Assembly: GCA_016872605.1 (NCBI GenBank)
Contig: VGZI01000003.1
Span: 1 to 64,000 of the forward strand
Direction of reading: 5' to 3'
From: Planctomycetota bacterium
GTDB lineage: Bacteria; Planctomycetota; Planctomycetia; Gemmatales; Gemmataceae
DNA: 64,000 bases
The first letter of the stretch is position 1. Each line of letters opens with the position of its first letter. This document shows positions 1 to 64,000 of this stretch, one piece after another. The position numbers and the translations under genes were made by a program. The notes below the pieces were generated by a model. That model saw nothing but the letters and a program-made list of their open reading frames with translations. It was not told the origin of the DNA and ran no database searches.

Positions 1-1
1 C

Positions 2-712
2 GGGTTGGATGCGCGCCAGGCTGCGGACGTGCTGCGCCTGAGCGTGGTCATCGCACAACAGGCGCGCGATGATTTTCTGAAGCGCGATCCCAGGGATTCG
101 CCGCCCTCACCGCTGGGCTTGCTGGTGGCAGCGTCGATCGGGTGCTATGGCGCTTTCCTGCACGATGGGTCCGAATATCGCGGCGACTACGGCCTCACTC
201 TGGGGCAGCTCATCGATTGGCATCGTCCACGGCTCGAAATCCTCGCCGATGCCGGCGCCGATCTCATTGCCTGTGAGACAGTACCTTCCTTGCTCGAAGC
301 CGAGGCGTTGGTCACGTTGCTCGCGGAGTTTCCGGATACGCCAGCCTGGCTCAGCTTCAGTTGCCAGGATGAGCGCCGCCTGTGCCATGGCGAACGATTT
401 GCGGAAGCCGTGCGTCTTGCCAATGCGTCGCCGAACATCGTTGCCGTCGGCGTCAACTGCACATCGCCAAGATTCATCGACGGACTCCTCGAGTCGGCCG
501 CGCTCATCGCTCAGAAGCCGCTGTTGGTTTACCCGAACAGCGGTGAATCGTGGAACGCGGCCATGTACCGCTGGCAGGGGACGAATTCGGAAGCGGACTG
601 GAGTCAAGCGGTAAGACGATGGCACGCTCTCGGCGCACGGCTCATCGGCGGATGTTGCCGAACGACGCCGGAAACGATACGCCAGATCGGCGCGGCGTTA
701 CACGGGACCTGA
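2..712 (+). CDS. Homocysteine S-methyltransferase family protein, 5'-truncated
   Basis: The protein is the C-terminal three quarters of a homocysteine S-methyltransferase (MmuM/BHMT-like, Pfam S-methyl_trans). This zinc enzyme moves a methyl group from a donor such as S-methylmethionine to homocysteine in the cytoplasm. The zinc-binding cysteines are visible: one in 'GVNCTSP' and the pair in 'GGCCRTTP' near the C-terminus. The family is usually about 300 residues, and the reading frame is open to the left edge, so the true start lies outside the window. The TTG at position 5 is only where the ORF track begins. The stop codon touches a short palindromic repeat. The exact methyl donor cannot be told from sequence. 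Confidence 0.85.
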   Translation, partial: GLDARQAADVLRLSVVIAQQARDDFLKRDPRDSPPSPLGLLVAASIGCYGAFLHDGSEYRGDYGLTLGQLIDWHRPRLEILADAGADLIACETVPSLLEAEALVTLLAEFPDTPAWLSFSCQDERRLCHGERFAEAVRLANASPNIVAVGVNCTSPRFIDGLLESAALIAQKPLLVYPNSGESWNAAMYRWQGTNSEADWSQAVRRWHALGARLIGGCCRTTPETIRQIGAALHGT

Positions 713-750
713 TCTCAGGGGTTCGGAGTACGTCATCCCTGGGCTTCTCA
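711..750. repeat. Short palindromic repeat, family 'caggggttcggagta', copy 1
   Basis: An imperfect hairpin (cagggg...ccctgg arms around ttcggagta) directly after the methyltransferase stop. An almost identical unit lies at 2271-2308 after the next gene. It could act as an intrinsic stop or a REP-like element, but there is no clear T-run. Confidence 0.6.
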
Positions 751-808
751 ATTGCATTCCTCTCGCAAACGGGTACAATTCACCCAACCGATTGGGGGGA
801 CCAACGCC

Positions 809-2263
809 ATGCTATCCATCCTTGGGCATCCACAACGTCAGGCCGACGGTTGGACGCGCCGTGAGATGCTACAGGCGGCCGGCGCGGGTCTCATGGGGCT
901 GTTGCTCCCGAAAACGCTTCAGGCGGAGCAAACGCCGCGGCGTAAGGGCGCTCGCGCCAAGTCGGTCATCTTCATGTTTCTCTTCGGCGGCCCCAGCCAA
1001 CTCGAAACCTTCGACATGAAGCCGAATGCGATTGCCGAGATTCGCGGCCCGTTCGTGCCGACGCCATGCCGGACTCCGGGCCTGGCCATCTGCGAACATC
1101 TGCCGCGGCTTGCTCAGGTGTCGGACAAGTACACCGTCGTGCGGACGATGACGCATTCCTACAACGATCACTCCGGCGCCGGGCACTATTTGCAGACGGG
1201 CAAGCGCTGGCACATTCCGATCGGCGGCGGATTCAACGCGACGAGCCGCGATTGGCCGGCGATCGGCTCGGTGGTCGAGTATCTTGGCCAGCGTCGGCAG
1301 CTTCCAGGCGAGGCGCGGACGGGCAACCTCTCCGCTCACTACGCCGTCGTGCCGAGCCGATTGGGACACCTCGAGGCTCAGGGCCAATACATCCGCCCTG
1401 GCGAATACGCCGGCTGGCTGGGGCAGACGTACAATCCGCTCACGACGCGAGCCATGAACAAACGCGACGGCAACGACAATCCGTTTTGGCGCTTCTGCTC
1501 CGATGACGAACTCGACTTCCAGATCGAAGGCCTGGCCTTCCCGCCGGAGCTTCGCCTTGATCGCGTCAACGCTCGGCAATCGCTGTTGCACCAGTTCGAG
1601 ACGCAGCGAGCGGGCATGTTCGAGAACCAGCGAACGCGCGATCACGATCGCTTTCAGCAGCGTGCCGTCGCCCTGGCAACGTCGGACGCGACGCGCCGCG
1701 CTCTCGACATCCGCCAGGAACCGACGCGGCTGCGCGACTTCTATGGCCGGGGACTGTTCGGCCAGGCGACACTGATGGCCCGGCGCCTGATCGCGGCGGG
1801 CGTTCGCTTCGTCACGATCCACTACGATTGCTGCGACGGCTATAGCTGGGATTCGCACGTCCACTCCAACGACGTGCGCAATCACCTGCTGCCGACGTTC
1901 GATCAAGCCTTGGCCGCGCTGCTCGTCGATCTGGATGACCGTGGATTGCTGGACGAGACGCTGGTAGTCGCGCTGGGCGAGATGGGCCGCACGCCGCGTG
2001 GCACGCCGCAATGGGGCCGTAACCACTGGAGCACGCTGTTCCCGGCCGTGCTGGCGGGCGGCGGGATTCGGCGCGGCACGGTGTTCGGCGCTTCCGACCG
2101 CGATGCCGCCTATCCGATCGATCGCCCCGTTTCGCCGGAGGACCTGGCGGCGACGATCTATCACGCCCTCGGCATCGATCCGCATCTGCAACTGCCCGAC
2201 GCAACCGGACGGCCGACGACCATCGTCGAAGGCGGATCGCCTGTGGTGGATTTGTTTGGCTGA
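809..2263 (+). CDS. DUF1501 domain-containing secreted protein
   Basis: A DUF1501 protein, an alkaline-phosphatase-superfamily-like family heavily expanded in planctomycetes and often paired with DUF1549/DUF1553 cytochrome-like proteins elsewhere. The ATG at 809 is chosen over the ORF-track start because a 'ggggga' ribosome site lies just upstream and it gives a Tat-like leader (TRREMLQAAGAGLMG). Family motifs are 'MFLFGGPSQLETFD' near the N-terminus, 'SYNDHSGAGHY', 'WDSHVHSNDVR', 'ALGEMGRTPRG' and 'GRNHWSTLFPA'. The length of about 484 residues is normal. It probably works outside the cytoplasmic membrane. The substrate is unknown, and no DUF1549/1553 partner sits beside it here. Confidence 0.88.
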   Translation: MLSILGHPQRQADGWTRREMLQAAGAGLMGLLLPKTLQAEQTPRRKGARAKSVIFMFLFGGPSQLETFDMKPNAIAEIRGPFVPTPCRTPGLAICEHLPRLAQVSDKYTVVRTMTHSYNDHSGAGHYLQTGKRWHIPIGGGFNATSRDWPAIGSVVEYLGQRRQLPGEARTGNLSAHYAVVPSRLGHLEAQGQYIRPGEYAGWLGQTYNPLTTRAMNKRDGNDNPFWRFCSDDELDFQIEGLAFPPELRLDRVNARQSLLHQFETQRAGMFENQRTRDHDRFQQRAVALATSDATRRALDIRQEPTRLRDFYGRGLFGQATLMARRLIAAGVRFVTIHYDCCDGYSWDSHVHSNDVRNHLLPTFDQALAALLVDLDDRGLLDETLVVALGEMGRTPRGTPQWGRNHWSTLFPAVLAGGGIRRGTVFGASDRDAAYPIDRPVSPEDLAATIYHALGIDPHLQLPDATGRPTTIVEGGSPVVDLFG

Positions 2264-2270
2264 GAGAATT

Positions 2271-2308
2271 ATCCCAGGGGTTCGGAGTACTTCACTCCTG
2301 GGCTTCCA
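2271..2308. repeat. Short palindromic repeat, family 'caggggttcggagta', copy 2
   Basis: Second copy of the hairpin at 711-750 (cccaggggttcggagtac...ctcctgggc). It lies between the converging ends of the DUF1501 gene and the small gene at 2310, and may serve as a two-way terminator. Confidence 0.6.
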
Positions 2309-2309
2309 C

Positions 2310-2615
2310 TCACAACAATTCGACCTTGGTCCGCTCATCGACGGTGACGCTCGACATCTCCTTGTTATCCTTCGTGAAATGAATGACGGGGATGACGATG
2401 TCGTCCTCTCGCAAGCGATCCGTCGCCAGGCCGGTCGCCAGCGAGTCGAGGCAGCGAAACGTGCCTTCGACGGTGAACGTCCAGGTCTTCGTGCTGCCGA
2501 CCTTGACGCCCTGGGTGATGCGAATGCGCTGCCCGGGCTGCAGCGATTTCAATCGCTCCCACACCGCGGCCGGCAGCGGGCGCGTCGAATGCGGCGGCTT
2601 GCGCTCGGTCGTCAT
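2310..2615 (-). CDS. Conserved-looking small hypothetical protein coupled to ilvN
   Basis: A 101-residue, lysine- and threonine-rich protein with no recognised domain. The beta-rich run 'RIRITQGVKVGSTKTWTFTVEGTF' followed by 'REDDIVIPVIHFTKDN' suggests a small beta-barrel or SH3-like fold, but this is inference. Its ATG overlaps the ilvN stop by four bases (ATGA), the classic sign of translational coupling, so it is almost certainly translated with ilvN. No function can be assigned. It has no visible membrane segment or signal peptide. Confidence 0.7.
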   Translation of the reverse strand: MTTERKPPHSTRPLPAAVWERLKSLQPGQRIRITQGVKVGSTKTWTFTVEGTFRCLDSLATGLATDRLREDDIVIPVIHFTKDNKEMSSVTVDERTKVELL

Positions 2616-3109
2616 GCGCTTCCCTCCCGGTTGCGCCGGCCCCGCACCAGGGCGATTCGGCCCGTTCGCGCCAGTTCGATGATCCCGAACGGCCTCATCA
2701 AGTCGATGAACGCCTCGATCTTCTGCTCCTGGCCCGAAATCTCAATCATGAATGTGTCGAGGCTGATGTCGACGACTCTGCCGCGAAACATCTCGACGAG
2801 CAGTGCGATCTCGCTGCGTTTTTCAGACGGGGCAGAGACCTTGATCAACATCAAGTCGCGTTCGACATAATTTTCGCTGGAAATATCATCGACGCGGACG
2901 ATGGAGACGATCTTGTCAAGCTGTTTGCGCACCTGGTCGAGGACCGTGGCGTCGCCGTGTACCACGAAGGTCATGCGCGACAGCTGCGGCTGCTCGGTTT
3001 CGCCGACGGCGAGGCTATCGATGTTGAACCCGCGCGAGGCGAGCATGCCGGAGACGTGAGCCAGCACGCCCGGCTGGTTTTGCACTAAAGCAGAAAGAAC
3101 GTGACGCAT
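2612..3109 (-). CDS. ilvN: Acetolactate synthase small (regulatory) subunit
   Basis: Regulatory subunit of acetohydroxyacid synthase, which makes acetolactate for valine, leucine and isoleucine synthesis and carries the valine-feedback site. The N-terminal ACT domain is evident in 'VLSALVQNQPGVLAHVSGMLASRGFNIDSL', followed by the typical 'ERDLMLIKVSAP' and 'FRGRVVDISLDTFMIEISG' segments. The length of 165 residues is exactly that of the family. The catalytic subunit ilvB is not next to it; the only operon partner is the overlapping small gene at 2310-2615. It could equally be called ilvH; the name depends on isozyme only. Confidence 0.95.
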   Translation of the reverse strand: MRHVLSALVQNQPGVLAHVSGMLASRGFNIDSLAVGETEQPQLSRMTFVVHGDATVLDQVRKQLDKIVSIVRVDDISSENYVERDLMLIKVSAPSEKRSEIALLVEMFRGRVVDISLDTFMIEISGQEQKIEAFIDLMRPFGIIELARTGRIALVRGRRNREGSA

Positions 3110-3224
3110 GCTGACATCATAGGAAAATGCTTGCTTGAAGCCGAGTGACCGCGTATGTCATCTTTGCCGCTCGCGGAGTAGCAAAAGGGCGCTAGGCCGC
3201 AAGCGATGCATGGGAGACCTGATC

Positions 3225-4106
3225 ATGTCGAAGCCATCACGACGTCAATTCATTGCCACCAGCGCCGCGGTCGCCAGTGTTGCGACCGTGCCGGCGTTGA
3301 TCGAAGCGGCCGAGCCGAGGCCGGCGCAACAACAGCCGGAACGCGATCCGTTCGGTGGGTTCACGGTTGGCATCCAGAGCTACAGCTACCGCCAGCTCAG
3401 CCTCGAGCGCGCCCTCGAGCAAATCCAGGGGCTCGGCCTGCGCAACGTCGAACTGTACCGCGGCCACGTGCCGCTCGCCGCGACCGAGGCGCAGATTCGA
3501 GCTGTGCGCAATCTGCTCGAAAAACACCGCATCACGCCGGTCGCGTTCGGCGTCGAGCGCTTTACGAAGGATCACGCCGCCAACCGCCGGCTTTTCGAGT
3601 TCGCCCGCCGCCTGGGCGTGCGCTTTCTCACAGCCGACCCCGATCCCGAAAGCTTCGACAGCCTCGATCAACTCGTCGTCGAGTTCGGCATCGGCATCGC
3701 CATCCACCCGCACGGCCCGGTCGGCCAGCAACTGCACCGCTGGTACTCGGCCGAGGAGATCATGAAAACCATCCGCGAGCGCACACTGATCGGCGCCTGC
3801 CTCGACACCGGCCATCTCATCCGCAGCGCCCAGAACCCGTTCAACCGCAACCTCGACCCGGCTCAGCAAATTCGCCGCATGGGCGCCCGCAACTTCGGCA
3901 TGCATCTGAAGGACCACGACAACAAGACGCGCACCGACGTCGTCTTTGGCCGAGGCGTCCTCAACGTCGGCAACGTGCTGCGAGCGCTGCGCGAGGTCCG
4001 CTTCGGCGGCTACATCGCCATCGAATACGAAGCCAACCCCGCCAATCCCACGCCCGACATCCGCGCCTGCCTGGATGTGTTTCGCGAAGCCGTGCGCAAG
4101 CTGTAG
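3225..4106 (+). CDS. Secreted sugar phosphate isomerase/epimerase-like TIM-barrel protein
   Basis: A xylose-isomerase-like TIM barrel (AP_endonuc_2 family). The start is placed at ATG 3225, 30 codons into the ORF-track entry, because it is preceded by a 'gggaga' ribosome site and begins a twin-arginine leader, SRRQFIATSAAVASVATVPALIEAA. Barrel motifs include 'GIQSYSYRQLSLERALEQIQGLG', 'CLDTGHLIRSAQNP' and 'GMHLKDHDNKTRTDVVFGRG', the last two carrying likely metal-binding Asp, His and Glu residues. Such exported barrels are common in planctomycetes and are thought to act on sugars or inositols. The substrate is unknown. Confidence 0.85.
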   Translation: MSKPSRRQFIATSAAVASVATVPALIEAAEPRPAQQQPERDPFGGFTVGIQSYSYRQLSLERALEQIQGLGLRNVELYRGHVPLAATEAQIRAVRNLLEKHRITPVAFGVERFTKDHAANRRLFEFARRLGVRFLTADPDPESFDSLDQLVVEFGIGIAIHPHGPVGQQLHRWYSAEEIMKTIRERTLIGACLDTGHLIRSAQNPFNRNLDPAQQIRRMGARNFGMHLKDHDNKTRTDVVFGRGVLNVGNVLRALREVRFGGYIAIEYEANPANPTPDIRACLDVFREAVRKL

Positions 4107-4125
4107 CCTTGGATGGTCCCTGTCC

Positions 4126-4173
4126 GAGCCTGAACGCCAGTGAAGGCCGTGCGTGCGCCCTTCGCTGGCGCTC
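4126..4173. repeat. Diverged 'gagcctgaagcg' hairpin
   Basis: A degenerate member of the repeat family seen perfectly at 29104-29162 (gagcctgaacgccagtgaagg...cccttcgctggcgctcc). It lies between convergent genes. Confidence 0.45.
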
Positions 4174-4198
4174 CTATTCGCAATAGCGGACGGCACTA

Positions 4199-4600
4199 TT
4201 ACCGCAGATAGTGCCAATAGATCACCCACGCAATCGCTTGCTTGTAGGTCGCTTGTCTGAATCCCGGAACGAGCTTGCGTACGTGCTCGACGATTTTGCG
4301 AGGAGGATTGCCTGCACCATTCACATACGCTGGGACAACCAAGTCCTCGTTGGCTTTGACGACGGCCAAGGCTCGATCGTAGAGGTCAGTGCCTTTCCGG
4401 ATAGCATTTGCAATTTGCCTGGCCGAGAATCCCGGGCAGCGCCGCCGCAGGCTCGCAATCGCCTTCTCGCGCGACTCGTATCCGCGATAGCGCCATCGAC
4501 ATCGCATGGCCGACAAAAACGCGCGATCCAGCAGTTCGCCTCGCGTGGGTGATGATCTGGAATTTGCCATGCGCCGTTGGTTCCCATCACTCGCCGTCAT
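4199..4600 (-). CDS. Hypothetical helical protein coupled to argC
   Basis: A 133-residue protein without a recognised domain. It is rich in Arg and Ala with two repeat-like helical stretches ending in similar words: 'CPGFSARQIANAIRKG' and 'VPGFRQATYKQAIAWVIYWHY', suggesting a duplicated helical unit. Its ATG overlaps the argC stop (ATGA, 4597-4600), so it is translated together with argC. A start at the second Met (MANSRSSPTRGELL) is possible but loses that coupling. No signal peptide or membrane segment is clear. Function unknown. Confidence 0.65.
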   Translation of the reverse strand: MTASDGNQRRMANSRSSPTRGELLDRAFLSAMRCRWRYRGYESREKAIASLRRRCPGFSARQIANAIRKGTDLYDRALAVVKANEDLVVPAYVNGAGNPPRKIVEHVRKLVPGFRQATYKQAIAWVIYWHYLR

Positions 4601-5610
4601 CGGAGCGCCGTCGTCTCTTCGTAGCCGAACATTTGATTGAAGTTCTGCACTGCCACGCCGCTGGCGCCGCGGACGAGGTTATCCTCGGCAACGAGGACGA
4701 CGATGCGGCCACGGACGACGCGTGCCGTCATGTCGATGAAGTTGCTGTGCGCGCTGTCCTTGGTCGCCGGTATCTGCTTGGTCACGCGCACGAACGGCGC
4801 GTTGCGATAGTACTCGCGATAGAGGTCGAGCAGCTGCGCATCGGTGAAATTTCGATGGGGCGTCACGTAGATCGAGGTGAAGATGCCGCGATCCATCGGG
4901 ATCAGATGCGGCGTGAAGATGACCTCGACCGGTTCGCCGGCGATTTCGGAAAGCGTTTGCTCGATCTCCGGCGTGTGGCGATGATGGCCGACGTTGTAGG
5001 CGGCCACACTCTCATTGCATTCGGGGAAGTGAAAGTTCGGCTTTGGCGTTCGTCCGCCGCCGGAAACGCCGGACTTCGAGTCGATGATAATGTCCTTTAA
5101 GCTCACGTATTTCCCCGCCACCAGCGGCGCGAGGCCGAGGATACCGGTCTGCGGATAGCAGCCAGGATTGGCGATGAGCGTTGCGGCTTTGATGTCGTCG
5201 CCATAGATCTCTGGGAGCCCATAAACCGCGTGGGCGAGGTTTGCCAGATCGTGATGGGTTTCACCGTACCACTGGGCGTAAACGTTCGGATCGCGCAGGC
5301 GATAGTCGGCGCTCAAGTCAACAACTCGGAGCCCTCGATTCAACAACGGGGCGATGGCTTCCATGCTTGCGCCGTGCGGCAAACAGCCGAAGACGCATTG
5401 AACACCCTTCTTGACCAGCATGTCGGCGTCGAACGGTTCCATGCGCAGGTCGATGCGCCCCGCCAGGCTCGGATGCGATTCCGCCACGCTCGGCATCTTC
5501 TCGTCGCGCGACGTGACGGCGACGATCTCGGCATGCGGATGCCGCAGCAGGATCTTGATCAGTTCACAGGCGGTGTATCCGGTGCCGCCCAAGATGGCGA
5601 TCTTGGTCAT
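4597..5610 (-). CDS. argC: N-acetyl-gamma-glutamyl-phosphate reductase
   Basis: Third step of arginine synthesis: NADPH-dependent reduction of N-acetylglutamyl phosphate to the semialdehyde. The N-terminal Rossmann motif is 'IAILGGTGYTACELIKILLRHP'. The catalytic cysteine lies at about residue 151 in 'IANPGCYPQ'. Family markers 'LSADYRL', 'KSGVSGGGR' and 'VGHHRHTPEIEQ' follow. The length of 337 residues is typical. The other arg genes are not in this window. The gene is followed with a four-base overlap by a small orphan gene, the same arrangement as ilvN. Confidence 0.96.
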   Translation of the reverse strand: MTKIAILGGTGYTACELIKILLRHPHAEIVAVTSRDEKMPSVAESHPSLAGRIDLRMEPFDADMLVKKGVQCVFGCLPHGASMEAIAPLLNRGLRVVDLSADYRLRDPNVYAQWYGETHHDLANLAHAVYGLPEIYGDDIKAATLIANPGCYPQTGILGLAPLVAGKYVSLKDIIIDSKSGVSGGGRTPKPNFHFPECNESVAAYNVGHHRHTPEIEQTLSEIAGEPVEVIFTPHLIPMDRGIFTSIYVTPHRNFTDAQLLDLYREYYRNAPFVRVTKQIPATKDSAHSNFIDMTARVVRGRIVVLVAEDNLVRGASGVAVQNFNQMFGYEETTALR

Positions 5611-5631
5611 TTGTCGTTGGTCCGTAGGGTG

Positions 5632-5680
5632 TCAGAGCCTGAAGTGCGAGCCGAGATTTCCTTCGCTCACGCTTCAGCCT
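5632..5680. repeat. 'gagcctgaagcg' hairpin, diverged copy
   Basis: The element (tcagagcctgaag...cgcttcagcct) lies upstream of argC in the gap before the divergent amidase gene. It belongs to the family at 29104 and 29974. Confidence 0.5.
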
Positions 5681-5771
5681 CGGAAGGATCTTGCCAACAC
5701 ATCGTACTTTCTACACTACTCTTACCCTCGCGATTTGACTACGGACCACCGACCACGGACAACGGACGACC

Positions 5772-7100
5772 ATGCAGACCATTCACGCGGCCGCCGATGC
5801 AATCAAACGGAAAGAGATCACGCCCACGCAACTCGTCGAACAATGTCTAACGGCCATCGAGCGCTGGGAGAAGCACGTGCATGCCTGGGTATTCGTCGAT
5901 GCCGACTATGCCCGCGGCGAGGCGAAACGGTTGGAAGCCGACCTGGCGAGAGGCTTCTATCGCGGTCCGCTGCACGGCATGCCGATCGGCGTGAAGGACA
6001 TTTACGACGTGTACGATTGGCCGACGGCGTGCGGGTCGAAGCTCTGGGCCAACAGCATTTCCCGGCAAGATGCGGCCGTCGTTGCGTCGTTGCGCGAGGC
6101 CGGCGCGATCTTCCTGGGCAAGACGGTGACGACGCAGTATGCCAGCTTCGATCCGCCCGTGACGAAGAATCCGTGGAACCTGGCGCACACGCCGGGGGGG
6201 TCGTCGAGCGGATCAGCAGCCGCGGTCGCAACTGGCATGTGCCTGGCTGCCCTCGGCTCGCAGACCGGCGGGTCGATCACGCGCCCCGCCTCGTACTGCG
6301 GCATCGCTGGTTGCAAGCCGACCTATGGCCTGCTCCCGCTCGACGGCATCATGCCGCTGGCTCATTCGATGGATCACCCTGGGCCCATGGCGCACAATGC
6401 GACCGACTTGGCGATTCTCCTGCGCGGCATGTGCGACGGCTGGGCGCCGAACGACTCTATCAACTTCGTCGAAAAAGCCGCCGTGCCGGTGAGTCGGCCC
6501 CGTTTCGGGCGCCTGCGCCAACTTTTCGACGAGAATGCCGACGATACCACGCGCGATATGATGGATGAGATCGTCCATCGATTTGCCGAGGACGGCGCGA
6601 GCGTCGAGGAGTTCGCCCTGCCGGCCGCGTTCTCCGACGTAGTGCGGCGTCATCGCATCGTGATGGCGGTCGAGGCGGCGCAGTACCATGAGCCTCGCTT
6701 CCGTCGGCATCCGGAGGACTATTCGCCGCGCATCTCGCAACTCCTCAAGGAAGGCCTCGACTGCCCCGCCAGCGAATACGCTCGCACCAAGCAGCATCAG
6801 CAAGAGTTGACGCAAGCGATGGGCCTGTCGATCTATGGCGACCTCGTGCTGCTCTGCCCTGCGACAACGTGCCCGGCGCCGCTGGCCGACACGACCGGTG
6901 ATCCGGCGTTCAACTCGCCGTGGAGTTACACCGGATTGCCGACGATCTCCCTTCAAACGGGCTATTTTGTCGACGGATTGCCGTTGGCGATTCAGTTGGT
7001 CGCTGGGCCGAACCGCGAAGACGTGTTATTCAGCACGGCCGCCTGGTGCGAGAAGCGCCTGGCCGCGACGCCGTTGCAGCCGCCGTATCCGGAGAAATGA
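5772..7100 (+). CDS. Amidase signature family enzyme
   Basis: An amidase of the AS family (GatA/fatty-acid-amide-hydrolase-like) that hydrolyses an amide with a Ser-cisSer-Lys triad. The glycine/serine core is present as 'HTPGGSSSGSAAAVA' and the nucleophile region as 'GSQTGGSITRPASYCGIAG'. The catalytic lysine is in 'GMPIGVKDIYD'. At 442 residues it is slightly shorter than GatA, and no gatB or gatC lies nearby, so it is more likely a metabolic amidase than the Glu-tRNA amidotransferase subunit. No signal peptide is visible. The substrate is unknown. Confidence 0.88.
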   Translation: MQTIHAAADAIKRKEITPTQLVEQCLTAIERWEKHVHAWVFVDADYARGEAKRLEADLARGFYRGPLHGMPIGVKDIYDVYDWPTACGSKLWANSISRQDAAVVASLREAGAIFLGKTVTTQYASFDPPVTKNPWNLAHTPGGSSSGSAAAVATGMCLAALGSQTGGSITRPASYCGIAGCKPTYGLLPLDGIMPLAHSMDHPGPMAHNATDLAILLRGMCDGWAPNDSINFVEKAAVPVSRPRFGRLRQLFDENADDTTRDMMDEIVHRFAEDGASVEEFALPAAFSDVVRRHRIVMAVEAAQYHEPRFRRHPEDYSPRISQLLKEGLDCPASEYARTKQHQQELTQAMGLSIYGDLVLLCPATTCPAPLADTTGDPAFNSPWSYTGLPTISLQTGYFVDGLPLAIQLVAGPNREDVLFSTAAWCEKRLAATPLQPPYPEK

Positions 7101-7188
7101 TCGAATGCAACGAAAGACAGGGTTAGCCGGACACGCAAGCGACGGATGATATCTCGCCCGTCGCTGGCGCGTCCGGCAAACGGGGGAG

Positions 7189-7320
7189 GTGCAAACGGCC
7201 ATTGCATACTTCTCAACGTGGACGACTTACGGGAGGTGGCTGCCGAGCGATGCTCGGGGCTGGTTTGATCGCCGCCGCGGCTTGCAGCCCCCTGATCTGC
7301 TGCGTGAGTTTGAAGCCGCG
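7189..7320 (+). pseudogene. N-terminal fragment of an IS200-like / REP-associated transposase
   Basis: Translation from GTG 7189 gives 'YFSTWTTYGRWLPSDARGW' followed by 'RRRGLQPPDLLREFEA'. This is the typical start of planctomycete Y1 (IS200-like, REP-associated) transposases, whose N-terminus reads roughly TxTTYGTWLPGDxRGW. After about 45 residues the similarity ends and the next gene begins in another frame, so only an N-terminal scrap remains; the HUH and catalytic Tyr parts are absent. Identification rests on recalled family sequence, not on a search. Confidence 0.6.
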
Positions 7321-7339
7321 TTACAACGGAGGTTCTTGC

Positions 7340-8431
7340 ATGATTGCTTGTGTTATTGTGGCATACATACTCGCCCAACCCGCCGCTGGCTCGCTCGAAG
7401 TCGTCGACGCCAAGCTGATGCCGGCGCTCACGAAGCAATTCGCGCAAACCGACGGCTGGACCGGCGGCGACGGCGCGCAATCCATCGTCCTGAGCAAGAA
7501 CCGCACGCTTTGGCTCTTTGCCGACACCTGGATCGGCAAGATCGAGAACGGCAAGCGCGTCATGCCGCGCATGGTCAACAACACCTTCGCCTGGCAATCG
7601 CTCGACAAGCCCGATGAGCCGTTGCGATTCTTCTGGGCGAAGAACGAGAAAGGCCCCGATTCAATCCTGAAGCCGACGCAGAAGGACACCTGGTACTGGC
7701 CCGGCGACGGCGGCTTGGTCGACGGCAAGCTCTACATCTTCTGCAAGCTGATTCGCCGACAGGAAAAAGGAGCACCGGGCTTTCAGTTCGACTGGTTCCA
7801 CAACGAGGTTCTGCAAATTGCCAACCCGCTCGACGAGCCGACCGCGTGGAAGGTCGAACGTTATCGCTTCTCCGATAATGCCGATCAGCCCAGGCTCGGC
7901 GTCGCGGCATTGCTGGAAGGCGATTATCTGTATGCCTACGGCCTGTTTCCTACGAGCCAGTCGAAGCCGTTCAACAATCCGCTCGGTGTCGCTCGCATCG
8001 AAAAGAAGAAATTGGCGAACATGAATCGTGACGACTGGGAATATTGGTGCGAGACTGAATGGAAAAAATCACCCAGTAAGCTCACTGTACTTTTCCGCGA
8101 CGCCCCGGCCGAGTTCACCGTCACCAAGGTTCGCGGCATTCCCGGTTATGTCGCCACGTACACCCGGTTCGGCATCGGCGGCAACGTCGCGGTCCGCCAC
8201 GCCATGCGCCCCGAAGGCCCATGGTCGAAGCCGATCATCGCCTACAAATGTCCGGAAACCGAGAAGAAGATTTTTCAGTATGGCGCCAAAGCTCATCCCG
8301 AATTAGCCACGCGTGACGGCCAACTCGTTGTCACGTATTGCCGAAATATCGGCTCCCTCGCGGACCACGTGAACCGCCCGGAAATATACTTTCCCCAAGG
8401 CGTCGAGGTGCAGGTACGCTGGAAACGATAG
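7340..8431 (+). CDS. Secreted beta-propeller protein, DUF4185/glycosidase-like
   Basis: The start is set at ATG 7340, 46 codons inside the ORF-track entry, because a 'ggagg' ribosome site precedes it and it gives a short hydrophobic leader (MIACVIVAYILAQPAAG). The repeated blade-like segments 'NRTLWLFADTWIG', 'DGGLVDGKLYIFCKLI' and 'YVATYTRFGIGGNVAVRHA' resemble DUF4185 and GH43/GH117-like five-bladed propellers that bind or cleave sugars. At 363 residues it fits one propeller domain. Catalytic residues cannot be named with confidence. The gene sits directly behind a transposase scrap. Confidence 0.7.
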   Translation: MIACVIVAYILAQPAAGSLEVVDAKLMPALTKQFAQTDGWTGGDGAQSIVLSKNRTLWLFADTWIGKIENGKRVMPRMVNNTFAWQSLDKPDEPLRFFWAKNEKGPDSILKPTQKDTWYWPGDGGLVDGKLYIFCKLIRRQEKGAPGFQFDWFHNEVLQIANPLDEPTAWKVERYRFSDNADQPRLGVAALLEGDYLYAYGLFPTSQSKPFNNPLGVARIEKKKLANMNRDDWEYWCETEWKKSPSKLTVLFRDAPAEFTVTKVRGIPGYVATYTRFGIGGNVAVRHAMRPEGPWSKPIIAYKCPETEKKIFQYGAKAHPELATRDGQLVVTYCRNIGSLADHVNRPEIYFPQGVEVQVRWKR

Positions 8432-8437
8432 GCCCGC

Positions 8438-8500
8438 TTAGCCCCGCCGCGTAGAGGCGGGGGGGCACGGCGCTCACCCGCCTCTACGAGGCGGGGCTAA
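8438..8500. repeat. Long inverted repeat 'ttagccccgcc...ggcggggctaa'
   Basis: Two 24-base arms (8438-8461 and 8477-8500) that are nearly perfect inverted copies, separated by about 15 bases. Partial units of the same family appear at 13073-13097 and 33731-33752. It lies between two same-strand genes and could stop transcription or be a REP-type element. Confidence 0.8.
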
Positions 8501-8516
8501 ACAACTCGGAGAATCC

Positions 8517-9914
8517 ATGCAACCGACCAAATGGCTCGAACAGAACGACGCGAGCATCATCGCCGACCTTGGCAAGCTCGTCGGCATCCAAAGCATCTCG
8601 ACCGATGGCGAGCACCAAAAAGAGCTCAGCCACTGCGCGGACGCTACTTGCGAGCTGATGCGGTCCGCCGGCCTGGACAGCGTGACGGTCCTGAAGACGG
8701 GCGACTCCAATCCGTATGCCTACGGCGAATGGCTCGGCGCTCCGGGAAAGCCGACAGTGTTCCTGTACGCTCATCACGATGTGCAGCCGGTCAAGGGATT
8801 CGAGGACGACTGGCATTCGCCCCCCTGGACGCTGACCGAGCGCGACGGCCGACTCTATGGCCGAGGCGCCGCCGACGACAAAGGCGCCATCGTCACGCAA
8901 CTCGGCGCCATCGCCTCGCATCTCAAGACGCGAGGCAAACTTCCCGTCAACATCAAGATGCTCGTCGAGGGCGAGGAAGAAGTCGGCTCCGCGAACCTGC
9001 AAGGCTTCTTCATCGAGAACAAAGATCGCCTAATGTCAGACGTTATCGTTGTGTGCGACACGGAGAACGTCGAGGTTGGCCTGCCGTGCATCACCTACGC
9101 CCTCCGGGGCATCGTCGAGCTGCACGTGGAAGTGCGCACCGCGCAAGCCCCAGTCCATTCGGGCATGGCCGGTGGAGTGCTCCCTGATGCGGCCATCGCG
9201 CTCAACGTCATCCTCTCACGCTTGTATTGGGACCACAAGAAACTCCCCGTGCCGGGACTCTACGATAAGGTCCGCAAGATGACCGCGTCCGAAAAGCGAG
9301 CGGCGAAGAAAGTCGGCGGAGATGAAACGCAATGGCGCAAGGACCAGGGCATCCTCGACGGCGTCGACCTCGCCTTGGAGAAAAACGTTTCGCCCAACGA
9401 GGCGACATGGCGCAAGCCTGCGATCTCCGTCATCGTCCAGGAAGCCAGCTCGATGCGCAACAAGTCGAACCAGGTGCTGCCGTCGGCCCAGGCGTACGTC
9501 AGTTGCCGCATTGTGCCCGATCAGGATCCGGATGAAGTGTACGAGAACATCAAAGCAGTGCTCGTCAAGGATCCACCGTGGAACGTCAAAGTAAACGTGA
9601 AGCCGACCGCCAAACTCAAGTGGTGGATGACCGACCCGACCGGTCCCGCCTTCACGGCGGCACAGAAAGCGCTCAAGAAGGGTTTCGGCGTCAAACCGAT
9701 ACCGATCGGCTGCGGCGGATCGATCGGGTTCGTCGGTCCGCTCGCTGAGCTGTTCGGCGGCGCGCCGGCATTGCTCCTGGGCATCGAGGACCCCTTGAGC
9801 AAAGCCCACGCGCCCAACGAAAGCCTGCACGCCGGCGATTTCCGCAAGCTGACGGCGTCCTTGTCGCACCTCTTCGACCAGCTCGGCGACCTGCCCGACG
9901 GCAAAGTCAAGTGA
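8517..9914 (+). CDS. M20 family metallopeptidase (dipeptidase)
   Basis: A di-zinc M20 peptidase related to carnosinase/CNDP and succinyl-diaminopimelate desuccinylase. Zinc and catalytic motifs occur in the expected order: 'LYAHHDVQP' (about residue 84), 'YGRGAADDKGA', the general base and ligand in 'EGEEEVGS', and the dimerisation domain 'HSGMAGGVLPDA'. The length of 465 residues is typical for the cytosolic dipeptidase group, and there is no signal peptide. It most likely cleaves dipeptides. The ribosome site 'cggag' sits 8-12 bases upstream, just behind the palindrome. Confidence 0.93.
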   Translation: MQPTKWLEQNDASIIADLGKLVGIQSISTDGEHQKELSHCADATCELMRSAGLDSVTVLKTGDSNPYAYGEWLGAPGKPTVFLYAHHDVQPVKGFEDDWHSPPWTLTERDGRLYGRGAADDKGAIVTQLGAIASHLKTRGKLPVNIKMLVEGEEEVGSANLQGFFIENKDRLMSDVIVVCDTENVEVGLPCITYALRGIVELHVEVRTAQAPVHSGMAGGVLPDAAIALNVILSRLYWDHKKLPVPGLYDKVRKMTASEKRAAKKVGGDETQWRKDQGILDGVDLALEKNVSPNEATWRKPAISVIVQEASSMRNKSNQVLPSAQAYVSCRIVPDQDPDEVYENIKAVLVKDPPWNVKVNVKPTAKLKWWMTDPTGPAFTAAQKALKKGFGVKPIPIGCGGSIGFVGPLAELFGGAPALLLGIEDPLSKAHAPNESLHAGDFRKLTASLSHLFDQLGDLPDGKVK

Positions 9915-10207
9915 CGTATGTTCAGCCGGCGTGGGAAGCGCGCCGCGGGCACGGCGCTCAAACATGATCTGTGTCCGCTTCGTTCGATCATGACGCCGTT
10001 TCGACACTATTGGCTTTCGGTTCAATCACCCCGGCGAGCACAAACCCAGAAGCATTGAAAAGAGACAGATAGGTCCATCCCCTAAAACGGGCCAATTTCC
10101 TGCCGGTCGACAAGGCACCATGAAAGCGCCTGTTCGCTGGGCCGACCCAGAGAACTCTTGAGCCAATCCAGGCAGTCACCACAATGGGCATACAGCTCAT
10201 TCGACTA
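9915..10207. other. Gene-poor spacer with an unassigned open frame
   Basis: No supported gene. The minus frame 9988-10254 is open but its N-terminal part runs into the repeat at 10208, and its translation matches nothing I recognise. It may be a decayed gene. Base composition is lower in GC than the flanking genes. Confidence 0.4.
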
Positions 10208-10413
10208 ATTGGACAGCGCCACCCTTTCAACTCGTCCAACACCCTGCAACGCAATTCTTGTCCGTAACTACTTTAGTAAACAGCACGTGCGCGCATTCGT
10301 TGCACGCACACACCCGCACACCCCCCTCCCGAAATGCAACGAAAGCCGGAACCAGTGTGAGCAACGCTCGTCGCAAGCAGGGGAAGCAGGGCTTCAAAAG
10401 TGGCGCTGTCCAA
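10208..10413. mobile_element. MITE-like element with terminal inverted repeats, copy 1
   Basis: About 206 bp bounded by ATTGGACAGCGCCAC on the left and its inverted copy GTGGCGCTGTCCAA on the right. The interior is shared with the copies at 33789-33997 (inverted) and 54249-54458, including 'caccctgcaacgca', 'ctttagtaaa', 'agcacgtgcgcg', an internal inverted repeat ttcgttgca/tgcaacgaa, a C-run and 'gtgagcaacgctcg'. No coding frame is conserved with confidence. The right end abuts an ISL3 transposase remnant. No target-site duplication was evident. Confidence 0.75.
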
Positions 10414-10965
10414 CTAACGCGTGCTGTGTTTCGTCGATGCCCAAGATTTTCAGTTTGAAGAACTCGTAGTCGCGAAAGGCGTACGCTCGGCGTTTCATCA
10501 ACAGGATCTCTGGGTTGCTGCCCTCCTAGCCTCATTTTCCGCACCCCACGCGACGGTTCGGCAGGGGTGCGGAAAATGAGGCTAGGGGCCGGTTGAGTTC
10601 GTGAAGTCGTAGTAGTTCAGGACGCCTTCTTGATGGTGGTCCAGGGTGTCGGCGAACTGCTCTAACATGCGACTCCCTGAATCGCGGGCGCGGGCCAGCC
10701 AATCGCGGAGCATTCGTCGAGCGGTGCGTTTGTTGGGCTGCGTCCAGGTTTGCCGCAGGTCTTCCTTGAGTTAGTGGGCGATGGCCAGCGGTTGATTGAG
10801 CCGCAACGCTTCCCTGAGTCGATCCAAGTCGTTTCGGTGCTCGTCGAGGTTTTCGGGATTCTCGATCACGAGCCAACGGGTGCCCTTGAGGATGCAGCGG
10901 TCATGATCGCTGGTGGCCTGGTGGAACAGTTGACTGCGGAAGGCGCCTAATCTTCGCTGGATTCT
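10414..10965 (-). pseudogene. ISL3-family transposase, degraded C-terminal part
   Basis: The minus-strand translation shows conserved ISL3 words in order: 'DRCILKGTRWLVIENPENL', then 'REALRLNQPLAIAH' followed by a stop codon, 'LKEDLRQTWTQPNKRTARRM', 'NYYDFTNSTG', then 'KRRAYAFRDYEFFKLKILG'. The last block is the usual ISL3 C-terminal signature. The frame has an in-frame stop, the N-terminal half including the start is missing, and the stretch that normally joins STGP to KRRAY is replaced by a 62-bp hairpin (10525-10586). The gene is dead. Confidence 0.8.
10525..10586. repeat. Perfect 23-bp hairpin inside the transposase remnant
   Basis: Arms cctagcctcattttccgcacccc (10525-10547) and its exact inverted copy (10564-10586), with a 16-base loop. 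It interrupts the ISL3 remnant where the family normally has a conserved linker, so it looks inserted. Confidence 0.85.
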
Positions 10966-11014
10966 TGCCCGGGTTGCTCATCAATTTCTGACGCAACTTT
11001 CGAGACAGCAAAAC

Positions 11015-11311
11015 ATGCAGAGTCCAACTACCGCCGAGGGGCTGCCCACGGACCCGTCTGGCATCTGGATTGACTTCGACACCACGCTCGAAACTGGCAT
11101 GCGCGCATTGGCACTTTCCCATGGGCGCTGGCATCGCACCGTGATCGTGGGGACTGATGGCGACTATGCCGAGGTGCATTTCATCGGCTGAGATGCATCC
11201 TGGGACGATGTGATCCTGCGATCCGAGTTGCACGCCGATCCGGCAGCGCCGCCGGACGACGAACTACCCGTGACCGGCCCAGTGGAAACAGGCATAAAAC
11301 CGTCGGAGTAG
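11015..11311 (+). pseudogene. Tudor-knot/chromo-barrel-like small protein interrupted by TGA
   Basis: An open frame from ATG 11015 reads to TGA at 11189-11191, then continues in frame to TAG at 11309. The translation around the stop, 'GRWHRTVIVG', 'YAEVHFIG' [stop] 'DASWDDVILRSEL', matches the chromo-barrel/Tudor-knot pattern (W-H-x-A/T-x-V ... V-H-F/Y-x-G-W-D-x-x-W-D-x-W-V) in which a Trp is expected at the stop. A TGG to TGA change explains it best. The ORF track misses the gene because each part is short. The domain call is by eye. Confidence 0.5.
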
Positions 11312-11339
11312 CTGGGGCCGAAGCCGCCGAGACGCTGCG

Positions 11340-11910
11340 TCAGGATTTGTCCGCAAGTCGGCTGAGCACCGCCTGCCAGATTGCCGTCAGGCCCAGTTTT
11401 GTCGCCCATTGCGGGGGCGTAATCTCGATCCACGACCTGGCCGCTGATGCGCAAGATTCCCGTAATATCTCGCAAATGTTTCTCCGAACCGCCTTCCGCG
11501 TAGTACCACATCTTGCCGAGAATGACATCTTCGGGTCGAGCAGCGAAGCCGCTTCGATCGGCGAGGAGTTGAATGCGCTGGCGGCGCTCCATCTGCACGC
11601 GGCCCCACTCGTCCGCGCGCGGCAAGATCATGTCGATTATGTTGGCGGACGCAGGATGGAGCACGTTGAATTGAAACTGATTCTGAACGGCTTGGCGAAC
11701 GGCATCTTCATGGATGAAGAACTCAGGCGCCGGAAATGCTGCGCAAAAATCGCAAACCCGATCCAGCGGCAAATCGACAACGATGTCGATGTCCTGAGTG
11801 AAGCGGGGTTCGCCGTACGCGGTGCTGGCGAGTGAACCGACAAGCATGTACGGGATCGAAAGGCGTTCAAGCACGTCGATCGTGTAGCGGAGAAGTTCAG
11901 CTTGGTCCAC
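11340..11910 (-). pseudogene. Nucleotidyltransferase (AbiEii/DUF6036-like), C-terminal frameshift
   Basis: The N-terminal part is a minimal nucleotidyltransferase: 'YMLVGSLASTAYGEPRFTQDIDIVVDL' carries the GS...(D)xD motif of toxin-type NTases. The frame is normal through 'KMWYYAEGGSEKHLRDITGILRISG'. After 'VDRDYAP' the expected ending 'QWATKLGLTAIWQAVLSRL' continues in another frame to a stop at 11340, so one frame change occurred near a run of five Cs at about 11413-11420. The ORF track's longer ending to 11164 is therefore spurious. It overlaps the small gene at 11897 by 14 bases and the two look like one module. The frameshift could be real or a sequencing error. Confidence 0.7.
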
Positions 11911-12133
11911 CCGTCAGCCTCCGCAATATTTCGCGACAAACGGCTTCGTCCGACCAATCCGGATGCTGAGACCGAATACGGGCCGAGATCATCGCACGTG
12001 CCGTGCGATGCGCTGCAGTGGCGAGAGCGATTCGCTCGGCAGGGGTCTTTTGCCGCAAGATCGCGGCAACAGCTTCATCAACGACTTCAATTTGACCTGG
12101 GTCAAGACGCCAATTCCCTGGTTCGTGAGTCAT
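11897..12133 (-). CDS. Small antitoxin-like partner of the nucleotidyltransferase
   Basis: A 78-residue, mostly helical, charged protein ('PAERIALATAAHRTARAMISARIRSQHPDWSDEAVCREILRRL'). It precedes the nucleotidyltransferase with a 14-base overlap. The second half, a helix followed by 'IRxxHPDWSDEAVxREILRRL', is a recurring pattern in short proteins encoded just upstream of NTase-type or DUF6036 genes and annotated as antitoxin-like. This role is inferred from position and pattern only. It has no DNA-binding motif I can point to. Confidence 0.6.
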   Translation of the reverse strand: MTHEPGNWRLDPGQIEVVDEAVAAILRQKTPAERIALATAAHRTARAMISARIRSQHPDWSDEAVCREILRRLTGGPS

Positions 12134-12183
12134 TTTGCCATTATATCAATCTATGCTTCCCTACCATCGACTCGAGGTCACCC

Positions 12184-13062
12184 ATGCATTCCTGGCTGTG
12201 CCTGGTCCTGACTGCGTTTTTCGTACCGCTGGCAATCGCACAAGAGTTGCCGCGGAAGAGAGCTCTCATCATCGGCATCGACGGCTGCCGTCCCGACGCG
12301 CTCCTCGCTGCCAAGGCGCCCCATCTGCACGCGCTCATCAAGAACGGCGCCTTCAGCGACAAGGCCCAGACCGGCGACATGACGGCCAGCGGATCCGGAT
12401 GGGGCAGCCTGCTCACCGGCGTCTGGCGCGAGAAGCACGGCGTGCGCGGCAACGACTTTTCGCTCTCCAACTTCACCGAGTTCCCGAATGTATTGGCTCG
12501 CGTTAAGAAAGCCCGGCCCGATGCGTTCGTCGCTTCCGTCGTGCACTGGGAGCCGATCCAGAAGCAGATCGTTCGCAAGGCCGACATCACGGTGGCGTTC
12601 AAGACCGATGCCGAAGTGACCAGAAAAGCGTGCGATATCTTGAAGAATGAGAATCCGGATCTTTTGTTCGTGCACCTCGACGACGTCGACGGCGCGGGGC
12701 ACAAGCATGGTTTCGATCCGAAGCTTCCGAAGTACCTCGAAGCGATCGCCAAGGCGGACAGCCAGGCCGGCGAGATCCTCAAGGCGATGGAGAGCCGACC
12801 GACCTATGCCAAGGAGGATTGGCTTGTCGTCGTCAGCACCGATCACGGTGGGTCCGGCAAAGGGCATGGCCGCGACATCCCGGAGCATCGCACGATTTTC
12901 CTGATCGTCAGCGGCAAGTCGGCGGGACGCGGGACGATCGAGCCGGCGCCGGGCATCGTCGATATCGCCCCAACCGTTCTGCATCATCTCGGCATACGCA
13001 TCGAACCGGACTGGAAGCTGGACGGCAAGGCAGTCGGGCTGACGAAATCTCCGGCCAAGTAA
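12184..13062 (+). CDS. Secreted type I phosphodiesterase / alkaline phosphatase-family protein
   Basis: The start at ATG 12184 gives a clear signal peptide, MHSWLCLVLTAFFVPLAIAQ; the ORF-track start at 11902 would run through the upstream module. The body is a phosphodiesterase/nucleotide-pyrophosphatase fold: 'ALIIGIDGCRPDALLAAKAPHL' with the first metal Asp, 'TASGSGWGSLLTGVWREKHGV' with the Thr/Ser nucleophile position, 'HLDDVDGAGHKHGF' and 'VVSTDHGGSGKGHG' with later metal ligands, and 'VDIAPTVLHHLGI'. At about 292 residues it is compact for the family. The substrate may be a phosphodiester or a sulfate ester; the motifs favour the NPP type. Confidence 0.87.
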   Translation: MHSWLCLVLTAFFVPLAIAQELPRKRALIIGIDGCRPDALLAAKAPHLHALIKNGAFSDKAQTGDMTASGSGWGSLLTGVWREKHGVRGNDFSLSNFTEFPNVLARVKKARPDAFVASVVHWEPIQKQIVRKADITVAFKTDAEVTRKACDILKNENPDLLFVHLDDVDGAGHKHGFDPKLPKYLEAIAKADSQAGEILKAMESRPTYAKEDWLVVVSTDHGGSGKGHGRDIPEHRTIFLIVSGKSAGRGTIEPAPGIVDIAPTVLHHLGIRIEPDWKLDGKAVGLTKSPAK

Positions 13063-13072
13063 CTACTCCCGC

Positions 13073-13097
13073 CCGCCACTTCGAGGCGGGGCTAAAC
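13073..13097. repeat. Half-unit of the 'agccccgcc/ggcggggcta' repeat
   Basis: Short inverted repeat (cgcccgccacttcgaggcggggctaaacg) just upstream of the lactate permease, related to the long repeat at 8438-8500. Confidence 0.5.
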
Positions 13098-13117
13098 GAA
13101 GAGAAACGACTCTCCTG

Positions 13118-15079
13118 ATGGAACCCTACCTGCAACAACTCGATCCGCTGGCGACCTGGCGGATCTTCGGCAGTGAGATTCCGTTCTCCGCCGTCATCTC
13201 GACCATCTTCGCGGCACTACCGGTGCTGGTTTTGTTCTGGCTACTCGTGCCGCAGCGCTGGCTGGCGTCGAACGCCGGAGCGGCGGGCGCGATCGTCGCC
13301 CTGCTCATCGCCATCGGCATCTACGGCATGCCGTGGGACAAGGCGCTCTGGTCGTTCGGTTACGGCGTCGGCTTCGGGCTCTTGCCGGTCGGGTGGACTA
13401 TATTCAACGCGATGTGGCTTTACAACATTACCGTCGAGACCGGACAGTTCGCGATCATCCGGCGTTCGGTGGCCAGCCTGTCGGGCGACGCACGGATTCA
13501 GGCAGTGCTGATCGGCTTTTCGTTCGGCGCGTTTCTCGAAGGGGCGGCGGGCGGCGGCACGCCAGTCGCCATCTGCGGCGCCATCATGGTCGGTCTCGGC
13601 TTCGATCCCTTTTTGGCGGCGGTCCTGTGCCTGATCGCCAACACATCGCCGGTCGCCTACGGCGGCCTCGGTACGCCGATCCTCGTCTTGAGCGATGTCA
13701 CCGGCATCGACGGCGGCGTCCTGAGCACCATGGCCGGACACCAACTGCCGATCATGTCGCTCATCATTCCGGCGTACATGGTCAAATGCATGTGCACCTG
13801 GCGCCAGACGCTTGCGGTCTGGCCGGCGCTTCTCGTGTCGGGCGGATCGTTCGCCGCCTTTCAGTTCGTTTTCGCGACGATCCACAACTATTATCCGGGC
13901 GTCGTCCTTTATCCGATGACCGACATCGGCGGCGGCATTTTTTCCCTCGTCGTGACGGCGATCTTCTTGCAGTTCTGGAAGCCGGCGGAGGAATGGCATT
14001 TCACGACCCCCGTCGACGCGCCCGCGGCCGAGGCCCCGGCAACCGCAATCGCCACCGGCGAACCGACGGCGACCGCGCCGACCCCCGCTACGCCGTCCGT
14101 CGCGCTCGATCCCGACGACCCTCACGCCGCCGAGGCCAAGGCCATGATGGGCGGCGAATCCGCTCAGGCGGCGGAGAATGAAAAAGTGCCGCTCACCTTC
14201 GGCAACGTCACGCTGGCCTGGACCCCCTTTATCCTCATGTCCGTGTTGCTCATGCTCACCGGCATCGTCCGCGAAAAGGAAGGCATGCGCGGCAAGCCGA
14301 TCGAGAAGGGCAAACCCGAAAAACACGGGCCGATCCACATTCCAGGAACCGGCATCGAGACCAACTATCTCATCGAGGTCCCGACACTCCATAAGCAGGT
14401 CCAGCGCGAGGAACGCTTGCGGCCCGAACACAACAAGAATGAACTGGAATCGGCCATGTTCAATTTCGCCTGGCTCACCGCGCCGGGGACGGCCGTGTTC
14501 ATGGCGGTCATCCTGTCGATGATTCTCTTGCGAATGTCGGCCGGCCAAATCTGGATCGTGACGCAGCGCACCATCGTGCAGATGAAGATCCCGATCCCGA
14601 CCATTGCCTTCATGCTTGGCCTAAGCTATGTGACGCGCTATGCCGGCATGGACGCAACGCTCGGCATCGCCTTCGCCAACACCGGGGCGCTGTACCCCTT
14701 CTTCGCGGCCATCCTCGGCTGGCTCGGAGTTTTCCTCACCGGGACCGATGCGGGCAGCAATGCCCTGTTCGGAAGCCTGCAGAAAATCACCGCGACGGCC
14801 ATCCATACGCCGGATAGCCAAATCGCGGCCACCTTGAGCAGCGTTGAGCAGACGCAGGTGTTGATTTGCACCGCCAATTCCACGGGCGGCGTGATGGGCA
14901 AGATGATTGACGCCCAATCGATTTGCGTCGCCACCGCCGCCACGCATCAACTCGGCAAGGAAGCAGACATCTTCAAGGCCGTCATCTGGCATTCGATCAT
15001 ACTGGCCGCCATCATCGGCGTGATGACGCTCATGCAAGCGTACCTGTACCCGTTTACGCTGATGGTTCCGTCACCGTAG
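13118..15079 (+). CDS. lldP: L-lactate permease (LctP/LldP family)
   Basis: A multi-pass inner-membrane lactate/glycolate:proton symporter. The family core is evident: 'AVLIGFSFGAFLEGAAGGGTPVAICGAIMVGLGFDP', 'IANTSPVAYGGLGTPI', and near the C-terminus 'FLTGTDAGSNALFGSLQKITA' and 'ANSTGGVMGKMIDAQSICVA'. At 653 residues it is about 100 longer than E. coli LldP. The extra length is hydrophilic, mainly an Ala/Pro/Thr-rich stretch around residues 300-350 and a charged loop around 385-440. The last 26 bases overlap the 3' end of the convergent RND gene. No lactate dehydrogenase lies nearby. Confidence 0.93.
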   Translation: MEPYLQQLDPLATWRIFGSEIPFSAVISTIFAALPVLVLFWLLVPQRWLASNAGAAGAIVALLIAIGIYGMPWDKALWSFGYGVGFGLLPVGWTIFNAMWLYNITVETGQFAIIRRSVASLSGDARIQAVLIGFSFGAFLEGAAGGGTPVAICGAIMVGLGFDPFLAAVLCLIANTSPVAYGGLGTPILVLSDVTGIDGGVLSTMAGHQLPIMSLIIPAYMVKCMCTWRQTLAVWPALLVSGGSFAAFQFVFATIHNYYPGVVLYPMTDIGGGIFSLVVTAIFLQFWKPAEEWHFTTPVDAPAAEAPATAIATGEPTATAPTPATPSVALDPDDPHAAEAKAMMGGESAQAAENEKVPLTFGNVTLAWTPFILMSVLLMLTGIVREKEGMRGKPIEKGKPEKHGPIHIPGTGIETNYLIEVPTLHKQVQREERLRPEHNKNELESAMFNFAWLTAPGTAVFMAVILSMILLRMSAGQIWIVTQRTIVQMKIPIPTIAFMLGLSYVTRYAGMDATLGIAFANTGALYPFFAAILGWLGVFLTGTDAGSNALFGSLQKITATAIHTPDSQIAATLSSVEQTQVLICTANSTGGVMGKMIDAQSICVATAATHQLGKEADIFKAVIWHSIILAAIIGVMTLMQAYLYPFTLMVPSP

Positions 15080-18000
15080 CCGCGGCAGCGTCGGCAGCGG
15101 GCGGCAGCTCCTTGTCAGGTGCCTTCTTGCTGTCGTGTACGACGAGCGAATACAAACATGGCACGACCATGAGCGTAGTGACCAGGCCCGCGAGCAAGCC
15201 GCCGATCACCGCCCGGCCCAACGGCGCGTTGGCTTCGCTGCCTCGGCCTATCGCCAGGGCCATCGGCAATAGCGCGAAGAACGCCGCCAGCGCCGTCATC
15301 ACGACCGGCCGCACGCGCACGCTGGCCGCCTTCAGAATCGCCTCCGTTGGCGTCAGTTTCTCTTCATGCCGCAGGTGCTGGGCGAAGTCGACAAGCAGCA
15401 CCGTGTTCGAGACCACGATGCCGACCATGAAGATGATGCCCAGCAGCGACTGCACATTGAGCGCTGTCTTAGTCAGGAACAATACCAGGACAACGCCGAC
15501 CAGGCCGACTGGAACGGCCGACAGGATGACGAGCGGCGTGAGCCAGGATTTGAAGAGCGCCACCATGAGGAAGTAGATCAACAGTGCCGCCAGTACCAAC
15601 CCGATGCCGAGGTTGCGGAACGTCTCCTGCATGCGGGCGTATTCGCCGCTCAAGCGAATTCGGCTGCCGACCATGACTTTCGGTTTTTCCTTCGACCACG
15701 TTGTCGGGTCGAACGTTTTCCATTCGCCATCTTCGAAGGCGCCGTAGCGGTTGAGCATGAAGGCGAGGTCGTCGGCGACCTTGCCCAGATCGCGGCCATG
15801 CACGCCCATCGTGATATCAAGCGTCGTCTGCAGGTTCTTATGGTTGACCTCGGCTGCAACATTGGCGCGTTCGATTGTGGCAACGTTGCGCAGTGGAATC
15901 GAGCGATTCTGGGCCGGGCTGGTGATCAGCATGTCGAGCAGCGTATCAAGCGACTCGATGTCTTCCTCCTTGTACGACACGCCGACGTAGTAAAGGTTGT
16001 TGCTGACCGGGTCGATCCAGAAGTTCTTTTTGTGAAACTGAACGCTGGAATTGACCGCGGCAATGACATTACGCATCACATCGGTTTGCGTGAAGCCCAA
16101 CAAAGCGGCCTTGGCCTGGTCGACATTAATGAAATACTGCGGATAGTCGAGACGCTGAATGATGCGGGCATCGACGACGCCGGGAATCTGGCGAGCCTCG
16201 TTGAGAATCGCCTTGGCGACCGGGAACGTCGTCTTGACGTTTTTGGTCGTGATCTGAATGTTGATCGGACTCGATCTGCCCTCATTCATGGCGGCTCGGA
16301 TCATGCCGCCGGCGTCGAAAGCGAACTCCAGGTCGTTCCAATGCGTGGACCCGGCGAAGCCTTCACGCAGCATGTGAACGTATTCCTGGGCCGAATGGTG
16401 CCGGCGATGTTTGAGCTGCACCTTGACGACGGCATCCATGGGCCCGGAGTTCGGCGTGAAGGCGGCCGACCAGTCGGCCGCCACGCCGATCTCGCTGATC
16501 ACGATCTCCAGGTCGCGCCCGATCGTGGTCTTCACGAATTGTTCGACGGCAGCAACGCGCTGTTCCGTCACCTCGATGCGTGTCCCGGCCTTGCCGCGCA
16601 CGTAGATTTCAAACGCGCCGGCGTCGACTTCCGGGAAAAACTCACGGCGAAGTTGCGTGCCCAGCCCAAGCACCACGAACACGAGGAGCATTGCGGCCAC
16701 CCCCAAGATGGTTCCAGGCCTTTCCATCGCCCAGTTGAGAACGCCGCTGTACCACCCGATCGCTGTATTGATCAGCGATTCCCATTTTTCGAAGAGCTCG
16801 CTGAGCCAGCCTTTCGCCGGCGGAAGCTCGTGTTTGTTGCGATGCCCGTGATCCTCGCCATGAATCGGGCCGCCGGGCGCTGCATGGCCGTACAGCCAGA
16901 GCGAGCACATGGCGGGCACGAAAGTGCAGGACAACAAAAATGCCGCCACCATCGAGAATGTCACGGCCAAGGCCATGGGGCGAAAGAGGAACTTGCCCAA
17001 CCCGGGAATGAACGCCAAAGGTGCGAGCACAAGCAGCGTGCAACATGCCGCGACCAGGGCCGGCATGGCAACCTCGCTGGCGCCATAAAGCGCGGCTTCC
17101 TTCGGATGCGTGCCCAGACCCAGATGCCGGTGCGTGTTCTCCAGGCAAATGATCGCAATATCGATCAATGGGCCGATCGCCAGCGCGAACCCGGCAAGCG
17201 TCATGACGTTCAGCGTATTGTCGGTGAAGTGCAAGCCCGCGACCGCTGCAAATACCGCAATCGGGATCGTCAGCACCGCTATCAATGTCATCCGCCACTC
17301 GCCCAGGAACACCAAAATCACCAATGAGCAGAGGACCGCTCCCAGGATCCCCTCTTCGACGAGGCTTGTGATCGAGTGCCTCACGTAGATCGACTGATCC
17401 ATCACCATCTTGACGTTGATGTCGTCGTACGTCAGCCGCGATTTGATGTCGGGCAGCTCATTGCGCAACGCGCTCACGACGGCCAGCGTACTGGCCCCCG
17501 TTTGACGATAAATCGGTATGTAGACCTGACGCCGGCCATTGACCCGGACGACCGACATCTGCGGCAAGTTGGTGTCGCGCACCTTGGCGACGTCGCGAAG
17601 GTATATCGTCTTGCCGTCCTTGGAGCGCACGGGAATCTCGCCCATCAGATCGACGAGTTCATACATCGAGTTGGATTCGATGGCGTAATCGACTCGGCCG
17701 AGGCGCGCCCCTCCGGTGGGGAGAAAGATGTTGTACTCGTCGATGGCACGGAGCAAATCTTGCGGCGCCAGGTTGCGGGCCTGCATTTTTTCGCGATTCA
17801 TGTAGGCGAGGATGGCACGGGATTTTCCGCCATACATGATCGGCGCATTGACCCCGCGCACCGCCATGGCCATGTTGCGAACTTCAAATCGAGCAACATC
17901 CGCGAGCAGTTCTTCCTTGACCGTTCGGCTATCCAGCGCCAGCAGACAAACGGGGGTGACGCTCGTCGGGTCATAGGGCAAGATAATCGGAGGAAGTGTG

Positions 18001-18368
18001 CCGGGCGGCAGGTAAGGCGTGGCCACCGATGCGAGCGACACGACCTGCGTCAAAGCGCCGCTCGGATCAACGTCGTCGCGGTAGAAGTTTCGAACAATGC
18101 TCACGCCAGGAATGGAACGAGACTCCTGGAACGCGACGCCGGCCGACTGCCCCGTCCAGCGTTCCAGGCGGTTGGACAGGTTCTTCTCCACGAGGGTCGC
18201 CGGCATGCCGCTGTAGAACGTGAAGACTTGCACGGCCGGGCTGCGATTGGCGGGGAGGATGTCGATCGGAATCGACACGATTGCCAAAGCCCCGATGACG
18301 CCAACGGTCAGGACAAGCACAACGACCGCGTGCCAGTTGTTCAGTGAGAACTTGATCAAACCAGTCAT
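15054..18368 (-). CDS. RND family efflux transporter, inner-membrane pump
   Basis: An AcrB/HAE1-type proton-driven pump of about 1104 residues with the usual two halves, each an N-terminal helix, a periplasmic loop and a bundle of membrane helices. The start at ATG 18368 gives 'MTGLIKFSLNNWHAVVVLVLTVGVIGALAIVSIPIDILP', the standard RND first helix. In helix 4 the normal double Asp is reduced to one ('AIGPLIDIAIICLENTHRH'), as in some pump subfamilies, so proton coupling may differ. It forms an operon with the adaptor 78 bases upstream. No TolC-like gene is in the window. The substrate is unknown. Confidence 0.9.
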   Translation of the reverse strand: MTGLIKFSLNNWHAVVVLVLTVGVIGALAIVSIPIDILPANRSPAVQVFTFYSGMPATLVEKNLSNRLERWTGQSAGVAFQESRSIPGVSIVRNFYRDDVDPSGALTQVVSLASVATPYLPPGTLPPIILPYDPTSVTPVCLLALDSRTVKEELLADVARFEVRNMAMAVRGVNAPIMYGGKSRAILAYMNREKMQARNLAPQDLLRAIDEYNIFLPTGGARLGRVDYAIESNSMYELVDLMGEIPVRSKDGKTIYLRDVAKVRDTNLPQMSVVRVNGRRQVYIPIYRQTGASTLAVVSALRNELPDIKSRLTYDDINVKMVMDQSIYVRHSITSLVEEGILGAVLCSLVILVFLGEWRMTLIAVLTIPIAVFAAVAGLHFTDNTLNVMTLAGFALAIGPLIDIAIICLENTHRHLGLGTHPKEAALYGASEVAMPALVAACCTLLVLAPLAFIPGLGKFLFRPMALAVTFSMVAAFLLSCTFVPAMCSLWLYGHAAPGGPIHGEDHGHRNKHELPPAKGWLSELFEKWESLINTAIGWYSGVLNWAMERPGTILGVAAMLLVFVVLGLGTQLRREFFPEVDAGAFEIYVRGKAGTRIEVTEQRVAAVEQFVKTTIGRDLEIVISEIGVAADWSAAFTPNSGPMDAVVKVQLKHRRHHSAQEYVHMLREGFAGSTHWNDLEFAFDAGGMIRAAMNEGRSSPINIQITTKNVKTTFPVAKAILNEARQIPGVVDARIIQRLDYPQYFINVDQAKAALLGFTQTDVMRNVIAAVNSSVQFHKKNFWIDPVSNNLYYVGVSYKEEDIESLDTLLDMLITSPAQNRSIPLRNVATIERANVAAEVNHKNLQTTLDITMGVHGRDLGKVADDLAFMLNRYGAFEDGEWKTFDPTTWSKEKPKVMVGSRIRLSGEYARMQETFRNLGIGLVLAALLIYFLMVALFKSWLTPLVILSAVPVGLVGVVLVLFLTKTALNVQSLLGIIFMVGIVVSNTVLLVDFAQHLRHEEKLTPTEAILKAASVRVRPVVMTALAAFFALLPMALAIGRGSEANAPLGRAVIGGLLAGLVTTLMVVPCLYSLVVHDSKKAPDKELPPAADAAAATVTEPSA

Positions 18369-18446
18369 GTTGGAATATGTCCTGCATCCTCCGATCCCGC
18401 AGCGCATAGGGATCGTGTTGCCATTGCATGTGCTGTCGATGGGTGG

Positions 18447-19874
18447 TTATGGGGCTGGGTCTAGATTCAACTCGGGCTCCTCGTAGAGAGCCGACTGAAC
18501 TTCCATGCCGTCCGCCAAACCGGCGGGTGGGGCGAGAATGACGCGGTCGGTGTCTTGCAGGCCAAACACCTCGACGCGTGAGCCATTGTCCATGCCGAAG
18601 CGCACCTTGGTGAGAAAGGCTTTGCCGTCGCGCACGACAAACACCGCGCCTTTTCGGGCCTTGGACTTGCCGGCCAGACACGACGAGGGGACCGACAACT
18701 GCTTGGACATTTTGTCGAGGAAGATCGTGACCTTGCCGAACATGCCCTGGCGTATTGTGCCGTCCTTATTGGGCAGATCGATTTCGACGTGCATGAGACG
18801 AGTCTTGACGTCCTCTGTCTTGGCCACGCGTGAGATTTTCGCTTCGAACTTGGCGCCCGGAAAGGCATCGAGTTCGACGAAGGCTGGCTTGTCTTTCGAG
18901 GCAAACGGGACGTCGCTGTCGGGTATCTGAACGACGACTCGCATGCGGTCGGGGCGCTGAATCGCGAAGATCGTTTGGGCAGCGCCTCCCTCGGCCGCGG
19001 AGCGGACAAACGCGCCTTCGACGAGGCGGCGTTCGGTGATATGGCCGTCAAACGGGGCGACGATCGTGGCGAACTTGAATTGCTCCGTGGTGCGCTCGTA
19101 CTCCGCCTGAGCGACCTTGACATTGGCCTTCGCTTCTTCAACGTCGGCCTCGGCAAGCAACACCTTGGCGCCGAATGCGTGGGCGGCGGCTTGCGCCTTG
19201 ATGATCGCCGCGCGAGCCGCTCGCTCGCTCTCGCGCGCCGACTCGTACTGTTGCTTCGACTCGTCTTCGATTCGTTGTTCAATATTCTTCGCGGCAGCCA
19301 GTTCTTTCATGCGCAGGTACACCGCGCCGCGATAAGAAACCCACGCCGTCGCGGCACGCGCTTGAGCATCGGCGTGAATGACTTCCGCATGGGCGGCGTC
19401 CAAGTCGGCTTTCGTGGCGGTCACCTTCGCCTTCATCTGCTTGACGCGAGCCTCGGCCTGTTCCACCAGCGCGCCGTTGCGCTGCACCAGCTTTTCCAGC
19501 TCGGGAACGTCGATGACCGCCAGCACGTCGCCTTCCTGCACCGTTGCCCCGATATTGACGTACTGCGCCTTCAAATAACCGGACACCTTGGCCTGCAACA
19601 GGACCTCGTCTGCCTCGACCGAGCCGACCTGCACCGAGATTCGTTCCATCGCGCCGCGGCGCGGATAGACGACCTTGACATTGGTCGTCTCCGGCGTCTG
19701 CGGCGTGTCATCATCATCGTCATCGCTCTGCCCATCTGGGGATTGTCTGCCTGCCGCGTTGGCCGGCGCCCCATGACGTCGCGGTTGCGTGCTTTTCCAT
19801 AGATAGTAGCATGTGCCGACTACGAGTGCGATGGCCGTGGGCCAGAAGATCCACTGAATCAATCGAGGTGACAT
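18447..19874 (-). CDS. RND efflux periplasmic adaptor (membrane fusion protein)
   Basis: HlyD/AcrA-type adaptor for the downstream pump. The ATG at 19874 is preferred because 'ggag' lies just upstream and it leads into one membrane anchor (LIQWIFWPTAIALVVGTCYYLW). A Gly/Pro/Asp-rich spacer follows, then the first half-lipoyl 'VSGYLKAQYVNIGATVQEGDVLAVIDVPELEKLV', a long Ala/Glu/Lys coiled-coil hairpin (about residues 130-260 of the ORF), the second half-lipoyl 'ATIVAPFDGHITERRLVEGAFV' and beta-barrel and MP domains. The coiled coil is long, as in pumps that reach TolC. The same-strand 78-base gap to the pump gene indicates one operon. Confidence 0.9.
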   Translation of the reverse strand: MSPRLIQWIFWPTAIALVVGTCYYLWKSTQPRRHGAPANAAGRQSPDGQSDDDDDDTPQTPETTNVKVVYPRRGAMERISVQVGSVEADEVLLQAKVSGYLKAQYVNIGATVQEGDVLAVIDVPELEKLVQRNGALVEQAEARVKQMKAKVTATKADLDAAHAEVIHADAQARAATAWVSYRGAVYLRMKELAAAKNIEQRIEDESKQQYESARESERAARAAIIKAQAAAHAFGAKVLLAEADVEEAKANVKVAQAEYERTTEQFKFATIVAPFDGHITERRLVEGAFVRSAAEGGAAQTIFAIQRPDRMRVVVQIPDSDVPFASKDKPAFVELDAFPGAKFEAKISRVAKTEDVKTRLMHVEIDLPNKDGTIRQGMFGKVTIFLDKMSKQLSVPSSCLAGKSKARKGAVFVVRDGKAFLTKVRFGMDNGSRVEVFGLQDTDRVILAPPAGLADGMEVQSALYEEPELNLDPAP

Positions 19875-20119
19875 TCGCGAGACTCCGTCGTTTGGACTGC
19901 TTCGCGGCAAGATGCAACGTCGTGGCTTCTCCCAGCACGTTGCGCGTAGCGGACGAAACTTGGCGGTAGTTATGAAAAACGTTTCATTATTCTAATACGA
20001 ATGCGGCCTGCGCAGGAAGAGAGAAACCCGTCGGCGTAAAGATTTCTCTTCGGGCGAACCGGGCAGCCAGCGCCGCGCATCGCGATCGTAGCGATCAGCA
20101 CGCGCATGACTCAGTCGCG

Positions 20120-22312
20120 TCATCGCAGAACTGTCGGATTCTCCAGCCACTTCGCGAAGTCGGCTTCGTCATCGATGCGTGCTTTGTTATAACGGCCCAC
20201 GATGCGGACCTTGCCGTCGCGCTGCGGTTCGATGATCACGTAGAGAGGCAATTCCTCGGTGCCAAACACTTTCTTCTGAAACGCCAAGTTGACGCCTTTG
20301 GCGTCTTGTTCGGCGCGTTGTCCGACGTCGCTCTGAAGCTCCTTGGCGTAGTACGCGGCCGGAATCGTGTCGGTGTACATCTTGACGACGATGTACTCCT
20401 CGAAGCGCAGAGCGATGTTTGTTTTGGTAAAGACGTTCTTCTCATTCAGCTTGCAGTTCGAGCACGTGACGCCGGTGAAGTCGATGAAGATGCGCTTGGC
20501 AGGTTCGTCGGGTTTTTTCGCTTCCTCCAGGGCAAGCTTGATGGCGTGCTCGAGGCTGCCGGTGTGCGGCATTTCGTCATCGCCCTCGATCGATTCGGGC
20601 AGCAAAAACGAATCGATCCACGCATACACGACGCCGCCGGGGCGCTGCGGCTGCCCAGCCGAGTTGACCTTGAAAAGCGCCGGCGTCAAGTAGACCGCCA
20701 GCCCGAGGAACGCGATGCCGAATAAAAGACGCGGGACCCCGACGTGCTCTTCCGGCGTGTCGTGCGGCAACCGGAATAGGCCGATCAGATAGACCGCACA
20801 CAAGATGCAGAGCGCGACCCAGATGCCCAGAACAAAGTCGAACGTGAAAAACGTCGGATTCGCGGACGAATGAATCAGCTCCGCCTGGCGGAAGAACTTG
20901 AACGCGGCCGCGAACTCCAGGAACCCCATGACGACCTTGACCGAGTTGAGCCAGGAGCCACTCTTGGGCAAGGCGCGTAAAAGCGACGGAAAGAGCGCCA
21001 GGAAGAAAAACGGCGCCGCGAACGGGATGGCAAATGCCAAACCGCCGAGAATGTTGTGCCAGAACGGCCGGTTGCTCACCGCCGCCCCGAAGCCGCCCAG
21101 GAACGGCGCCACGCAGGCAAAGCTGATGATGGTAAACGTCAACGCCATGAAGATCGTGCCGACCAGGCCCCCCTTGCCCTCGTGCTCCGATGTGTATTGA
21201 GCGAGGCTCTGCGGCAACTCGATCTCGTACATGCCGAAGAGGCTCAGCGCGAAGAAGATGAACAACCCGCCGATCACGTAGTTGGTGATCGGATGAATGC
21301 TCAGAAGCCGGAAGATCGACAACATCAGCGATGCCGCCAATGTCAGGACCACGACAATCGTCAAGGAGTACACGGTAGCCATGACGATCGGCTGGTGGTT
21401 CTCTTTCTCGGATTGCTTCAAGAAGAAGCTGACGGTGATCGGGATCATCGGAAAGACGCATGGCGTGATGAGCGAGATGGCGCCGAAGAAGGCGCCGACA
21501 AGCAGAAAGCCCAGAAGATCGGAATCGCTGTCCCCCGCTGCACCCCCGGTAAAGCGCTCGGCGAGGGCGCCCATTTTCTTCTTGTAGTCCTCGGGCGAGT
21601 CGGTAATTAATCCTTCCGACATGATGGCGCTTTCAGCCTTGCCCTTGGCGCCGACTTCCTTCTTGCGCGACTTCGCGGCCTCGATTTGCACGACGGTAAT
21701 GCTCGGCTTCGTCAGATTCAGACGTTCTTTGATGTCTGGATTCGGAATGACCGGCTCGTCGCTTATCTCCAGCTTCACCGGAACTGCGTGCTTATACCAT
21801 TGACAGCCCTTCTCGCAAAGTTGGATGTTCAGTTTAATCGAAACCTGCGCTGGGCCCGGCAGCGCGTTCTCCGCGATGTAGATATCTTGCGACCACGAGA
21901 ACGTGTTGTAAAACTTGAATTCGGTCGACCGCGACTTGCCGTAAATGGTCGTCCTTTTCTCCGGATTCGTCTCACGCAGCGGCCAAAGCGGCGTGAAACC
22001 GGACGTTTTTTCAATTTCCCACTTCGTTAGGGACGACTCTTGTTGCTCGGACGTTCGCTGTGTCAACGGATAGGTATTCCAGCCATCCTTGAGCGTGCCG
22101 ATTAGCTCGACGCGCACGATTTCGCCGCGCCGGGGTTTCCACTTTTCGTTCTTGTCTTTTTGATAAAACGCGTGGAACGGATCTTCCGGCAAGACGCGAT
22201 AGTCAAACTTCACCAGGTCGTCGCCACTCTCGGACTTGATGCTGTTGCCGTTTGCGATTGGCGTAAGCGCGATGGCGCAGACCGCAGCAAGGAAAATGCG
22301 GAATCGGTTCAT
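20120..22312 (-). CDS. DsbD-like thiol:disulfide interchange protein with C-terminal thioredoxin domain
   Basis: The start at ATG 22312 gives a signal peptide (MNRFRIFLAAVCAIALTPIANG). Order of parts: an N-terminal DsbD-alpha/DUF255-like beta domain (about residues 25-230), a membrane domain of roughly eight helices with 'LITPCVFPMIPITVSFFLKQ' (the DsbD/CcdA cysteine motif), and a C-terminal thioredoxin-like domain with 'DFTGVTCSNCKLNEKNVF'. Such proteins carry electrons from cytoplasmic thioredoxin across the membrane. The next gene upstream (22487) is also a redox protein of the same strand, suggesting a shared periplasmic function. The gap between them holds a palindromic repeat at 22365. 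Confidence 0.85.
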   Translation of the reverse strand: MNRFRIFLAAVCAIALTPIANGNSIKSESGDDLVKFDYRVLPEDPFHAFYQKDKNEKWKPRRGEIVRVELIGTLKDGWNTYPLTQRTSEQQESSLTKWEIEKTSGFTPLWPLRETNPEKRTTIYGKSRSTEFKFYNTFSWSQDIYIAENALPGPAQVSIKLNIQLCEKGCQWYKHAVPVKLEISDEPVIPNPDIKERLNLTKPSITVVQIEAAKSRKKEVGAKGKAESAIMSEGLITDSPEDYKKKMGALAERFTGGAAGDSDSDLLGFLLVGAFFGAISLITPCVFPMIPITVSFFLKQSEKENHQPIVMATVYSLTIVVVLTLAASLMLSIFRLLSIHPITNYVIGGLFIFFALSLFGMYEIELPQSLAQYTSEHEGKGGLVGTIFMALTFTIISFACVAPFLGGFGAAVSNRPFWHNILGGLAFAIPFAAPFFFLALFPSLLRALPKSGSWLNSVKVVMGFLEFAAAFKFFRQAELIHSSANPTFFTFDFVLGIWVALCILCAVYLIGLFRLPHDTPEEHVGVPRLLFGIAFLGLAVYLTPALFKVNSAGQPQRPGGVVYAWIDSFLLPESIEGDDEMPHTGSLEHAIKLALEEAKKPDEPAKRIFIDFTGVTCSNCKLNEKNVFTKTNIALRFEEYIVVKMYTDTIPAAYYAKELQSDVGQRAEQDAKGVNLAFQKKVFGTEELPLYVIIEPQRDGKVRIVGRYNKARIDDEADFAKWLENPTVLR

Positions 22313-22364
22313 GGTCGAGATCAACTCCAGCACTACGAATGACCGTGCACGAATCTGCGGCAAT

Positions 22365-22431
22365 GTAGGGTGCGTGAAACGCACCATCCCGCTCAACGAC
22401 ATTCTCGAATGGTGCGCTTCACGCACCCTAC
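22365..22431. repeat. Inverted repeat 'gtagggtgcgtgaaacgcaccat', copy 1
   Basis: The arms gtagggtgcgtgaaacgcaccat and atggtgcgcttcacgcaccctac frame a 21-base loop; each arm is also a partial palindrome. The same family occurs at 32587-32651. It lies between the NHL and DsbD-like genes. Confidence 0.8.
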
Positions 22432-22486
22432 AGCCCCGCAGCGCAAGCAACGGTCGGCCTTTGCTTGTGCTGCGGGCTGGCACAAG

Positions 22487-24280
22487 TCACTTGGCGCCGG
22501 CTTTCACTTCGCCGCGCGGGACCGGCGGGACGTCTTGCAGGCGCAGAGTCGTCATGACTTTGGTCTTCATATCGACGACCTGGATGCGGTGGTTATTCGT
22601 GTCGGCGATGTACATCTTGCCGGCGGCGATGCTGATGCCGCCCGGTTCGTCGAGCATTTTTTCTTTGAGCCAACCGGGCCCGTCGCCCAGAAAGATCGAG
22701 CAGATGCCGAGGCTGAAACGTTCCTTCTGTAGCATGCGGTACTCGGCGGCAAGTTTCTTGGCAGCAGGAGCGTCGGCGGGAAGGTCATCCAGTTTGATTT
22801 CGATTATGCTCATTTGCTTCTCGATCTTGGCTATCTTGTCGCTCTCCGGATCAATGAGCTTGATCTTGCTGTTGTAGGTGTCGGCAACGTAGAGCATGCC
22901 GTCGTGCCGAGCGACGCCGAGGGCATGTTGCAGCCGAACGTCTTTGCCCTTGCCGTTGATGTCGCCGAACTCGAAGAGCCCATCGCCGACGATGGTGGAG
23001 ACGTTTTCCTTGGTGCCGGGCAGCGGAACGGAGCGGATGGCGCTGATTTCACTGTCGGCAACGAAGAGGCGTTTGCCGTCCGTGGCGAGTCCGCTGGGTT
23101 GCGCGAAGGCGCTGCCGCGTAGCGTGCCGTCGATGAGTTGCTCGCTGCCGTTGCCCGCGTAGGCGACGACGGTCTTGGCAGCGGGATCGAATTGCCAGAT
23201 TTGGTGATGCCCGGCCATCGCGACGTAGATCATCTTGTCGTGCAGCAGCAAATCCCACGGGCTGTTCAGGCCCGTCTTGAGTGCATCGGTTTCCTTGGGC
23301 TGTCGGCCGAAGCGATTCTGTTCGCCCGTGCCTGCGACGAGCGTAACGGTTTCCTTCTTGAGATTAAGTGCGCGGATGGCGTGGTTCTTGCGGTCGGCGA
23401 CGTAGAGCGTGTCGCCGTCCAGACACATGCCTTGCGGATCGCTGAACTGGGCCTGGGCGAACGTGCCGTCCTTCAGCCCTTCCTTGCCCGACCCGGCGAT
23501 GGCGAGTTTCTTGCCCTCCAGATTCGTGATGACGATGCGGTGATTCGTACTATCCGCAATGAACAGCCGATTGGAGTCGGCATCGGCAAGGACTTTTCCC
23601 GGGAAGTAGATCGAATTGTCGAACTTCTCCTTTGCGAGTTTGAAGGGAATGGGATCTTCCTTGAGCTTCCCCTTAAAGTCTTTCATGATCTTGCGTATGT
23701 GAAAATCGAGAACTTCAAGATTCCCCTCGCCCGATGCGGTGCCATAGTAGTTGCCGTCCGGGTCGATCAACACCAGCGTAGGCCAGGAGTTGACGCCGTA
23801 GGCTTTCCAGATGCGATGGTCTGCGTCGTTGACGACTGGGTGCTTGATTTCGTAACGAAGGATGGCCTTGAAGATGCTGGCCGTTTTCTTTTCATTGTCG
23901 AATTTGGGCGAATGAACGCCGATGACGACAAGCACGCCGGGATAGCGGGCCTCGAGTTTGGCGAGATCGGGAAGCGTGTGGATGCAGTTGATGCAGCAGA
24001 GGGTCCAAAAGTCAAGCAGGACGATGCGGCCCTTGAGGTCGGCGAGCTTGATTGGCTTGTCGGTGTTGAGCCAGGCGGTGCCGCCGACGAAATCGGACGC
24101 GGGGATTTTCTCCTTGGCCTGGGCGGCGTTCAAGGTCGGCTGCGTCGGCAGCCCCGCCCCGGAGATGGCAAGGAATGCGACGATGCCGGCTAACATGGCC
24201 CCAGCGACGACCAACGAAACCCACGGACGATTGAATTGATTCAGTACGGTTTTCAGGACGTCATAGCATCGTGACAGCAT
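22487..24280 (-). CDS. NHLRC2-like protein: TlpA/thioredoxin domain fused to NHL beta-propeller
   Basis: One N-terminal membrane anchor (VSLVVAGAMLAGIVAFLAISGAG) is followed by a thioredoxin-fold domain whose active site is 'LDFWTLCCINCIHTLPDL' (Cys pair near residues 96-99). The CCINC word is the hallmark of animal NHLRC2 and its bacterial relatives. From about residue 215 to the end come NHL repeats ('LFIADSTNHRIVITNLEGK', 'LYVADRKNHAIRALNLKK', 'MYIADTNNHRIQVVDMKTK') that build a six-bladed propeller. The length of 597 residues fits. It likely works in the periplasm, and the DsbD-like gene downstream is a plausible electron donor (inference). Confidence 0.88.
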   Translation of the reverse strand: MLSRCYDVLKTVLNQFNRPWVSLVVAGAMLAGIVAFLAISGAGLPTQPTLNAAQAKEKIPASDFVGGTAWLNTDKPIKLADLKGRIVLLDFWTLCCINCIHTLPDLAKLEARYPGVLVVIGVHSPKFDNEKKTASIFKAILRYEIKHPVVNDADHRIWKAYGVNSWPTLVLIDPDGNYYGTASGEGNLEVLDFHIRKIMKDFKGKLKEDPIPFKLAKEKFDNSIYFPGKVLADADSNRLFIADSTNHRIVITNLEGKKLAIAGSGKEGLKDGTFAQAQFSDPQGMCLDGDTLYVADRKNHAIRALNLKKETVTLVAGTGEQNRFGRQPKETDALKTGLNSPWDLLLHDKMIYVAMAGHHQIWQFDPAAKTVVAYAGNGSEQLIDGTLRGSAFAQPSGLATDGKRLFVADSEISAIRSVPLPGTKENVSTIVGDGLFEFGDINGKGKDVRLQHALGVARHDGMLYVADTYNSKIKLIDPESDKIAKIEKQMSIIEIKLDDLPADAPAAKKLAAEYRMLQKERFSLGICSIFLGDGPGWLKEKMLDEPGGISIAAGKMYIADTNNHRIQVVDMKTKVMTTLRLQDVPPVPRGEVKAGAK

Positions 24281-24525
24281 GAATTGCTCCTGAGCGCCAT
24301 TGTTTCATCTCGGGCAGTTTGCCCTCCTATTGTACGCGCGCAACCGGCTTTGTGAAAGTGGTAAGTGATCCGTCGTGAACGTGGCTCAGTACGGAGTACC
24401 GAGTACTCCCTACACTATTTGCCACTTGCGTCGTCGCTCTCTCCGCGCAACGTACAAATCCATAAAAAGACGGTGTAGATTTCATGACGATCTCGTGCCC
24501 CCTGTCCACGGGGAGGATCCCAGCT

Positions 24526-25191
24526 ATGCGGTTTAGTCTCATCCCGCGTGAACTCAAATTCTTCGACATGTTCGACGAGATCGCCGCGACCGTGACGGGT
24601 GCGTCGAAGAAGTTCCACGAGATGGTCACGGTTTTTGACAAGCTCGACATCCGCGCCCATGAAATCAAGCGCGCCGAGGACGCCTGCGACGCCTGCGTCG
24701 GCAAGATTATCGAGGCTTTGGACACAACATTCATCACGCCGTTTGACCGCGAGGACATCCATACGCTGGCCACGTCCATCGATGACATCATGGACAACAT
24801 GGAAAAGACTTCCTACCGGTTCGATGTTTTCAAGATCGACAAGCCGACGCCAGAAGCGATCGAAATGGCACGGATCATAAAGGAATGCTGCATCCGTGTG
24901 GAGCAAGCGGTGAGCTTGTTGCGCGACATGGGCAACTCCGAGCAGATTTATTCCTTGATCAAAGAGCTTGGTCAGCTGGAAAACGAAGCGGACCGCGTGT
25001 ACCGAAAAGCCGACGCAGCCCTCTTCGCTCACCTGGTGACCGCCAACGGCAATAGCCATCAACCGATCACGCCGCTCGACATTCTTGGCCTGATCAAGTG
25101 GCGTGAACTCTACGAATGGCTGGAGGAGACTGTCGACGCCACCAAGAGCGTTGCCAACGTCATTTCCGAGATCGTCATCAAGGGAACGTAG
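24526..25191 (+). CDS. DUF47 (PhoU-like) phosphate transport regulator
   Basis: A helical PhoU-like protein of the DUF47/YkaA family, which accompanies and regulates PiT phosphate transporters. The ATG at 24526 has a strong 'ggggagga' ribosome site; the ORF-track start is 14 codons upstream without one. Typical words are 'LIPRELKFFDMFDEIAATV', 'REDIHTLATSIDDIMDNMEKTSYR' and 'LENEADRVYRKADAALF', carrying acidic metal-cluster residues. The stop codon is separated from the permease start by a single base, so the two are co-translated. Confidence 0.93.
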   Translation: MRFSLIPRELKFFDMFDEIAATVTGASKKFHEMVTVFDKLDIRAHEIKRAEDACDACVGKIIEALDTTFITPFDREDIHTLATSIDDIMDNMEKTSYRFDVFKIDKPTPEAIEMARIIKECCIRVEQAVSLLRDMGNSEQIYSLIKELGQLENEADRVYRKADAALFAHLVTANGNSHQPITPLDILGLIKWRELYEWLEETVDATKSVANVISEIVIKGT

Positions 25192-25192
25192 G

Positions 25193-26500
25193 ATGCACTT
25201 TTTCGACACGGTTTGGAAAAACCTCTTCGTCCTTGATTATACCTCGCTGGGTGCGGTCGTCCTCTTGTTGATCGGCCTGGCGTTGGTGTTTGATTATCTG
25301 AATGGCCTACATGACGCCGCCAACTCGATCGCGACCGTGGTGTCGACACGCGTATTGACGCCGCAACAAGCGGTTCTCTGGGCGGCGTTCTTCAATTTCA
25401 TTGCGTTCCTGTTCTTCAATCTGAAAGTCGCGGGGACCATCGGCCGAGGGATCATCGAGCCGAGCGCCGTGTCGAACTCGGTAATTGCTGGGACTCTCAT
25501 CGGCGCTTGTGCATGGAACATATTGACCTGGTATTGGGGACTGCCGACGAGTTCATCCCATGCGTTGATCGGCGGCCTCGTCGGCGCAGCCCTCGTGCAT
25601 TCGGGATGGAGTTCGCTGCTCTGGGGCGGCATCGCATCGACTTGCGCCTTTATCGTTATCGCTCCGATGTTGGGCCTTGTCATCGGCCTGGGGATCGTAG
25701 TTGCGGTCTATTGGACGGTTCACTGGCTGGAAGCCAAGCCGCGAACGGTCGATGTGTTGTTTCGTCGCGGCCAGCTCGTTTCCGCGGCCCTCTACAGTCT
25801 TGGGCACGGCGGAAACGACGCTCAGAAGACGATGGGCATCATCCTCGTTCTCCTCATTGCCGCCACGGCGGTGGACAGTAAACTCGAATGGCGCGATCGC
25901 TACCATCTCGACTCGGAAACGATAGAGGAGATCAGCAAGGACAAGAAAAAGGCGATCCCCGTCGAAATCCTCCCCAAGCTCAAGCAGATCATCGTCGCTA
26001 CGGACGAAGCGGAGGAAACTGCGAAGGCAAAACGCTTTTCGCTGCTGACAGCGTTCGAAGAGAAGGCGCACGCGCTGCTCACCGATACCGAATGGGAACG
26101 CCACAAAGAACGCATCATCAAGGCTGCCGACCATTCCGAGGTGCCGACCGAGGTCGTGCTGATGTGCCATCTGGCGATGGGCGCCGGCACGCTCATGGGC
26201 GGCTGGCGCATCGTGAAAACCATGGGCCAGCGCATCATCCGCTTGCGCCCGGTCGATGGCTTCTGCGCCGAAACCGGGGCGGCCGTTACCTTGGTACTCA
26301 CCCTCTTCGGCGGCATCCCCGTGAGCACGACGCACACGATCACCGGCTCGATCGTCGGTGTCGGATCGGTGCAACGCCTTTCCGCGGTCCGCTGGGGCGT
26401 CGCCGAACGCGTTGTTTGGGCATGGGTCTTCACGATTCCCGGGGCGGCCATCGTCTCGGCGCTCTGCGTGTTCTTGTGGGAATATATCGAGAAGATGTAA
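25193..26500 (+). CDS. pit: PiT family inorganic phosphate transporter
   Basis: A low-affinity phosphate:cation symporter of the inner membrane. The start is ATG 25193, one base after the DUF47 stop, and not the ORF-track start inside DUF47. The two PiT signature repeats are visible: 'FDYLNGLHDAANSIATVVSTRVL' and 'ALYSLGHGGNDAQKTMGIILVLL', with the later 'GGIPVSTTHTITGSIVGVGS' inverse partner of 'GLPTSSSHALIGGLVGA'. A soluble loop of about 100 residues ('SKDKKKAIPVEILPKLK' to 'HKERIIKAADHSE') splits the two halves, as usual. The length of about 435 residues is normal. Confidence 0.94.
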   Translation: MHFFDTVWKNLFVLDYTSLGAVVLLLIGLALVFDYLNGLHDAANSIATVVSTRVLTPQQAVLWAAFFNFIAFLFFNLKVAGTIGRGIIEPSAVSNSVIAGTLIGACAWNILTWYWGLPTSSSHALIGGLVGAALVHSGWSSLLWGGIASTCAFIVIAPMLGLVIGLGIVVAVYWTVHWLEAKPRTVDVLFRRGQLVSAALYSLGHGGNDAQKTMGIILVLLIAATAVDSKLEWRDRYHLDSETIEEISKDKKKAIPVEILPKLKQIIVATDEAEETAKAKRFSLLTAFEEKAHALLTDTEWERHKERIIKAADHSEVPTEVVLMCHLAMGAGTLMGGWRIVKTMGQRIIRLRPVDGFCAETGAAVTLVLTLFGGIPVSTTHTITGSIVGVGSVQRLSAVRWGVAERVVWAWVFTIPGAAIVSALCVFLWEYIEKM

Positions 26501-26505
26501 TTCCG

Positions 26506-26563
26506 CGTTTGGCCGTTCGCCCTGGGCGAACGAGCAAGCTCGCCAAAGGCGAGCGGCTAAACG
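26506..26563. repeat. Inverted repeat 'cgtttagccgctcgcc', copy 1
   Basis: cgtttggccgttcgccctgggcgaac...aagctcgccaaaggcgagcggctaaacg. Nested hairpins; the same family is at 36309-36370. It sits directly after the phosphate transporter stop. Confidence 0.7.
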
Positions 26564-26584
26564 TTGCATTGGCGCATCAAAAAA

Positions 26585-26610
26585 GCCCGGCGAAGAGTGC
26601 CGGGCTTTTT
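26585..26610. terminator. Rho-independent terminator, probably two-way
   Basis: GCCCGGC (26585-26591), a 7-base loop and GCCGGGC (26599-26605) followed by TTTTT; preceded by a run of As. It lies between the convergent phosphate transporter and DUF1501 genes, so it can serve both strands. Confidence 0.88.
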
Positions 26611-26681
26611 CGAACCTGCCGGGATTACTGAGTTGCGATTGGCATCTGGGCCGCGCCATGCGAGCGCTAAACGCAAACTGA

Positions 26682-28019
26682 TTAGATCAGTTGCCGTACC
26701 GGGCGACCAGTTGGCACCAATTCGATCGGTCGGCCATCCTGGGCACGATACCAGGTGTTGAGTGGAATGCCCAGGGCATGGTAGATGGTGGCGGCCAAAT
26801 CTTGCGGGCGCACCGGCGTATCGACCACGACCTCGGCGCGAGCGTTAGTAGCGCCGACGGTGAGCCCGGTGCGGATGCCGCCGCCGCCCATCGTCGCGAC
26901 GCCGGCGGTCGACCAGTGATCGCGCCCCGCCGACGGATTGACCACTGGCGTTCGGCCGAAATCGCCGAACCAGACGACCAGCGTGTTTTCCAGTAGTCCA
27001 CGCGTGTCCAAATCTGCCAGAAGTGCCGCATAAGCACGATCAAGCCGAGGCAGCAGACGGTCCTTGAGGCTGCGGAAGTTCTGCACGTGTGTGTCCCAAC
27101 CGCCGTCCGTAACCGTCACGAAATGGACACCCGATTCGATCAAACGACGAGCCAATAAGCACGATTGACCCAGCGAATTGCGGCCATACTGATCGCGCAC
27201 GCGGTCGGGTTCTTGGCCCAAATCGAACGCTCGCTTGGCGGCCGGCGATGTGATCAACGCGTGGGCTCGTTCATAGAACGCATCGCGAGCCTGAACCGTC
27301 GCGTTCGCTTCCATTTCACGTTGGTAGCGATCCATTTCCTGCAGCATCGTGTAGCGGCGCTCAAGGCGACGGCGATCGGCTTCGTCCGGGATGCTCAAGT
27401 CGCGAACGCGGAAGTTCGGCGAGCTTGGATCATCGTGGACTTCGAACGGGTTGTATTGATCGCCGAGGAATCCGCCGATGCCGCCGTTGAAGCGGCGATC
27501 GATGGCACGGCCCATCTGCACGAACGGGAACATGCCGTCGCGATAGCCGCGCTCCTTCGCCACCACGGACCCGAAGCACGGGAACGGCAACGCAGGATTG
27601 AAGCGATGGCCGGTCATCATGATGTGATCGGCGACACCGTGGCTGCCGTTCTGCGGATCGTGGCCGCGAATCAGGCTCAACTTGTCGAACTGTTGCGCCA
27701 AGAGCGGAAAGTGCTCGACGATGCGAACGCCCGGCTGGCGGGTCTGGATCGTATTGAACTCGCCGCGAATCTCAAGCGGCGCATCCGGCTTTGGATCAAA
27801 CGTATCGATGTGGCTCGGTCCGCCCTGCATCCACATGAGGATGCAGTTGACGTTGCGGCGATTCTGCGCCGCCGGCGCGTTTTCCTGAGCGACGGCCTGA
27901 GCGCGAAAGAAGTTGGCCAAGGTAAGGCCGAGCGCGGATAATCCGCCAACACGCAGCACATCACGACGGGTGTAACCATCGCAATTGGATGACTTGCCGC
28001 CAAGTGAGAGATCGAGCAT
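26682..28019 (-). CDS. DUF1501 domain-containing secreted protein (second copy)
   Basis: A second DUF1501 protein, 445 residues, with a Tat leader (TRRDVLRVGGLSALGLTLANFF). Motifs match the family: 'CILMWMQGGPSHIDTFDPKP', 'HGVADHIMMTGHRF', 'TVTDGGWDTHVQNF', 'VVWFGDFGRTPVVNPSAGRDHWS' and 'IYHALGI'. It belongs to a different subgroup from the copy at 809 (FGDFGRTP versus LGEMGRTP) and keeps more of the metal-like Asp/His positions. It is a single-gene unit ending near a terminator. The exact activity is unknown. Confidence 0.9.
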   Translation of the reverse strand: MLDLSLGGKSSNCDGYTRRDVLRVGGLSALGLTLANFFRAQAVAQENAPAAQNRRNVNCILMWMQGGPSHIDTFDPKPDAPLEIRGEFNTIQTRQPGVRIVEHFPLLAQQFDKLSLIRGHDPQNGSHGVADHIMMTGHRFNPALPFPCFGSVVAKERGYRDGMFPFVQMGRAIDRRFNGGIGGFLGDQYNPFEVHDDPSSPNFRVRDLSIPDEADRRRLERRYTMLQEMDRYQREMEANATVQARDAFYERAHALITSPAAKRAFDLGQEPDRVRDQYGRNSLGQSCLLARRLIESGVHFVTVTDGGWDTHVQNFRSLKDRLLPRLDRAYAALLADLDTRGLLENTLVVWFGDFGRTPVVNPSAGRDHWSTAGVATMGGGGIRTGLTVGATNARAEVVVDTPVRPQDLAATIYHALGIPLNTWYRAQDGRPIELVPTGRPVRQLI

Positions 28020-28146
28020 GCGTAACCCCCAAGGAAGGCAGGATGGCGGGAGGATTGAGGCAGTCGGGCGGGCGGTGCTTTCTTAACATAAGGCTGACGT
28101 TTTCGGCGCGAAAGTCAATAGGAAAAACCGAATTTCGGCTTGTAGT

Positions 28147-28184
28147 CGTTTAGCGTTCGCACGGCGCCAAACGGGCGCTAAACG
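28147..28184. repeat. Inverted repeat 'cgtttagcgttcgcac', copy 1
   Basis: cgtttagcgttcgcacggcgccaaacgggcgctaaacg. The same family occurs at 63160-63207, with a half-unit near 26655-26680. It is 19 bases upstream of the lyase start. Confidence 0.65.
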
Positions 28185-28202
28185 AATACACAGGTACTCC
28201 CC

Positions 28203-29114
28203 ATGCGTTTCCCCTTGCGTCTGACCGGCCTCGTTGCCGCCCCGCATACGCCGATGAAGCCCGATGGAAGCCTCAATCCTTCGGTAGTATCGGCACAGGC
28301 CGCGCTCTTGCTGGAGTCCGGCGTGCGCGGCGCCTTTGTTTGCGGGACCACGGGGGAAAGCCTATCCCTCACGGTCAGCGAGCGCGTGGCTGTCGCCGAG
28401 GCCTGGTGCGATGCCGTGGCCGGCAAAATGCCGATCGTCGTCCACGTCGGCAGCAACAGTTTGATGGAGGCACGCGTGCTTGCCGCTCATGCGGCTCAGT
28501 GCGGCGTCGATGCGATCGCCGCCATGGCGCCGAGCTTTTTCCGATCGTCGCTGGACGAGTTGATCGCCTATTGCGCGGCGATCACCGAGGCCGCCCCGGA
28601 AACGCCGCTCTATTACTACGACATCCCGACGATGACGCATTTCCCGATTCCGACGGCGCGGTTTCTTGAGCAAGCCGCCAAGGTCATACCCAGCCTGCAT
28701 GGCGTGAAGTACACGAACAACGATCTGGTCACGCTGCAAGAATGCCTGGCTCTGGGAGAATTTGACATCGTCTTCGGCTACGACGAACTCTTGCTCGCTG
28801 GGTTGGCGTTGGGTGTGAACGGGGCGGTCGGCAGCACCTATAACTTTGCCGCTCCGTTGTACCAACGTCTCTTGGCCGCGTTCGCCAACGGCAATCTCAC
28901 GATGGCCCGACAATGTCAGCTGCAGAGCGTCCGCATGATTCGGACGCTGCAAGACTTCGGCTTCGCCCGCGCGTCCAAAGCGATGATGGAGCTCTTGGGA
29001 ATCGACTGCGGCCCAGTGCGATTGCCGCTCAAGCCGATGACGGAGGACGAACTTCGCAACCTGCGCTTACGAGCCTTTGGAATGGAAGGGTTGAGTCGCC
29101 CCATCAGAGCCTGA
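28203..29114 (+). CDS. N-acetylneuraminate lyase-like protein (DapA/NAL superfamily)
   Basis: A class I aldolase of the dihydrodipicolinate synthase/N-acetylneuraminate lyase superfamily; TIM barrel, 303 residues. The Schiff-base lysine is in 'HGVKYTNNDLVTLQE', the catalytic Tyr in 'TPLYYYDIPTMTHFPIP', and the carboxylate-binding loop in 'GAFVCGTTGESLSLTVSERV'. The 'VKYTNND' form and the Y-Y-Y-D-I-P word favour a sialic-acid lyase-like activity over DapA. The neighbouring genes do not form a sialic acid pathway, so the substrate is uncertain. The stop codon is inside a palindromic repeat. Confidence 0.85.
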   Translation: MRFPLRLTGLVAAPHTPMKPDGSLNPSVVSAQAALLLESGVRGAFVCGTTGESLSLTVSERVAVAEAWCDAVAGKMPIVVHVGSNSLMEARVLAAHAAQCGVDAIAAMAPSFFRSSLDELIAYCAAITEAAPETPLYYYDIPTMTHFPIPTARFLEQAAKVIPSLHGVKYTNNDLVTLQECLALGEFDIVFGYDELLLAGLALGVNGAVGSTYNFAAPLYQRLLAAFANGNLTMARQCQLQSVRMIRTLQDFGFARASKAMMELLGIDCGPVRLPLKPMTEDELRNLRLRAFGMEGLSRPIRA

Positions 29115-29162
29115 AGCGTTGGCGAAGAAAGGTCAAACCTTCGCCAACGCTTCAGGCTCTGA
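29104..29162. repeat. Perfect 'tcagagcctgaagcg' hairpin, copy 1
   Basis: Arms tcagagcctgaagcgttggcgaag and cttcgccaacgcttcaggctctga are exact inverted copies with a short loop. The stop codon of the lyase gene (29112-29114) is read from inside the left arm. Confidence 0.9.
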
Positions 29163-29179
29163 GAAGCGATCCGGTGCGA

Positions 29180-29950
29180 TCAGGGCTTCGCTTGCAGTAG
29201 CCAGATGTTGCGGTACTGGACGGGGTTGCCGTGGTCCTGAAGCAAGATCGGTCCGGGAGTGCACGGATCGCCGCCCATGCCGGCGGTAGTGTTGGTGACG
29301 ATCTCTTCCTTGCCATCCTTTTGCTTGCGAACCAGGCGCTGGCGGTCATGGATGATGACGCCGTTGTGAACGACGGTGATAACGCCGGGTTCGGTAACTT
29401 TGCCGTCCGTGCACTTCGGCGCGGTGAAGGAGATGTCGTAAGACTGCCAGACGGTGGGCGCTTTACAAGCGTTGCTAAGGGGTGGGGCGACACTGTAGAT
29501 GCCGCCGCAATCGTTGTCCTTGCTTTTTAGGCCATAGCTATCGAGAACCTGGACTTCGAAGCGCCCCTGGACATACACGCCGCTATTGCCTCGGCCCTGC
29601 CCCTTGGCCGTGGGCATGTAAGGAACGCGGAACTCAACGTGGAGCTTGAATGAGCCGGTGAACTTGTCCTTGGTGATGATATCGCCGCCGCCGGAGACCT
29701 GGGCGATGCCGCCGTCGAGGATCTTCCAGTGCGCCGGCGATTTGCCGTCGCGTTTGACCCAATTGTCGAGCGACTTGCCGTCGAACAGAACGATGGCGCC
29801 CTTCGGCGCCGGCACGCTCGCCATGGCCTGACCGTCAGCCGGCTTGGCCAGTTTCAAGTCGGCTATGCTGCCGTACGGATCCTGAGCCGAGCTGTTGGCG
29901 GCAATGGCAAATGCAACTGCGACCGCGATTAGATAGTGTCGAACCTTCAT
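29180..29950 (-). CDS. Secreted DUF1080 (3-keto-disaccharide hydrolase-like) protein
   Basis: A DUF1080 protein, a concanavalin-like beta sandwich abundant in planctomycetes and linked in other bacteria to 3-keto-disaccharide hydrolysis. ATG 29950 is chosen because 'agggga' precedes it and it opens a signal peptide, MKVRHYLIAVAVAFAIAANSSAQ. Typical motifs are 'AIVLFDGKSLDNWVKRDG', 'DKFTGSFKLHVEFRVPYMP', 'RGNSGVYVQGRFEVQVLDSYG' and 'GPILLQDHGNPVQYRNIW'. The length of 256 residues is normal. A distant paralogue lies at 63214. The substrate here is not known. Confidence 0.9.
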   Translation of the reverse strand: MKVRHYLIAVAVAFAIAANSSAQDPYGSIADLKLAKPADGQAMASVPAPKGAIVLFDGKSLDNWVKRDGKSPAHWKILDGGIAQVSGGGDIITKDKFTGSFKLHVEFRVPYMPTAKGQGRGNSGVYVQGRFEVQVLDSYGLKSKDNDCGGIYSVAPPLSNACKAPTVWQSYDISFTAPKCTDGKVTEPGVITVVHNGVIIHDRQRLVRKQKDGKEEIVTNTTAGMGGDPCTPGPILLQDHGNPVQYRNIWLLQAKP

Positions 29951-29973
29951 AGAGTCCCCTTTGAGGATGGTTT

Positions 29974-30033
29974 TCAGAGCCTGAAGCGTTAGCGAAAGTG
30001 GGCCCAACTCTTCGCTTACGCTTCAGGCTCTGA
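29974..30033. repeat. 'tcagagcctgaagcg' hairpin, copy 2
   Basis: Near-perfect arms around gggccc. The last codons of the HD-domain gene (protein ending SEPEA) are encoded by the right arm, so the repeat has been taken into coding sequence. Confidence 0.85.
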
Positions 30034-30597
30034 TGTTTGACCTTGCGGTAGGCATAACTCCGCGGCGTGCGGCTTCATCGCGTCAATCACGAATTGTATA
30101 TGCTCCGTGAGATCGACGCCGAACTCAGCCGCGCCGCGAAGGATATCCTCCCGATTGACGGTTCGGGCGAAGCCTTTGGATTTCATTTTCTTTTTCACGC
30201 TGGAAGCGGTCATGTCGGTGATGCCGCCGGGGCGAACAAGCGCGGTCGCGGTGATGAAGCCGGCCAATTCATCGCAGGCGTACAGCGCCTTGTCGACGAG
30301 GTGGACGCGCGGGTAATCGGTCAGGTAGTCGGCATGCGACAGGATCGCGTAAATGACTTCCTCGGGATAACCGTGCCGGCGGAGAATTTCCGAGCCCTTG
30401 AGCGGATGATCGGGCGGATTGGGCCAGCGTTCGTAGTCGAAGTCATGCAAGAGGCCGACGATGCCCCAGAGTTCCTCGTCGGCGGAATGCTTGCGGGCGT
30501 AGGCGCGCATGGCGATTTCGACGGCCTGCATGTGCCGAACCAGGCCCGGATCGGTGACGAATTCGTTGAGCAATTGGAAGGCGTCGCGGCGGTTCAT
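30016..30597 (-). CDS. HD domain-containing protein
   Basis: A single HD-domain phosphohydrolase-like protein of 193 residues. The metal motif runs H...HD...H...D: 'LVRHMQAVEIAMRAYA', 'WGIVGLLHDFDYERWPNPPDHPLKG', 'AILSHADYL' and 'ALYACDELAGFI'. This matches the small YfbR/HDIG-type group often annotated as 'HDIG domain hydrolase'. It should be cytosolic, with no signal or membrane part. The C-terminal few residues come from a palindromic repeat and are unlikely to be important. The substrate is unknown. Confidence 0.85.
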   Translation of the reverse strand: MNRRDAFQLLNEFVTDPGLVRHMQAVEIAMRAYARKHSADEELWGIVGLLHDFDYERWPNPPDHPLKGSEILRRHGYPEEVIYAILSHADYLTDYPRVHLVDKALYACDELAGFITATALVRPGGITDMTASSVKKKMKSKGFARTVNREDILRGAAEFGVDLTEHIQFVIDAMKPHAAELCLPQGQTSEPEA

Positions 30598-30828
30598 GGG
30601 AAGAGCGCTTGATTCGCTGGGCTATCCGCGGCCCAAGAAAATACGCCGTCTGGGCCATGGATTGGCGGCAATTTCCAAAAAAACGGCTGGACAGCGTGAT
30701 ATTACTTGTTAACGTGCCGTTTTCGTAGCATGGTAATTATAGAGACTGGGCGCAAAGCGAGCGCGCTGTGGGGCGTATCGTTCCAAATCCTGTCGATGAT
30801 GGGCGACCCGGTGTGCCTGCTGCTCGCC

Positions 30829-30858
30829 TTGGCGAAATCGCCGGCGATTACCTATAAT
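30829..30858 (+). promoter_or_regulatory. Candidate sigma-70 promoter for the PP2C gene
   Basis: TTGGCG at 30829-30834, an 18-base spacer and a perfect TATAAT at 30853-30858. The ribosome site 'gaggga' and ATG 30883 follow within 30 bases, leaving a very short leader. Confidence 0.55.
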
Positions 30859-30882
30859 GCTCAAATCCCGCCTGAGGGACCA

Positions 30883-31668
30883 ATGGAACGGACCGGAGTC
30901 GGAGTCGCCGTGGAGCCCGGAGCCAATCGCATGCCGGACCTCGTTTTGCGCGTGGGAAGCCGATCCGCCCAGGGTGTGCGTTCCAATAATGAAGACAGTT
31001 TCGTCGTTGACCTGCCGCAACGTCTCTTCGTTGTCGCCGACGGCATGGGCGGCCAGGAACGCGGCGAAGTCGCCAGCACCATGGCGGTCGAGATCATTCC
31101 GCGGGCAGTTCACGCCCGGCTGGCCAGCAACGAACCCGCCGACCAGGCCCTGCTCTACGCCATGAAGGAAGCCAATGCGTTGATCGTCGAGGCGGGCCAA
31201 AGCCAGCCCGAAGGCCGCCGCATGGGCACGACCGCCGTCGTCGCCCTCCAGCACAACGGTCAGGTCTTCATCTCAAGCCTGGGCGATAGCCGGGCCTACT
31301 TGATTCGCGGCCACGACGTGCATCAGCTGACGGTCGATCATTCCGTCGCGCAAGCTCTCGTTGCCACCGGGGCGCTGACGCGCGAAGAAGCACGCTTCAG
31401 CCCGTATCAGCATGTACTGCACAAGTTCTTGGGCTGCTCCGAGTTGAACGGAGCGACGGAAGTGCATCCGTTTACTCCCGAGCCCGGAGATCGGCTCCTG
31501 CTCGCCACCGACGGCATGACCAATCACATCAGCGAAGAAGACCTCCGCATCGGCCCGACGCTCTTTCCCAACCCGCAAGACTGGGTCGACCATCTCGTCC
31601 AGAAAGCACTCGATCACGGCTCACGCGACAACGTTACCGGCATCGTCATCGCTTTCGAAGAGCGGTGA
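30883..31668 (+). CDS. PP2C-type Ser/Thr protein phosphatase
   Basis: A PPM/PP2C phosphatase, a metal-dependent enzyme that reverses Hanks-type kinase phosphorylation. The start at 30883 fits the ribosome site and promoter; the ORF-track start at 30706 lies upstream of both. Motifs: 'GSRSAQGVRSNNEDSFVVD', 'LFVVADGMGGQERGEVAS' (metal Asp and Gly), 'MGTTAVVALQHNGQVFISSLGDSRAYLI', 'DRLLLATDGMTNHI' and 'GSRDNVTGIVIAF' (final metal Asp). The catalytic domain fills the whole 261-residue protein. A kinase lies 9 kb away at 40118 but not in the same operon. Confidence 0.93.
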   Translation: MERTGVGVAVEPGANRMPDLVLRVGSRSAQGVRSNNEDSFVVDLPQRLFVVADGMGGQERGEVASTMAVEIIPRAVHARLASNEPADQALLYAMKEANALIVEAGQSQPEGRRMGTTAVVALQHNGQVFISSLGDSRAYLIRGHDVHQLTVDHSVAQALVATGALTREEARFSPYQHVLHKFLGCSELNGATEVHPFTPEPGDRLLLATDGMTNHISEEDLRIGPTLFPNPQDWVDHLVQKALDHGSRDNVTGIVIAFEER

Positions 31669-31704
31669 TGCCCACACTTGCTTGCGCTTCGTGCTCAATC
31701 CCTG

Positions 31705-32574
31705 TCACGCCAAGCCGAGATTCCGTAGCACCTCCGCGCTCGACGGCACGCGATTCAAACAGTAGAAGTGAAAGCCTGCCACCCTCGGCATGAGCTTCGC
31801 GCAGAGCTCCGTGCACACCTCGACGCCCAACTTGCGCACCGATTCATCGTCCTCGGCGAATTGCTCGATCTTCTTGCGAATCGGGCTCGGCAACTTGGAT
31901 CCGCATAAGCTCGTGAAGCGTTTGATCTGAGCCGCGTTCAAAAACGGCAAGATACCGGGAACGATCGGAACCTTGATGTTGCGCTTGTTGCGCAAGTAGT
32001 CCTCCATGTCGAGAAAATCGCTCCAGTCGTAGAAGAGCTGGGTGATGAGAAACTCCGCGCCGGCTTCTACCTTCTGGGCAGCGATGTCCCAATCGGCATG
32101 CTTGAAACGCGCCTCGACGTGGCCCTCCGGGTAACACGCCGCGCCGATGCTGATTTGCGATCGGCCGCGGATAAAGCGAATCAAATCGGTGGCGTAGGAG
32201 AAGCCCCCTTCGACCGCCTGGAAGGTCGGCTGATCTTTGGGCGGATCGCCTCGCAGCGCAAGCACATTCTCGAAGCCGAGTTTGAGAATCTCGTCGAGAA
32301 AATTGCCGAGCATGCCCTGCGTGGAGCCGACGCAGGTGAGATGGGGCATCGATTCGGTCCCGTGCTGCTCGCGAATGCGTTGGACGATGCGCGTGGTCGT
32401 GTCGCGGGTGCTGCCGCCGGCGCCGTAGGTGACCGAGATAAACGCCGGTTTGAGTTGCTTCAGCCCCGGCACCGTGTCGCGAAACAGCACGGCCTCGGCT
32501 TCGTCGTTTTTCGGAGGAAAGAACTCAAACGAAATTGTCGGATTCGGGCTGTCATACAAGTCGCGAATTCGCAA
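31705..32574 (-). CDS. metF: Methylenetetrahydrofolate reductase
   Basis: Reduces 5,10-methylene-THF to 5-methyl-THF for methionine synthesis; FAD-binding TIM barrel. Family words: 'PTISFEFFPPKNDEAE', 'FISVTYGAGGSTRDTT', 'MPHLTCVG', 'NVLALRGDPPKDQPTF', 'EAGAEFLITQLFYDWSDF' and 'PIVPGILPFLNAAQIKRFTSLCGSKLP'. The catalytic Glu is in 'FEFFPPK', as in E. coli MetF. At 289 residues it is the short bacterial form without the regulatory domain. It stands alone on this strand, with a palindrome (32587) just upstream. Confidence 0.95.
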   Translation of the reverse strand: MRIRDLYDSPNPTISFEFFPPKNDEAEAVLFRDTVPGLKQLKPAFISVTYGAGGSTRDTTTRIVQRIREQHGTESMPHLTCVGSTQGMLGNFLDEILKLGFENVLALRGDPPKDQPTFQAVEGGFSYATDLIRFIRGRSQISIGAACYPEGHVEARFKHADWDIAAQKVEAGAEFLITQLFYDWSDFLDMEDYLRNKRNIKVPIVPGILPFLNAAQIKRFTSLCGSKLPSPIRKKIEQFAEDDESVRKLGVEVCTELCAKLMPRVAGFHFYCLNRVPSSAEVLRNLGLA

Positions 32575-32586
32575 GGCAACACCTGA

Positions 32587-32651
32587 GTAGGGTGCGTGAA
32601 ACGCACCATTTTGGGTTGGATGCTAGGCAAGGTGCGTTTCACGCACCCGAC
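32587..32651. repeat. Inverted repeat 'gtagggtgcgtgaaacgcaccat', copy 2
   Basis: gtagggtgcgtgaaacgcaccat...aaggtgcgtttcacgcaccc. Same family as 22365-22431. It lies in the divergent gap between metF and the SMP-30 gene. Confidence 0.8.
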
Positions 32652-32719
32652 AGTATTTTATGGGAAATCAGCAATGGCGACGGTATCATGCCTACACCAT
32701 TACTTTCGGAGGATCTGCC

Positions 32720-33721
32720 ATGTTTCGGTCCGCGTTGACAGTCCTTGTGGTCCTGGGTGCGAGCGGCCTGGCACTCTCCGGCGGCGACGAGCCAAAGGTC
32801 GAAACCGCCGCCACCGTCTGTTTCCTCGAAGGCCCCGCGGTCGACGCCGACGGCAACGTCTTCTTCAGCGACATTGCTGGAAATCGCATCATGAAGATGG
32901 ATTCCAAGGGGGCGCTCAGCGTTTGGCGGGCCGATTCGGGACGCACCAACGGAAACTGCTTTGACGGGAAAGGCCGACTCATCTCTTGCGAAGGCGGCGA
33001 GCAGGGCGTCGGCCGACGACGCATCGTCCGCACCGATATGAAGACCGGCAAGATCACTGTGCTCACCGACAAATACCTCGGTCTGCGTTACAACGCTCCC
33101 AACGATGTCTGCGTTGACACCAAAGGTCGCGTTTGGTTCACAGATCCGTATTACGGGACCGACCGTACCCATCTCGAAATGGATGTCGAAGGCGTCTATC
33201 GCATCGATCAAGTCCCAGTCCCCGCGGAAATCGAAGCGTGGGCGACGACACGCGTCCTGTCGCAAAAAGAAATTCAGCGACCCAACGGCATCGCCATCAC
33301 CCCCGACGATAAAACCCTCTATGTTGTCGACAGCCATCCCAAGCCTGGCGGTAATCGCAAAATCTGGGCCTTCGACGTCGCCGACAACGGCGCGCTCTCC
33401 AAGCAACGCCTCGTTTACGACTTCGGCAAAGGCCGCGGCGGCGATGGCATGAAACTTGACATGGAGGGGAACCTCTGGGTCACCGCCGGCATCTCCGTCA
33501 AGCGAGGCCCCGGCGAAACCCTGGACAACCCGCCAGGCGTCTATGTCATCTCGCCCCAAGGCAAGTTGCTCAAGCGCCTCCCGATTCCGGAAAATCTCAT
33601 CACCAACCTAGCCTTCGGCGGCCCGGAACGCAAGACGCTATACGTGACGGCGGGCAAGACCGTGTACCGCATTCAGACCAGCGTGTCGGGGTACGCCCTA
33701 TATCCGGCGATCAGCAAATGA
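32720..33721 (+). CDS. Secreted SMP-30/gluconolactonase-like protein
   Basis: A six-bladed propeller of the SGL family (gluconolactonase/regucalcin-like), which typically opens sugar lactones with a bound divalent metal. The start at ATG 32720 follows 'cggagga' and gives a signal peptide MFRSALTVLVVLGASGLALSG. Motifs: 'CFLEGPAVDADGNVFFSDIAG' with the metal Glu, 'YNAPNDVCVDTKGRVWFTDPYYG' with Asn/Asp ligands, 'RPNGIAITPDDKTLYVVDSHP' and 'DGMKLDMEGNLWVTAG'. The length of 333 residues is typical. The physiological lactone is unknown. Confidence 0.9.
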   Translation: MFRSALTVLVVLGASGLALSGGDEPKVETAATVCFLEGPAVDADGNVFFSDIAGNRIMKMDSKGALSVWRADSGRTNGNCFDGKGRLISCEGGEQGVGRRRIVRTDMKTGKITVLTDKYLGLRYNAPNDVCVDTKGRVWFTDPYYGTDRTHLEMDVEGVYRIDQVPVPAEIEAWATTRVLSQKEIQRPNGIAITPDDKTLYVVDSHPKPGGNRKIWAFDVADNGALSKQRLVYDFGKGRGGDGMKLDMEGNLWVTAGISVKRGPGETLDNPPGVYVISPQGKLLKRLPIPENLITNLAFGGPERKTLYVTAGKTVYRIQTSVSGYALYPAISK

Positions 33722-33730
33722 CCCGTTTGG

Positions 33731-33752
33731 CCCCGCCTCGAAGAGGCGGACG
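33731..33752. repeat. 'ccccgcctcgaagaggcgg' half-repeat
   Basis: A short palindrome after the SMP-30 stop, of the family seen in full at 8438-8500. Confidence 0.5.
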
Positions 33753-33759
33753 GTCAACT

Positions 33760-34141
33760 GATGGCACGGATAAAGAGAAAAGAGATCAATTGGACAGCGC
33801 CACTTTTGAAGCCCTGCGACGCCTGCGTACGGCGAACGAGCGTTGCTCACACTGGTTCCCGGTTTCGTTGCATTTCGGAAGGGGGGGCTGAGTGTGTGCG
33901 TGCAACGAATGCGCGCACGTGCTCTTTACTAAAGGAGTTACGTACCAAAAATGCGTTGCAGGGTGTTGGCCAAATTGAAAAAATGGCGCTGTCCAATTAA
34001 GGAAGTAGGAAAAGCACAAGAGAGTTGGCCTGTTCCGTATCTCCACGCTGCCGGTTGGTCACGGCCGTTTCCGTATCGCGTATCCGTGCGATCAGGTAAT
34101 CCGTGGTTGGTTCTTGATGTTCGCGGCTCAGCCGCGCTAGG
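33760..34141. repeat. Composite ~382-bp repeat containing the inverted-repeat element, copy 2
   Basis: The core 33789-33997 is bounded by ATTGGACAGCGCCAC and GGCGCTGTCCAAT and is an inverted copy of the elements at 10208 and 54249. Similarity to the copy at 54104-54490 extends beyond the core on both sides: 'ggcacggata..gaaaagagatca' on the left, and about 140 bp on the right including 'ccgtttccgtatcgcgtatccgtgcgatcaggtaatccgtggttgg' (split here by small changes) and the palindrome 'gcggctcagccgcgctagg'. No gene is supported inside. Confidence 0.8.
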
Positions 34142-34147
34142 CTCCCG

Positions 34148-34531
34148 GTGGTTCTTATTTCTGTCGAGTGGGCCGAGAAGTTTCGAAAAAAGGATCCCTG
34201 TAAGTTGCATGGCGTTCCATTGATCTACTCTTTTTATCCAACGCCTAAGATGACAGCACATTCTGGTGTATTCACTATCCATGCCTTTCCGTGGACCGAT
34301 CTACGGACTCCAAAGGCGAATGAGTACAAACTCAGCCACTGCGATATCGAATGCGGCGGCAGGTACGTTGTCCCGGCGTGCGACAAGCCGCAAATCCTCG
34401 CAAGTCTAGAGCGTCTTGGCGTCAATTCCCGTACGCTCATGGTAGACCTTGCCGGAATTGCAGAAGGGCTTTGGCGCTGTGAGTTGCCGAGGGACAACCA
34501 AGACGAACGAAAAAGACGCGGCTTGGTTTAG
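34148..34531 (+). pseudogene. C-terminal fragment of an FRG-domain protein
   Basis: From about residue 20 the ORF resembles the end of FRG-domain proteins, whose consensus runs 'R...QxGxFTIHP...I...P...KxxIxxxLxxLGIxxxTLFPDLDGxA'. Here it reads 'MTAHSGVFTIHAFPW', 'RYVVPACDKPQILASLERLGVNSRTLMVDLAGIAEGLW'. The N-terminal part with the FRG signature (Phe-Arg-Gly and the 'LLDWT' region) is absent; the composite repeat ends exactly where the fragment begins. GC content is visibly lower than in neighbours. It could be expressed as a short protein but is more likely a remnant. Confidence 0.5.
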
Positions 34532-34639
34532 TAAACACGACAACTGAGTTCGAAATGATGAAGTGCTTGTGTCGTTTAGTTTACTGTTTAAGTTAATCGC
34601 TTCGCTGCGCAATCGAGCGATGTCCCTTCGCAATGTCCT

Positions 34640-36208
34640 TTACACCGCTCTTGGCCCCGCCTGGCGCACGTCGGCGCTGATTTGGCCTTCGAACGTCTTG
34701 AAATTGTTGCGGAAGAGATCGACCAGCTTGCGTGCTTGCTGATCGTAGGCGTGGCCGTCGGGCCAGGCGGCGCGCGGTTGCAGGAATTGGCTGGGAACAT
34801 CAGGGCAAGACTCGGGGACGAGGACGCCGAAGACCGGGTCGGGCCGAAAAGGCGCGGCATCAAGTTCCCCGGCAAGGGCGGCCGTGATCAAGCGGCGCGT
34901 CATCGCCAGGGGAAAGCGCTTGCCCACGCCGTAGGGTCCGCCGGTCCAGCCGGTGTTGACGAGCCAAACCTGGGCGTCGTGCTGGCTGACTCGCTGCTCC
35001 AACATGCGAGCGTATTCCACCGCGGGCCGAGGCAGAAACGGGGCGCCGAAGCAACTGCTGAACGTCGCCGTCGGCTCCTTGATCCCCGCCTCCGTGCCGC
35101 CGATCTTCGCCGTGTAACCCGAGAGAAAGTGATACTGCGCCTGCGCCGGTGTCAGCTTCGAGATCGGCGGCAGTACGCCAAACGCGTCGCAGGCCAGAAA
35201 AAGCAGATTTTTCGGATGCCCTCCACATGAACTCGCCTCGATGTTGTCGATGAAGTCGAGCGGATACGCGCAGCGGGTGTTCTCGGCGAGAGTTCCGTCG
35301 TCGTAATCGGGCACGCGCCGGCCATCGAGCACGACGTTTTCAAGAATGCTGCCGAAGCGGATGGCATTCCAAATCTGCGGCTCGCCGGTTTTGGAGAGGT
35401 GGATGCACTTGGCGTAGCAGCCTCCTTCGAAGTTGAAGACACCGGTGCTCGACCAGCCGTGCTCGTCGTCGCCGATGAGTTTGCGCGCTGGGTCGGCCGA
35501 CAGCGTTGTCTTGCCCGTTCCCGACAGGCCGAAGAGCAGCGCCGTATCGCCGACGGCGCCGACCGTGGCCGAGCAATGCATCGGGAAGACGTTGCGTGTC
35601 GGCATCCAATAGTTCAGATACGTGAACACCGATTTCTTGATCTCGCCTGCGTACGGCGTCCCCGCGATCAAAACGCGGTGCTCGTCCATGTCGAGTATCA
35701 CCGCTACATCCGAGCGCGTCTGATCCCGGCTCGGATCCAGCTTCATGTTCGGCACATGCAAAATGAGCAAGCTCGGCGTGAAGGCGGCGCATTCGTCCTC
35801 GGTCAACCGCCGCAACAGGCACTGGATGAACAGCACGTGCCAGGCATTCTCGCTGATGACGCGCACGCTGAGGCGTTGGACCGGGTCGGCGCAGGCCCAG
35901 GCGTCGTGGACGAAGACCGCGCGGTGCTGATAGTACGCCTTGGCCCGCTCCCAAAGCCTCTCGAAGTTGGCCGGCGTCATCGGCTGATTGACGGCGCCCC
36001 AGGCAATCTGCGTTTCGTTGACTGGGCGCCGCACCAGATACTTGTCCTTGGCGGCTCGCCCCGTGTACGGAACCGTATTGGCGACGAACGCTCCGTTGTC
36101 GGCCAACACCCCTTCCTTGCGGGCGAGCGCCATCTCGATGAGGACCGCCGGCGAGAGCTGAGCGTGAACTCGGCCAAGATTCACCAGTCCGTGGGTGCGC
36201 AAATCCAT
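34640..36208 (-). CDS. pckA: Phosphoenolpyruvate carboxykinase (ATP)
   Basis: Converts oxaloacetate and ATP to phosphoenolpyruvate, the entry step of gluconeogenesis. The kinase P-loop is 'LLFGLSGTGKTTLSADP' near residue 227. Metal and substrate sites are 'NVFPMHCSATVG', 'KLIGDDEHGWSSTGVFNFEGGCYAK', and the Arg of 'NTRCAYPLDFI'. The C-terminal 'NTGWTGGPYGVGKRFPLAMTRRLI' is also typical. At 522 residues it is a full-length ATP-type enzyme. It is monocistronic; the divergent membrane TPR gene starts about 190 bp away. Confidence 0.96.
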   Translation of the reverse strand: MDLRTHGLVNLGRVHAQLSPAVLIEMALARKEGVLADNGAFVANTVPYTGRAAKDKYLVRRPVNETQIAWGAVNQPMTPANFERLWERAKAYYQHRAVFVHDAWACADPVQRLSVRVISENAWHVLFIQCLLRRLTEDECAAFTPSLLILHVPNMKLDPSRDQTRSDVAVILDMDEHRVLIAGTPYAGEIKKSVFTYLNYWMPTRNVFPMHCSATVGAVGDTALLFGLSGTGKTTLSADPARKLIGDDEHGWSSTGVFNFEGGCYAKCIHLSKTGEPQIWNAIRFGSILENVVLDGRRVPDYDDGTLAENTRCAYPLDFIDNIEASSCGGHPKNLLFLACDAFGVLPPISKLTPAQAQYHFLSGYTAKIGGTEAGIKEPTATFSSCFGAPFLPRPAVEYARMLEQRVSQHDAQVWLVNTGWTGGPYGVGKRFPLAMTRRLITAALAGELDAAPFRPDPVFGVLVPESCPDVPSQFLQPRAAWPDGHAYDQQARKLVDLFRNNFKTFEGQISADVRQAGPRAV

Positions 36209-36232
36209 GCTTATGTCCCGTGCAAGAAAAAA

Positions 36233-36260
36233 TTCGGATCAGAAGGGTCGTCCGTATAAT
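36233..36260 (+). promoter_or_regulatory. Candidate promoter upstream of the membrane TPR gene
   Basis: TTCGGA (36233-36238), a 16-base spacer and a perfect TATAAT (36255-36260). The leader would then include the palindrome at 36309-36370 before ATG 36400. Confidence 0.4.
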
Positions 36261-36308
36261 AGTATGATCCCGCCCGCCGCGAAAGAGACGTTTTCCACGA
36301 CGGCGCGC

Positions 36309-36370
36309 CGTTTAGCCGCTCGCCTTTGCGAGCGAGCACACAGCGCTCGCCAAAGGCGAGCGGCTAAACG
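36309..36370. repeat. Inverted repeat 'cgtttagccgctcgcc', copy 2
   Basis: cgtttagccgctcgcctttgcgagcg...cgctcgccaaaggcgagcggctaaacg; near-perfect outer arms of about 20 bases. Same family as 26506-26563. It lies in the putative leader of the next gene. Confidence 0.8.
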
Positions 36371-36399
36371 GGTGTCGCCAACCTCCACAGGCCCGACGC

Positions 36400-38904
36400 A
36401 TGATTAGCTGGCAATATGGCGAGTTCCTTCTCAAAGGCATCTATTTCGGCCTTCTGGTCACGATCGCCTGGTTTGTGCCACGCTGGGACGAATTGGGCCT
36501 TATCGCCGCCTATACCGCCGGCGGCTTGTGTCTTTGCCTCGGCTGGGCGGCGTACGAGAAGATTCGCGAGGGCTATCGCATCGAAGGTCGGCTGCTCGGC
36601 TTCTTCATCTTCCTTTTGCTTGACCATCCCTACCTCGTTTATGCCGGGCTCGTCGGAGGCCTGGGCGTTGGGACCTTCTTGACATTTCACAGCCGACCGA
36701 TCCCCGAAGGCCAGGAAGCAATCCCGCTCGACGCGCTTTGGCCCGTGTTCGGCGGCGCGATTCTCGGCTACGTGTTTTACCAGTTGCGCCACGTGCAAGA
36801 CACGATGCAGCGCTTCTGGATCAGCCTGGCCATGATCGCCCTCCTCGTCGGCGGAGCAGCGGCGTTCTACTACTACAAGCCCGATGTCCTCCAGGCCGAC
36901 CAGCGCCAGATGATCGCGATTCTCCTGCTCGTCGGCATTCCCGGGTTCTACCTGCTCACCTTCTCTGGCCTGGTCGAGGAATCGGAAATCGAAATCGCCG
37001 CCATGTGTGCCGCGCTCGGCATTGCCATGTGGACGTTTCTCTCCACCATCAGCCCCGCGGTTGGCGGCGCGGTCGTCCTTCTGCCTTTGGCGCTTTACGT
37101 CTTCTACGCGGGCAGTTACATGCCGGCGATCCGCGTATTCAAGCATTCCTTGCGCGGCATGAGCTATCGCCAGATGGGACAGACCAAGCTGGCCCTGATC
37201 TCCTTGGGCCGAGCACTGCAACTCGACCCGGAGAACGAGTTGGCCCGCGAGCAGATGTGGGTGCTGCATCGCGATCTCGACTTCAACGAGTTGCACAGCC
37301 AGCCCGATCTCGTGCAATTCCTTCACTTCGATTTTTGCCTGGAACGGATCAGTCAAATGCTGCAATCCAAACCGACCGAGGAGCAACTCCGCGAAGCGTT
37401 CAAGATGCTCGACCTGATCACGAAGGAGCAGCCCGATATGGCCCCGATCTGCGCCTACTGGCGTGCGGTGGCCTATCTGCACCAGAAGGACGACGAAGCC
37501 GCCGCCCGCGAACTCGACAGCATCTTGAAACTGCCCCAATATCAAACTGCCGCTCGCACGTCCATACACTATGCCGCCTGGTATCTGGCGATGTTCGGGC
37601 ATCCCGACATGAAGTGGCGCGTCGCCGACCGCTTGCTGTTCATGCCCGGACATCGCATGGACGCCATCGCCGCCGTCGAAGCGCAGCTCGATGTCACGCC
37701 GCACGACACGGAAGCCTGGCGCATGAAGCGGGCGCTTTATGACCAAATCAACGAAGCCGAGTACTATTCGATGGTCCAGCCCGACCAGCCGATGCCACGT
37801 TTCCATCATGAGTATGCGAAGGACGTCGGCATGGGGTTGTTGGGTGATCGCACGCGCTGGCAGCGCGGTTGCGAGTATCTGCGCATCGCAGCTCACGGTC
37901 TGCCCCTGCAAGCGGCCAATATCTACATCAAGATCGGCCAGACGCACGACCTCTACGGCGACACCGCAGGCATGTGGGGCAACTACACCAAGGCCATGAA
38001 TCTGGGCCGAACGCTCGGCACCGAGAACATGGAGCAGGCCGATAAGGAAGGCCTCTTCATAAGCGTCAAGACGATCGGCGAGCTGGCCATGAAGCAGAAC
38101 CAGATCGACGTCGCCCTCGAAGCTTTCAAGTTCTACAGTCAGAGCGAAAACGCCGGCATCGAGACCTATCGCACGCTCGCCGAGCTCTTCGAACGCAAGG
38201 CCGAGGCATGCAAGACCGACCACGCCGAGCGCTCGCAGAATCTTTGGATGGCCGTGCATTGCCTGGAACACGCGCTGACCTACAACTCAGCCGATCCCGA
38301 CTTGGTGGCCCGCAAGGACCGCTACTATTATTCGATCACTCCGGAGGAGTTAAAGGGCAGGCTGGAAAACGTGCACAAGTGGTTCGACGTCGATTATTGC
38401 CGGGAGAAGGCGAACTGGATTCTCGAACGCTTCGGAGGCGACTTCGGCCTGCTCGATTGGGCGGTTCACTTGGCCGATCTGGCCCTGGCCGCGCAGCCCG
38501 GCAGCCATGCGGCCCGATTCATCAAGGCCCGCGTCCACCGCCTGCGCGGCGAAATCCCCGAGGCGATCGCTGTACTCGAGGAAATCCGTCAGCATCGGCC
38601 CGAGAAATTCGCCAACGAGGAGGAATCGAAGGCGTGGTACTTCGCCCATCGCATGCTGGGTGACCTGTATCTCGACGAGAAGCCGGGCGAGGCGATCACG
38701 TGCTTTCTGGAGTTCCGCCAGAGCGATGAGGCCGGCGCCGACACGTCCTTCAAGATGGGCAAGGCCTTCGAAGCCCTCGGCGACTTCGCGAAGGCGGCCG
38801 CGTGCTACAACGACGTTATCGTCTACGAAAACCATCCGCTCTACTACGAAGCCCGCGACGGGCTTGCTCGCGTCAAACGCGGCGGCGGCGCCGGTGCGGC
38901 GTGA
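36400..38904 (+). CDS. Large membrane protein with TPR-like C-terminal region
   Basis: 834 residues. The first ~240 hold about eight hydrophobic segments (for example 'GIYFGLLVTIAWFV', 'LGLIAAYTAGGLCLCLGWAAY', 'WISLAMIALLVGGAAAFYYY', 'MIAILLLVGIPGFYLLTFSGL', 'GAVVLLPLALYVFYAGSYM'). The rest, about residues 245-830, is soluble helix-turn-helix repeat sequence of TPR type ('TKLALISLGRALQLDPENELAREQMW', 'GEIPEAIAVLEEIRQHRPEKFANEEESKAW', 'GDFAKAAACYNDVI'). The role is probably scaffolding in or at the membrane. No catalytic motif was seen, and I do not recognise a named family. Confidence 0.8.
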   Translation: MISWQYGEFLLKGIYFGLLVTIAWFVPRWDELGLIAAYTAGGLCLCLGWAAYEKIREGYRIEGRLLGFFIFLLLDHPYLVYAGLVGGLGVGTFLTFHSRPIPEGQEAIPLDALWPVFGGAILGYVFYQLRHVQDTMQRFWISLAMIALLVGGAAAFYYYKPDVLQADQRQMIAILLLVGIPGFYLLTFSGLVEESEIEIAAMCAALGIAMWTFLSTISPAVGGAVVLLPLALYVFYAGSYMPAIRVFKHSLRGMSYRQMGQTKLALISLGRALQLDPENELAREQMWVLHRDLDFNELHSQPDLVQFLHFDFCLERISQMLQSKPTEEQLREAFKMLDLITKEQPDMAPICAYWRAVAYLHQKDDEAAARELDSILKLPQYQTAARTSIHYAAWYLAMFGHPDMKWRVADRLLFMPGHRMDAIAAVEAQLDVTPHDTEAWRMKRALYDQINEAEYYSMVQPDQPMPRFHHEYAKDVGMGLLGDRTRWQRGCEYLRIAAHGLPLQAANIYIKIGQTHDLYGDTAGMWGNYTKAMNLGRTLGTENMEQADKEGLFISVKTIGELAMKQNQIDVALEAFKFYSQSENAGIETYRTLAELFERKAEACKTDHAERSQNLWMAVHCLEHALTYNSADPDLVARKDRYYYSITPEELKGRLENVHKWFDVDYCREKANWILERFGGDFGLLDWAVHLADLALAAQPGSHAARFIKARVHRLRGEIPEAIAVLEEIRQHRPEKFANEEESKAWYFAHRMLGDLYLDEKPGEAITCFLEFRQSDEAGADTSFKMGKAFEALGDFAKAAACYNDVIVYENHPLYYEARDGLARVKRGGGAGAA

Positions 38905-38923
38905 GACGGAACGAGGGGCAATC

Positions 38924-39901
38924 GTGCGAAACGTACTTTGGATTGTTGTGTTGACGCTGTCGGCCCTACCAGTCAGCGCCCAGGAACCTGCCGTCAAGGT
39001 TCAAGAATTTGCCGACCATATCCAGATCGACACCGACGCGCTCCAAGCCAGGATTCGTAAGACCGGCTATGTCAGCGGCATCGAAGCGGGCTCGTTTGTT
39101 GACAAGAAAACCGGCTCGCGCGACGCCGGCTTCGGGCTGCACATCATGGACTTCCTCCTCGGACCGGGCTACAAGGACGGCGACGAATACGGCCGCGACA
39201 AGAAGTATCATGGCGACTTGCCCAAACACTACATCGAAGGCCCGCAAATCTGCACGCAAGCCAAGAAGCTCGAACCGGAGATCGTCCGCGGCGACGGCTT
39301 CGTGGCCGTCCGCATGAAGTACCGATTTACCAAAGGGCATAACGGCTACAAGGCCGGCTCGCTCTGGGAGCAGACACTGGTGTTTCTGCCCAAGGTGCGC
39401 TACATCGTCTGCAGCGAAACGATTACCAGCGCCAACGATGTCGACAATCTGCTCTATCGCATCGACATGCCGGGCCACGTAAAGCACAAGGGCGGCGACA
39501 CGTTTGAGCAGATCTACCTCAGCTACCACGGCATGATTCCCGCCAAGGACTTCGCCAGAGATTTCGCGCCGGATGAACGCTTCCTCTATCAACGCAAGGA
39601 CGACCAGCTGCCGCAGCGGATGATTCGCGCCTACCAGCTGAAGCGCAACGGCAAGGTGGGCCCGTGGATCGCCGGCATGACGCTCGACCCGGGCACCACC
39701 GTAGAAGCGTGGTGCCATCAGCGCGGTTATGTTTGCTTCATTCAGGAGCTTCACGGCCGTAAGGTGAAGGCAGGTGAGACATTCGGAGCGGCATACCTCG
39801 TCGGCTATTTCGACGATGTCGCATCGATGGGAAGGGAATATGACCGGTACAAAGGTTCACGTCGCATCGAGATTTCAGCCAAGACCTGGACCTTGAAGTA
39901 G
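38924..39901 (+). CDS. Secreted protein of unknown function
   Basis: The start is GTG 38924, with 'gagggg' just upstream; the ORF-track entry begins far inside the preceding gene in a different frame. A signal peptide is clear (VRNVLWIVVLTLSALPVSAQE). The mature protein, about 305 residues, is rich in beta-strand patterns with conserved-looking aromatic motifs: 'DAGFGLHIMDFLLGPGYKDGDEYG', 'GSLWEQTLVFLPKVRYIVCSETITSANDVDN' and 'TTVEAWCHQRGYVCFIQELHG'. This resembles carbohydrate-active beta-sandwich proteins, but I do not recognise the family and assign no activity. Confidence 0.75.
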   Translation: MRNVLWIVVLTLSALPVSAQEPAVKVQEFADHIQIDTDALQARIRKTGYVSGIEAGSFVDKKTGSRDAGFGLHIMDFLLGPGYKDGDEYGRDKKYHGDLPKHYIEGPQICTQAKKLEPEIVRGDGFVAVRMKYRFTKGHNGYKAGSLWEQTLVFLPKVRYIVCSETITSANDVDNLLYRIDMPGHVKHKGGDTFEQIYLSYHGMIPAKDFARDFAPDERFLYQRKDDQLPQRMIRAYQLKRNGKVGPWIAGMTLDPGTTVEAWCHQRGYVCFIQELHGRKVKAGETFGAAYLVGYFDDVASMGREYDRYKGSRRIEISAKTWTLK

Positions 39902-40117
39902 CGTATTTGACGATAATAGCGGTTTTTCCACCTCTCGATTTGTATCTGGGCCTTTTGCGTTCTATCCTTTGCCAATGGCGTTAACCCGCCGCTGATCGGG
40001 TTCCCGTGATCGACCTGCGATGCCTGGAAAGCGCGTCGCGCTGGACGCTTTTTTGAAGCGTCGCGTATCCCCGCATTCGCCCTCGTCCCGTGTCGTTGCA
40101 CTGAGAAACCTACATCC

Positions 40118-41338
40118 ATGGCAATCTCTACAAGCGGCATGTTCGTCGACGCGCTGCGGCAATATCGCTTGCTGACGGCCGATCAACTCGCACGCCTGCC
40201 CCAGCTCGCGCAAGGGCGGTCGGGACACGCACGGTCGCTGGCGAAAGCGCTGGTTCAGCGCAGCTGGCTGACCGTCTATCAGATCAATCAACTCTTGGCA
40301 GGGCGAGCGGATGAGCTGGTAATCGGGCCGTATCATGTGCAAGACCGCCTGGGCCAGGGCGGACTGAGCGCCGTTTACCTGGCTCGCCATCAGGAGCATC
40401 GCAACCTCGTCGCGATCAAGATCATCAAGCCCGAGGTCTTCGCCGACCCCGCGGGGCGTTCCCAGTTTTTGCAAGAAGTTGAAGCGATGGCCCGGCTCGA
40501 TCATCCCAACATCGTCCAGTTCTGCGACGCCGATCAATGGCGCGACACCTACTACTTCGCGATGGAGTATGTCGAGGGGACCGACCTCGGCAAAGTCGTG
40601 CGTCTTTCCGGCGCCCTGCCCGTGACCGAGGCGTGCGACTTCGTTCGCCAGGCCGCTCTCGGCTTGCAACATGCCTATGAGCGCAATCTGGTGCATCGCG
40701 ATATCAAGCCCGTGAATCTATTCCTGACGCACACTTCGACGGGACCAAGGAGCGCGCCGACTTCCTTGAGTTCGTCGCGTCCGTCGAGCAAGTTGACGAT
40801 CCAGCTCAAACCGCTGATCAAAATTCTCGATTGGGGCTTGGCTTACTTGCGCATTCCCACGGGTCAGGCGGGAGTCGACGAAAATGACCGCGGCATCATC
40901 GGCACGGTGGATTATCTCGCGCCGGAGCAGGCCCGCAGCGCCCACACGGTCGACACGCGAGGCGATATCTATAGTCTCGGTTGCACGCTTTACTACTTGC
41001 TGACGTCCCAGGCGCCGTTTCCGGACGGAACGCTGATGCAGAAGATCATGGCACACCAGACGGCTCAAGCGAAGCCGATCGCCGAGTTCCGCAACGATGT
41101 GCCGGCCGACGTGATCGCGGTGGTCGAGCGGATGATGGCGAAAGAGCCTGCCGATCGCTTTCAGACGCCGGCGTCGGCGGCGCTTGCGCTTTTGCCGTTC
41201 ACTCGCCGCGCCTCGCTGCAAACGGGCAGCAGCGCCATGCTGCCGACGTTGCGCGGCAAGCCGTCACGGACCGGCCGCGACGACACGCCGCTGCCGCCGA
41301 CCACGAACGCGGCCAAGCATTCCATCGACGCGCAATAA
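40118..41338 (+). CDS. Hanks-type Ser/Thr protein kinase
   Basis: 406 residues. After an N-terminal helical segment (about 1-70) comes a PKN-type kinase domain: glycine loop 'DRLGQGGLSAVYLARH', ATP lysine 'VAIKIIKPEV', alpha-C Glu in 'FLQEVEAM', catalytic loop 'LVHRDIKPVNLF', and APE-like 'GTVDYLAPEQARS'. The metal-binding DFG is replaced by DWG ('IKILDWGLAYL'). A Ser/Pro-rich insert of about 30 residues sits between the catalytic and DWG loops. The C-terminal tail after residue 360 is low complexity. No transmembrane segment or sensor domain is visible, so it is a cytosolic kinase. Confidence 0.9.
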   Translation: MAISTSGMFVDALRQYRLLTADQLARLPQLAQGRSGHARSLAKALVQRSWLTVYQINQLLAGRADELVIGPYHVQDRLGQGGLSAVYLARHQEHRNLVAIKIIKPEVFADPAGRSQFLQEVEAMARLDHPNIVQFCDADQWRDTYYFAMEYVEGTDLGKVVRLSGALPVTEACDFVRQAALGLQHAYERNLVHRDIKPVNLFLTHTSTGPRSAPTSLSSSRPSSKLTIQLKPLIKILDWGLAYLRIPTGQAGVDENDRGIIGTVDYLAPEQARSAHTVDTRGDIYSLGCTLYYLLTSQAPFPDGTLMQKIMAHQTAQAKPIAEFRNDVPADVIAVVERMMAKEPADRFQTPASAALALLPFTRRASLQTGSSAMLPTLRGKPSRTGRDDTPLPPTTNAAKHSIDAQ

Positions 41339-41380
41339 CCTTGGCGTCTCATCGCATCCCTCATTCGAGTTGTTCATCGA

Positions 41381-42277
41381 TCAAAATCGCCGTTGCCGTT
41401 GCAAGAGGTATCCCATCAGCGCTTTGTCGAAGCCGATGCTGGTGTCGGTGGGGACGAAGTCAATGCCCGCTCTGGCACAATCTTCCTGGTACTTGCCGCG
41501 AAACTCTTGGACCGCTTGTAGGTAATCGGGCTTCATGCCCGGGGCATCCACGGTCATCTTGCGGTCTTCTTCCGCGTCCTTGAACTCGACCAGGCCTTCG
41601 AACGGGAAATGCACCTCGGCCTCGTCAAGAATGTGAAACACGATGATGTCGTGCCCGCGATGCCGAAGCTGGTGCAGACTCTGCATAATCGGCTCGGGAT
41701 CGGCCAGCAGATCGCTGAAGAGCATGATCAGGCTCTTGCTGCGGACCATGGCGGCAAGTTGCGTCAACCCGTGGGCGACGTCGGTTTGGCCGGCAGGCTT
41801 GAGATTTGCGAGCAGAGCGAGGATATTGCCGAGCTGGGCGCGTTTGCTCTTGGGAGGCAGGGCAGTGCGGATCTGCGTGTCGAAGGCGACTAGGCCGACG
41901 GGGTCTTGCTGGTGGATCATCATGTAGCTCAACGCGGCCGCCAGGCAGATGGCGTAATCGAACTTCGTGAGTTCCTGGCGAAAAGTGTAGGCCATCGAGC
42001 CGGACAGGTCCATGGCCAGATAGCCGGTGACGTTGGTCTCGGCTTCGTACTTGCGGATGTAGTATTTGTCGGTCTTGGCATAGACGCCCCAGTCGAGGTC
42101 TTTGAGGTCATCGCCGGCGGTGTACTTGCGGTGCTCGGAGAATTCGACGGAGAAGCCGTGATAGGGGCTGGCGTGCAGACCTTGCAGAAAACCTTCGACG
42201 ATGAATTTGGCGCGTAGGTCGAGCCGGCCGACCTGGCGGATGACTTCGGGACGCAGGTACTGTTCGGGTTTTTTCAT
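41381..42277 (-). CDS. DUF58 domain-containing protein (MoxR-associated type)
   Basis: A 298-residue DUF58/VWA-like protein. The signature is 'EFSEHRKYTAGDDLKDLDWGVYAKTDKYYIRKYEAETN', followed by a degenerate VWA metal site 'YLAMDLSGSMAYTF' and 'MVRSKSLIMLFSDLLAD'. DUF58 proteins normally act with MoxR AAA+ ATPases and BatA/B membrane proteins in chaperone-like or envelope roles. Neither partner is next to this copy in the window, which is unusual. It is soluble, with no leader. Confidence 0.88.
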   Translation of the reverse strand: MKKPEQYLRPEVIRQVGRLDLRAKFIVEGFLQGLHASPYHGFSVEFSEHRKYTAGDDLKDLDWGVYAKTDKYYIRKYEAETNVTGYLAMDLSGSMAYTFRQELTKFDYAICLAAALSYMMIHQQDPVGLVAFDTQIRTALPPKSKRAQLGNILALLANLKPAGQTDVAHGLTQLAAMVRSKSLIMLFSDLLADPEPIMQSLHQLRHRGHDIIVFHILDEAEVHFPFEGLVEFKDAEEDRKMTVDAPGMKPDYLQAVQEFRGKYQEDCARAGIDFVPTDTSIGFDKALMGYLLQRQRRF

Positions 42278-42440
42278 GCGGCGCCGTTCTGAATTCTAAC
42301 GACGGCGGCTGGACCGATGTAGGGGATTTCAGCAAATTTCGAAAATCCGCTTTTTTTTGCTTGCGATCGGCGTGGGAATGCGCCATCATGAACCACGTTC
42401 AGCTGGGGCTCAATTCATTCGTCCCGCGAGGAGCATTTCC

Positions 42441-42878
42441 ATGGCTACTGTGAGCGACATTCTCGCCGGCAAGGGACTGCGCCTTATCACCGTTTCGCCG
42501 CAGGAGACGGTCTATGCGGCCGCCGTCCGCATGAACGAGCACAAGATCGGCGCCGTTCTCGTGATGGAGAACGACCGGCTCGCCGGCATCCTCACGGAGC
42601 GCGACATTTTGGTTCGCGTCGTGGCGGAGCAGCGCGATGCCAATCTTACCCACGTCGACGACGTCATGACGCGCGACCTGGTCTGCTGCAGGCTGCACAC
42701 CGGCTTCGAGGAAGCCAAGAGCGTCATGAGAAATCGCCGCATTCGCCATCTCCCGGTATTGGGTGAGCACGACGAGGTTGTTGGCATCATCTCGATCGGC
42801 GACCTGAATGCCTTCCAGGCCGACAGCCAGGAGCGGACGATTTTTCAGATGCAGGAGTACATCCACGGGACGTGGTGA
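42441..42878 (+). CDS. CBS domain pair protein
   Basis: A stand-alone CBS pair of 145 residues that probably senses adenine nucleotides or SAM. The start at ATG 42441 follows 'cgaggag'; the ORF-track start is 28 codons upstream. The two CBS motifs are 'VSPQETVYAAAVRMNEHKIGAVLVMENDRLAGILTERDIL' and 'VCCRLHTGFEEAKSVMRNRRIRHLPVLGEHDEVVGIISIGDL'. A similar but broken gene lies at 50336. The stop codon overlaps the palindrome that starts at 42870. Confidence 0.92.
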   Translation: MATVSDILAGKGLRLITVSPQETVYAAAVRMNEHKIGAVLVMENDRLAGILTERDILVRVVAEQRDANLTHVDDVMTRDLVCCRLHTGFEEAKSVMRNRRIRHLPVLGEHDEVVGIISIGDLNAFQADSQERTIFQMQEYIHGTW

Positions 42879-42940
42879 GGGGCGAGGGGCGAGGGGCGAG
42901 CGCATTGCGCTCTGCTCATTTCTCGCCCCTCGCCTCACGT
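42870..42940. repeat. Palindrome of 'gaggggcgaggggcgag' repeats
   Basis: Triple direct copy of 'gaggggc' on the left and the inverted 'gcccctcgcctcacgt' on the right; the outer ends acgtggtgag/ctcacgt also pair. It lies between the CBS gene and the tRNA cluster and could stop tRNA transcription (read from the minus strand). Confidence 0.65.
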
Positions 42941-42949
42941 CCCTCGCAG

Positions 42950-43021
42950 AGACGCCGGTGGGAGTTGAACCCACTTGAAGCCGGGTTGCAGCCGGCTGCC
43001 TGGCCGTCCAGCCCCAGCGTC
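42950..43021 (-). tRNA. tRNA-Cys (anticodon GCA)
   Basis: The minus strand folds as a cloverleaf: acceptor GACGCTG/CGGCGTC (one G-U), anticodon arm GCCGG-CTGCAAC-CCGGC with GCA, and T arm GTGGG-TTCAACT-CCCAC. The discriminator base is U, as expected for tRNA-Cys. No CCA is encoded. Positions 8-9 are GG instead of the usual U8, and the D stem is short (GCT/GGC), so it is a divergent sequence. Confidence 0.8.
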
Positions 43022-43028
43022 GTGGAAC

Positions 43029-43064
43029 CGCTTGTAATCGCGCGAGCGCGAAGCCGCAAGCGGC
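43029..43064. repeat. Palindrome 'ccgcttg...caagcgg' between tRNA genes
   Basis: ccgcttgtaatcgcgcgagcgcgaagccgcaagcggc, related to the palindrome at 47754-47814. Confidence 0.5.
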
Positions 43065-43072
43065 AAAAAAAG

Positions 43073-43146
43073 GGTGGCCGGGGGGAATCGAACCCGCCCC
43101 TTCGACTTTCACAGAGTCGCGTGCCGAGCCAGTACACACGACCACC
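43073..43146 (-). tRNA. tRNA-His (anticodon GTG)
   Basis: Minus-strand cloverleaf: an encoded extra G(-1), acceptor GTGGTCG/CGGCCAC with discriminator C, both identity features of tRNA-His; anticodon arm CGACT-CTGTGAA-AGTCG with GTG; T loop TTCGATT. The T stem has one C-C mismatch (GCGGG/CCCCC), and the D arm can only be drawn with a four-base stem that leaves one base between acceptor and D stem. Confidence 0.75.
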
Positions 43147-43147
43147 A

Positions 43148-43216
43148 TTGGATTGCAGATTTCGGATTGCAGATTGAAACGCAATCTCGGCAATCTGAAG
43201 TCTGCAATCTGCAATT
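43148..43216. repeat. Short direct/inverted repeats 'gattgcagat/tctgcaat' between tRNAs
   Basis: ggattgcagatttcggattgcagatt...tctgcaatctgcaatt: two direct copies followed by two inverted copies, able to form a hairpin between the His and Arg tRNA genes. Confidence 0.6.
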
Positions 43217-43222
43217 CGTCAA

Positions 43223-43295
43223 TGCCCCGACCAGGAGTCGAACCCGGAACGTCTCGTTCGAAGCGAGGTATGATTGTCCATTTCACCATCGGGGC
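43223..43295 (-). tRNA. tRNA-Arg (anticodon TCG)
   Basis: Minus-strand cloverleaf: acceptor GCCCCGA/TCGGGGC with discriminator A, D arm GTGA-AATGGACAA-TCAT containing the arginine identity base A after GG, anticodon arm CCTCG-CTTCGAA-CGAGA reading TCG, and T arm CCGGG-TTCGACT-CCTGG. The last anticodon-stem pair (C27-A43) is a mismatch. U8 is present. Confidence 0.8.
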
Positions 43296-43360
43296 ATGGC
43301 ATGTCAGAGCCTGAAGCGTAAGCGAAGGAATTCTCTTGCTTGCGCGGAGAGTTCGGTAAG

Positions 43361-43447
43361 CGGAAGGAGAGGGAGTTGAACCCTCAAGGCGTATTTCAGC
43401 TCGGCCGTTTTCGGGACGGCTGCCATCACCCATTGGCTTGCCCTTCC
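43361..43447 (-). tRNA. tRNA-Ser (anticodon CGA) with C at position 33
   Basis: Minus-strand class II tRNA of 87 nt: acceptor GGAAGGG/TCCTTCC with discriminator G, D arm GCC...GGC, anticodon arm GCCGT-CCCGAAA-ACGGC, an extended variable arm (about 18 nt), and a perfect T arm GAGGG-TTCAACT-CCCTC. The anticodon is CGA. The base before it is C, although U33 is nearly universal, and position 8 is C instead of U. This tRNA may be a pseudogene or a special-purpose RNA. Confidence 0.72.
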
Positions 43448-43724
43448 AACGATATTCGTCGACACAGGATTCAGTCGGTTGCGAGAAAAGTCGCTTGCGG
43501 TTGCGCGAATCGTCACGATGCGCGACAACGCCGATGCGGCGCGGACTTGCATGAATGGATGCGATGCAACATGGCCGTCTCCAGAAGGAGGGTTCCCGCG
43601 TGAACTGAAGAAAAGACGGTGCGCGTGGCCCAAGGGTTCGCGCGAAAAAAAAACGCACGACACGCCGACGCGCCGCGGGGAATCGGCGGCGTCGGCGGAT
43701 CATATCGGATGCTGGCCAGCAGGC

Positions 43725-43910
43725 TTACGACGCGCTGCCGACGGCCTTGCCGACGGTTGTGAACGTGGTGTTGGCGTTCTGACCGAGCGTCGTGATGGCG
43801 CCGATGCACACGACGATGATCAGGGCCAACATGACGGCATATTCCACGGCCGTCGGGCCGTCTTCGCGCTGCAGGAAGTCAACGAACGATTGGGTAAGCT
43901 TGGAGAACAT
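43725..43910 (-). CDS. flp: Flp-type (type IVb) pilin
   Basis: A 61-residue Flp/Fap pilin. The start is ATG 43910 (ribosome site 'agaggt'); the ORF-track entry begins 39 codons too early. The protein has a short basic leader, then 'EDGPTAVEYAVMLALIIVVCIGAITTLG', where the Glu and Tyr spaced 'E-Y' after the cleavage site and the hydrophobic helix are the Flp pilin hallmarks. It should be processed by a TadV-type prepilin peptidase and assembled by Tad secretion machinery, which is not in this window. Its long leader holds a cyclic-di-GMP riboswitch (44056-44142). Confidence 0.92.
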   Translation of the reverse strand: MFSKLTQSFVDFLQREDGPTAVEYAVMLALIIVVCIGAITTLGQNANTTFTTVGKAVGSAS

Positions 43911-43949
43911 GACAAACCTCTCTGGTCCAGAGACGTATCGGCATTGGCG

Positions 43950-44011
43950 GTCTGGAGTTGCCGAAGCCGGACGGCGCGGACTTTCCGGGCCGTCGAACCG
44001 AATCTCCAGAC
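43950..44011 (-). promoter_or_regulatory. Possible expression-platform hairpin in the flp leader
   Basis: The perfect 8-base inverted repeat gtctggag (43950-43957)/ctccagac (44004-44011) encloses a GC-rich loop with further pairing. A second small dyad, tctctgg-a-ccagaga, lies at about 43919-43933 next to the ribosome site. Either could be the part of the leader that switches with ligand binding (inference). Confidence 0.35.
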
Positions 44012-44055
44012 GTTCCCATTCGAACACACGTTCAAACTGGCGGTGCGTGGGACCA

Positions 44056-44142
44056 CTCCATTCGGTAACCTGGCATTCCGATTCTCTGCGGAACCGGACC
44101 CATGGCTTTGCGTCCCACCCTTGCGGATGGTTTGCCCTTGTC
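44056..44142 (-). promoter_or_regulatory. Cyclic-di-GMP-I (GEMM-I) riboswitch
   Basis: The minus strand shows the conserved GEMM-I blocks in order: 'AAGGGCAAACC', a stem CCATCC-GCAA-GGGTGG capped by a GNRA tetraloop, 'GGGACGCAAAGCC', a variable stem, and 'AGGTTACCGAATGG', where the 3' part 'GGTTACCGA' forms the tetraloop receptor and closing stem. These match the Vibrio Vc2 aptamer almost word for word. It lies 146 bases upstream of the flp start codon and downstream of a TTGACA promoter, so it should control the pilin. Confidence 0.88.
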
Positions 44143-44251
44143 GTGGATCACGAACCAACGCCTGGTTCTTCTCGAAAAAAATCGAATCAGAAAACGAGCG
44201 CGGCCAATTGACGGGATGGTTGGGGCCGCGCGACGCATTGCAACCACATTA

Positions 44252-44280
44252 ACCCTAGATTGTGTTTTTCCCAATGTCAA
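44252..44280 (-). promoter_or_regulatory. Candidate promoter of the flp leader
   Basis: On the minus strand: perfect TTGACA (44280-44275), 17-base spacer, TAGGGT (44257-44252). Transcription would start near 44245 and produce a leader of about 335 nt containing the riboswitch. Confidence 0.5.
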
Positions 44281-44314
44281 ATCGCCGAGCATTTTTTTGG
44301 ATTTTTTTCACGAT

Positions 44315-44773
44315 TCAAGCGGGCCCCGGCGATTGTGGTTCGGAGCGTTCTTCGCTATGGCGTTTGCCCCGCAGCGTGAGCCCCAGTGCCGCGCCGCCGA
44401 TTGCCGCCGCGGCGATCACGGGGCCGCGATAGATTTCCACCTCGTCGTAGCGAAAGACAGCGCCCAGCGCGCCGAAAGTCACGATCACGAAGGCGACGCG
44501 GACCAACATGGTCGCCAGCCAATCGGCACACACAACTGCAGCCGCCAGCAGCAACAGCGCGCCATGAAACACGACGAACCCAATTGGTCCATTGCGCGTC
44601 GCCTGGGCAAACTGCCAATCGTAGCGCCCGTGCCAAACCATCAACACATGCAGAAGAACGACGGACAAGTTCAATGCCCGAGCGATCGTCGGCACGCGGC
44701 CGAAATACGCCCAGATCATCATGCCCGATAATCCGGCATACCCGATCATCGCCAGTACAAACGTCGTAATCAT
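44315..44773 (-). CDS. Small four-helix membrane protein of unknown function
   Basis: 152 residues with four hydrophobic helices: 'FVLAMIGYAGLSGMMIWAYF', 'LNLSVVLLHVLMVWHG', 'FVVFHGALLLLAAAVVCADWL' and 'VRVAFVIVTFGALGAVF', plus a Gly/Ala-rich fifth stretch 'GPVIAAAAIGGAALGLTL'. The tail is hydrophilic. No family is recognised. It is divergent from ffh with about 100 bp between them and sits upstream of the flp leader on the same strand, but the flp promoter lies between, so they need not be co-transcribed. Confidence 0.7.
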   Translation of the reverse strand: MITTFVLAMIGYAGLSGMMIWAYFGRVPTIARALNLSVVLLHVLMVWHGRYDWQFAQATRNGPIGFVVFHGALLLLAAAVVCADWLATMLVRVAFVIVTFGALGAVFRYDEVEIYRGPVIAAAAIGGAALGLTLRGKRHSEERSEPQSPGPA

Positions 44774-44811
44774 GTCTACTGACGGGCGATTTTCCGCCCT
44801 GCTATCGTCCG

Positions 44812-44840
44812 TTGTGTGATAAACGGCAAGATTCTATAAT
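44812..44840 (+). promoter_or_regulatory. Sigma-70-type promoter for ffh
   Basis: TTGTGT (44812-44817), 17-base spacer and perfect TATAAT (44835-44840), 36 bases upstream of the ffh start codon. Confidence 0.6.
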
Positions 44841-44876
44841 GAACGCTTTACCACGTGCCCCCTACGGGATTCTACC

Positions 44877-46367
44877 ATGTTCGAAGGGATCATTCGCGGC
44901 ATCTCCGACGCGATCAAGAGCCTGCGCGGCAAAGGCCGAATCAGTGAATCCAATATCCAAGACGGACTCAAGCAGGTTCGCACCGCCCTTCTCGAAGCCG
45001 ACGTCAACTATAACGTCGCTGACGAGTTCATCAAGAATGTCTCGACCAAGGCGATGGGGCAAGAAGTCCTGCGCACCATCGATCCCAGCGAGCAGATCAT
45101 CAACATCATCTATCAGGAACTCGTTCACCTGATGAAAGGCGACGCCGACCGGCCGGAGCCCCTGTTTCATTTCGCCAAAGACCGCCCGACCATCATCATG
45201 CTCTGCGGCCTGCAGGGATCAGGCAAGACGACGACGGCCGGGAAGCTGGCGATGCTCCTGCGCGATCGGCACAACAAGCGGCCTCTCTTGGTCGCCGCCG
45301 ACTTGCAACGCCCCGCGGCCATCGATCAACTGAAAACGCTCGGCCAGCAGATTGGCATTGCCGTCTACACGGAGGGCCCTGCGATCCCTGGCGGCGGTGG
45401 GCCGAATCCAGTCAGCGTTTGCCAGAACGCGGTCAACCACGCCAAGAACACTACCCACGACGTCATCATCCTCGACACCGCAGGCCGACTCCACGTCGCC
45501 GAGATGCCGATGGACGAGCTCAGGCAGATTGACTCGAAGGTCCGGCCCGACGATGTCTTTTTCGTTTGCGACGCCATGACCGGCCAGGATGCCGTCAATA
45601 GCGCCAAGGCCTTCAACGACGCGCTCGATCTCAACGGCGTCATCCTCACCAAGCTCGACGGCGATGCCCGCGGCGGCGCCGCCCTGTCGATCAAGCACGT
45701 CACAAAGGTCCCGATCAAGTTCATGGGCGTCGGCGAACGGCTCACCGCCCTGGAGGAATTCGTCCCCGAACGCATGGCCCAGCGTATCATGGGTCAGGGC
45801 GACGTCTGGTCGATCGTCGAAAAAGTGCAGCACGCCCAGGCCGAGATGACCAAGGAGGAGATCGAGGCCCAGCGCAAGAAACTCGAGCAAGGCGACTTCA
45901 ATCTCAACGATTTCCGCAAGCAATTCTCGCAGATGGCGAAGATGGGCGGCATGAAAGAACTCATGGGCAGCATGCCCGGCATGGGCAACATGATTCAGGA
46001 CGGCGAAGATCCCGACGTCGCCATCAAACGCATCCAGGGCATGATCGACGCCATGACCGCCGAGGAACGCAAGGACCCGGACATCATTGACCTGAGCCGG
46101 CGCCGCCGCATCGCCGCCGGCAGCGGCACGCAACCCCATGACATCAAGCAGTTCCTCATTCAGTTCGACCAGGTGCGCGTGATCATGCGGCAAGTCGCCA
46201 ACATGTCGTTCTTCGATCGCATCAAGATGATGATGGGCATGGGCAACGCCGGCATGTTCGACCCCGGCGCCATGCTCCCCAAAACGAAAATCGGCACGGG
46301 TCACCGCAAAACACCCAAAGAACGTGCCGAAGAACGCAAGAAAATGCGCAAGAAGAAAAAACGCTGA
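44877..46367 (+). CDS. ffh: Signal recognition particle protein Ffh
   Basis: GTPase of the signal recognition particle, which with 4.5S RNA targets nascent membrane proteins to FtsY. N domain (1-90), G domain with 'IIMLCGLQGSGKTTTAGKLA' (P-loop), 'DVIILDTAGRLHVAE', 'DAMTGQDAVNSAKAFND' and 'TKLDGDARGGAALS', then the Met-rich M domain ('MGGMKELMGSMPGMGNM', 'MMMGMGNAGMFDPGAML') with the RNA-binding 'DLSRRRRIAAGSGTQPHDIKQF'. The tail is very basic (KKMRKKKKR). The length of 496 residues is slightly above E. coli Ffh. It is monocistronic here. Confidence 0.97.
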   Translation: MFEGIIRGISDAIKSLRGKGRISESNIQDGLKQVRTALLEADVNYNVADEFIKNVSTKAMGQEVLRTIDPSEQIINIIYQELVHLMKGDADRPEPLFHFAKDRPTIIMLCGLQGSGKTTTAGKLAMLLRDRHNKRPLLVAADLQRPAAIDQLKTLGQQIGIAVYTEGPAIPGGGGPNPVSVCQNAVNHAKNTTHDVIILDTAGRLHVAEMPMDELRQIDSKVRPDDVFFVCDAMTGQDAVNSAKAFNDALDLNGVILTKLDGDARGGAALSIKHVTKVPIKFMGVGERLTALEEFVPERMAQRIMGQGDVWSIVEKVQHAQAEMTKEEIEAQRKKLEQGDFNLNDFRKQFSQMAKMGGMKELMGSMPGMGNMIQDGEDPDVAIKRIQGMIDAMTAEERKDPDIIDLSRRRRIAAGSGTQPHDIKQFLIQFDQVRVIMRQVANMSFFDRIKMMMGMGNAGMFDPGAMLPKTKIGTGHRKTPKERAEERKKMRKKKKR

Positions 46368-46429
46368 GCAAGCTGCTCGGCGCAGGATGGAGTCCTATCA
46401 AATCACCCGGCAAATGCAAGAATGCTCGG

Positions 46430-46584
46430 GTGCACGACATGGTCTGCGTGGCCTGCTTCAGGGAGGGCGAGGCTCCTGCCGAGCCGGAAGCGACAGGATA
46501 CTCGTCCGAAATCGAGTATTTCGCGGGCTCGCGGCTCGGCAGGAGCCTCGCCCTCCCGTGCCGTTTGCAAACCATCTCGTGCAC
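46430..46584. repeat. ~155-bp long palindrome, copy A
   Basis: Outer ends gtgcacgacatggt...accatctcgtgcac pair, as do the inner arms gggagggcgaggctcctgccgagcc / ggctcggcaggagcctcgccctccc. The centre carries 'actcgtccgaaatcgagtattt'. Almost the same 154-bp sequence occurs at 59448-59601. Several ORF-track peptides (GSAGASPS, RARLLPS) are just translations of this repeat. Confidence 0.9.
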
Positions 46585-46635
46585 CAAAAATTCTCCGGGC
46601 GCGGCAATTCCTCTTTCTTCGTTTCGGCGACGCTT

Positions 46636-46641
46636 TATAAT
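46636..46641 (+). promoter_or_regulatory. Possible -10 box for the RsbW-like gene
   Basis: TATAAT 85 bases upstream of the RsbW-like start; the -35 region (ctttct) is weak, so the call rests on the -10 alone. Confidence 0.3.
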
Positions 46642-46724
46642 GAGGGCTTACCGATTGAGAACAGCCCCTGTGTGATTGGGGGCCGACAGGGATGTCGTCG
46701 CCGATTTCTCACGGAGAAGTGCCG

Positions 46725-47159
46725 ATGGATGGCTCGAGCTTTTCCCTCACGTTGCCCAGCGAACCGCGCATGCTGTCGGTGGCGCGGAATTTTGTCGAAG
46801 CGGTGTGCCAAGCCTATCGTCTGGATCGCACCACGATGCACGCCTTGGTCATCGTCACCGGCGAAGCGGTCACCAACATCGTGCGTCACGCTCATCAAAA
46901 TCGGCCCAACTCGCAAATGGAGCTGCATCTGCAGATGCTGGCCGACTCCGTCGTCATCACGTTTCGCGATGAAGGCGCGCCATTCGATCTCGAATCGGTT
47001 CCCGACCTGCCCCCAGGCGAAATGCGCATTGGCGGCCGAGGCATCTATTTGATGCGGACCCTGATGGACGAGCTGACGTGCGAGCCGCGCGGCGACGGCC
47101 AACCAGGCAACGTCTTGCGCATGATCAAGCGCTGCGCGGCCCTGCGCGAGTGCGGCTAA
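46725..47159 (+). CDS. RsbW-like anti-sigma factor / ATP-binding serine kinase
   Basis: A GHKL ATPase of the HATPase_c_2 (RsbW/SpoIIAB) family of 144 residues. The second Met (46725) is preferred because 'cggagaag' lies 9 bases upstream. Motifs: N box 'VIVTGEAVTNIVRHAH', G1 box 'VITFRDEGAPFD' and G2-like 'GEMRIGGRGIYLMRTLMDELTC'. Such proteins bind a sigma factor or anti-anti-sigma partner and phosphorylate the latter. No STAS-domain partner or sigma factor lies beside it. It is followed, about 320 bp later, by a FlgM-like gene. Confidence 0.9.
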   Translation: MDGSSFSLTLPSEPRMLSVARNFVEAVCQAYRLDRTTMHALVIVTGEAVTNIVRHAHQNRPNSQMELHLQMLADSVVITFRDEGAPFDLESVPDLPPGEMRIGGRGIYLMRTLMDELTCEPRGDGQPGNVLRMIKRCAALRECG

Positions 47160-47480
47160 GGTGCGGCTGCTACACCGCAAGCGGTGCAAACTCGGTTCGT
47201 TCGCCTTTATTGGTATGGCTGGTTTGTTGCACGGCCAACGCGAAATTCCATCTGGCGAAACGTTCAATCTCCTTCTTTCCCCAGACGATAAAGTTTGTGT
47301 AAATCGGCAGGGTGTAGGCTTGAAAAACACCCCTTGGCAACAAGTCAAGGGAATCGACCTGGTTGCAAGGACATTTCGCGACACATGGGTTGCTTCTCTC
47401 TGACGAAACACTTTATGATGAACCTGCGCCGCTTGGAGCATGTCTTCGAAGCCAACAGGCGCCGCAGGGGAGAAGACTCG
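47160..47480. other. Intergenic region upstream of the FlgM-like gene
   Basis: No gene seen. The right end holds a promoter-like pair, TTGCTT (47390-47395), 18-base spacer, TATGAT (47414-47419), 62 bases before the FlgM-like start. The rest shows only short dyads such as accgcaagcggt. Confidence 0.45.
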
Positions 47481-47750
47481 ATGCACGAACACGGCCCCGA
47501 TGAGCTGGGCGGTCCCGTCCGCGGGACGTCTGCCTGGTGGCGTGGCATGGGCGCCCCAACTGATCCTACCGACGATGGACCGCCAACCCCCGAAGAACCG
47601 CGTCGTCGCCGCAAAAAGGACGCAAAACCGATTCGCATGGAACTCGTGGAACGCATTCGCAAGGAAATCGCCGAAGGAACCTACGACACCCAAGAGAAAT
47701 GGGAAGCCGCCCTCGACCGCCTGCTCGATCGCCTCGAACGAGAGGATTGA
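47481..47750 (+). CDS. FlgM-like anti-sigma-28 factor
   Basis: 89 residues with the C-terminal FlgM pattern 'RMELVERIRKEIAEGTYDTQEKWEAALDRLLDRLE', in which 'IRxxIAxGxYxxxxKxEAALDxLL' forms the sigma-28-binding helices. The N-terminal half is Gly/Pro/Asp-rich and probably unstructured, as in FlgM. The start at 47481 is preferred because 'caggggag' lies just upstream; earlier Met codons in the ORF track lack a ribosome site. No flagellar genes are in the window. Planctomycetes encode FlgM-like proteins outside flagellar operons, so the target sigma factor is open. Confidence 0.8.
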   Translation: MHEHGPDELGGPVRGTSAWWRGMGAPTDPTDDGPPTPEEPRRRRKKDAKPIRMELVERIRKEIAEGTYDTQEKWEAALDRLLDRLERED

Positions 47751-47753
47751 TTT

Positions 47754-47814
47754 GCCGCTTGTGGCTTCGCGCTCGCGCGGCGCGGCAAGACGTGAGCGCG
47801 AAACCGCAAGCGGC
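47754..47814. repeat. Palindrome 'gccgcttg(c/t)ggcttcgcgctc'
   Basis: gccgcttgtggcttcgcgctcgcg...cgtgagcgcgaaaccgcaagcggc, an imperfect inverted repeat with arms of about 24 bases, related to 43029-43064. It sits between the FlgM-like and fur genes. Confidence 0.7.
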
Positions 47815-47886
47815 TGGCGAATCACCCGCGAACCGGGTACAATAGGGAGAATCCATTCATCCTGATTTGTCCGGAGAATACGACGC

Positions 47887-48378
47887 GTGAACATGCTCCC
47901 CGCCGTGGAAGTCTCGCAGACCCCCGAAGAGAAGTTCCGCGAGTACCTGGCCAGTCGTCCCAAGCCACAGCGCTTCACGAACCAGCAGCGCGACATGGTC
48001 CAATATATCTTCAGCAAGCACAACCACTTCGACGCCGATGAACTGATCGACGAGATGAAACGGGAGAACTTCCAGGTCAGCCGGCCCACTGTCTACCGCA
48101 CGCTCAAAAAGCTCGTCGACGCCGGCCTGCTGCGCAAGATCAACCTCGGCAAACGCACGGTCTACGAACATGACTACGGCTACGCGCAGCACGACCATCT
48201 CTACTGCGATCAGTGTGGATCGATGATCGAGTTTCAGGAATCACGCCTGGATGAGTTGATTCGAGATGTCTGCCAGGATCAGCAATTCCAACTCGGCGGC
48301 CACAGCTTCATCATCCGTGGCACCTGCGCCGACTGCAACCGCGCCCGCATGACCAAACGCCGTCTTGACTTGGTGTAA
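47887..48378 (+). CDS. fur: Fur family metalloregulator
   Basis: A ferric uptake regulator family protein of 163 residues that represses target genes when bound to metal. The winged helix contains 'FTNQQRDMVQYIFSKHNHFDADELIDEM' and the recognition helix 'VSRPTVYRTLKKLVDAGLLRK'. The metal region 'YAQHDHLYCDQCGSMIEF' and the structural zinc cysteines 'CDQCG' and 'CADCNRA' are intact. The GTG start at 47887 is followed by ATG two codons later, which is equally possible. It may be Fur, Zur or PerR; metal choice cannot be read from the sequence. Confidence 0.93.
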   Translation: MNMLPAVEVSQTPEEKFREYLASRPKPQRFTNQQRDMVQYIFSKHNHFDADELIDEMKRENFQVSRPTVYRTLKKLVDAGLLRKINLGKRTVYEHDYGYAQHDHLYCDQCGSMIEFQESRLDELIRDVCQDQQFQLGGHSFIIRGTCADCNRARMTKRRLDLV

Positions 48379-48515
48379 GAATTTGTCCACGAAGGGCCAC
48401 GAAGAAACACGAAGTAGTGTTCTTGAAGGTCGATGTCAAAAAACGAGGGGGGCTGGTCGCAACGTTGCAACCAACTCCCCCGTCGTGTTTCTTGGTGCCC
48501 CTTCGTGGATGTTTT

Positions 48516-49997
48516 TCAGAACCGAGCGGGCACCACGAAGCCTTCGCGATATTCCCGCGTCAACAGGCGATTCGCTTCGGCGTCGTTGCCGAACGTCTCC
48601 GCTCGCACATCGAGCGTCAAGCGTCGGCCCACGGTGAGCATCGCTTGATCGAGATTGACTTCGCGGGCGCGAAGGTGGTCGATCATGCGATTAAGCGTCT
48701 CGTTGCCTTCGCGATGTTCGCCGAGGATGCCGTCGCGGCGACTGAAAGCGACGGTGCGGCCCAGGCGATGACTGACGTTGACGATATGGCACAACGCACT
48801 GGAGATATGCCCTTCGAGGATTTCGCCCTGGAGATCCTGACGTCGGCCGGAGCGGATTGCGGCGACGAAGTTGCCATAGTGATCGCCGCGCCGGTTGCTG
48901 TTGAATCGACGAACAACGTTATTGTTATTGTCGAAGGCGGTGGCAGTGCTGTAGTTGGTCATGACGAGATAGCCGTTGGCGCAGTGGAAGACATTGCCGA
49001 CTTGTGCGGTGCGGTAATCGCCCATAGGGAATAGGCCGCGGACTTCGAAGATCAACTCGCAATCGCCATAATCGAAAAGACCGACTTGCGTGTTGGGTGT
49101 TTCGCCGTCGTCGACGTAGCCGAACCGGCCGCCAAGGCTCATGACGGAGCGGGAGAGTTCGGATTTGCCCAAGCCCCAGCGTGCGACGTCCATCTGGTGA
49201 ATGCCCTGGTTGCCCAGGTCGCCGTTGCCGTACTCCCAAATCCAGTGCCAGTCGTAGTGAACCGGTCCGAAAGCGGGGTTATTGCGGCGCGGCGCGGCAT
49301 TGGACGCGGGGCCGCACCAGAGATTGTAGTCCATCGTCCGAGGCGCCTGTTGCGGGCCGTTCACTCGGCCGATCGTATTGCGACGCTTGTAGCACAGGCC
49401 GCGAGCGACGCTGCATCGGCCCAAACCACCGGAACGAAGGAACTCGATGGCCTCCCGGATGTTCGGCTCGCTACGGATCTGCGTGCCGGCCTGGCAGATC
49501 TTGTCGTAGTGCCGAGATGCTTCGACGAGACGGCGACCTTCCCAAACGTTGTGGCTCACGGGCTTCTCGACGTAGACATGCTTGCCATTCTGCATGGCCC
49601 AGATGCCAGCCAGCGCGTGCCAATGGTTCGGCGTGGCGATGGAGACGGCATGGATGTCGCGATTTTCCATGATCCGGCGAAGGTCTTGCACGACCGTCGG
49701 CGCCGAGCCTTGCCGTTGCCGAGCGAGCTCGACCGCTCCGCCAACAACGGCGGTATCGACATCGCACACATGCGTGACGACGCAATTATGCCGACCGGCC
49801 AAGCCGGTGATGTGGTCCCGTCCGCGGCTGCGAACGCCGATGACCGCGACGTTGATCCGCTCGTTGGCGCCGCGCGGCGTTGCCTGCGCTTGCGGTCGAT
49901 CGTTGGCTTCTGTTTCCGAGAGGAAGAACCCGGAACCGATCACCCCCGCCAACCCGGCGGATTGCTGCATGAATTCACGACGATCGAGAAAATGCAT
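48516..49997 (-). CDS. Gfo/Idh/MocA family oxidoreductase with Tat leader
   Basis: An exported sugar dehydrogenase-like protein. ATG 49997, with 'caggag' upstream, gives a Tat signal (LDRREFMQQSAGLAGVIGSGFFLSE). The NAD(P)-binding N-terminal domain begins 'INVAVIGVRSRGRDHITGL', and the catalytic Lys is in 'HVYVEKPVSHNVWEG'. The C-terminal domain includes 'WIWEYGNGDLGNQGIHQMDVARWGLG' with the usual His. Planctomycetes carry many such Tat-exported copies, presumably acting on polysaccharide breakdown products. At 494 residues it is in the normal range. Confidence 0.92.
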   Translation of the reverse strand: MHFLDRREFMQQSAGLAGVIGSGFFLSETEANDRPQAQATPRGANERINVAVIGVRSRGRDHITGLAGRHNCVVTHVCDVDTAVVGGAVELARQRQGSAPTVVQDLRRIMENRDIHAVSIATPNHWHALAGIWAMQNGKHVYVEKPVSHNVWEGRRLVEASRHYDKICQAGTQIRSEPNIREAIEFLRSGGLGRCSVARGLCYKRRNTIGRVNGPQQAPRTMDYNLWCGPASNAAPRRNNPAFGPVHYDWHWIWEYGNGDLGNQGIHQMDVARWGLGKSELSRSVMSLGGRFGYVDDGETPNTQVGLFDYGDCELIFEVRGLFPMGDYRTAQVGNVFHCANGYLVMTNYSTATAFDNNNNVVRRFNSNRRGDHYGNFVAAIRSGRRQDLQGEILEGHISSALCHIVNVSHRLGRTVAFSRRDGILGEHREGNETLNRMIDHLRAREVNLDQAMLTVGRRLTLDVRAETFGNDAEANRLLTREYREGFVVPARF

Positions 49998-50335
49998 AGT
50001 TCGCACTCCTGCTGAAGGTGAAATTTGCTTGGTGTGTGTGATACCAATGTAGCTGTTGCGACGGGGCGGCGTCAATCAGAAATGAGAATTTCTCACGATG
50101 CCGTTGAGACGTTAGCTCGGACCCTGTCTCCGTCCCTCCGCTGATTTTCTTGGCTACGTCACCCGGGGAGTCGGGAGAAAGGCACGGACGCTACGGAGAT
50201 CCTGACCGAATCAAAGCAGAAAGCGGCCCCGGTCGTGCCGCTGGCGTAACGCGAGGCACTTTGGACGTTACCCTTGATTGCGGCCGCGGGCATCGTACAT
50301 TCTTCCTCATTTCATGACATGAAAGGAACCGCCGC

Positions 50336-50729
50336 ATGACTGTCGCTGAATTGATGACCACCAAGCTCTTCACCGTTGGGCCCGACGACTCCGTCGAAGG
50401 CGCCGTCCGCATGCTGCAACAGCGCGGCGTGCGCCACCTGCTCGTGCTCGATGGCCACGATCTCGTCGGCATTCTCTCCGCTCGATCCACAGAAGAGCAA
50501 ACGCAAGAAGCTCCTCAACCTCGGCGGGTTGTTCTTCTTGCTCGAGCCGATCCTGGTGCGCGAGATCATGACGAAGAATCCGGTCACCGTCGCTCCGACG
50601 GCGTCGGCGCAGGACGCTGCCAAGCTCATGGTGTCCAATCGCTTCGGCGCCTTGCCCGTCGTCAAGGCGGGCAAGCTCGTCGGAATCGTCACCGAGACTG
50701 ATCTCCTGCGGCATTTCGCGTCGCTGTGA
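50336..50729 (+). pseudogene. CBS domain protein broken by an internal deletion
   Basis: Frame 1 reads a CBS start 'MTVAELMTTKLFTVGPDDSVEGAVRMLQQRGVRHLLVLDGHDLVGILS'. Then the frame must shift to continue 'LDPQKSKRKKLLNLGGLFFLLEPILVREIMTKNPVTVAP...GIVTETDLLRHF'. The usual link '(S)DRDLKRALDP' is missing, so about 20 bases, not a multiple of three, were lost near 50480. The second CBS motif is otherwise intact. A working protein would require the deletion to be absent. It is related to the intact gene at 42441. Confidence 0.8.
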
Positions 50730-50758
50730 GCGCGCTTACGTCTAGAAGCAGTTCAGAA

Positions 50759-50852
50759 CCCCTTTCCCTTCGGGAGAGGGGCAGCGGTGAGGATGGGTCG
50801 TCATGCTTTTGCTAGTTCAAACCTCTCCCCTTTCCCTCCGGGAGAGGGGAGT
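50759..50852. repeat. Double 'cctttccc(t)tcgggagagggg' hairpin
   Basis: Two copies of the palindrome ccctttcccttcgggagaggg / cccctttccctccgggagagggg separated by about 50 bases, between the broken CBS gene and the tricorn gene. Sequences of this kind are common intergenic repeats in many bacteria. Confidence 0.7.
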
Positions 50853-50941
50853 TTTGAATTAGCCGCTAAACGTAATCCTTTGCGTTTCACTGTGTGGCTT
50901 GATACGATGAGGGAAACGTTCACGCCATGCAGGATCCCACC

Positions 50942-53900
50942 ATGATTCGTATCCTTCTCGCGTCCCTCCTACTTCTCATTCCCGCCACGACGCAAGCTCA
51001 AGAGGCAGTCCGCTTCGTGCGGTCGCCGGACATTTCGCCCGACGGCAAAACCGTCGCCTTCAGCTATCTCGGCGACATCTGGCTCGTCGACGTCAACGGC
51101 GGCGTCGCCAAGCATCTGACGATGCACGAGAAGCACGATTTCAATCCCGTCTTCAGCCCCAATGGCAAGTGGATCGCGTTCTCCTCCAACCGCCACGGCC
51201 AATACGACGTCTTCATCATTCCCGCCGAGGGAGGAAAGCCGCGACGCCTGACCTTCGACTCGGCCGACGATCATGTCACCGGCTGGTCGCCCGACAGCAA
51301 GCACGTGCTGTTCATGTCGGGGCGCTCGGTTGATCTTCCGTTCCGCATGGAACTCTTCACCGTCTCGATCGACGGCGGCCCGGTCAAGCAGATCAGCGCC
51401 TTCGAAGGACGAGACGGCGTGTACAACCCCACGGGCGATCTCATCGCCTATATTCGCGGGCCGGGCGTCTGGTATCGCAGGGGATACAAAGGCTCATCGA
51501 ATGACGACATCTGGCTTTGCAATGCCGACGGCTCGAACAATCGCCGCGTCACGACGCACCAGGGACAGGACAGCTATCCGATGTGGTCGGCCGACGGCAA
51601 GCACCTTTACTATGTCAGCGATGTCGCCGGCGGATTGGCCAACATCGTCAAACAGGCGATCGATCCGCAGTCGCCCGCCGCCCAGGCCGTCGCCGTGACG
51701 CATCACGCAGACGAGTTTGTCCGCCGCGCTCGCATGTGCGCCAATGGTGAACTGATCGTTTATGAGTGCGGCCCCGATGTCTGGGTACATTCACTCAAGA
51801 CCAACAAGAGCCGAAAGCTTCGTATCGAAGTGCGTGCCGACGACAAGACGAATCCGGAAGTCGTCAAGACGTTCACCACCGGCGCCACCGAGTTTGCCTG
51901 GTCGCCGAACGAAAAGCATGTCGCCTTCGTCGCACACGGCGAAATTTTCCTCATGAGCCGGGATGGAGGCAATGCGAAACGCCTCACCGATCATCCGGGT
52001 TTCGATCACGGCATTGCCTGGTCGCCCGATGGGCGACGCATGCTTTTTCTTTCGGATCGCAACGGCCACGAAGACATCTACGCGCTCGAATCCGACGACC
52101 CGGAGCATCCCGACATCGTCGGAGCACACCAATACAGGGTGAAGCAACTCACCAAGACGCCTGAAGCCGAATTCGGCATCAGGTTTTCGCCGGACGCTCA
52201 GCGCGTCCTCTTCATCCGTGCCGGCAAGCTCATGACGATGGACCCGGACGGCGGAAATCAGAAAGTGCTCGTCAACGAAGGCCAGATTTTCGATTACGAG
52301 TGGTCGCCCGATGGCCAGTGGATTTGCTACGCCCGCATGGACGGCTCGTTCGCCAGCGAGCTGTTCATCATCCCGTCGACCGGCGCCACCGCCCTGAACC
52401 CGGCCCGCAACATCACGCGCTTCGCCACCTACAACGGCGGCGTCACCTGGAGCCGCACGGGGAACAAACTCGCGTTCATCAGTGTTCGCAAAGGAAACAC
52501 GCCGAGCTCCTATGTCCTGTCCTTGCAAAAGCCACTCTCCGCCGGCGCCTTCCTGAGCAAGGACATCGACTGGGACAACATCCATCTCCGCGTCAAGCAG
52601 CCGTACGGGATGAATATCTCCGAATGCGCCATCTCCAATGACGGATCGAAAATCGCCTTTCGTGGACAAATCGACGACGCCGAGGATCTCTGGATCGCCG
52701 ACGCCAACGGCGGCTCGATCCTGCGCCTCACCAACGGCAACCTCAAACCCGCGCAGATCACCTGGTCGAAATTCTTCGCCGGGCAAATCTACTTTCGCGA
52801 CAACAACGGCAACCTTCGCGGCATCATGATCGGCGGCCCCACCGTCGTCGGCCCCACCACGCTCAACTTTTCGGCCCGAATGGCGATTCGCCAGGACCAG
52901 CTCTTTCAAGAAATCTTCGACCAGAGTTGGCGCGCTCTGGACGAGAGCTTCTACGACAAGAACTTTCACGGCGCCGACTGGAAGACGATTCGCGCCAAAT
53001 ACCGACCGCTCGTTGCCCACTGCGGCATGAAAGAGGACCTGTACACCTTGATCAGCCTCATGCTCGGCGAACTCAACGCCTCGCACCTGGGCATCTCCGG
53101 CAACCTCGGCAAGGCCGAGCAAGAGACGGCCGATCTGGGCTTGATCTTCGACCGTTCGCATCCCGGGCCCGATCTGAGAGTCGGCGAGATTCTCAAGGGC
53201 GGCCCCGCAGATCGCCGCGGTCTTAACATCAAACCCGGCGATCGCATCGTCCGCATCGACGGCGTCGAACTGACCAACACGACCAACGTGTCGAAGCTGC
53301 TCAACGACAAGGTCGGCGAAGTCGTCACGCTGACCATCGCCAGCGCCGCCGACGCGAAGACCCGGCGCCGCGTCGAGATTCGCGCCGAGGGCCGAGCCAA
53401 GGTCAACGAACCAATGTATGAGCGCTGGCTCAAGCGCAACGCCGACCGCGTCACCGAGCTAAGCAAGGGCAAGCTCGGCTACATCCACATTCCGAACATG
53501 CAAGAGCCCGGCCTGGAACGCTTCGTCCGCTCGCTCTATTCGGACAACTTCGACAAAGAAGGAATTGTCCTCGACGTTCGCTACAACGGCGGCGGGTTCA
53601 CGCACGATCAGGTCTTGGCCTACCTCACGGGCAAGGAGCACACCATCTTCAGCCATCGCGACGGGTCATCGGGCCTCGTGCTCCGTTCCTACGATCGCAA
53701 GTGGACCAAGCCGTTGACGCTGCTCATCAACAACCGCTCGTACAGCGATGCCGAGATCTTCCCGCACGGCTTCCGCACCTGGGGCCTGGGAAAGCTCGTC
53801 GGCCAGCCGACTGGCGGGTTCGTCATCGGCACGCGCAACATCACGCTTATCGACGGCTCCACCTTCCGCACACCGCGCATCGGTGTCCACACGGTCAAAG

Positions 53901-54073
53901 GAGTCAACATGGACAAGGCAGGCGTCCAGCCCGATATCCTCATCGAACCACACCCCGACGACCTGGCCCACGGCGTCGATCTGCAACTCGATCGAGCCGT
54001 GGAAGTGTTGCTTCAAGACGTGGCTAATTGGAAGAAGGCGCGTCCGCCCATGGTCGGCTCTGGCGGTCAGTGA
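50942..54073 (+). CDS. Tricorn protease homologue (S41 family)
   Basis: The ATG at 50942 ('agga' 6 bases upstream) opens a signal peptide, MIRILLASLLLLIPATTQA, so it acts outside the cytoplasm. The N-terminal 600 residues are two WD40/TolB-like propellers ('SPDISPDGKTVAFSYLGDIWLVDVNGG', 'WSPDGRRMLFLSDRNGHEDIY'). Then come the tricorn C1 helical region, a PDZ domain ('LRVGEILKGGPADRRGLNIKPGDRIVRIDGVEL') and the S41 catalytic part with the nucleophile Ser in 'INNRSYSDAEIFPHGFRTWGLGK' (about residue 935). About 1043 residues, typical of bacterial tricorn-like proteins. It probably degrades peptides. Confidence 0.93.
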   Translation: MIRILLASLLLLIPATTQAQEAVRFVRSPDISPDGKTVAFSYLGDIWLVDVNGGVAKHLTMHEKHDFNPVFSPNGKWIAFSSNRHGQYDVFIIPAEGGKPRRLTFDSADDHVTGWSPDSKHVLFMSGRSVDLPFRMELFTVSIDGGPVKQISAFEGRDGVYNPTGDLIAYIRGPGVWYRRGYKGSSNDDIWLCNADGSNNRRVTTHQGQDSYPMWSADGKHLYYVSDVAGGLANIVKQAIDPQSPAAQAVAVTHHADEFVRRARMCANGELIVYECGPDVWVHSLKTNKSRKLRIEVRADDKTNPEVVKTFTTGATEFAWSPNEKHVAFVAHGEIFLMSRDGGNAKRLTDHPGFDHGIAWSPDGRRMLFLSDRNGHEDIYALESDDPEHPDIVGAHQYRVKQLTKTPEAEFGIRFSPDAQRVLFIRAGKLMTMDPDGGNQKVLVNEGQIFDYEWSPDGQWICYARMDGSFASELFIIPSTGATALNPARNITRFATYNGGVTWSRTGNKLAFISVRKGNTPSSYVLSLQKPLSAGAFLSKDIDWDNIHLRVKQPYGMNISECAISNDGSKIAFRGQIDDAEDLWIADANGGSILRLTNGNLKPAQITWSKFFAGQIYFRDNNGNLRGIMIGGPTVVGPTTLNFSARMAIRQDQLFQEIFDQSWRALDESFYDKNFHGADWKTIRAKYRPLVAHCGMKEDLYTLISLMLGELNASHLGISGNLGKAEQETADLGLIFDRSHPGPDLRVGEILKGGPADRRGLNIKPGDRIVRIDGVELTNTTNVSKLLNDKVGEVVTLTIASAADAKTRRRVEIRAEGRAKVNEPMYERWLKRNADRVTELSKGKLGYIHIPNMQEPGLERFVRSLYSDNFDKEGIVLDVRYNGGGFTHDQVLAYLTGKEHTIFSHRDGSSGLVLRSYDRKWTKPLTLLINNRSYSDAEIFPHGFRTWGLGKLVGQPTGGFVIGTRNITLIDGSTFRTPRIGVHTVKGVNMDKAGVQPDILIEPHPDDLAHGVDLQLDRAVEVLLQDVANWKKARPPMVGSGGQ

Positions 54074-54103
54074 GAGAAACAACCACAGATGAACATCGAT
54101 AAA

Positions 54104-54490
54104 CCTAGCGCGGCTGAGCCGCGACCATCAAGACCCAACCACGGATTACCTGATCGCACGGATACGCGATACGGAAACGGCCGTGACCAAGCGGGAACGT
54201 GGAGATACGGAACATTCCAACTCTCTTGTGCTTTCCGCACTTCCTTACTTGGACAGCGCCACGTTTTAGACTTGGTCAACACCCTGCAACGCATTTTTTG
54301 TACGTAACTCCTTTAGTAAAGAGCACGTGCGCGTATTCGTTGCACGCACACACTCACACCCCCCCCTTGCGAAATGCAACGAAACCGGGAACCAGGGTGA
54401 GCAACGCTCGTTCGCCGTACGCAGGCGTCGCAGGGCTTCAAAAGTGGCGCTGTCCAATTGATCTCTTTTCTGAATATCCGTGCCGTCAGT
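54104..54490. repeat. Composite ~387-bp repeat containing the inverted-repeat element, copy 3
   Basis: The core is 54249-54458, bounded by TTGGACAGCGCCAC and GTGGCGCTGTCCAAT, in the same orientation as copy 1 (10208). The flanks (54104-54248: 'cctagcgcggctgagccgcg', 'aaccacggattacctgatcgcacgg'; 54459-54490: 'tgatctcttttctgaatatccgtgcc') match copy 2 at 33760-34141 in inverted orientation. No gene is supported. Confidence 0.8.
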
Positions 54491-54714
54491 GTGTTCCGCG
54501 GTCTCAGATGATCTTGTTGTCACACGAAGAAATTGATTGATAGCAGTACGGGGGACTCGGAGAAATTCAGAGGACTCAACGGCCGAAGGCTACACGGACT
54601 ACCGGTTTGCGTCCGCCATGGCAGTAATGCGTCTCTCGATATAACGTCATATCCCATTGTCCCCCATGCTCCCCGTGGTTCATGTAGTAGAGGGGCTGAA
54701 GTGCTGAGAGACGG
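54491..54714. other. Gene-free stretch beyond the composite repeat
   Basis: Lower GC than the neighbours and no supported open frame; nothing recognised. Confidence 0.4.
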
Positions 54715-56043
54715 TCAGATCGACCCGCGGCGAAGCTTGGCGGCTTTTTGTTCGTCCGCCTCGGCGGCCTTGTCGTTGCCGAGTTGGCGGTGCAACTCCG
54801 CGCGGAAATCGTAGATGCGCGGCTCGTCGGGACGCTGGCGGATGGCGGCGTCGAAGTCGGCCAGGGCCTTCTCCGGCAACTCTTTCTCGCTGTAGGCCAA
54901 GCCGCGCCACAAGAGGCCTTGCCAATTCCTCGGATCGAGCTTCAACCCAGCCTCGAGGTCTACCAGCGCCTTGTCTAGAATCTTCGGATCGTCCTTTTCC
55001 CAGTAATCGAAGATGTGCCACTGCCCGCGCAAGATCAAGGCGATCGGCTCTTGCGTATCGAGTGCGACAGCTTTGTCGATATCGCGTTTGATGGCCTGGA
55101 AGGACGGCTTGGTGGGATCAGCCCCTTTTCGACATTGGGCATTGGCGCGAAACAGATACCCGCGCGCCTCCTTCGGATCGAGGGCGATTGCCTTGGCCGC
55201 ATCGGCGACGGCCTTCGCGAAATCGCCGCGCTCCGTGTGAGCGTTACTCCGCAACAGAAAAGCCTCGACCTCTTTGGGATCGTGCTGAATGACCTTGTCG
55301 CAGTCGGCAATCACGTCGAGATAATCGCGGTTGTTGGTGTTGATCAGCGCGCGAACGAGCCGGCAACTTTTGTCCTTGGGATCGAGCGTGATGGCCCTGG
55401 CCGCGTCTGCCAGCGCCTTGTGCGACTCCCCGCGCTGCATGTGCAGCATCGCCCGCGTTCCGTAAAGCCAGGGGTCGTTCGGATCGATGCGCAGCGCTCG
55501 GTCAAGGTCGGCAAAGGCGCGGTCGAGATCGTTGCGCTCGGAATAGGTGATCGCCCGGTTGCCCAAGACGCCGACATGCTTGGGATCGAGCTCGAGTGCC
55601 TTGGCGAAGTGGGCATACGCCTTGTCGTAGTCCTTCTTTTCGCCGAACGAGCTGCCCAGATTGAAGTGCGCCTCGGCGTTCTTGGGATCGAGCGCGAGCG
55701 CACTTCGGCAATCGGCAATGGCCTTGTCGAAGTCACGTTTGCCCCGGCGAAGGGCGCGAGCGCGGTGCACGTAGGCGCTGATCTCCTTCGAGTCGAGCGC
55801 GATCGCCTTGGTGCAGTCGGCGATGGCCTTATCGAAGTCCCCCTTCTTCTCATGCGCGAAGCCGCGATACGAATACGCTCGCGCGTCATTGGCGTTGGCG
55901 GCAATGACCTTGTCGAAGCACGCGATAGCTCGATCGAACTCCTTCCGCGCAAGCGCATCCTTGCCCTCGGTGAAATTCGTGCCGCCTCCGTGGGTCAGAC
56001 CTGCGGCGATATGAATTGCAACCAACGAAATCGTGAACCGCAT
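54715..56043 (-). CDS. Secreted TPR repeat protein
   Basis: ATG 56043 follows 'aaggag' and gives a signal peptide MRFTISLVAIHIAAGLTHGG; the ORF-track start is 26 codons upstream without a ribosome site. About 440 residues, essentially all TPR units of 34 residues: examples are 'GDFDKAIADCTKAIALDSKEISAYVHRA', 'KDYDKAYAHFAKALELDPKHVGVLGNRA' and 'ELPEKALADFDAAIRQRPDEPRIYDFRA'. Eleven or so repeats can be counted by eye. It is a periplasmic or envelope scaffold, and its partner is unknown. Confidence 0.88.
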   Translation of the reverse strand: MRFTISLVAIHIAAGLTHGGGTNFTEGKDALARKEFDRAIACFDKVIAANANDARAYSYRGFAHEKKGDFDKAIADCTKAIALDSKEISAYVHRARALRRGKRDFDKAIADCRSALALDPKNAEAHFNLGSSFGEKKDYDKAYAHFAKALELDPKHVGVLGNRAITYSERNDLDRAFADLDRALRIDPNDPWLYGTRAMLHMQRGESHKALADAARAITLDPKDKSCRLVRALINTNNRDYLDVIADCDKVIQHDPKEVEAFLLRSNAHTERGDFAKAVADAAKAIALDPKEARGYLFRANAQCRKGADPTKPSFQAIKRDIDKAVALDTQEPIALILRGQWHIFDYWEKDDPKILDKALVDLEAGLKLDPRNWQGLLWRGLAYSEKELPEKALADFDAAIRQRPDEPRIYDFRAELHRQLGNDKAAEADEQKAAKLRRGSI

Positions 56044-56203
56044 AATGGGACTCCTTTCCCAGGGCGTCGTGAGGCATCGTAACAAATCGTTGCTCCCGGC
56101 GTAAAGGCCGAGTCCCTGCACGCCGGGCGGTGAACGGACGTCTTCGTTCCACCGTCTTCATAAGATGATCATTCGCCCTTGGCGCAGGAGATGGAGGATT
56201 TCC

Positions 56204-57082
56204 ATGAGTTTCTCTACTTGCAAACCGATTGCTTGCTTGATTTTGGCATTCGCCAGCGCCGGGCATGTGCAGGCCCAAGAAAAAACGATCCGCCTCGGCA
56301 TGGCAAAGACGTTTGTCGCCGAAAGGCCAAAGGGATTCATCGACATCGCCACCGGTGAATTCAAAGACGTGCTCAAGAAAACGACGGGGCTGAACGGCAA
56401 CCTCGATTCCAAGAACGATGCCATTGAGGTCGCCGACAAGCTCGCCAAAAAGCAGGTCGACTTCGGCATTTTTCACGCCCACGAGTTCGCCTGGGCGCAG
56501 AAGAAACACCCCGGCCTCGAAGCTTTGCTGCTCGCACCGGGGAAGTATCGTCTGGAACGCGCGTACCTCATCGTGCACAAAACCGACGCCGCCAAGGGAA
56601 TCGGCGATTTGGCAGGCAAAAAGCTTGACGTCGCTGAAGGAACCAGCGAGCCGTGCCGACTTTTTCTGAACAAGTTGTGCCAGGACCAGGCCAAGAAGGC
56701 GCCGATGGCGTTTTTCGCCGCCGTCGCGAAGTCCGAGTCGCCGAAGGATGCACTCGATGAAGTGGCGCGCGGCAATGTGCAAGCCACGGTCGTTGATCGG
56801 ACCGTGCTCGAATTTTACCGTGAGGTCCGGGGCCCGGTGTTCGACAAGAACCTGCGCATCCTCGCCGAGTCGCCGTCATTCCCCCCTGCCGTGATCGCTT
56901 GGCAGAAAGGCGGCGTCGACGATGCCACGCTGAGCCAATTCCGCGACGGCCTGCTCAAGGCTCACACCATAGCCGACGGTCGCGACATGATGAAGACGTG
57001 GAACATCGAGATGTTCGAGACTCCGGCCAAGGAGTACACAGGTCAACTGACGGAACTTCTCAAGGCGTTTCCATCGCCATGA
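56204..57082 (+). CDS. PhnD-like phosphate/phosphonate ABC substrate-binding protein
   Basis: A periplasmic-binding-fold protein of 292 residues; the start at ATG 56204 has 'ggagatggagg' upstream and a signal peptide (FSTCKPIACLILAFASAGHVQA). The fold pattern is PhnD/DUF3834-like: 'TIRLGMAKTFVAERPKGFIDIATGEFKDVLKKTTGL', 'KKQVDFGIFHAHEFAWAQKKHPG', 'AYLIVHKTDAAKGIGDLAGKKLDVAEGTSEPCRLFL' and 'VQATVVDRTVLEFY'. No permease or ATPase gene is nearby, so it may be an orphan binding protein or sensor subunit. The ligand is uncertain. Confidence 0.8.
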   Translation: MSFSTCKPIACLILAFASAGHVQAQEKTIRLGMAKTFVAERPKGFIDIATGEFKDVLKKTTGLNGNLDSKNDAIEVADKLAKKQVDFGIFHAHEFAWAQKKHPGLEALLLAPGKYRLERAYLIVHKTDAAKGIGDLAGKKLDVAEGTSEPCRLFLNKLCQDQAKKAPMAFFAAVAKSESPKDALDEVARGNVQATVVDRTVLEFYREVRGPVFDKNLRILAESPSFPPAVIAWQKGGVDDATLSQFRDGLLKAHTIADGRDMMKTWNIEMFETPAKEYTGQLTELLKAFPSP

Positions 57083-57145
57083 GTGAGTGCGAATCTTCTA
57101 ATTTGACAGCGCACTATCACGCGGAAACATTGGCGACGTTGGGCT

Positions 57146-57292
57146 CATAGCCGCGGAGCGGCGTAAGCCAGTAGCCAGGCTCGCAAGACCCTGGACCTGG
57201 CCGATCACGACACAAGCCGCGCAGCGGCGAAAGCCTTCCCAGGATCTCACGACCCTGGCTATTGGTTTCCGTCGCTCCGCGACTCTACCATG
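57146..57292. repeat. Repeat pair 'gccgcggagcggcg...ccagg...accctgg'
   Basis: Two related units in a row: 'agccgcggagcggcgtaagccagtagccagg' with 'agaccctgg', then 'agccgcgcagcggcgaaagcctt' with 'acgaccctggctattggtttccgtcgctccgcg'. The last block pairs back to the first, giving a structure of about 145 nt in the gap between convergent genes. Confidence 0.6.
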
Positions 57293-57310
57293 GTGCGCTG
57301 TCGAACGAAT

Positions 57311-59279
57311 TCACCGCGCGGGCTGCCTGTCGGCGGCAGGCGCCTTGGCAAGCCGAACATTCTCGAAACTGACGTAAACTGCGATTTTTCCGGCGTCCGG
57401 TCCGACGCCGTAGCGGCATTGCACTTGGTGAATCGTCCCCGTGAATGCGATCGGCGCGCCAACCTTCGGCAATGAAGCACGGTCTTGGTCCACGCCAGCA
57501 ACGGGCAGGCCGAAGCGGAAATCGGTCCGTCGGAGGACGAAAAGCGAGGTTTTGCGAGACAGCTCCACATGCTTGGGCATTCCGCCCGAAATGGCCAGTT
57601 CCACTTCAAGGTTGTCGAAGCCAAAGCCCTTTTGAACAGCGATCACTTTCGCGGGCCAGGAGATCACGCCTTTGAAGGTTTCGTTGAACCTGGCTTGAAC
57701 CGTTCCATCCGGCGGTGCTTTGTCGATGAGGAATTGCCGGCCCTCCACGTTCACCATCTGATGTTCTCGCGATTTCAGTTCGGTCTCGGTTGGAATGGTC
57801 GAATGCGTGGCGAGTTGGACGGCGGTGTTTGCGAAGTCGTCCGAATCGGTTTGCCAGGCTTTGGGGCTTTTCATGAATGCCAGGATCTGATTGGCCATCT
57901 CCATTTCTTGATTGGCCAGCCAAAAGTTTTGATCAGCGCGCCAGGCCTTGCAACTCAGGTCCAGTGCATCGTGGCGGGCATCCAAGAAACGCATGAACAA
58001 GTTCCAGTCTGGAATCGCCGTCTGGAAGTCCCGAGGCACGCTCGAGTGCGTGTCGAACTGTTTTCGGACGGTTCGCCATGGTTCCAGGCACTCGCGCTCG
58101 ATTCGTTCCGCGGCATCCGCCGGCGTCAACGCCTGGGCGTCGCGCTGCTCCTTGATGGAGTTGTACCTTTCGCGGATCCATTGCTCGGCGTCGGCCAAAT
58201 GTAAGAAGGCGAGGCCGAAATCCGCATCCTCGCGCGACGAACTCGGCAAGCAAAGAACGGCGGCAGCGATCGCAAGACAGCCGACGAAAGCCACGCATGA
58301 TGTTCGCGCGACCTGGCTAATTCGAGTCCATGGCCCCGCCCCAAGGCCGAGAATCACGCCGCACAGAAAGCCGGTTGCCAGACCTCCGAAATGGCAGGCA
58401 TGATCGATGTTCGGAACGAACCAGGCGATGGCAAGATTGAGTAACAGAACACCGATGACGTCGGTTCGAATTCGGCGAAACACGGTCGCGCCGAGCGCGG
58501 CGCGTTGCAACCATGCCAGCGCCATCAACCCGCCGAAGACGCCAAAGATGGCGCCGGACGCGCCAAAGCCGCCACCATTCACCGCCGGTCGTGGGCGGAC
58601 CGAAGTTCGCGCCCCACCGCACCATGTCAGTGAGCCACGGCGTGTGAAGGGAAACTCCACAGAAGAACATCACGTTGAAAACCGCGAACGTGATGAAAAC
58701 CAGGAAGTGGGTCATCCCGGTTCGTGGATTGAGGGCCAGGACGTTTCGATAAAACTGCTCGATTCGGCCAATCGGTTCGTCATCCGGCGGCCCCGTCAGA
58801 CCGAGGGCCCCGCGAAGCTCTTCGATCTGATCGACGCTGAAATTCTCCAAGAAAAAATGAGCACCGCAAGACTGGTGGTAATCCAACGGCGTCGTCGGAT
58901 CGCCCACTTGCACCCGGTTTACATCGTGAAAAACAATACGCAGCCAGTGACCGTCGAAATCAACCCGCTTGACGTTTGATCGGCTCGTGAAAAGGCTCCA
59001 CAATTTGCTGCCGCTCTCGAAGACGGTGAGCTGGTCGCCTGCAACCTCAAGGCACGCTGGGTAAAGCGCTCGGACGACCGCTCCCCACGCCATGAGGAGT
59101 CCCACCGGAATCAATAAAAACCGCCAGCTCGATTCCCATCCAGGCGGTGGAATCAAACTCAGCGTGCTCGTGAGGAGAACGATCAAGATGGCGTTGGCAT
59201 AGTGCTCAACGACGGCTCCACGGACTTCCACGCGCGGGACCTCGTCCGGCGTTTTCACGTCGATCGCAAATTGGCTCAT
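57311..59279 (-). pseudogene. Rhomboid family protease gene with an internal out-of-frame deletion
   Basis: Two overlapping frames make up one gene. Frame 1 (from ATG 59279) gives an N-terminal domain and the first rhomboid helix 'MTHFLVFITFAVFNVMFFCGVSLHTP', ending in 'GANFGPPTTGGEWWRL'. Frame 2 resumes with the catalytic serine 'NGGGFGASGAIFGVFGGLMAL', the histidine in 'PNIDHACHFGGLATG', and a soluble C-terminal domain to 57311. About 55 residues that normally lie between GGEWWRL and GASG (two helices with the HxxxN oxyanion motif) are missing, and the frame changes at the join near 58570-58590. The protein cannot be made whole. Confidence 0.85.
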
Positions 59280-59447
59280 GGATGCGTCTCGCCATTACGG
59301 TAGCAGCGCCTACTCTTTTGCCGCACAATCGGTCATTACTTTCTACGTCATGCCTTAACAGGCTCCCAGCCACGTCAAAGAGAAAAAACGACCGAATCCG
59401 CCCGTCGTCACAGCCACGGCGTGTCATTTCCGCACATCGGCGGCCGG

Positions 59448-59601
59448 GTGCACGACATGGTCTGCGTGGCCTGGTGCGGGAGGGCGAGGCTCCTGCCGAG
59501 CCGGAAGCGACGGGATACTCGTCCGAAATCGAGTATTTCGCGGGCTCGCGGCTCGGCAGGAGCCTCGCCCTCCCGTGCCGTTTGCAAACCATGTCGTGCA
59601 C
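59448..59601. repeat. ~155-bp long palindrome, copy B
   Basis: Nearly identical to 46430-46584, with the same outer (gtgcacgacatggt/accatgtcgtgcac) and inner (gggagggcgaggctcctgccgagcc) arms. It lies between the broken rhomboid gene and the small membrane protein gene. Confidence 0.9.
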
Positions 59602-59752
59602 CCTCGGCGGCCTTCGGTCCGTGCTTGGGATTGACTGAAAACGACGCAGATCCCACGACTCCTGGCGAATCGTGTTTGGTCCATTATTTGCGATTGTCAC
59701 GCCGACGCGACGCACTGGGCTTCGCTCCGAGTTTTCTGTCTGAGGAAATGTC

Positions 59753-59923
59753 ATGGCTACTGTCACTGACCGAACGACCGACACATCATTTTCCGATGAA
59801 GAATTGGACCATCTGCACTCCGATGATCTGCATGCCGCGAGCCTCGTCGTCGGCTTGATGACCGGCGTGTTCACGATCGGACTGCTCATGTATGCGGCTA
59901 TCTGCGTGATTGCGATGATGTAG
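59753..59923 (+). CDS. 56-residue single-pass membrane protein (not in ORF track)
   Basis: ATG 59753 with 'gagga' 7-11 bases upstream, reading to TAG at 59921. The N-terminal half is acidic and polar (TDRTTDTSFSDEELDHLHSDD), followed by one hydrophobic helix, 'ASLVVGLMTGVFTIGLLMYAAICVIAMM', that ends at the C-terminus. This is a tail-anchored layout. Codon use is like the neighbours and the ribosome site is good, so it looks real although short. Function unknown. Confidence 0.65.
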   Translation: MATVTDRTTDTSFSDEELDHLHSDDLHAASLVVGLMTGVFTIGLLMYAAICVIAMM

Positions 59924-59989
59924 AGAGGCACAGCGAGGAGCGGCTAAACGACGAGCGGCTTGCTGGGCTTGCTGTAGCTATGAAAGAGA

Positions 59990-60014
59990 TGGGGCACGTT
60001 GGAAACGTGCCCCA
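59990..60014. terminator. Perfect hairpin 'tggggcacgtt/aacgtgcccca'
   Basis: 11-bp arms with a 3-base loop (gga) between convergent genes. There is no T-run on either side, so it may be a terminator or a REP-like unit. Confidence 0.45.
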
Positions 60015-60031
60015 CGAAACCGATAGCCCAC

Positions 60032-61186
60032 TTAGCTATGCTTGGCGCGCGGCAGCCAGTAGATGCCTGCTAATGCAGCCTGTTCGGGCATCTCGCGCGT
60101 CGGCAGTACGAAGACTTTGGCGCCGTGGGTTGCGGCATGAATCGCCGCCAGGTTGGCCAAATCCTCGTCGCCGTTCGCGGCATGGGGATGAACGGTCACT
60201 TCGTTGCTGGCAGGATTCCATTCGCCCCAGGTCTCACGATCGCCGGCGACCATCAGGGCCTCGAGCCGGCCTTCGCATGCCGCTCGCACCGTTTCAACTG
60301 GCTCATGACAGGTGCGCCCGGTTCCCGCCAGCGCTACAAACTGGCCGCGCACCGCATGCAGCGGCTGCTCGAAGCGATCCGCAACGACCTTCCACGCTCG
60401 CTCATGCAGCTCGCGCATCGTCCAGCGCTCAGGATTGCCCGGAATCCCGTGGTCCATCAGATTCGGATAATGGTTCGCTTTGCGATAGATCGGCCAAAGG
60501 TACTCGACGCCCGCCAGAATCAACGGCGCTTTTTCGGGCAAATAGTCGCGCAGGCCTCGATCGATCCGCTGGAAATAAACCAAGAGATCGTCCTTGGCCG
60601 TATCGATGCCCACGCCCTGCCCGTGATAAATCGTGGCCCAGTGCCCACCGATGTTGTGGGAATGAAACTCCAGCGGTTCATCGCGATCGTGCAGCCGAAG
60701 CGCCTCGGCAAGGCTGGTCGGCATGGTCTTCAGCTCGACTTCCCGCAGTGCGCCGGCATCGCCTTCCCACAGGTGAATCCGCTTCGGGCTCAGACCGAGC
60801 ACGAAAAACTTCGCTTCCCGGTCCAGCAGGCTCAACAGCGGCTTGACGAAAAACCGTTCCCCCACAATCACGCGCGGAGCAATCGGTTTGCGAAGCCGAT
60901 ACCAGCGCATCGCGCTCGGCGTCATGAAGACGGCCAAGCCTTCACTGGTGCCTCGCCAGAACTCGAGATCGTTGTACAAATGCTTGGCGGGCCGAAACAT
61001 CTTCTTGACCCCGTCTTCGTTCAGCCCCTTCTTGACGACGATCTCTTCCGCCTCGGCAATCAGGTTCTTGAACTGAATCGGATCCTGCTCGGCGCCTCCC
61101 GGCCGCGTCGGCTGGTAAAGCGACACACACGGCCTTCCGGAGAGAGCCAATAGCAACTTGAGGTCTTTGGCGGTGAAGGTATTCAT
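60032..61186 (-). CDS. baeRF-like (bacterial archaeo-eukaryotic release factor family) protein
   Basis: 384 residues beginning 'MNTFTAKDLKLLLALSGRPCVSLYQPTRPGG', the usual opening of the BaeRF family 3/7 proteins, which are eRF1/Pelota-like and are encoded with stress genes. Later parts include 'FFVLGLSPKRIHLWEG', 'HGQGVGIDTAKDDLLVYFQRIDRGLRDYL' and, at the C-terminus, 'TVHPHAANGDEDLANLAAIHAATHGAKVFVLPTREMP' (an eRF1 domain-3-like segment). No GGQ motif was seen. It is cytosolic. It lies directly downstream of a universal stress protein gene, fitting a ribosome-stress role (inference). Confidence 0.75.
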   Translation of the reverse strand: MNTFTAKDLKLLLALSGRPCVSLYQPTRPGGAEQDPIQFKNLIAEAEEIVVKKGLNEDGVKKMFRPAKHLYNDLEFWRGTSEGLAVFMTPSAMRWYRLRKPIAPRVIVGERFFVKPLLSLLDREAKFFVLGLSPKRIHLWEGDAGALREVELKTMPTSLAEALRLHDRDEPLEFHSHNIGGHWATIYHGQGVGIDTAKDDLLVYFQRIDRGLRDYLPEKAPLILAGVEYLWPIYRKANHYPNLMDHGIPGNPERWTMRELHERAWKVVADRFEQPLHAVRGQFVALAGTGRTCHEPVETVRAACEGRLEALMVAGDRETWGEWNPASNEVTVHPHAANGDEDLANLAAIHAATHGAKVFVLPTREMPEQAALAGIYWLPRAKHS

Positions 61187-61203
61187 ATGCAGCTCCTTTC
61201 CAG

Positions 61204-61312
61204 AGATCAGGCGTCAGGGGGCAGGGATCAGGAATCCGGTGTCACTGTCAGGGATGATTTAAGGGCCTGACTTCTGACTCCTGACTCCTGGTCCCTGACT
61301 CCTGACTCACAG
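61204..61312. repeat. 'gactcctgactcctg' repeats with inverted partner
   Basis: gatcaggcgtcagggggcagggatcagg on the left and tgactcctgactcctggtccctgactcctgact on the right: several direct copies of 'gactcctg' that pair with 'caggcgtcaggg'. It lies between the USP and baeRF-like genes. Confidence 0.65.
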
Positions 61313-61786
61313 CATCGCCGTCTCGGGCATCTCTTCCGCGGGCGTCATCGTGCTCACGTCCACGGCTGCTCGAACGGTGAGCACCGGGCACGGCGCTCGA
61401 CGGAGAACCTCCTCGGCGAAGCTGCCCATCACAAAGCGCGTCAGTCCGGTTCGACCCGAGGTACCCATCACGACCAGGTCGGCGTTAGTTTCCTCCGCGG
61501 TCTCACTGATCACCGTGGATGGGTCGCCTTCGAGCAAGCGATACTCGATGGTCACACGCGGCGATGGCGAGCGGAGGGCCTGCAACCGCTTCATCGCTTC
61601 CCCTTTGTCCTCCTCCGGACCGACGTACGCGCCGGCTTCGCTGAACGCGACCGCCTGCGGCTCCACGACGTGCACCGCGATAATCCGTGCATGATAGTCT
61701 CGCGCAAGCGCGCCCGCGACTTCGAAGGCAACCTTCGACGCCGGCGAAAAATCCGTGGCGAACACAATCGTCTTGAATGGCAACAT
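61307..61786 (-). CDS. Universal stress protein (UspA family)
   Basis: A Usp fold protein of about 160 residues. ATG 61786 ('ggaggg' upstream) starts 'MLPFKTIVFATDFSPASKVAFEVAGALARDYHARIIAVHVVEP'; the C-terminal nucleotide-binding motif G-x-x-G-x9-G-S/T is 'VMGTSGRTGLTRFVMGSFAEEVLRRAPCPVLTVRA', so ATP binding is likely. It is followed on the same strand by the baeRF-like gene; the intervening 120 bp contain repeats, so co-transcription is uncertain. Confidence 0.93.
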   Translation of the reverse strand: MLPFKTIVFATDFSPASKVAFEVAGALARDYHARIIAVHVVEPQAVAFSEAGAYVGPEEDKGEAMKRLQALRSPSPRVTIEYRLLEGDPSTVISETAEETNADLVVMGTSGRTGLTRFVMGSFAEEVLRRAPCPVLTVRAAVDVSTMTPAEEMPETAML

Positions 61787-62135
61787 GGTTTGGCCCTCCA
61801 TTAAGATTTCAACTTTTTCCAATCGCAAACATGATGCCAATCAGAATTGCCGATCGTTGTTGCAAATCACCGCCGTTTTGGAGTCGAAATTACCTAATCA
61901 CGCCTCTGGCGCTGGGCGAGCAAGGCACACCCTTGTGCGGATCAGCCCGTTTTTCGCGCCGCCCCGACACGAATCTGCGTAATTTCTTCCGATTCTGAGG
62001 CACAAATGCTGGTAGGACAGGTGTGCGGATTACGCAGCTATCCAAGGTGCGAGGCAAGGTACGCCCGATACTCTGGAATACACCACGGCGCCGCCACCTC
62101 TGCGTTCCAATGGGTTAGCATGGACGGAGCTTCAC
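61787..62135. other. 349-bp gap between divergent genes
   Basis: No gene, RNA or clear terminator seen. It must hold promoters for the universal stress gene and the outer-membrane gene; AT-rich words such as 'gaaattacctaatcacg' and 'cgtaatttcttccgattc' lie near 61885 and 61980. Confidence 0.4.
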
Positions 62136-63155
62136 ATGGGCAACCGTTTGCTCATCGGCGCGGTCGTTCTCGCATTCGGCATGATAGCGTCGCGTGGATC
62201 GGCCGATCCGCCGAGCGACGGACCGTCCAACCGTGGCGTCCTGCTGCCGCCACAGGCGTTTGATGACACCGCCAAGCGGCCCAACTCGGAACGCGAACGG
62301 CACGGCGAGTGGTCCATCAACGGCGGGGTGTATCTCGTCACTCCGGTTTTCGGGACCAATCCCGCCTTCCTTGTAACCAGTGGGCAGGGCAATGTCTCGC
62401 GCCAGGTTGATTTCGATCAACATCTGCAGGTCGCGCCGTTTCTCGCGCTCGGCTATGTCAGCGAGCGCGGCTGGGGGCTGCGCGGCCGATGTTTTCAGTA
62501 CGATCACGGCAACTCCATCGACCATGTCGCGGCGCCTGGCGAGACCGTCACCGGGATCTCCGCGTTCGCTCCGGGTCGTGCGGCGACGGCGGGCACAATT
62601 CTCGCTTCCAGCAATCTTGCCGTCAACGTGCTCGACATCGAAGCGACGTGCAGCATCGACTCGGCCAAGTGGTCACACCTTTTGGGCATCGGTGTGCGCT
62701 ACGCTCATATGAGCCAGGACTATCGGGCCACGGTTTTCAACACCAAGACGTTCATCGATCTGACAAGCGGGCACAATCTGAACGGCGTCGGGCCGGCGTT
62801 TTCACTCGAGACCAAACGGCGCGTCGGGGAGTCGGGGTTTGCCATCTACGGTCAGCTTCACGGCGCCGTCCTGTTCGGTCGCGCCAAGGAGATGCAGGCC
62901 GCTGTGATCAATGGACTCCCGATGGAGTTCTCACGTCGTCATACCGATGTGCTACCGGTCGGTGAGCTTGAAGCGGGTCTTGAGTATGAGCGAAATGTCG
63001 GACGCGTAAAGGTGTTCGGACAGGCGGGATTTCAAGGGCAGGCCTGGTGGGGCGGCGGCAACGCCAGCAACCTCGATCCGGTCGGGTTCTCGTCGGCGGC
63101 CAACAACAATTTCGGTTTCGTTGGCGCCGCCCTGCGCGTCGGCGTGCGCTACTAA
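62136..63155 (+). CDS. Outer-membrane beta-barrel protein (BBP7/Lpg1974-like)
   Basis: 339 residues with a signal peptide MGNRLLIGAVVLAFGMIASRGSA and an alternating hydrophobic/polar beta pattern ending in the C-terminal 'FGFVGAALRVGVRY', whose final aromatic residue is typical of barrels inserted by BamA. Other strands include 'WSINGGVYLVTPVFG', 'QVAPFLALGYVSERGWGLRGRCFQYD' and 'HLLGIGVRYAHMSQDYRA'. It resembles the Lpg1974-like/BBP7 porin families common in planctomycetes. The ribosome site 'cggag' lies 6-10 bases upstream. Pore function is inferred. Confidence 0.8.
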   Translation: MGNRLLIGAVVLAFGMIASRGSADPPSDGPSNRGVLLPPQAFDDTAKRPNSERERHGEWSINGGVYLVTPVFGTNPAFLVTSGQGNVSRQVDFDQHLQVAPFLALGYVSERGWGLRGRCFQYDHGNSIDHVAAPGETVTGISAFAPGRAATAGTILASSNLAVNVLDIEATCSIDSAKWSHLLGIGVRYAHMSQDYRATVFNTKTFIDLTSGHNLNGVGPAFSLETKRRVGESGFAIYGQLHGAVLFGRAKEMQAAVINGLPMEFSRRHTDVLPVGELEAGLEYERNVGRVKVFGQAGFQGQAWWGGGNASNLDPVGFSSAANNNFGFVGAALRVGVRY

Positions 63156-63159
63156 CCGC

Positions 63160-63207
63160 GCTTGCGTTTAGCGTTCGCACGGGGCCATGCGAACGCTAAA
63201 CGCAAGC
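63160..63207. repeat. Inverted repeat 'gcttgcgtttagcgttcgcac', copy 2
   Basis: gcttgcgtttagcgttcgcacgg and ccatgcgaacgctaaacgcaagc are near-perfect inverted copies, family of 28147-28184. It lies between convergent genes. Confidence 0.85.
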
Positions 63208-63213
63208 TGTGAA

Positions 63214-63861
63214 CTACTTCAATTCCTTAAATCGAATATTGCGGAACACGACCTCCATGGCCGGACCGCCGTGGATTTGAAACGCGATGATTCCTTCGTC
63301 GGGAAGTTCCTTGCGGTTCTTGCCTTCGGACGCCCACTTCTTGTCGAACTCTTGATCGACGGTGGTTTCGCCGTTGAGCTTGATGGTGACGTGTTTGCCG
63401 ATGCATTTGATGTAGTAATCGTTGAATTCGCCTTCCTTGAGGACCTTTTTGACGAGCTTGCCGTCGGCCGCCTTCATCATGCCGCCGAAGTTTTCACCGT
63501 AGAGGCTGCCCCAGTAAGGTCCACCCATGTCGCATTGCGGGCCGGTGACGGCGAACTTGTCCTTGTTATGGATATGGCTGCGAATCTGGATGCCGCTGTT
63601 GCCCGACTTCGTTAGCCGAACCTCGAACTGCAACTCAAAGTCCTTGTATTTTTTCTTGCTGCACAGAAAGGTGTTGTAGTTGATTCCCTTGGGCGCGGTT
63701 GAACCGACGATGGCGCTTTCCTTGACCGACCAGAATTGGTCGAGCAAGCCTTCGAAGCCGGCCAGATCTTTGCCGTTGAAGAACGGCTTATCGTCGCCGG
63801 CGTGGGCGGATGAAACCGTGAGCATTGCGCCAATCGCAAGAGTCCAGACTGAATTCTTCAT
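63214..63861 (-). CDS. Secreted DUF1080 protein (second copy)
   Basis: A DUF1080/3-keto-disaccharide-hydrolase-like beta sandwich. ATG 63861 with 'agagga' upstream gives a signal peptide MKNSVWTLAIGAMLTVSSAHAG; the mature part has 'KPFFNGKDLAGFEGLLDQFWSVKESAIVGS', 'FELQFEVRLTKSGNSGIQIRSH' and the typical ending 'IIAFQIHGGPAMEVVFRNIRFKEL'. About 215 residues. It is the shorter subgroup compared with the gene at 29180. The substrate is unknown. Confidence 0.9.
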   Translation of the reverse strand: MKNSVWTLAIGAMLTVSSAHAGDDKPFFNGKDLAGFEGLLDQFWSVKESAIVGSTAPKGINYNTFLCSKKKYKDFELQFEVRLTKSGNSGIQIRSHIHNKDKFAVTGPQCDMGGPYWGSLYGENFGGMMKAADGKLVKKVLKEGEFNDYYIKCIGKHVTIKLNGETTVDQEFDKKWASEGKNRKELPDEGIIAFQIHGGPAMEVVFRNIRFKELK

Positions 63862-63888
63862 GATGAAATCCTCTGAAGGTAAATACGC

Positions 63889-63915
63889 GTAGTGCAGGCG
63901 GCTCGCCTGCACTAC
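63889..63915. repeat. Perfect hairpin 'gtagtgcaggcg-gct-cgcctgcactac'
   Basis: 12-bp arms with a 3-base loop. The right arm includes the stop codon of the nusB gene, so the repeat is at the very end of the reading frame. Confidence 0.8.
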
Positions 63916-64000
63916 GGGGCAGGTTGATCCTCTTTTTTCGCCGGCTCGGCTTCACGGCGCAATCGATCGAGCACGCCGTTGATGAACGCCGACGAATCGG
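63912..64000 (-). CDS. nusB: Transcription antitermination factor NusB, C-terminal fragment
   Basis: The last 28 residues of a minus-strand gene that enters from the right edge: 'DSSAFINGVLDRLRREAEPAKKEDQPAP'. The 'FINGVLDRL' word is the conserved end of NusB, which with NusA, NusE and NusG forms antitermination complexes on rRNA operons. Too short for the ORF track and mostly outside the window. The charged tail after it is typical filler. The call rests on this one motif. Confidence 0.7.
   Translation of the reverse strand, partial: DSSAFINGVLDRLRREAEPAKKEDQPAP

What the first reader, a model, noticed from the sequence alone, without database searches (positions are those of the whole stretch)
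43911..44280. Cyclic-di-GMP riboswitch in front of an Flp pilin gene
The minus strand contains the GEMM-I blocks GGGCAAACC, a GNRA-capped stem, GGGACGCAAAGCC and GGTTACCGA in correct order and spacing. A TTGACA promoter lies upstream and the flp pilin ATG downstream. The block that distinguishes c-di-GMP from cGAMP readers keeps the G form, as far as can be judged by eye. This would directly tie the surface-attachment second messenger to Tad pilus production in a planctomycete. The following 145 nt hold an inverted repeat and a dyad at the ribosome site that may be the switch.
Basis: partly seen in the sequence, partly recalled or inferred. Interest (0 to 1): 0.85.

Follow-up and report, generated by a model that had tools for sequence, protein, structure and literature searches.

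The report
c-di-GMP riboswitch before pilin gene
A stretch of RNA in front of a small pilin gene in a Gemmataceae-type planctomycete is a genuine sensor of the cyclic di-GMP family, very probably reading the bacterial "settle down" signal cyclic di-GMP, and the same arrangement recurs in front of pilin genes across the class Planctomycetia.

Summary
Confirmed. The minus strand at 44145-44060 is a class-I cyclic-di-GMP (GEMM-I) aptamer: 66.6 bits to RF01051 (cutoff 35) and 66.4 bits to its sub-family RF03167 (cutoff 59). It keeps the c-di-GMP pocket letters G20 and A47. The flp pilin gene (43910-43725, PF04964) starts 149 nt downstream. The association is not local: 30 of 89 flp loci listed from 57 planctomycete genomes have an aptamer within 500 nt upstream, in several families. 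In the window's genus the Tad locus itself (flp-flp-peptidase-RcpC-secretin) lies behind such an aptamer; in the window's own genome that link is inferred across a contig break. No terminator separates aptamer and flp. The Shine-Dalgarno lies in a hairpin that covaries between relatives, a helix (P0) encloses the aptamer, and the hairpin loop (GGACCA/GGACUA) matches a bulge between P1 and P0 (UGGUCC/UAGUCC). I infer a translational switch coupling aptamer to ribosome site by bulge-loop pairing; whether c-di-GMP turns it on or off is undetermined. The riboswitch class is known; this target and platform were not found in the papers searched. In passing: copies in front of S8 peptidases mostly carry A20 or C20, so their ligand is open.

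The parts
44252..44280 (-). Likely promoter: TTGACA (44280-44275), 17 nt, TAGGGT (44257-44252)
   Evidence: Read from the sequence; same TTGACA-N17-TANNNT at the same place in five relatives; not listed by the consensus scanner.
44149..44152 (-). 5' strand of helix P0 (CGUG), outside the aptamer
   Evidence: P0 complementarity exceeds 20,000 partner permutations over 11 leaders; two-sided changes. Only 4 bp in the window, 5-10 in most relatives.
44060..44145 (-). GEMM-I / c-di-GMP-I aptamer; G20 = 44136, A47 = 44109, C92 = 44065 or 44064 (my mapping)
   Evidence: RF03167 66.4 bits, RF01051 66.6 bits; alignment.
44144..44147 (-). 5' strand of P1 (UCCA)
   Evidence: Pairs with 44060-44057 in A1; 93.8% of cells paired, one pair changed on both sides.
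44057..44060 (-). 3' strand of P1 (UGGA)
44050..44055 (-). Bulge segment 'a' (UGGUCC) between P1 and P0, complementary to the loop of the ribosome-site hairpin
   Evidence: 6 Watson-Crick pairs with 43928-43923; all cells paired in 8 leaders; permutation p 0.009-0.013 over 11 leaders.
44046..44049 (-). 3' strand of P0 (CACG)
43919..43933 (-). Ribosome-site hairpin UCUCUGGACCAGAGA
   Evidence: Arms covary, permutation p 0.0014; found by the scanner; folding gives Shine-Dalgarno bases mostly <2% unpaired.
43923..43928 (-). Loop segment a' (GGACCA)
   Evidence: Best complement of segment a in the whole leader, in 11 of 11 leaders.
43917..43923 (-). Shine-Dalgarno AGAGAGG
   Evidence: 7 nt before the ATG; read from the sequence.
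43725..43910 (-). flp pilin gene, 61 aa
   Evidence: PF04964 Flp_Fap 41.2 bits, cutoff 32.2; matches solved Flp-type pilins 8u1k and 8u2b.
43656..43677 (-). Terminator-like hairpin followed by a T run, after flp
   Evidence: suggests that flp is transcribed alone.

Best explanation
The leader of this flp gene is a class-I c-di-GMP riboswitch that controls translation. Transcription starts upstream of the aptamer; c-di-GMP binds between P2 and P3 and stabilises P1. P1 and an outer helix P0 flank a 7-nt bulge with UGGUCC. The Shine-Dalgarno about 130 nt downstream is held in a hairpin whose loop (GGACCA) is complementary to that bulge. Pairing of bulge and loop tells the ribosome site whether the aptamer is occupied. 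I favour that the contact is a kissing contact that locks the hairpin, because complementarity mostly stops at the loop edges and stems reach 10 bp in a relative; opening of the hairpin by strand invasion is the alternative. Shown: aptamer class, gene, hairpin, P0, recurrence. Inferred: ligand binding, bulge-loop contact, translational control. Not determined: on or off.
For: Rfam scores; G20 and A47 kept, contacts named in PMC4744006; three strong GGDEF domains with the GD motif, i.e. ordinary c-di-GMP synthases; flp target; 30 of 89 flp loci with an aptamer; no terminator between aptamer and flp; Shine-Dalgarno predicted buried; P0, hairpin and bulge-loop complementarity across relatives, with UGGUCC/GGACCA in one group and UAGUCC/GGACUA in another.
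Against: No binding or expression data. The structure was drawn from the same 8-11 leaders on which it was counted, several from one genus. Shuffling the site within single leaders gives only modest p values (0.006-0.53), and over all 33 flp leaders the post-aptamer/ribosome-site complementarity is not significant (energy p 0.30, helix length p 0.04): other flp leaders use other platforms. P0 is short (4 bp) in the window. Position 20 is a selectivity factor, not a hard filter (PMC9262584).
Confidence: 0.72

Rival explanations
1. The aptamer is a c-di-GMP-I riboswitch, but control is not translational: it acts on transcription (for example Rho-dependent or a non-canonical terminator) or on RNA stability in the 145-nt leader.
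For: Well-studied class-I switches Cd1 and pilM act on transcription (PMC9262584); the mechanism of Vc1 is unclear (PMC4744006). The leader contains much predicted structure.
Against: No terminator-like site between aptamer and flp other than the ribosome-site hairpin, which lacks a true T run (GGTTTGTCAT). The hairpin holding the Shine-Dalgarno is kept by covariation.
Confidence: 0.17
2. The aptamer reads another cyclic dinucleotide (3',3'-cGAMP) or a variant ligand, as the best-scoring Rfam name c-di-GMP-I-GGC might suggest.
For: RF03167 is the clan winner. A20-type copies exist in the same genome.
Against: Scores to RF01051 and RF03167 are equal (66.6 and 66.4 bits). The RF03167 consensus has G after GGGACGC, the window has A (alignment), as do nearly all planctomycete copies. 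Position 20 is G. The three strong GGDEF domains keep the aspartate of c-di-GMP synthases; no cGAMP-type GGDEF was seen.
Confidence: 0.08
3. The aptamer is a non-functional relic or chance match, and the flp association is incidental.
For: None beyond the absence of experiments.
Against: E 1.7e-13; kept with promoter, aptamer and hairpin across genera while the linker diverges; recurrence before flp in other families.
Confidence: 0.02

Closest known systems
c-di-GMP-I (GEMM-I) riboswitch, RF01051, e.g. Vc2 and Vc1 of Vibrio cholerae, Cd1 of Clostridioides difficile
   Same: Aptamer fold, conserved blocks, pocket letters G20 and A47; control of surface and attachment genes.
   Different: Target is a Flp pilin in a planctomycete; ribosome-site hairpin plus P0 and bulge-loop complementarity instead of the terminators of Cd1; Vc1 has no apparent terminator or anti-Shine-Dalgarno (PMC4744006).
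c-di-GMP-I-GGC, RF03167
   Same: Scores over its cutoff (66.4 against 59 bits); best-of-clan label.
   Different: Lacks the G that the model consensus has just after GGGACGC; pocket reads G-A-C rather than G-G-C (my reading of the name).
cGAMP (GEMM-Ib) riboswitch before pilM in Geobacter metallireducens
   Same: Same scaffold; also controls pilus genes (PMC9262584).
   Different: Pocket position 20 is A there and G here; pilM switch is a transcriptional ON switch.
c-di-GMP-II riboswitches before type IV pilus and surface genes in Clostridioides difficile
   Same: Same signal, pilus genes as targets (general knowledge; PMC6200980 listed).
   Different: Unrelated aptamer class.

Membership tests
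c-di-GMP-I (GEMM-I) riboswitch, RF01051 | Covariance-model score above the gathering cutoff | tested here: met
   66.6 bits, cutoff 35, full length 1-87
c-di-GMP-I (GEMM-I) riboswitch, RF01051 | Ligand-contacting G20, A47 and C92 | tested here: met
   G at 44136, A at 44109 by motif position; contacts listed in PMC4744006. The exact C92 position (44065 or 44064) is my mapping.
c-di-GMP-I (GEMM-I) riboswitch, RF01051 | GNRA tetraloop on P2 and conserved P2/P3 core | tested here: met
   Loop GCAA; alignment
c-di-GMP-I (GEMM-I) riboswitch, RF01051 | Selective binding of c-di-GMP | not testable with these tools
   Needs in-line probing or ITC
c-di-GMP-I (GEMM-I) riboswitch, RF01051 | Ligand-dependent control of the downstream gene | not testable with these tools
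   Needs a reporter
c-di-GMP-I-GGC, RF03167 | Score above the gathering cutoff | tested here: met
   66.4 bits, cutoff 59
c-di-GMP-I-GGC, RF03167 | G in place of A47 (consensus GGGACGCGAA) | tested here: not met
   Window has GGGACGCAAA (alignment). That this letter gives the family its name is my inference; the source paper is not held.
cGAMP (GEMM-Ib) riboswitch | A at position 20 | tested here: not met
   Window has G
Flp/Tad pilin | PF04964 match above cutoff | tested here: met
   41.2 bits, cutoff 32.2
Flp/Tad pilin | Tad assembly genes present in the genome | tested here: met
   RcpC/CpaB and secretin next to a second flp on C154; none beside the window's flp

The most novel reading that the evidence does not exclude
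A class-I c-di-GMP riboswitch with an expression platform not described before: the signal is passed over about 120 nt by pairing between a bulge presented beside P1 (closed by the outer helix P0) and the loop of a Shine-Dalgarno hairpin, used to set Flp pilin translation in planctomycetes.
Probability: 0.45. Interest if true: 0.6.

Novelty: new member of a known kind. Interest (0 to 1): 0.45.

Why it matters
It ties c-di-GMP directly, without a protein regulator, to pilin supply in a phylum where c-di-GMP signalling and attachment are little studied, and it holds across several families of Planctomycetia rather than in one genome. The aptamer set (up to 7 per genome) hands experimenters a ready-made c-di-GMP regulon for planctomycetes: flp/Tad, surface S8 peptidases, trypsin-like PDZ peptidases and others. 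If the bulge-loop contact is right, it is a compact design for long-range riboswitch control.

Tried and rejected
A common platform for all flp leaders: rejected; over 33 leaders the post-aptamer/ribosome-site complementarity is not better than permuted, so several platforms exist. An alternative P1 register (GAUCCAC with GUGGUC) as the OFF state: fits the window and most of its close kin but not G009 or the UAGUCC group, by eye, so not adopted. RF03167 as a statement about ligand: rejected, see membership test. Joining contigs C157 and C154 by overlap: no shared ends, so the Tad link in the window's own genome rests on synteny with G003 and G005. First automatic calls of positions 20 and 47 used a faulty pattern and were redone; the few 'G47' calls left are mostly pattern slips, one (L093) is real. 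Literature: no paper in the held library joins these terms for planctomycetes; the paper that defined the GGC variant is not held.

Full report
1. The observation. The minus strand at 44145-44060 matches the c-di-GMP-I clan of Rfam: RF03167 with 66.4 bits (gathering score 59; E 1.7e-13 for the whole window) and RF01051 with 66.6 bits (gathering score 35). The other gathering-score hits in the window are three tRNAs and a marginal Acido-Lenti-1. Fourteen control genomes gave nothing over either cutoff.

2. Which sub-family. The two models score equally. The RF03167 consensus has G directly after GGGACGC; the window has A, and so do nearly all of 139 planctomycete aptamers examined. Contacts in Vc2 are G20, A47 and C92 (PMC4744006). 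I map G20 to 44136 and A47 to 44109; this mapping is mine. The RF03167 label therefore reflects overall resemblance, not an altered pocket. Position 20 is a selectivity factor rather than an absolute filter (PMC9262584), so c-di-GMP is the most likely ligand but not proven. The genome has three strong GGDEF domains, all with the usual GD motif.

3. The gene. 43910-43725 encodes a 61-aa Flp pilin (PF04964, 41.2 bits; related to the solved pilins 8u1k and 8u2b). A terminator-like site follows it, then tRNA genes, so flp appears to be transcribed alone.

4. Not a local accident. The window's genome has six aptamers over cutoff; 58 of 97 related genomes have at least one, up to seven, and 62 of 103 in the order. 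Of 139 aptamers with flanks, 34 precede flp genes. Conversely, of 89 flp loci listed for 57 genomes, 30 have an aptamer within 500 nt upstream; this is a lower bound because the match lists were cut and not all aptamers were fetched. The pairs occur in the window's family and order and in families f5, f6 and f8 of the same class.

5. The Tad locus. In G003 and G005 (same genus) an aptamer is followed by two or three flp genes, RcpC/CpaB and a secretin, with an A24 prepilin peptidase identified in G003. In the window's genome an aptamer of the same type runs off the end of contig C157, and contig C154 begins inside an flp gene followed by flp, RcpC and secretin. The ends do not overlap, so the join is inferred from synteny. 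The third flp (C121) has no aptamer in the 450 nt upstream (read by eye). The window's unit is thus a second, solitary flp with its own switch.

6. The leader. Eight leaders in four genera share the window's architecture: promoter-like TTGACA-N17-TANNNT (seen in six of the eight), aptamer, diverged linker, hairpin at the ribosome site. A subtype in three further genera has the same elements with other letters. Outside P1 lies a second helix, P0 (observed score 17.9, permuted mean 12.5, none of 20,000 permutations as high). The arms of the ribosome-site hairpin covary (p 0.0014), and the Shine-Dalgarno is predicted to be mostly paired in the window. Between P1 and P0 the 3' side carries a bulge with UGGUCC, complementary to GGACCA in the hairpin loop; the subtype has UAGUCC and GGACUA. 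Permutation p is 0.009-0.013, and in 11 of 11 leaders the ribosome-site window is the best complement in the leader. On alignment A1 the four helices together have 94.7% of cells paired and exceed all 500 shuffles in covariation score. These counts come from the sequences that suggested the structure, and part of the two-sided change in the contact comes from one leader (G025) in a shifted register.

7. Mechanism. No terminator lies between aptamer and gene, so I infer translational control. In the complementary pairs the match mostly stops at the loop edges, and in G027 the hairpin stem is about 10 bp; I therefore favour a kissing contact over strand invasion. How ligand binding changes the contact, and so the sign, cannot be told from sequence. 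Physiology would suggest that c-di-GMP raises pilin; the default fold with a buried Shine-Dalgarno would suit an ON switch; a kissing contact that locks the hairpin would suit an OFF switch.

8. Known or new. The class, its ligand and its link to pili and attachment are known. No held paper reports class-I c-di-GMP riboswitches before flp in planctomycetes, but the library is partial. I rate the locus a new member of a known kind, with a possibly new platform.

Noticed in passing
L042 (G000:C6:69090-69189 +), also L055, L063, L068, L050, L059, L105, L066, L084, L119: Aptamers 10-11 nt before large surface-type S8 subtilases mostly do not have G20: 6 with A, 4 with C, 4 with G of 14, against 5 of 125 non-G elsewhere (Pfam). 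A20 is the cGAMP-type letter; C20 has no assigned ligand that I know. The Shine-Dalgarno seems to overlap the 3' strand of P1.
   Followed up: partly
L043 (G000:C25:28966-29047 +), L018, L080, L094: Aptamers a few bases before the ATG of trypsin-like PDZ peptidases; the own-genome copy has C20.
   Followed up: partly
L040 (G000:C49), L045 and about 25 similar loci: Aptamers followed by a conserved GGACGGGACCC segment with no obvious gene on the same strand; in G000 and G001 the next gene is convergent. May be a stand-alone RNA or antisense to that gene.
   Followed up: no
L041 (G000:C179) and about 26 loci with CCCGTCC(A/G)TCCC after the aptamer: A further leader type whose post-aptamer segment forms its own inverted repeat (GGATGGGC...GCCCGTCC in some); in L041 a BatA-domain protein follows.
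   Followed up: no
L138 (G073:C14:50592-50676 and 51462-51546 -): Two identical aptamer-flp units in tandem, apparently a recent duplication.
   Followed up: no
window 57239-57284 (+): Acido-Lenti-1 RNA, 37.7 bits against a gathering score of 37: marginal.
   Followed up: no
window 42950-43295 (-): Three tRNA genes in a row downstream of flp.
   Followed up: no
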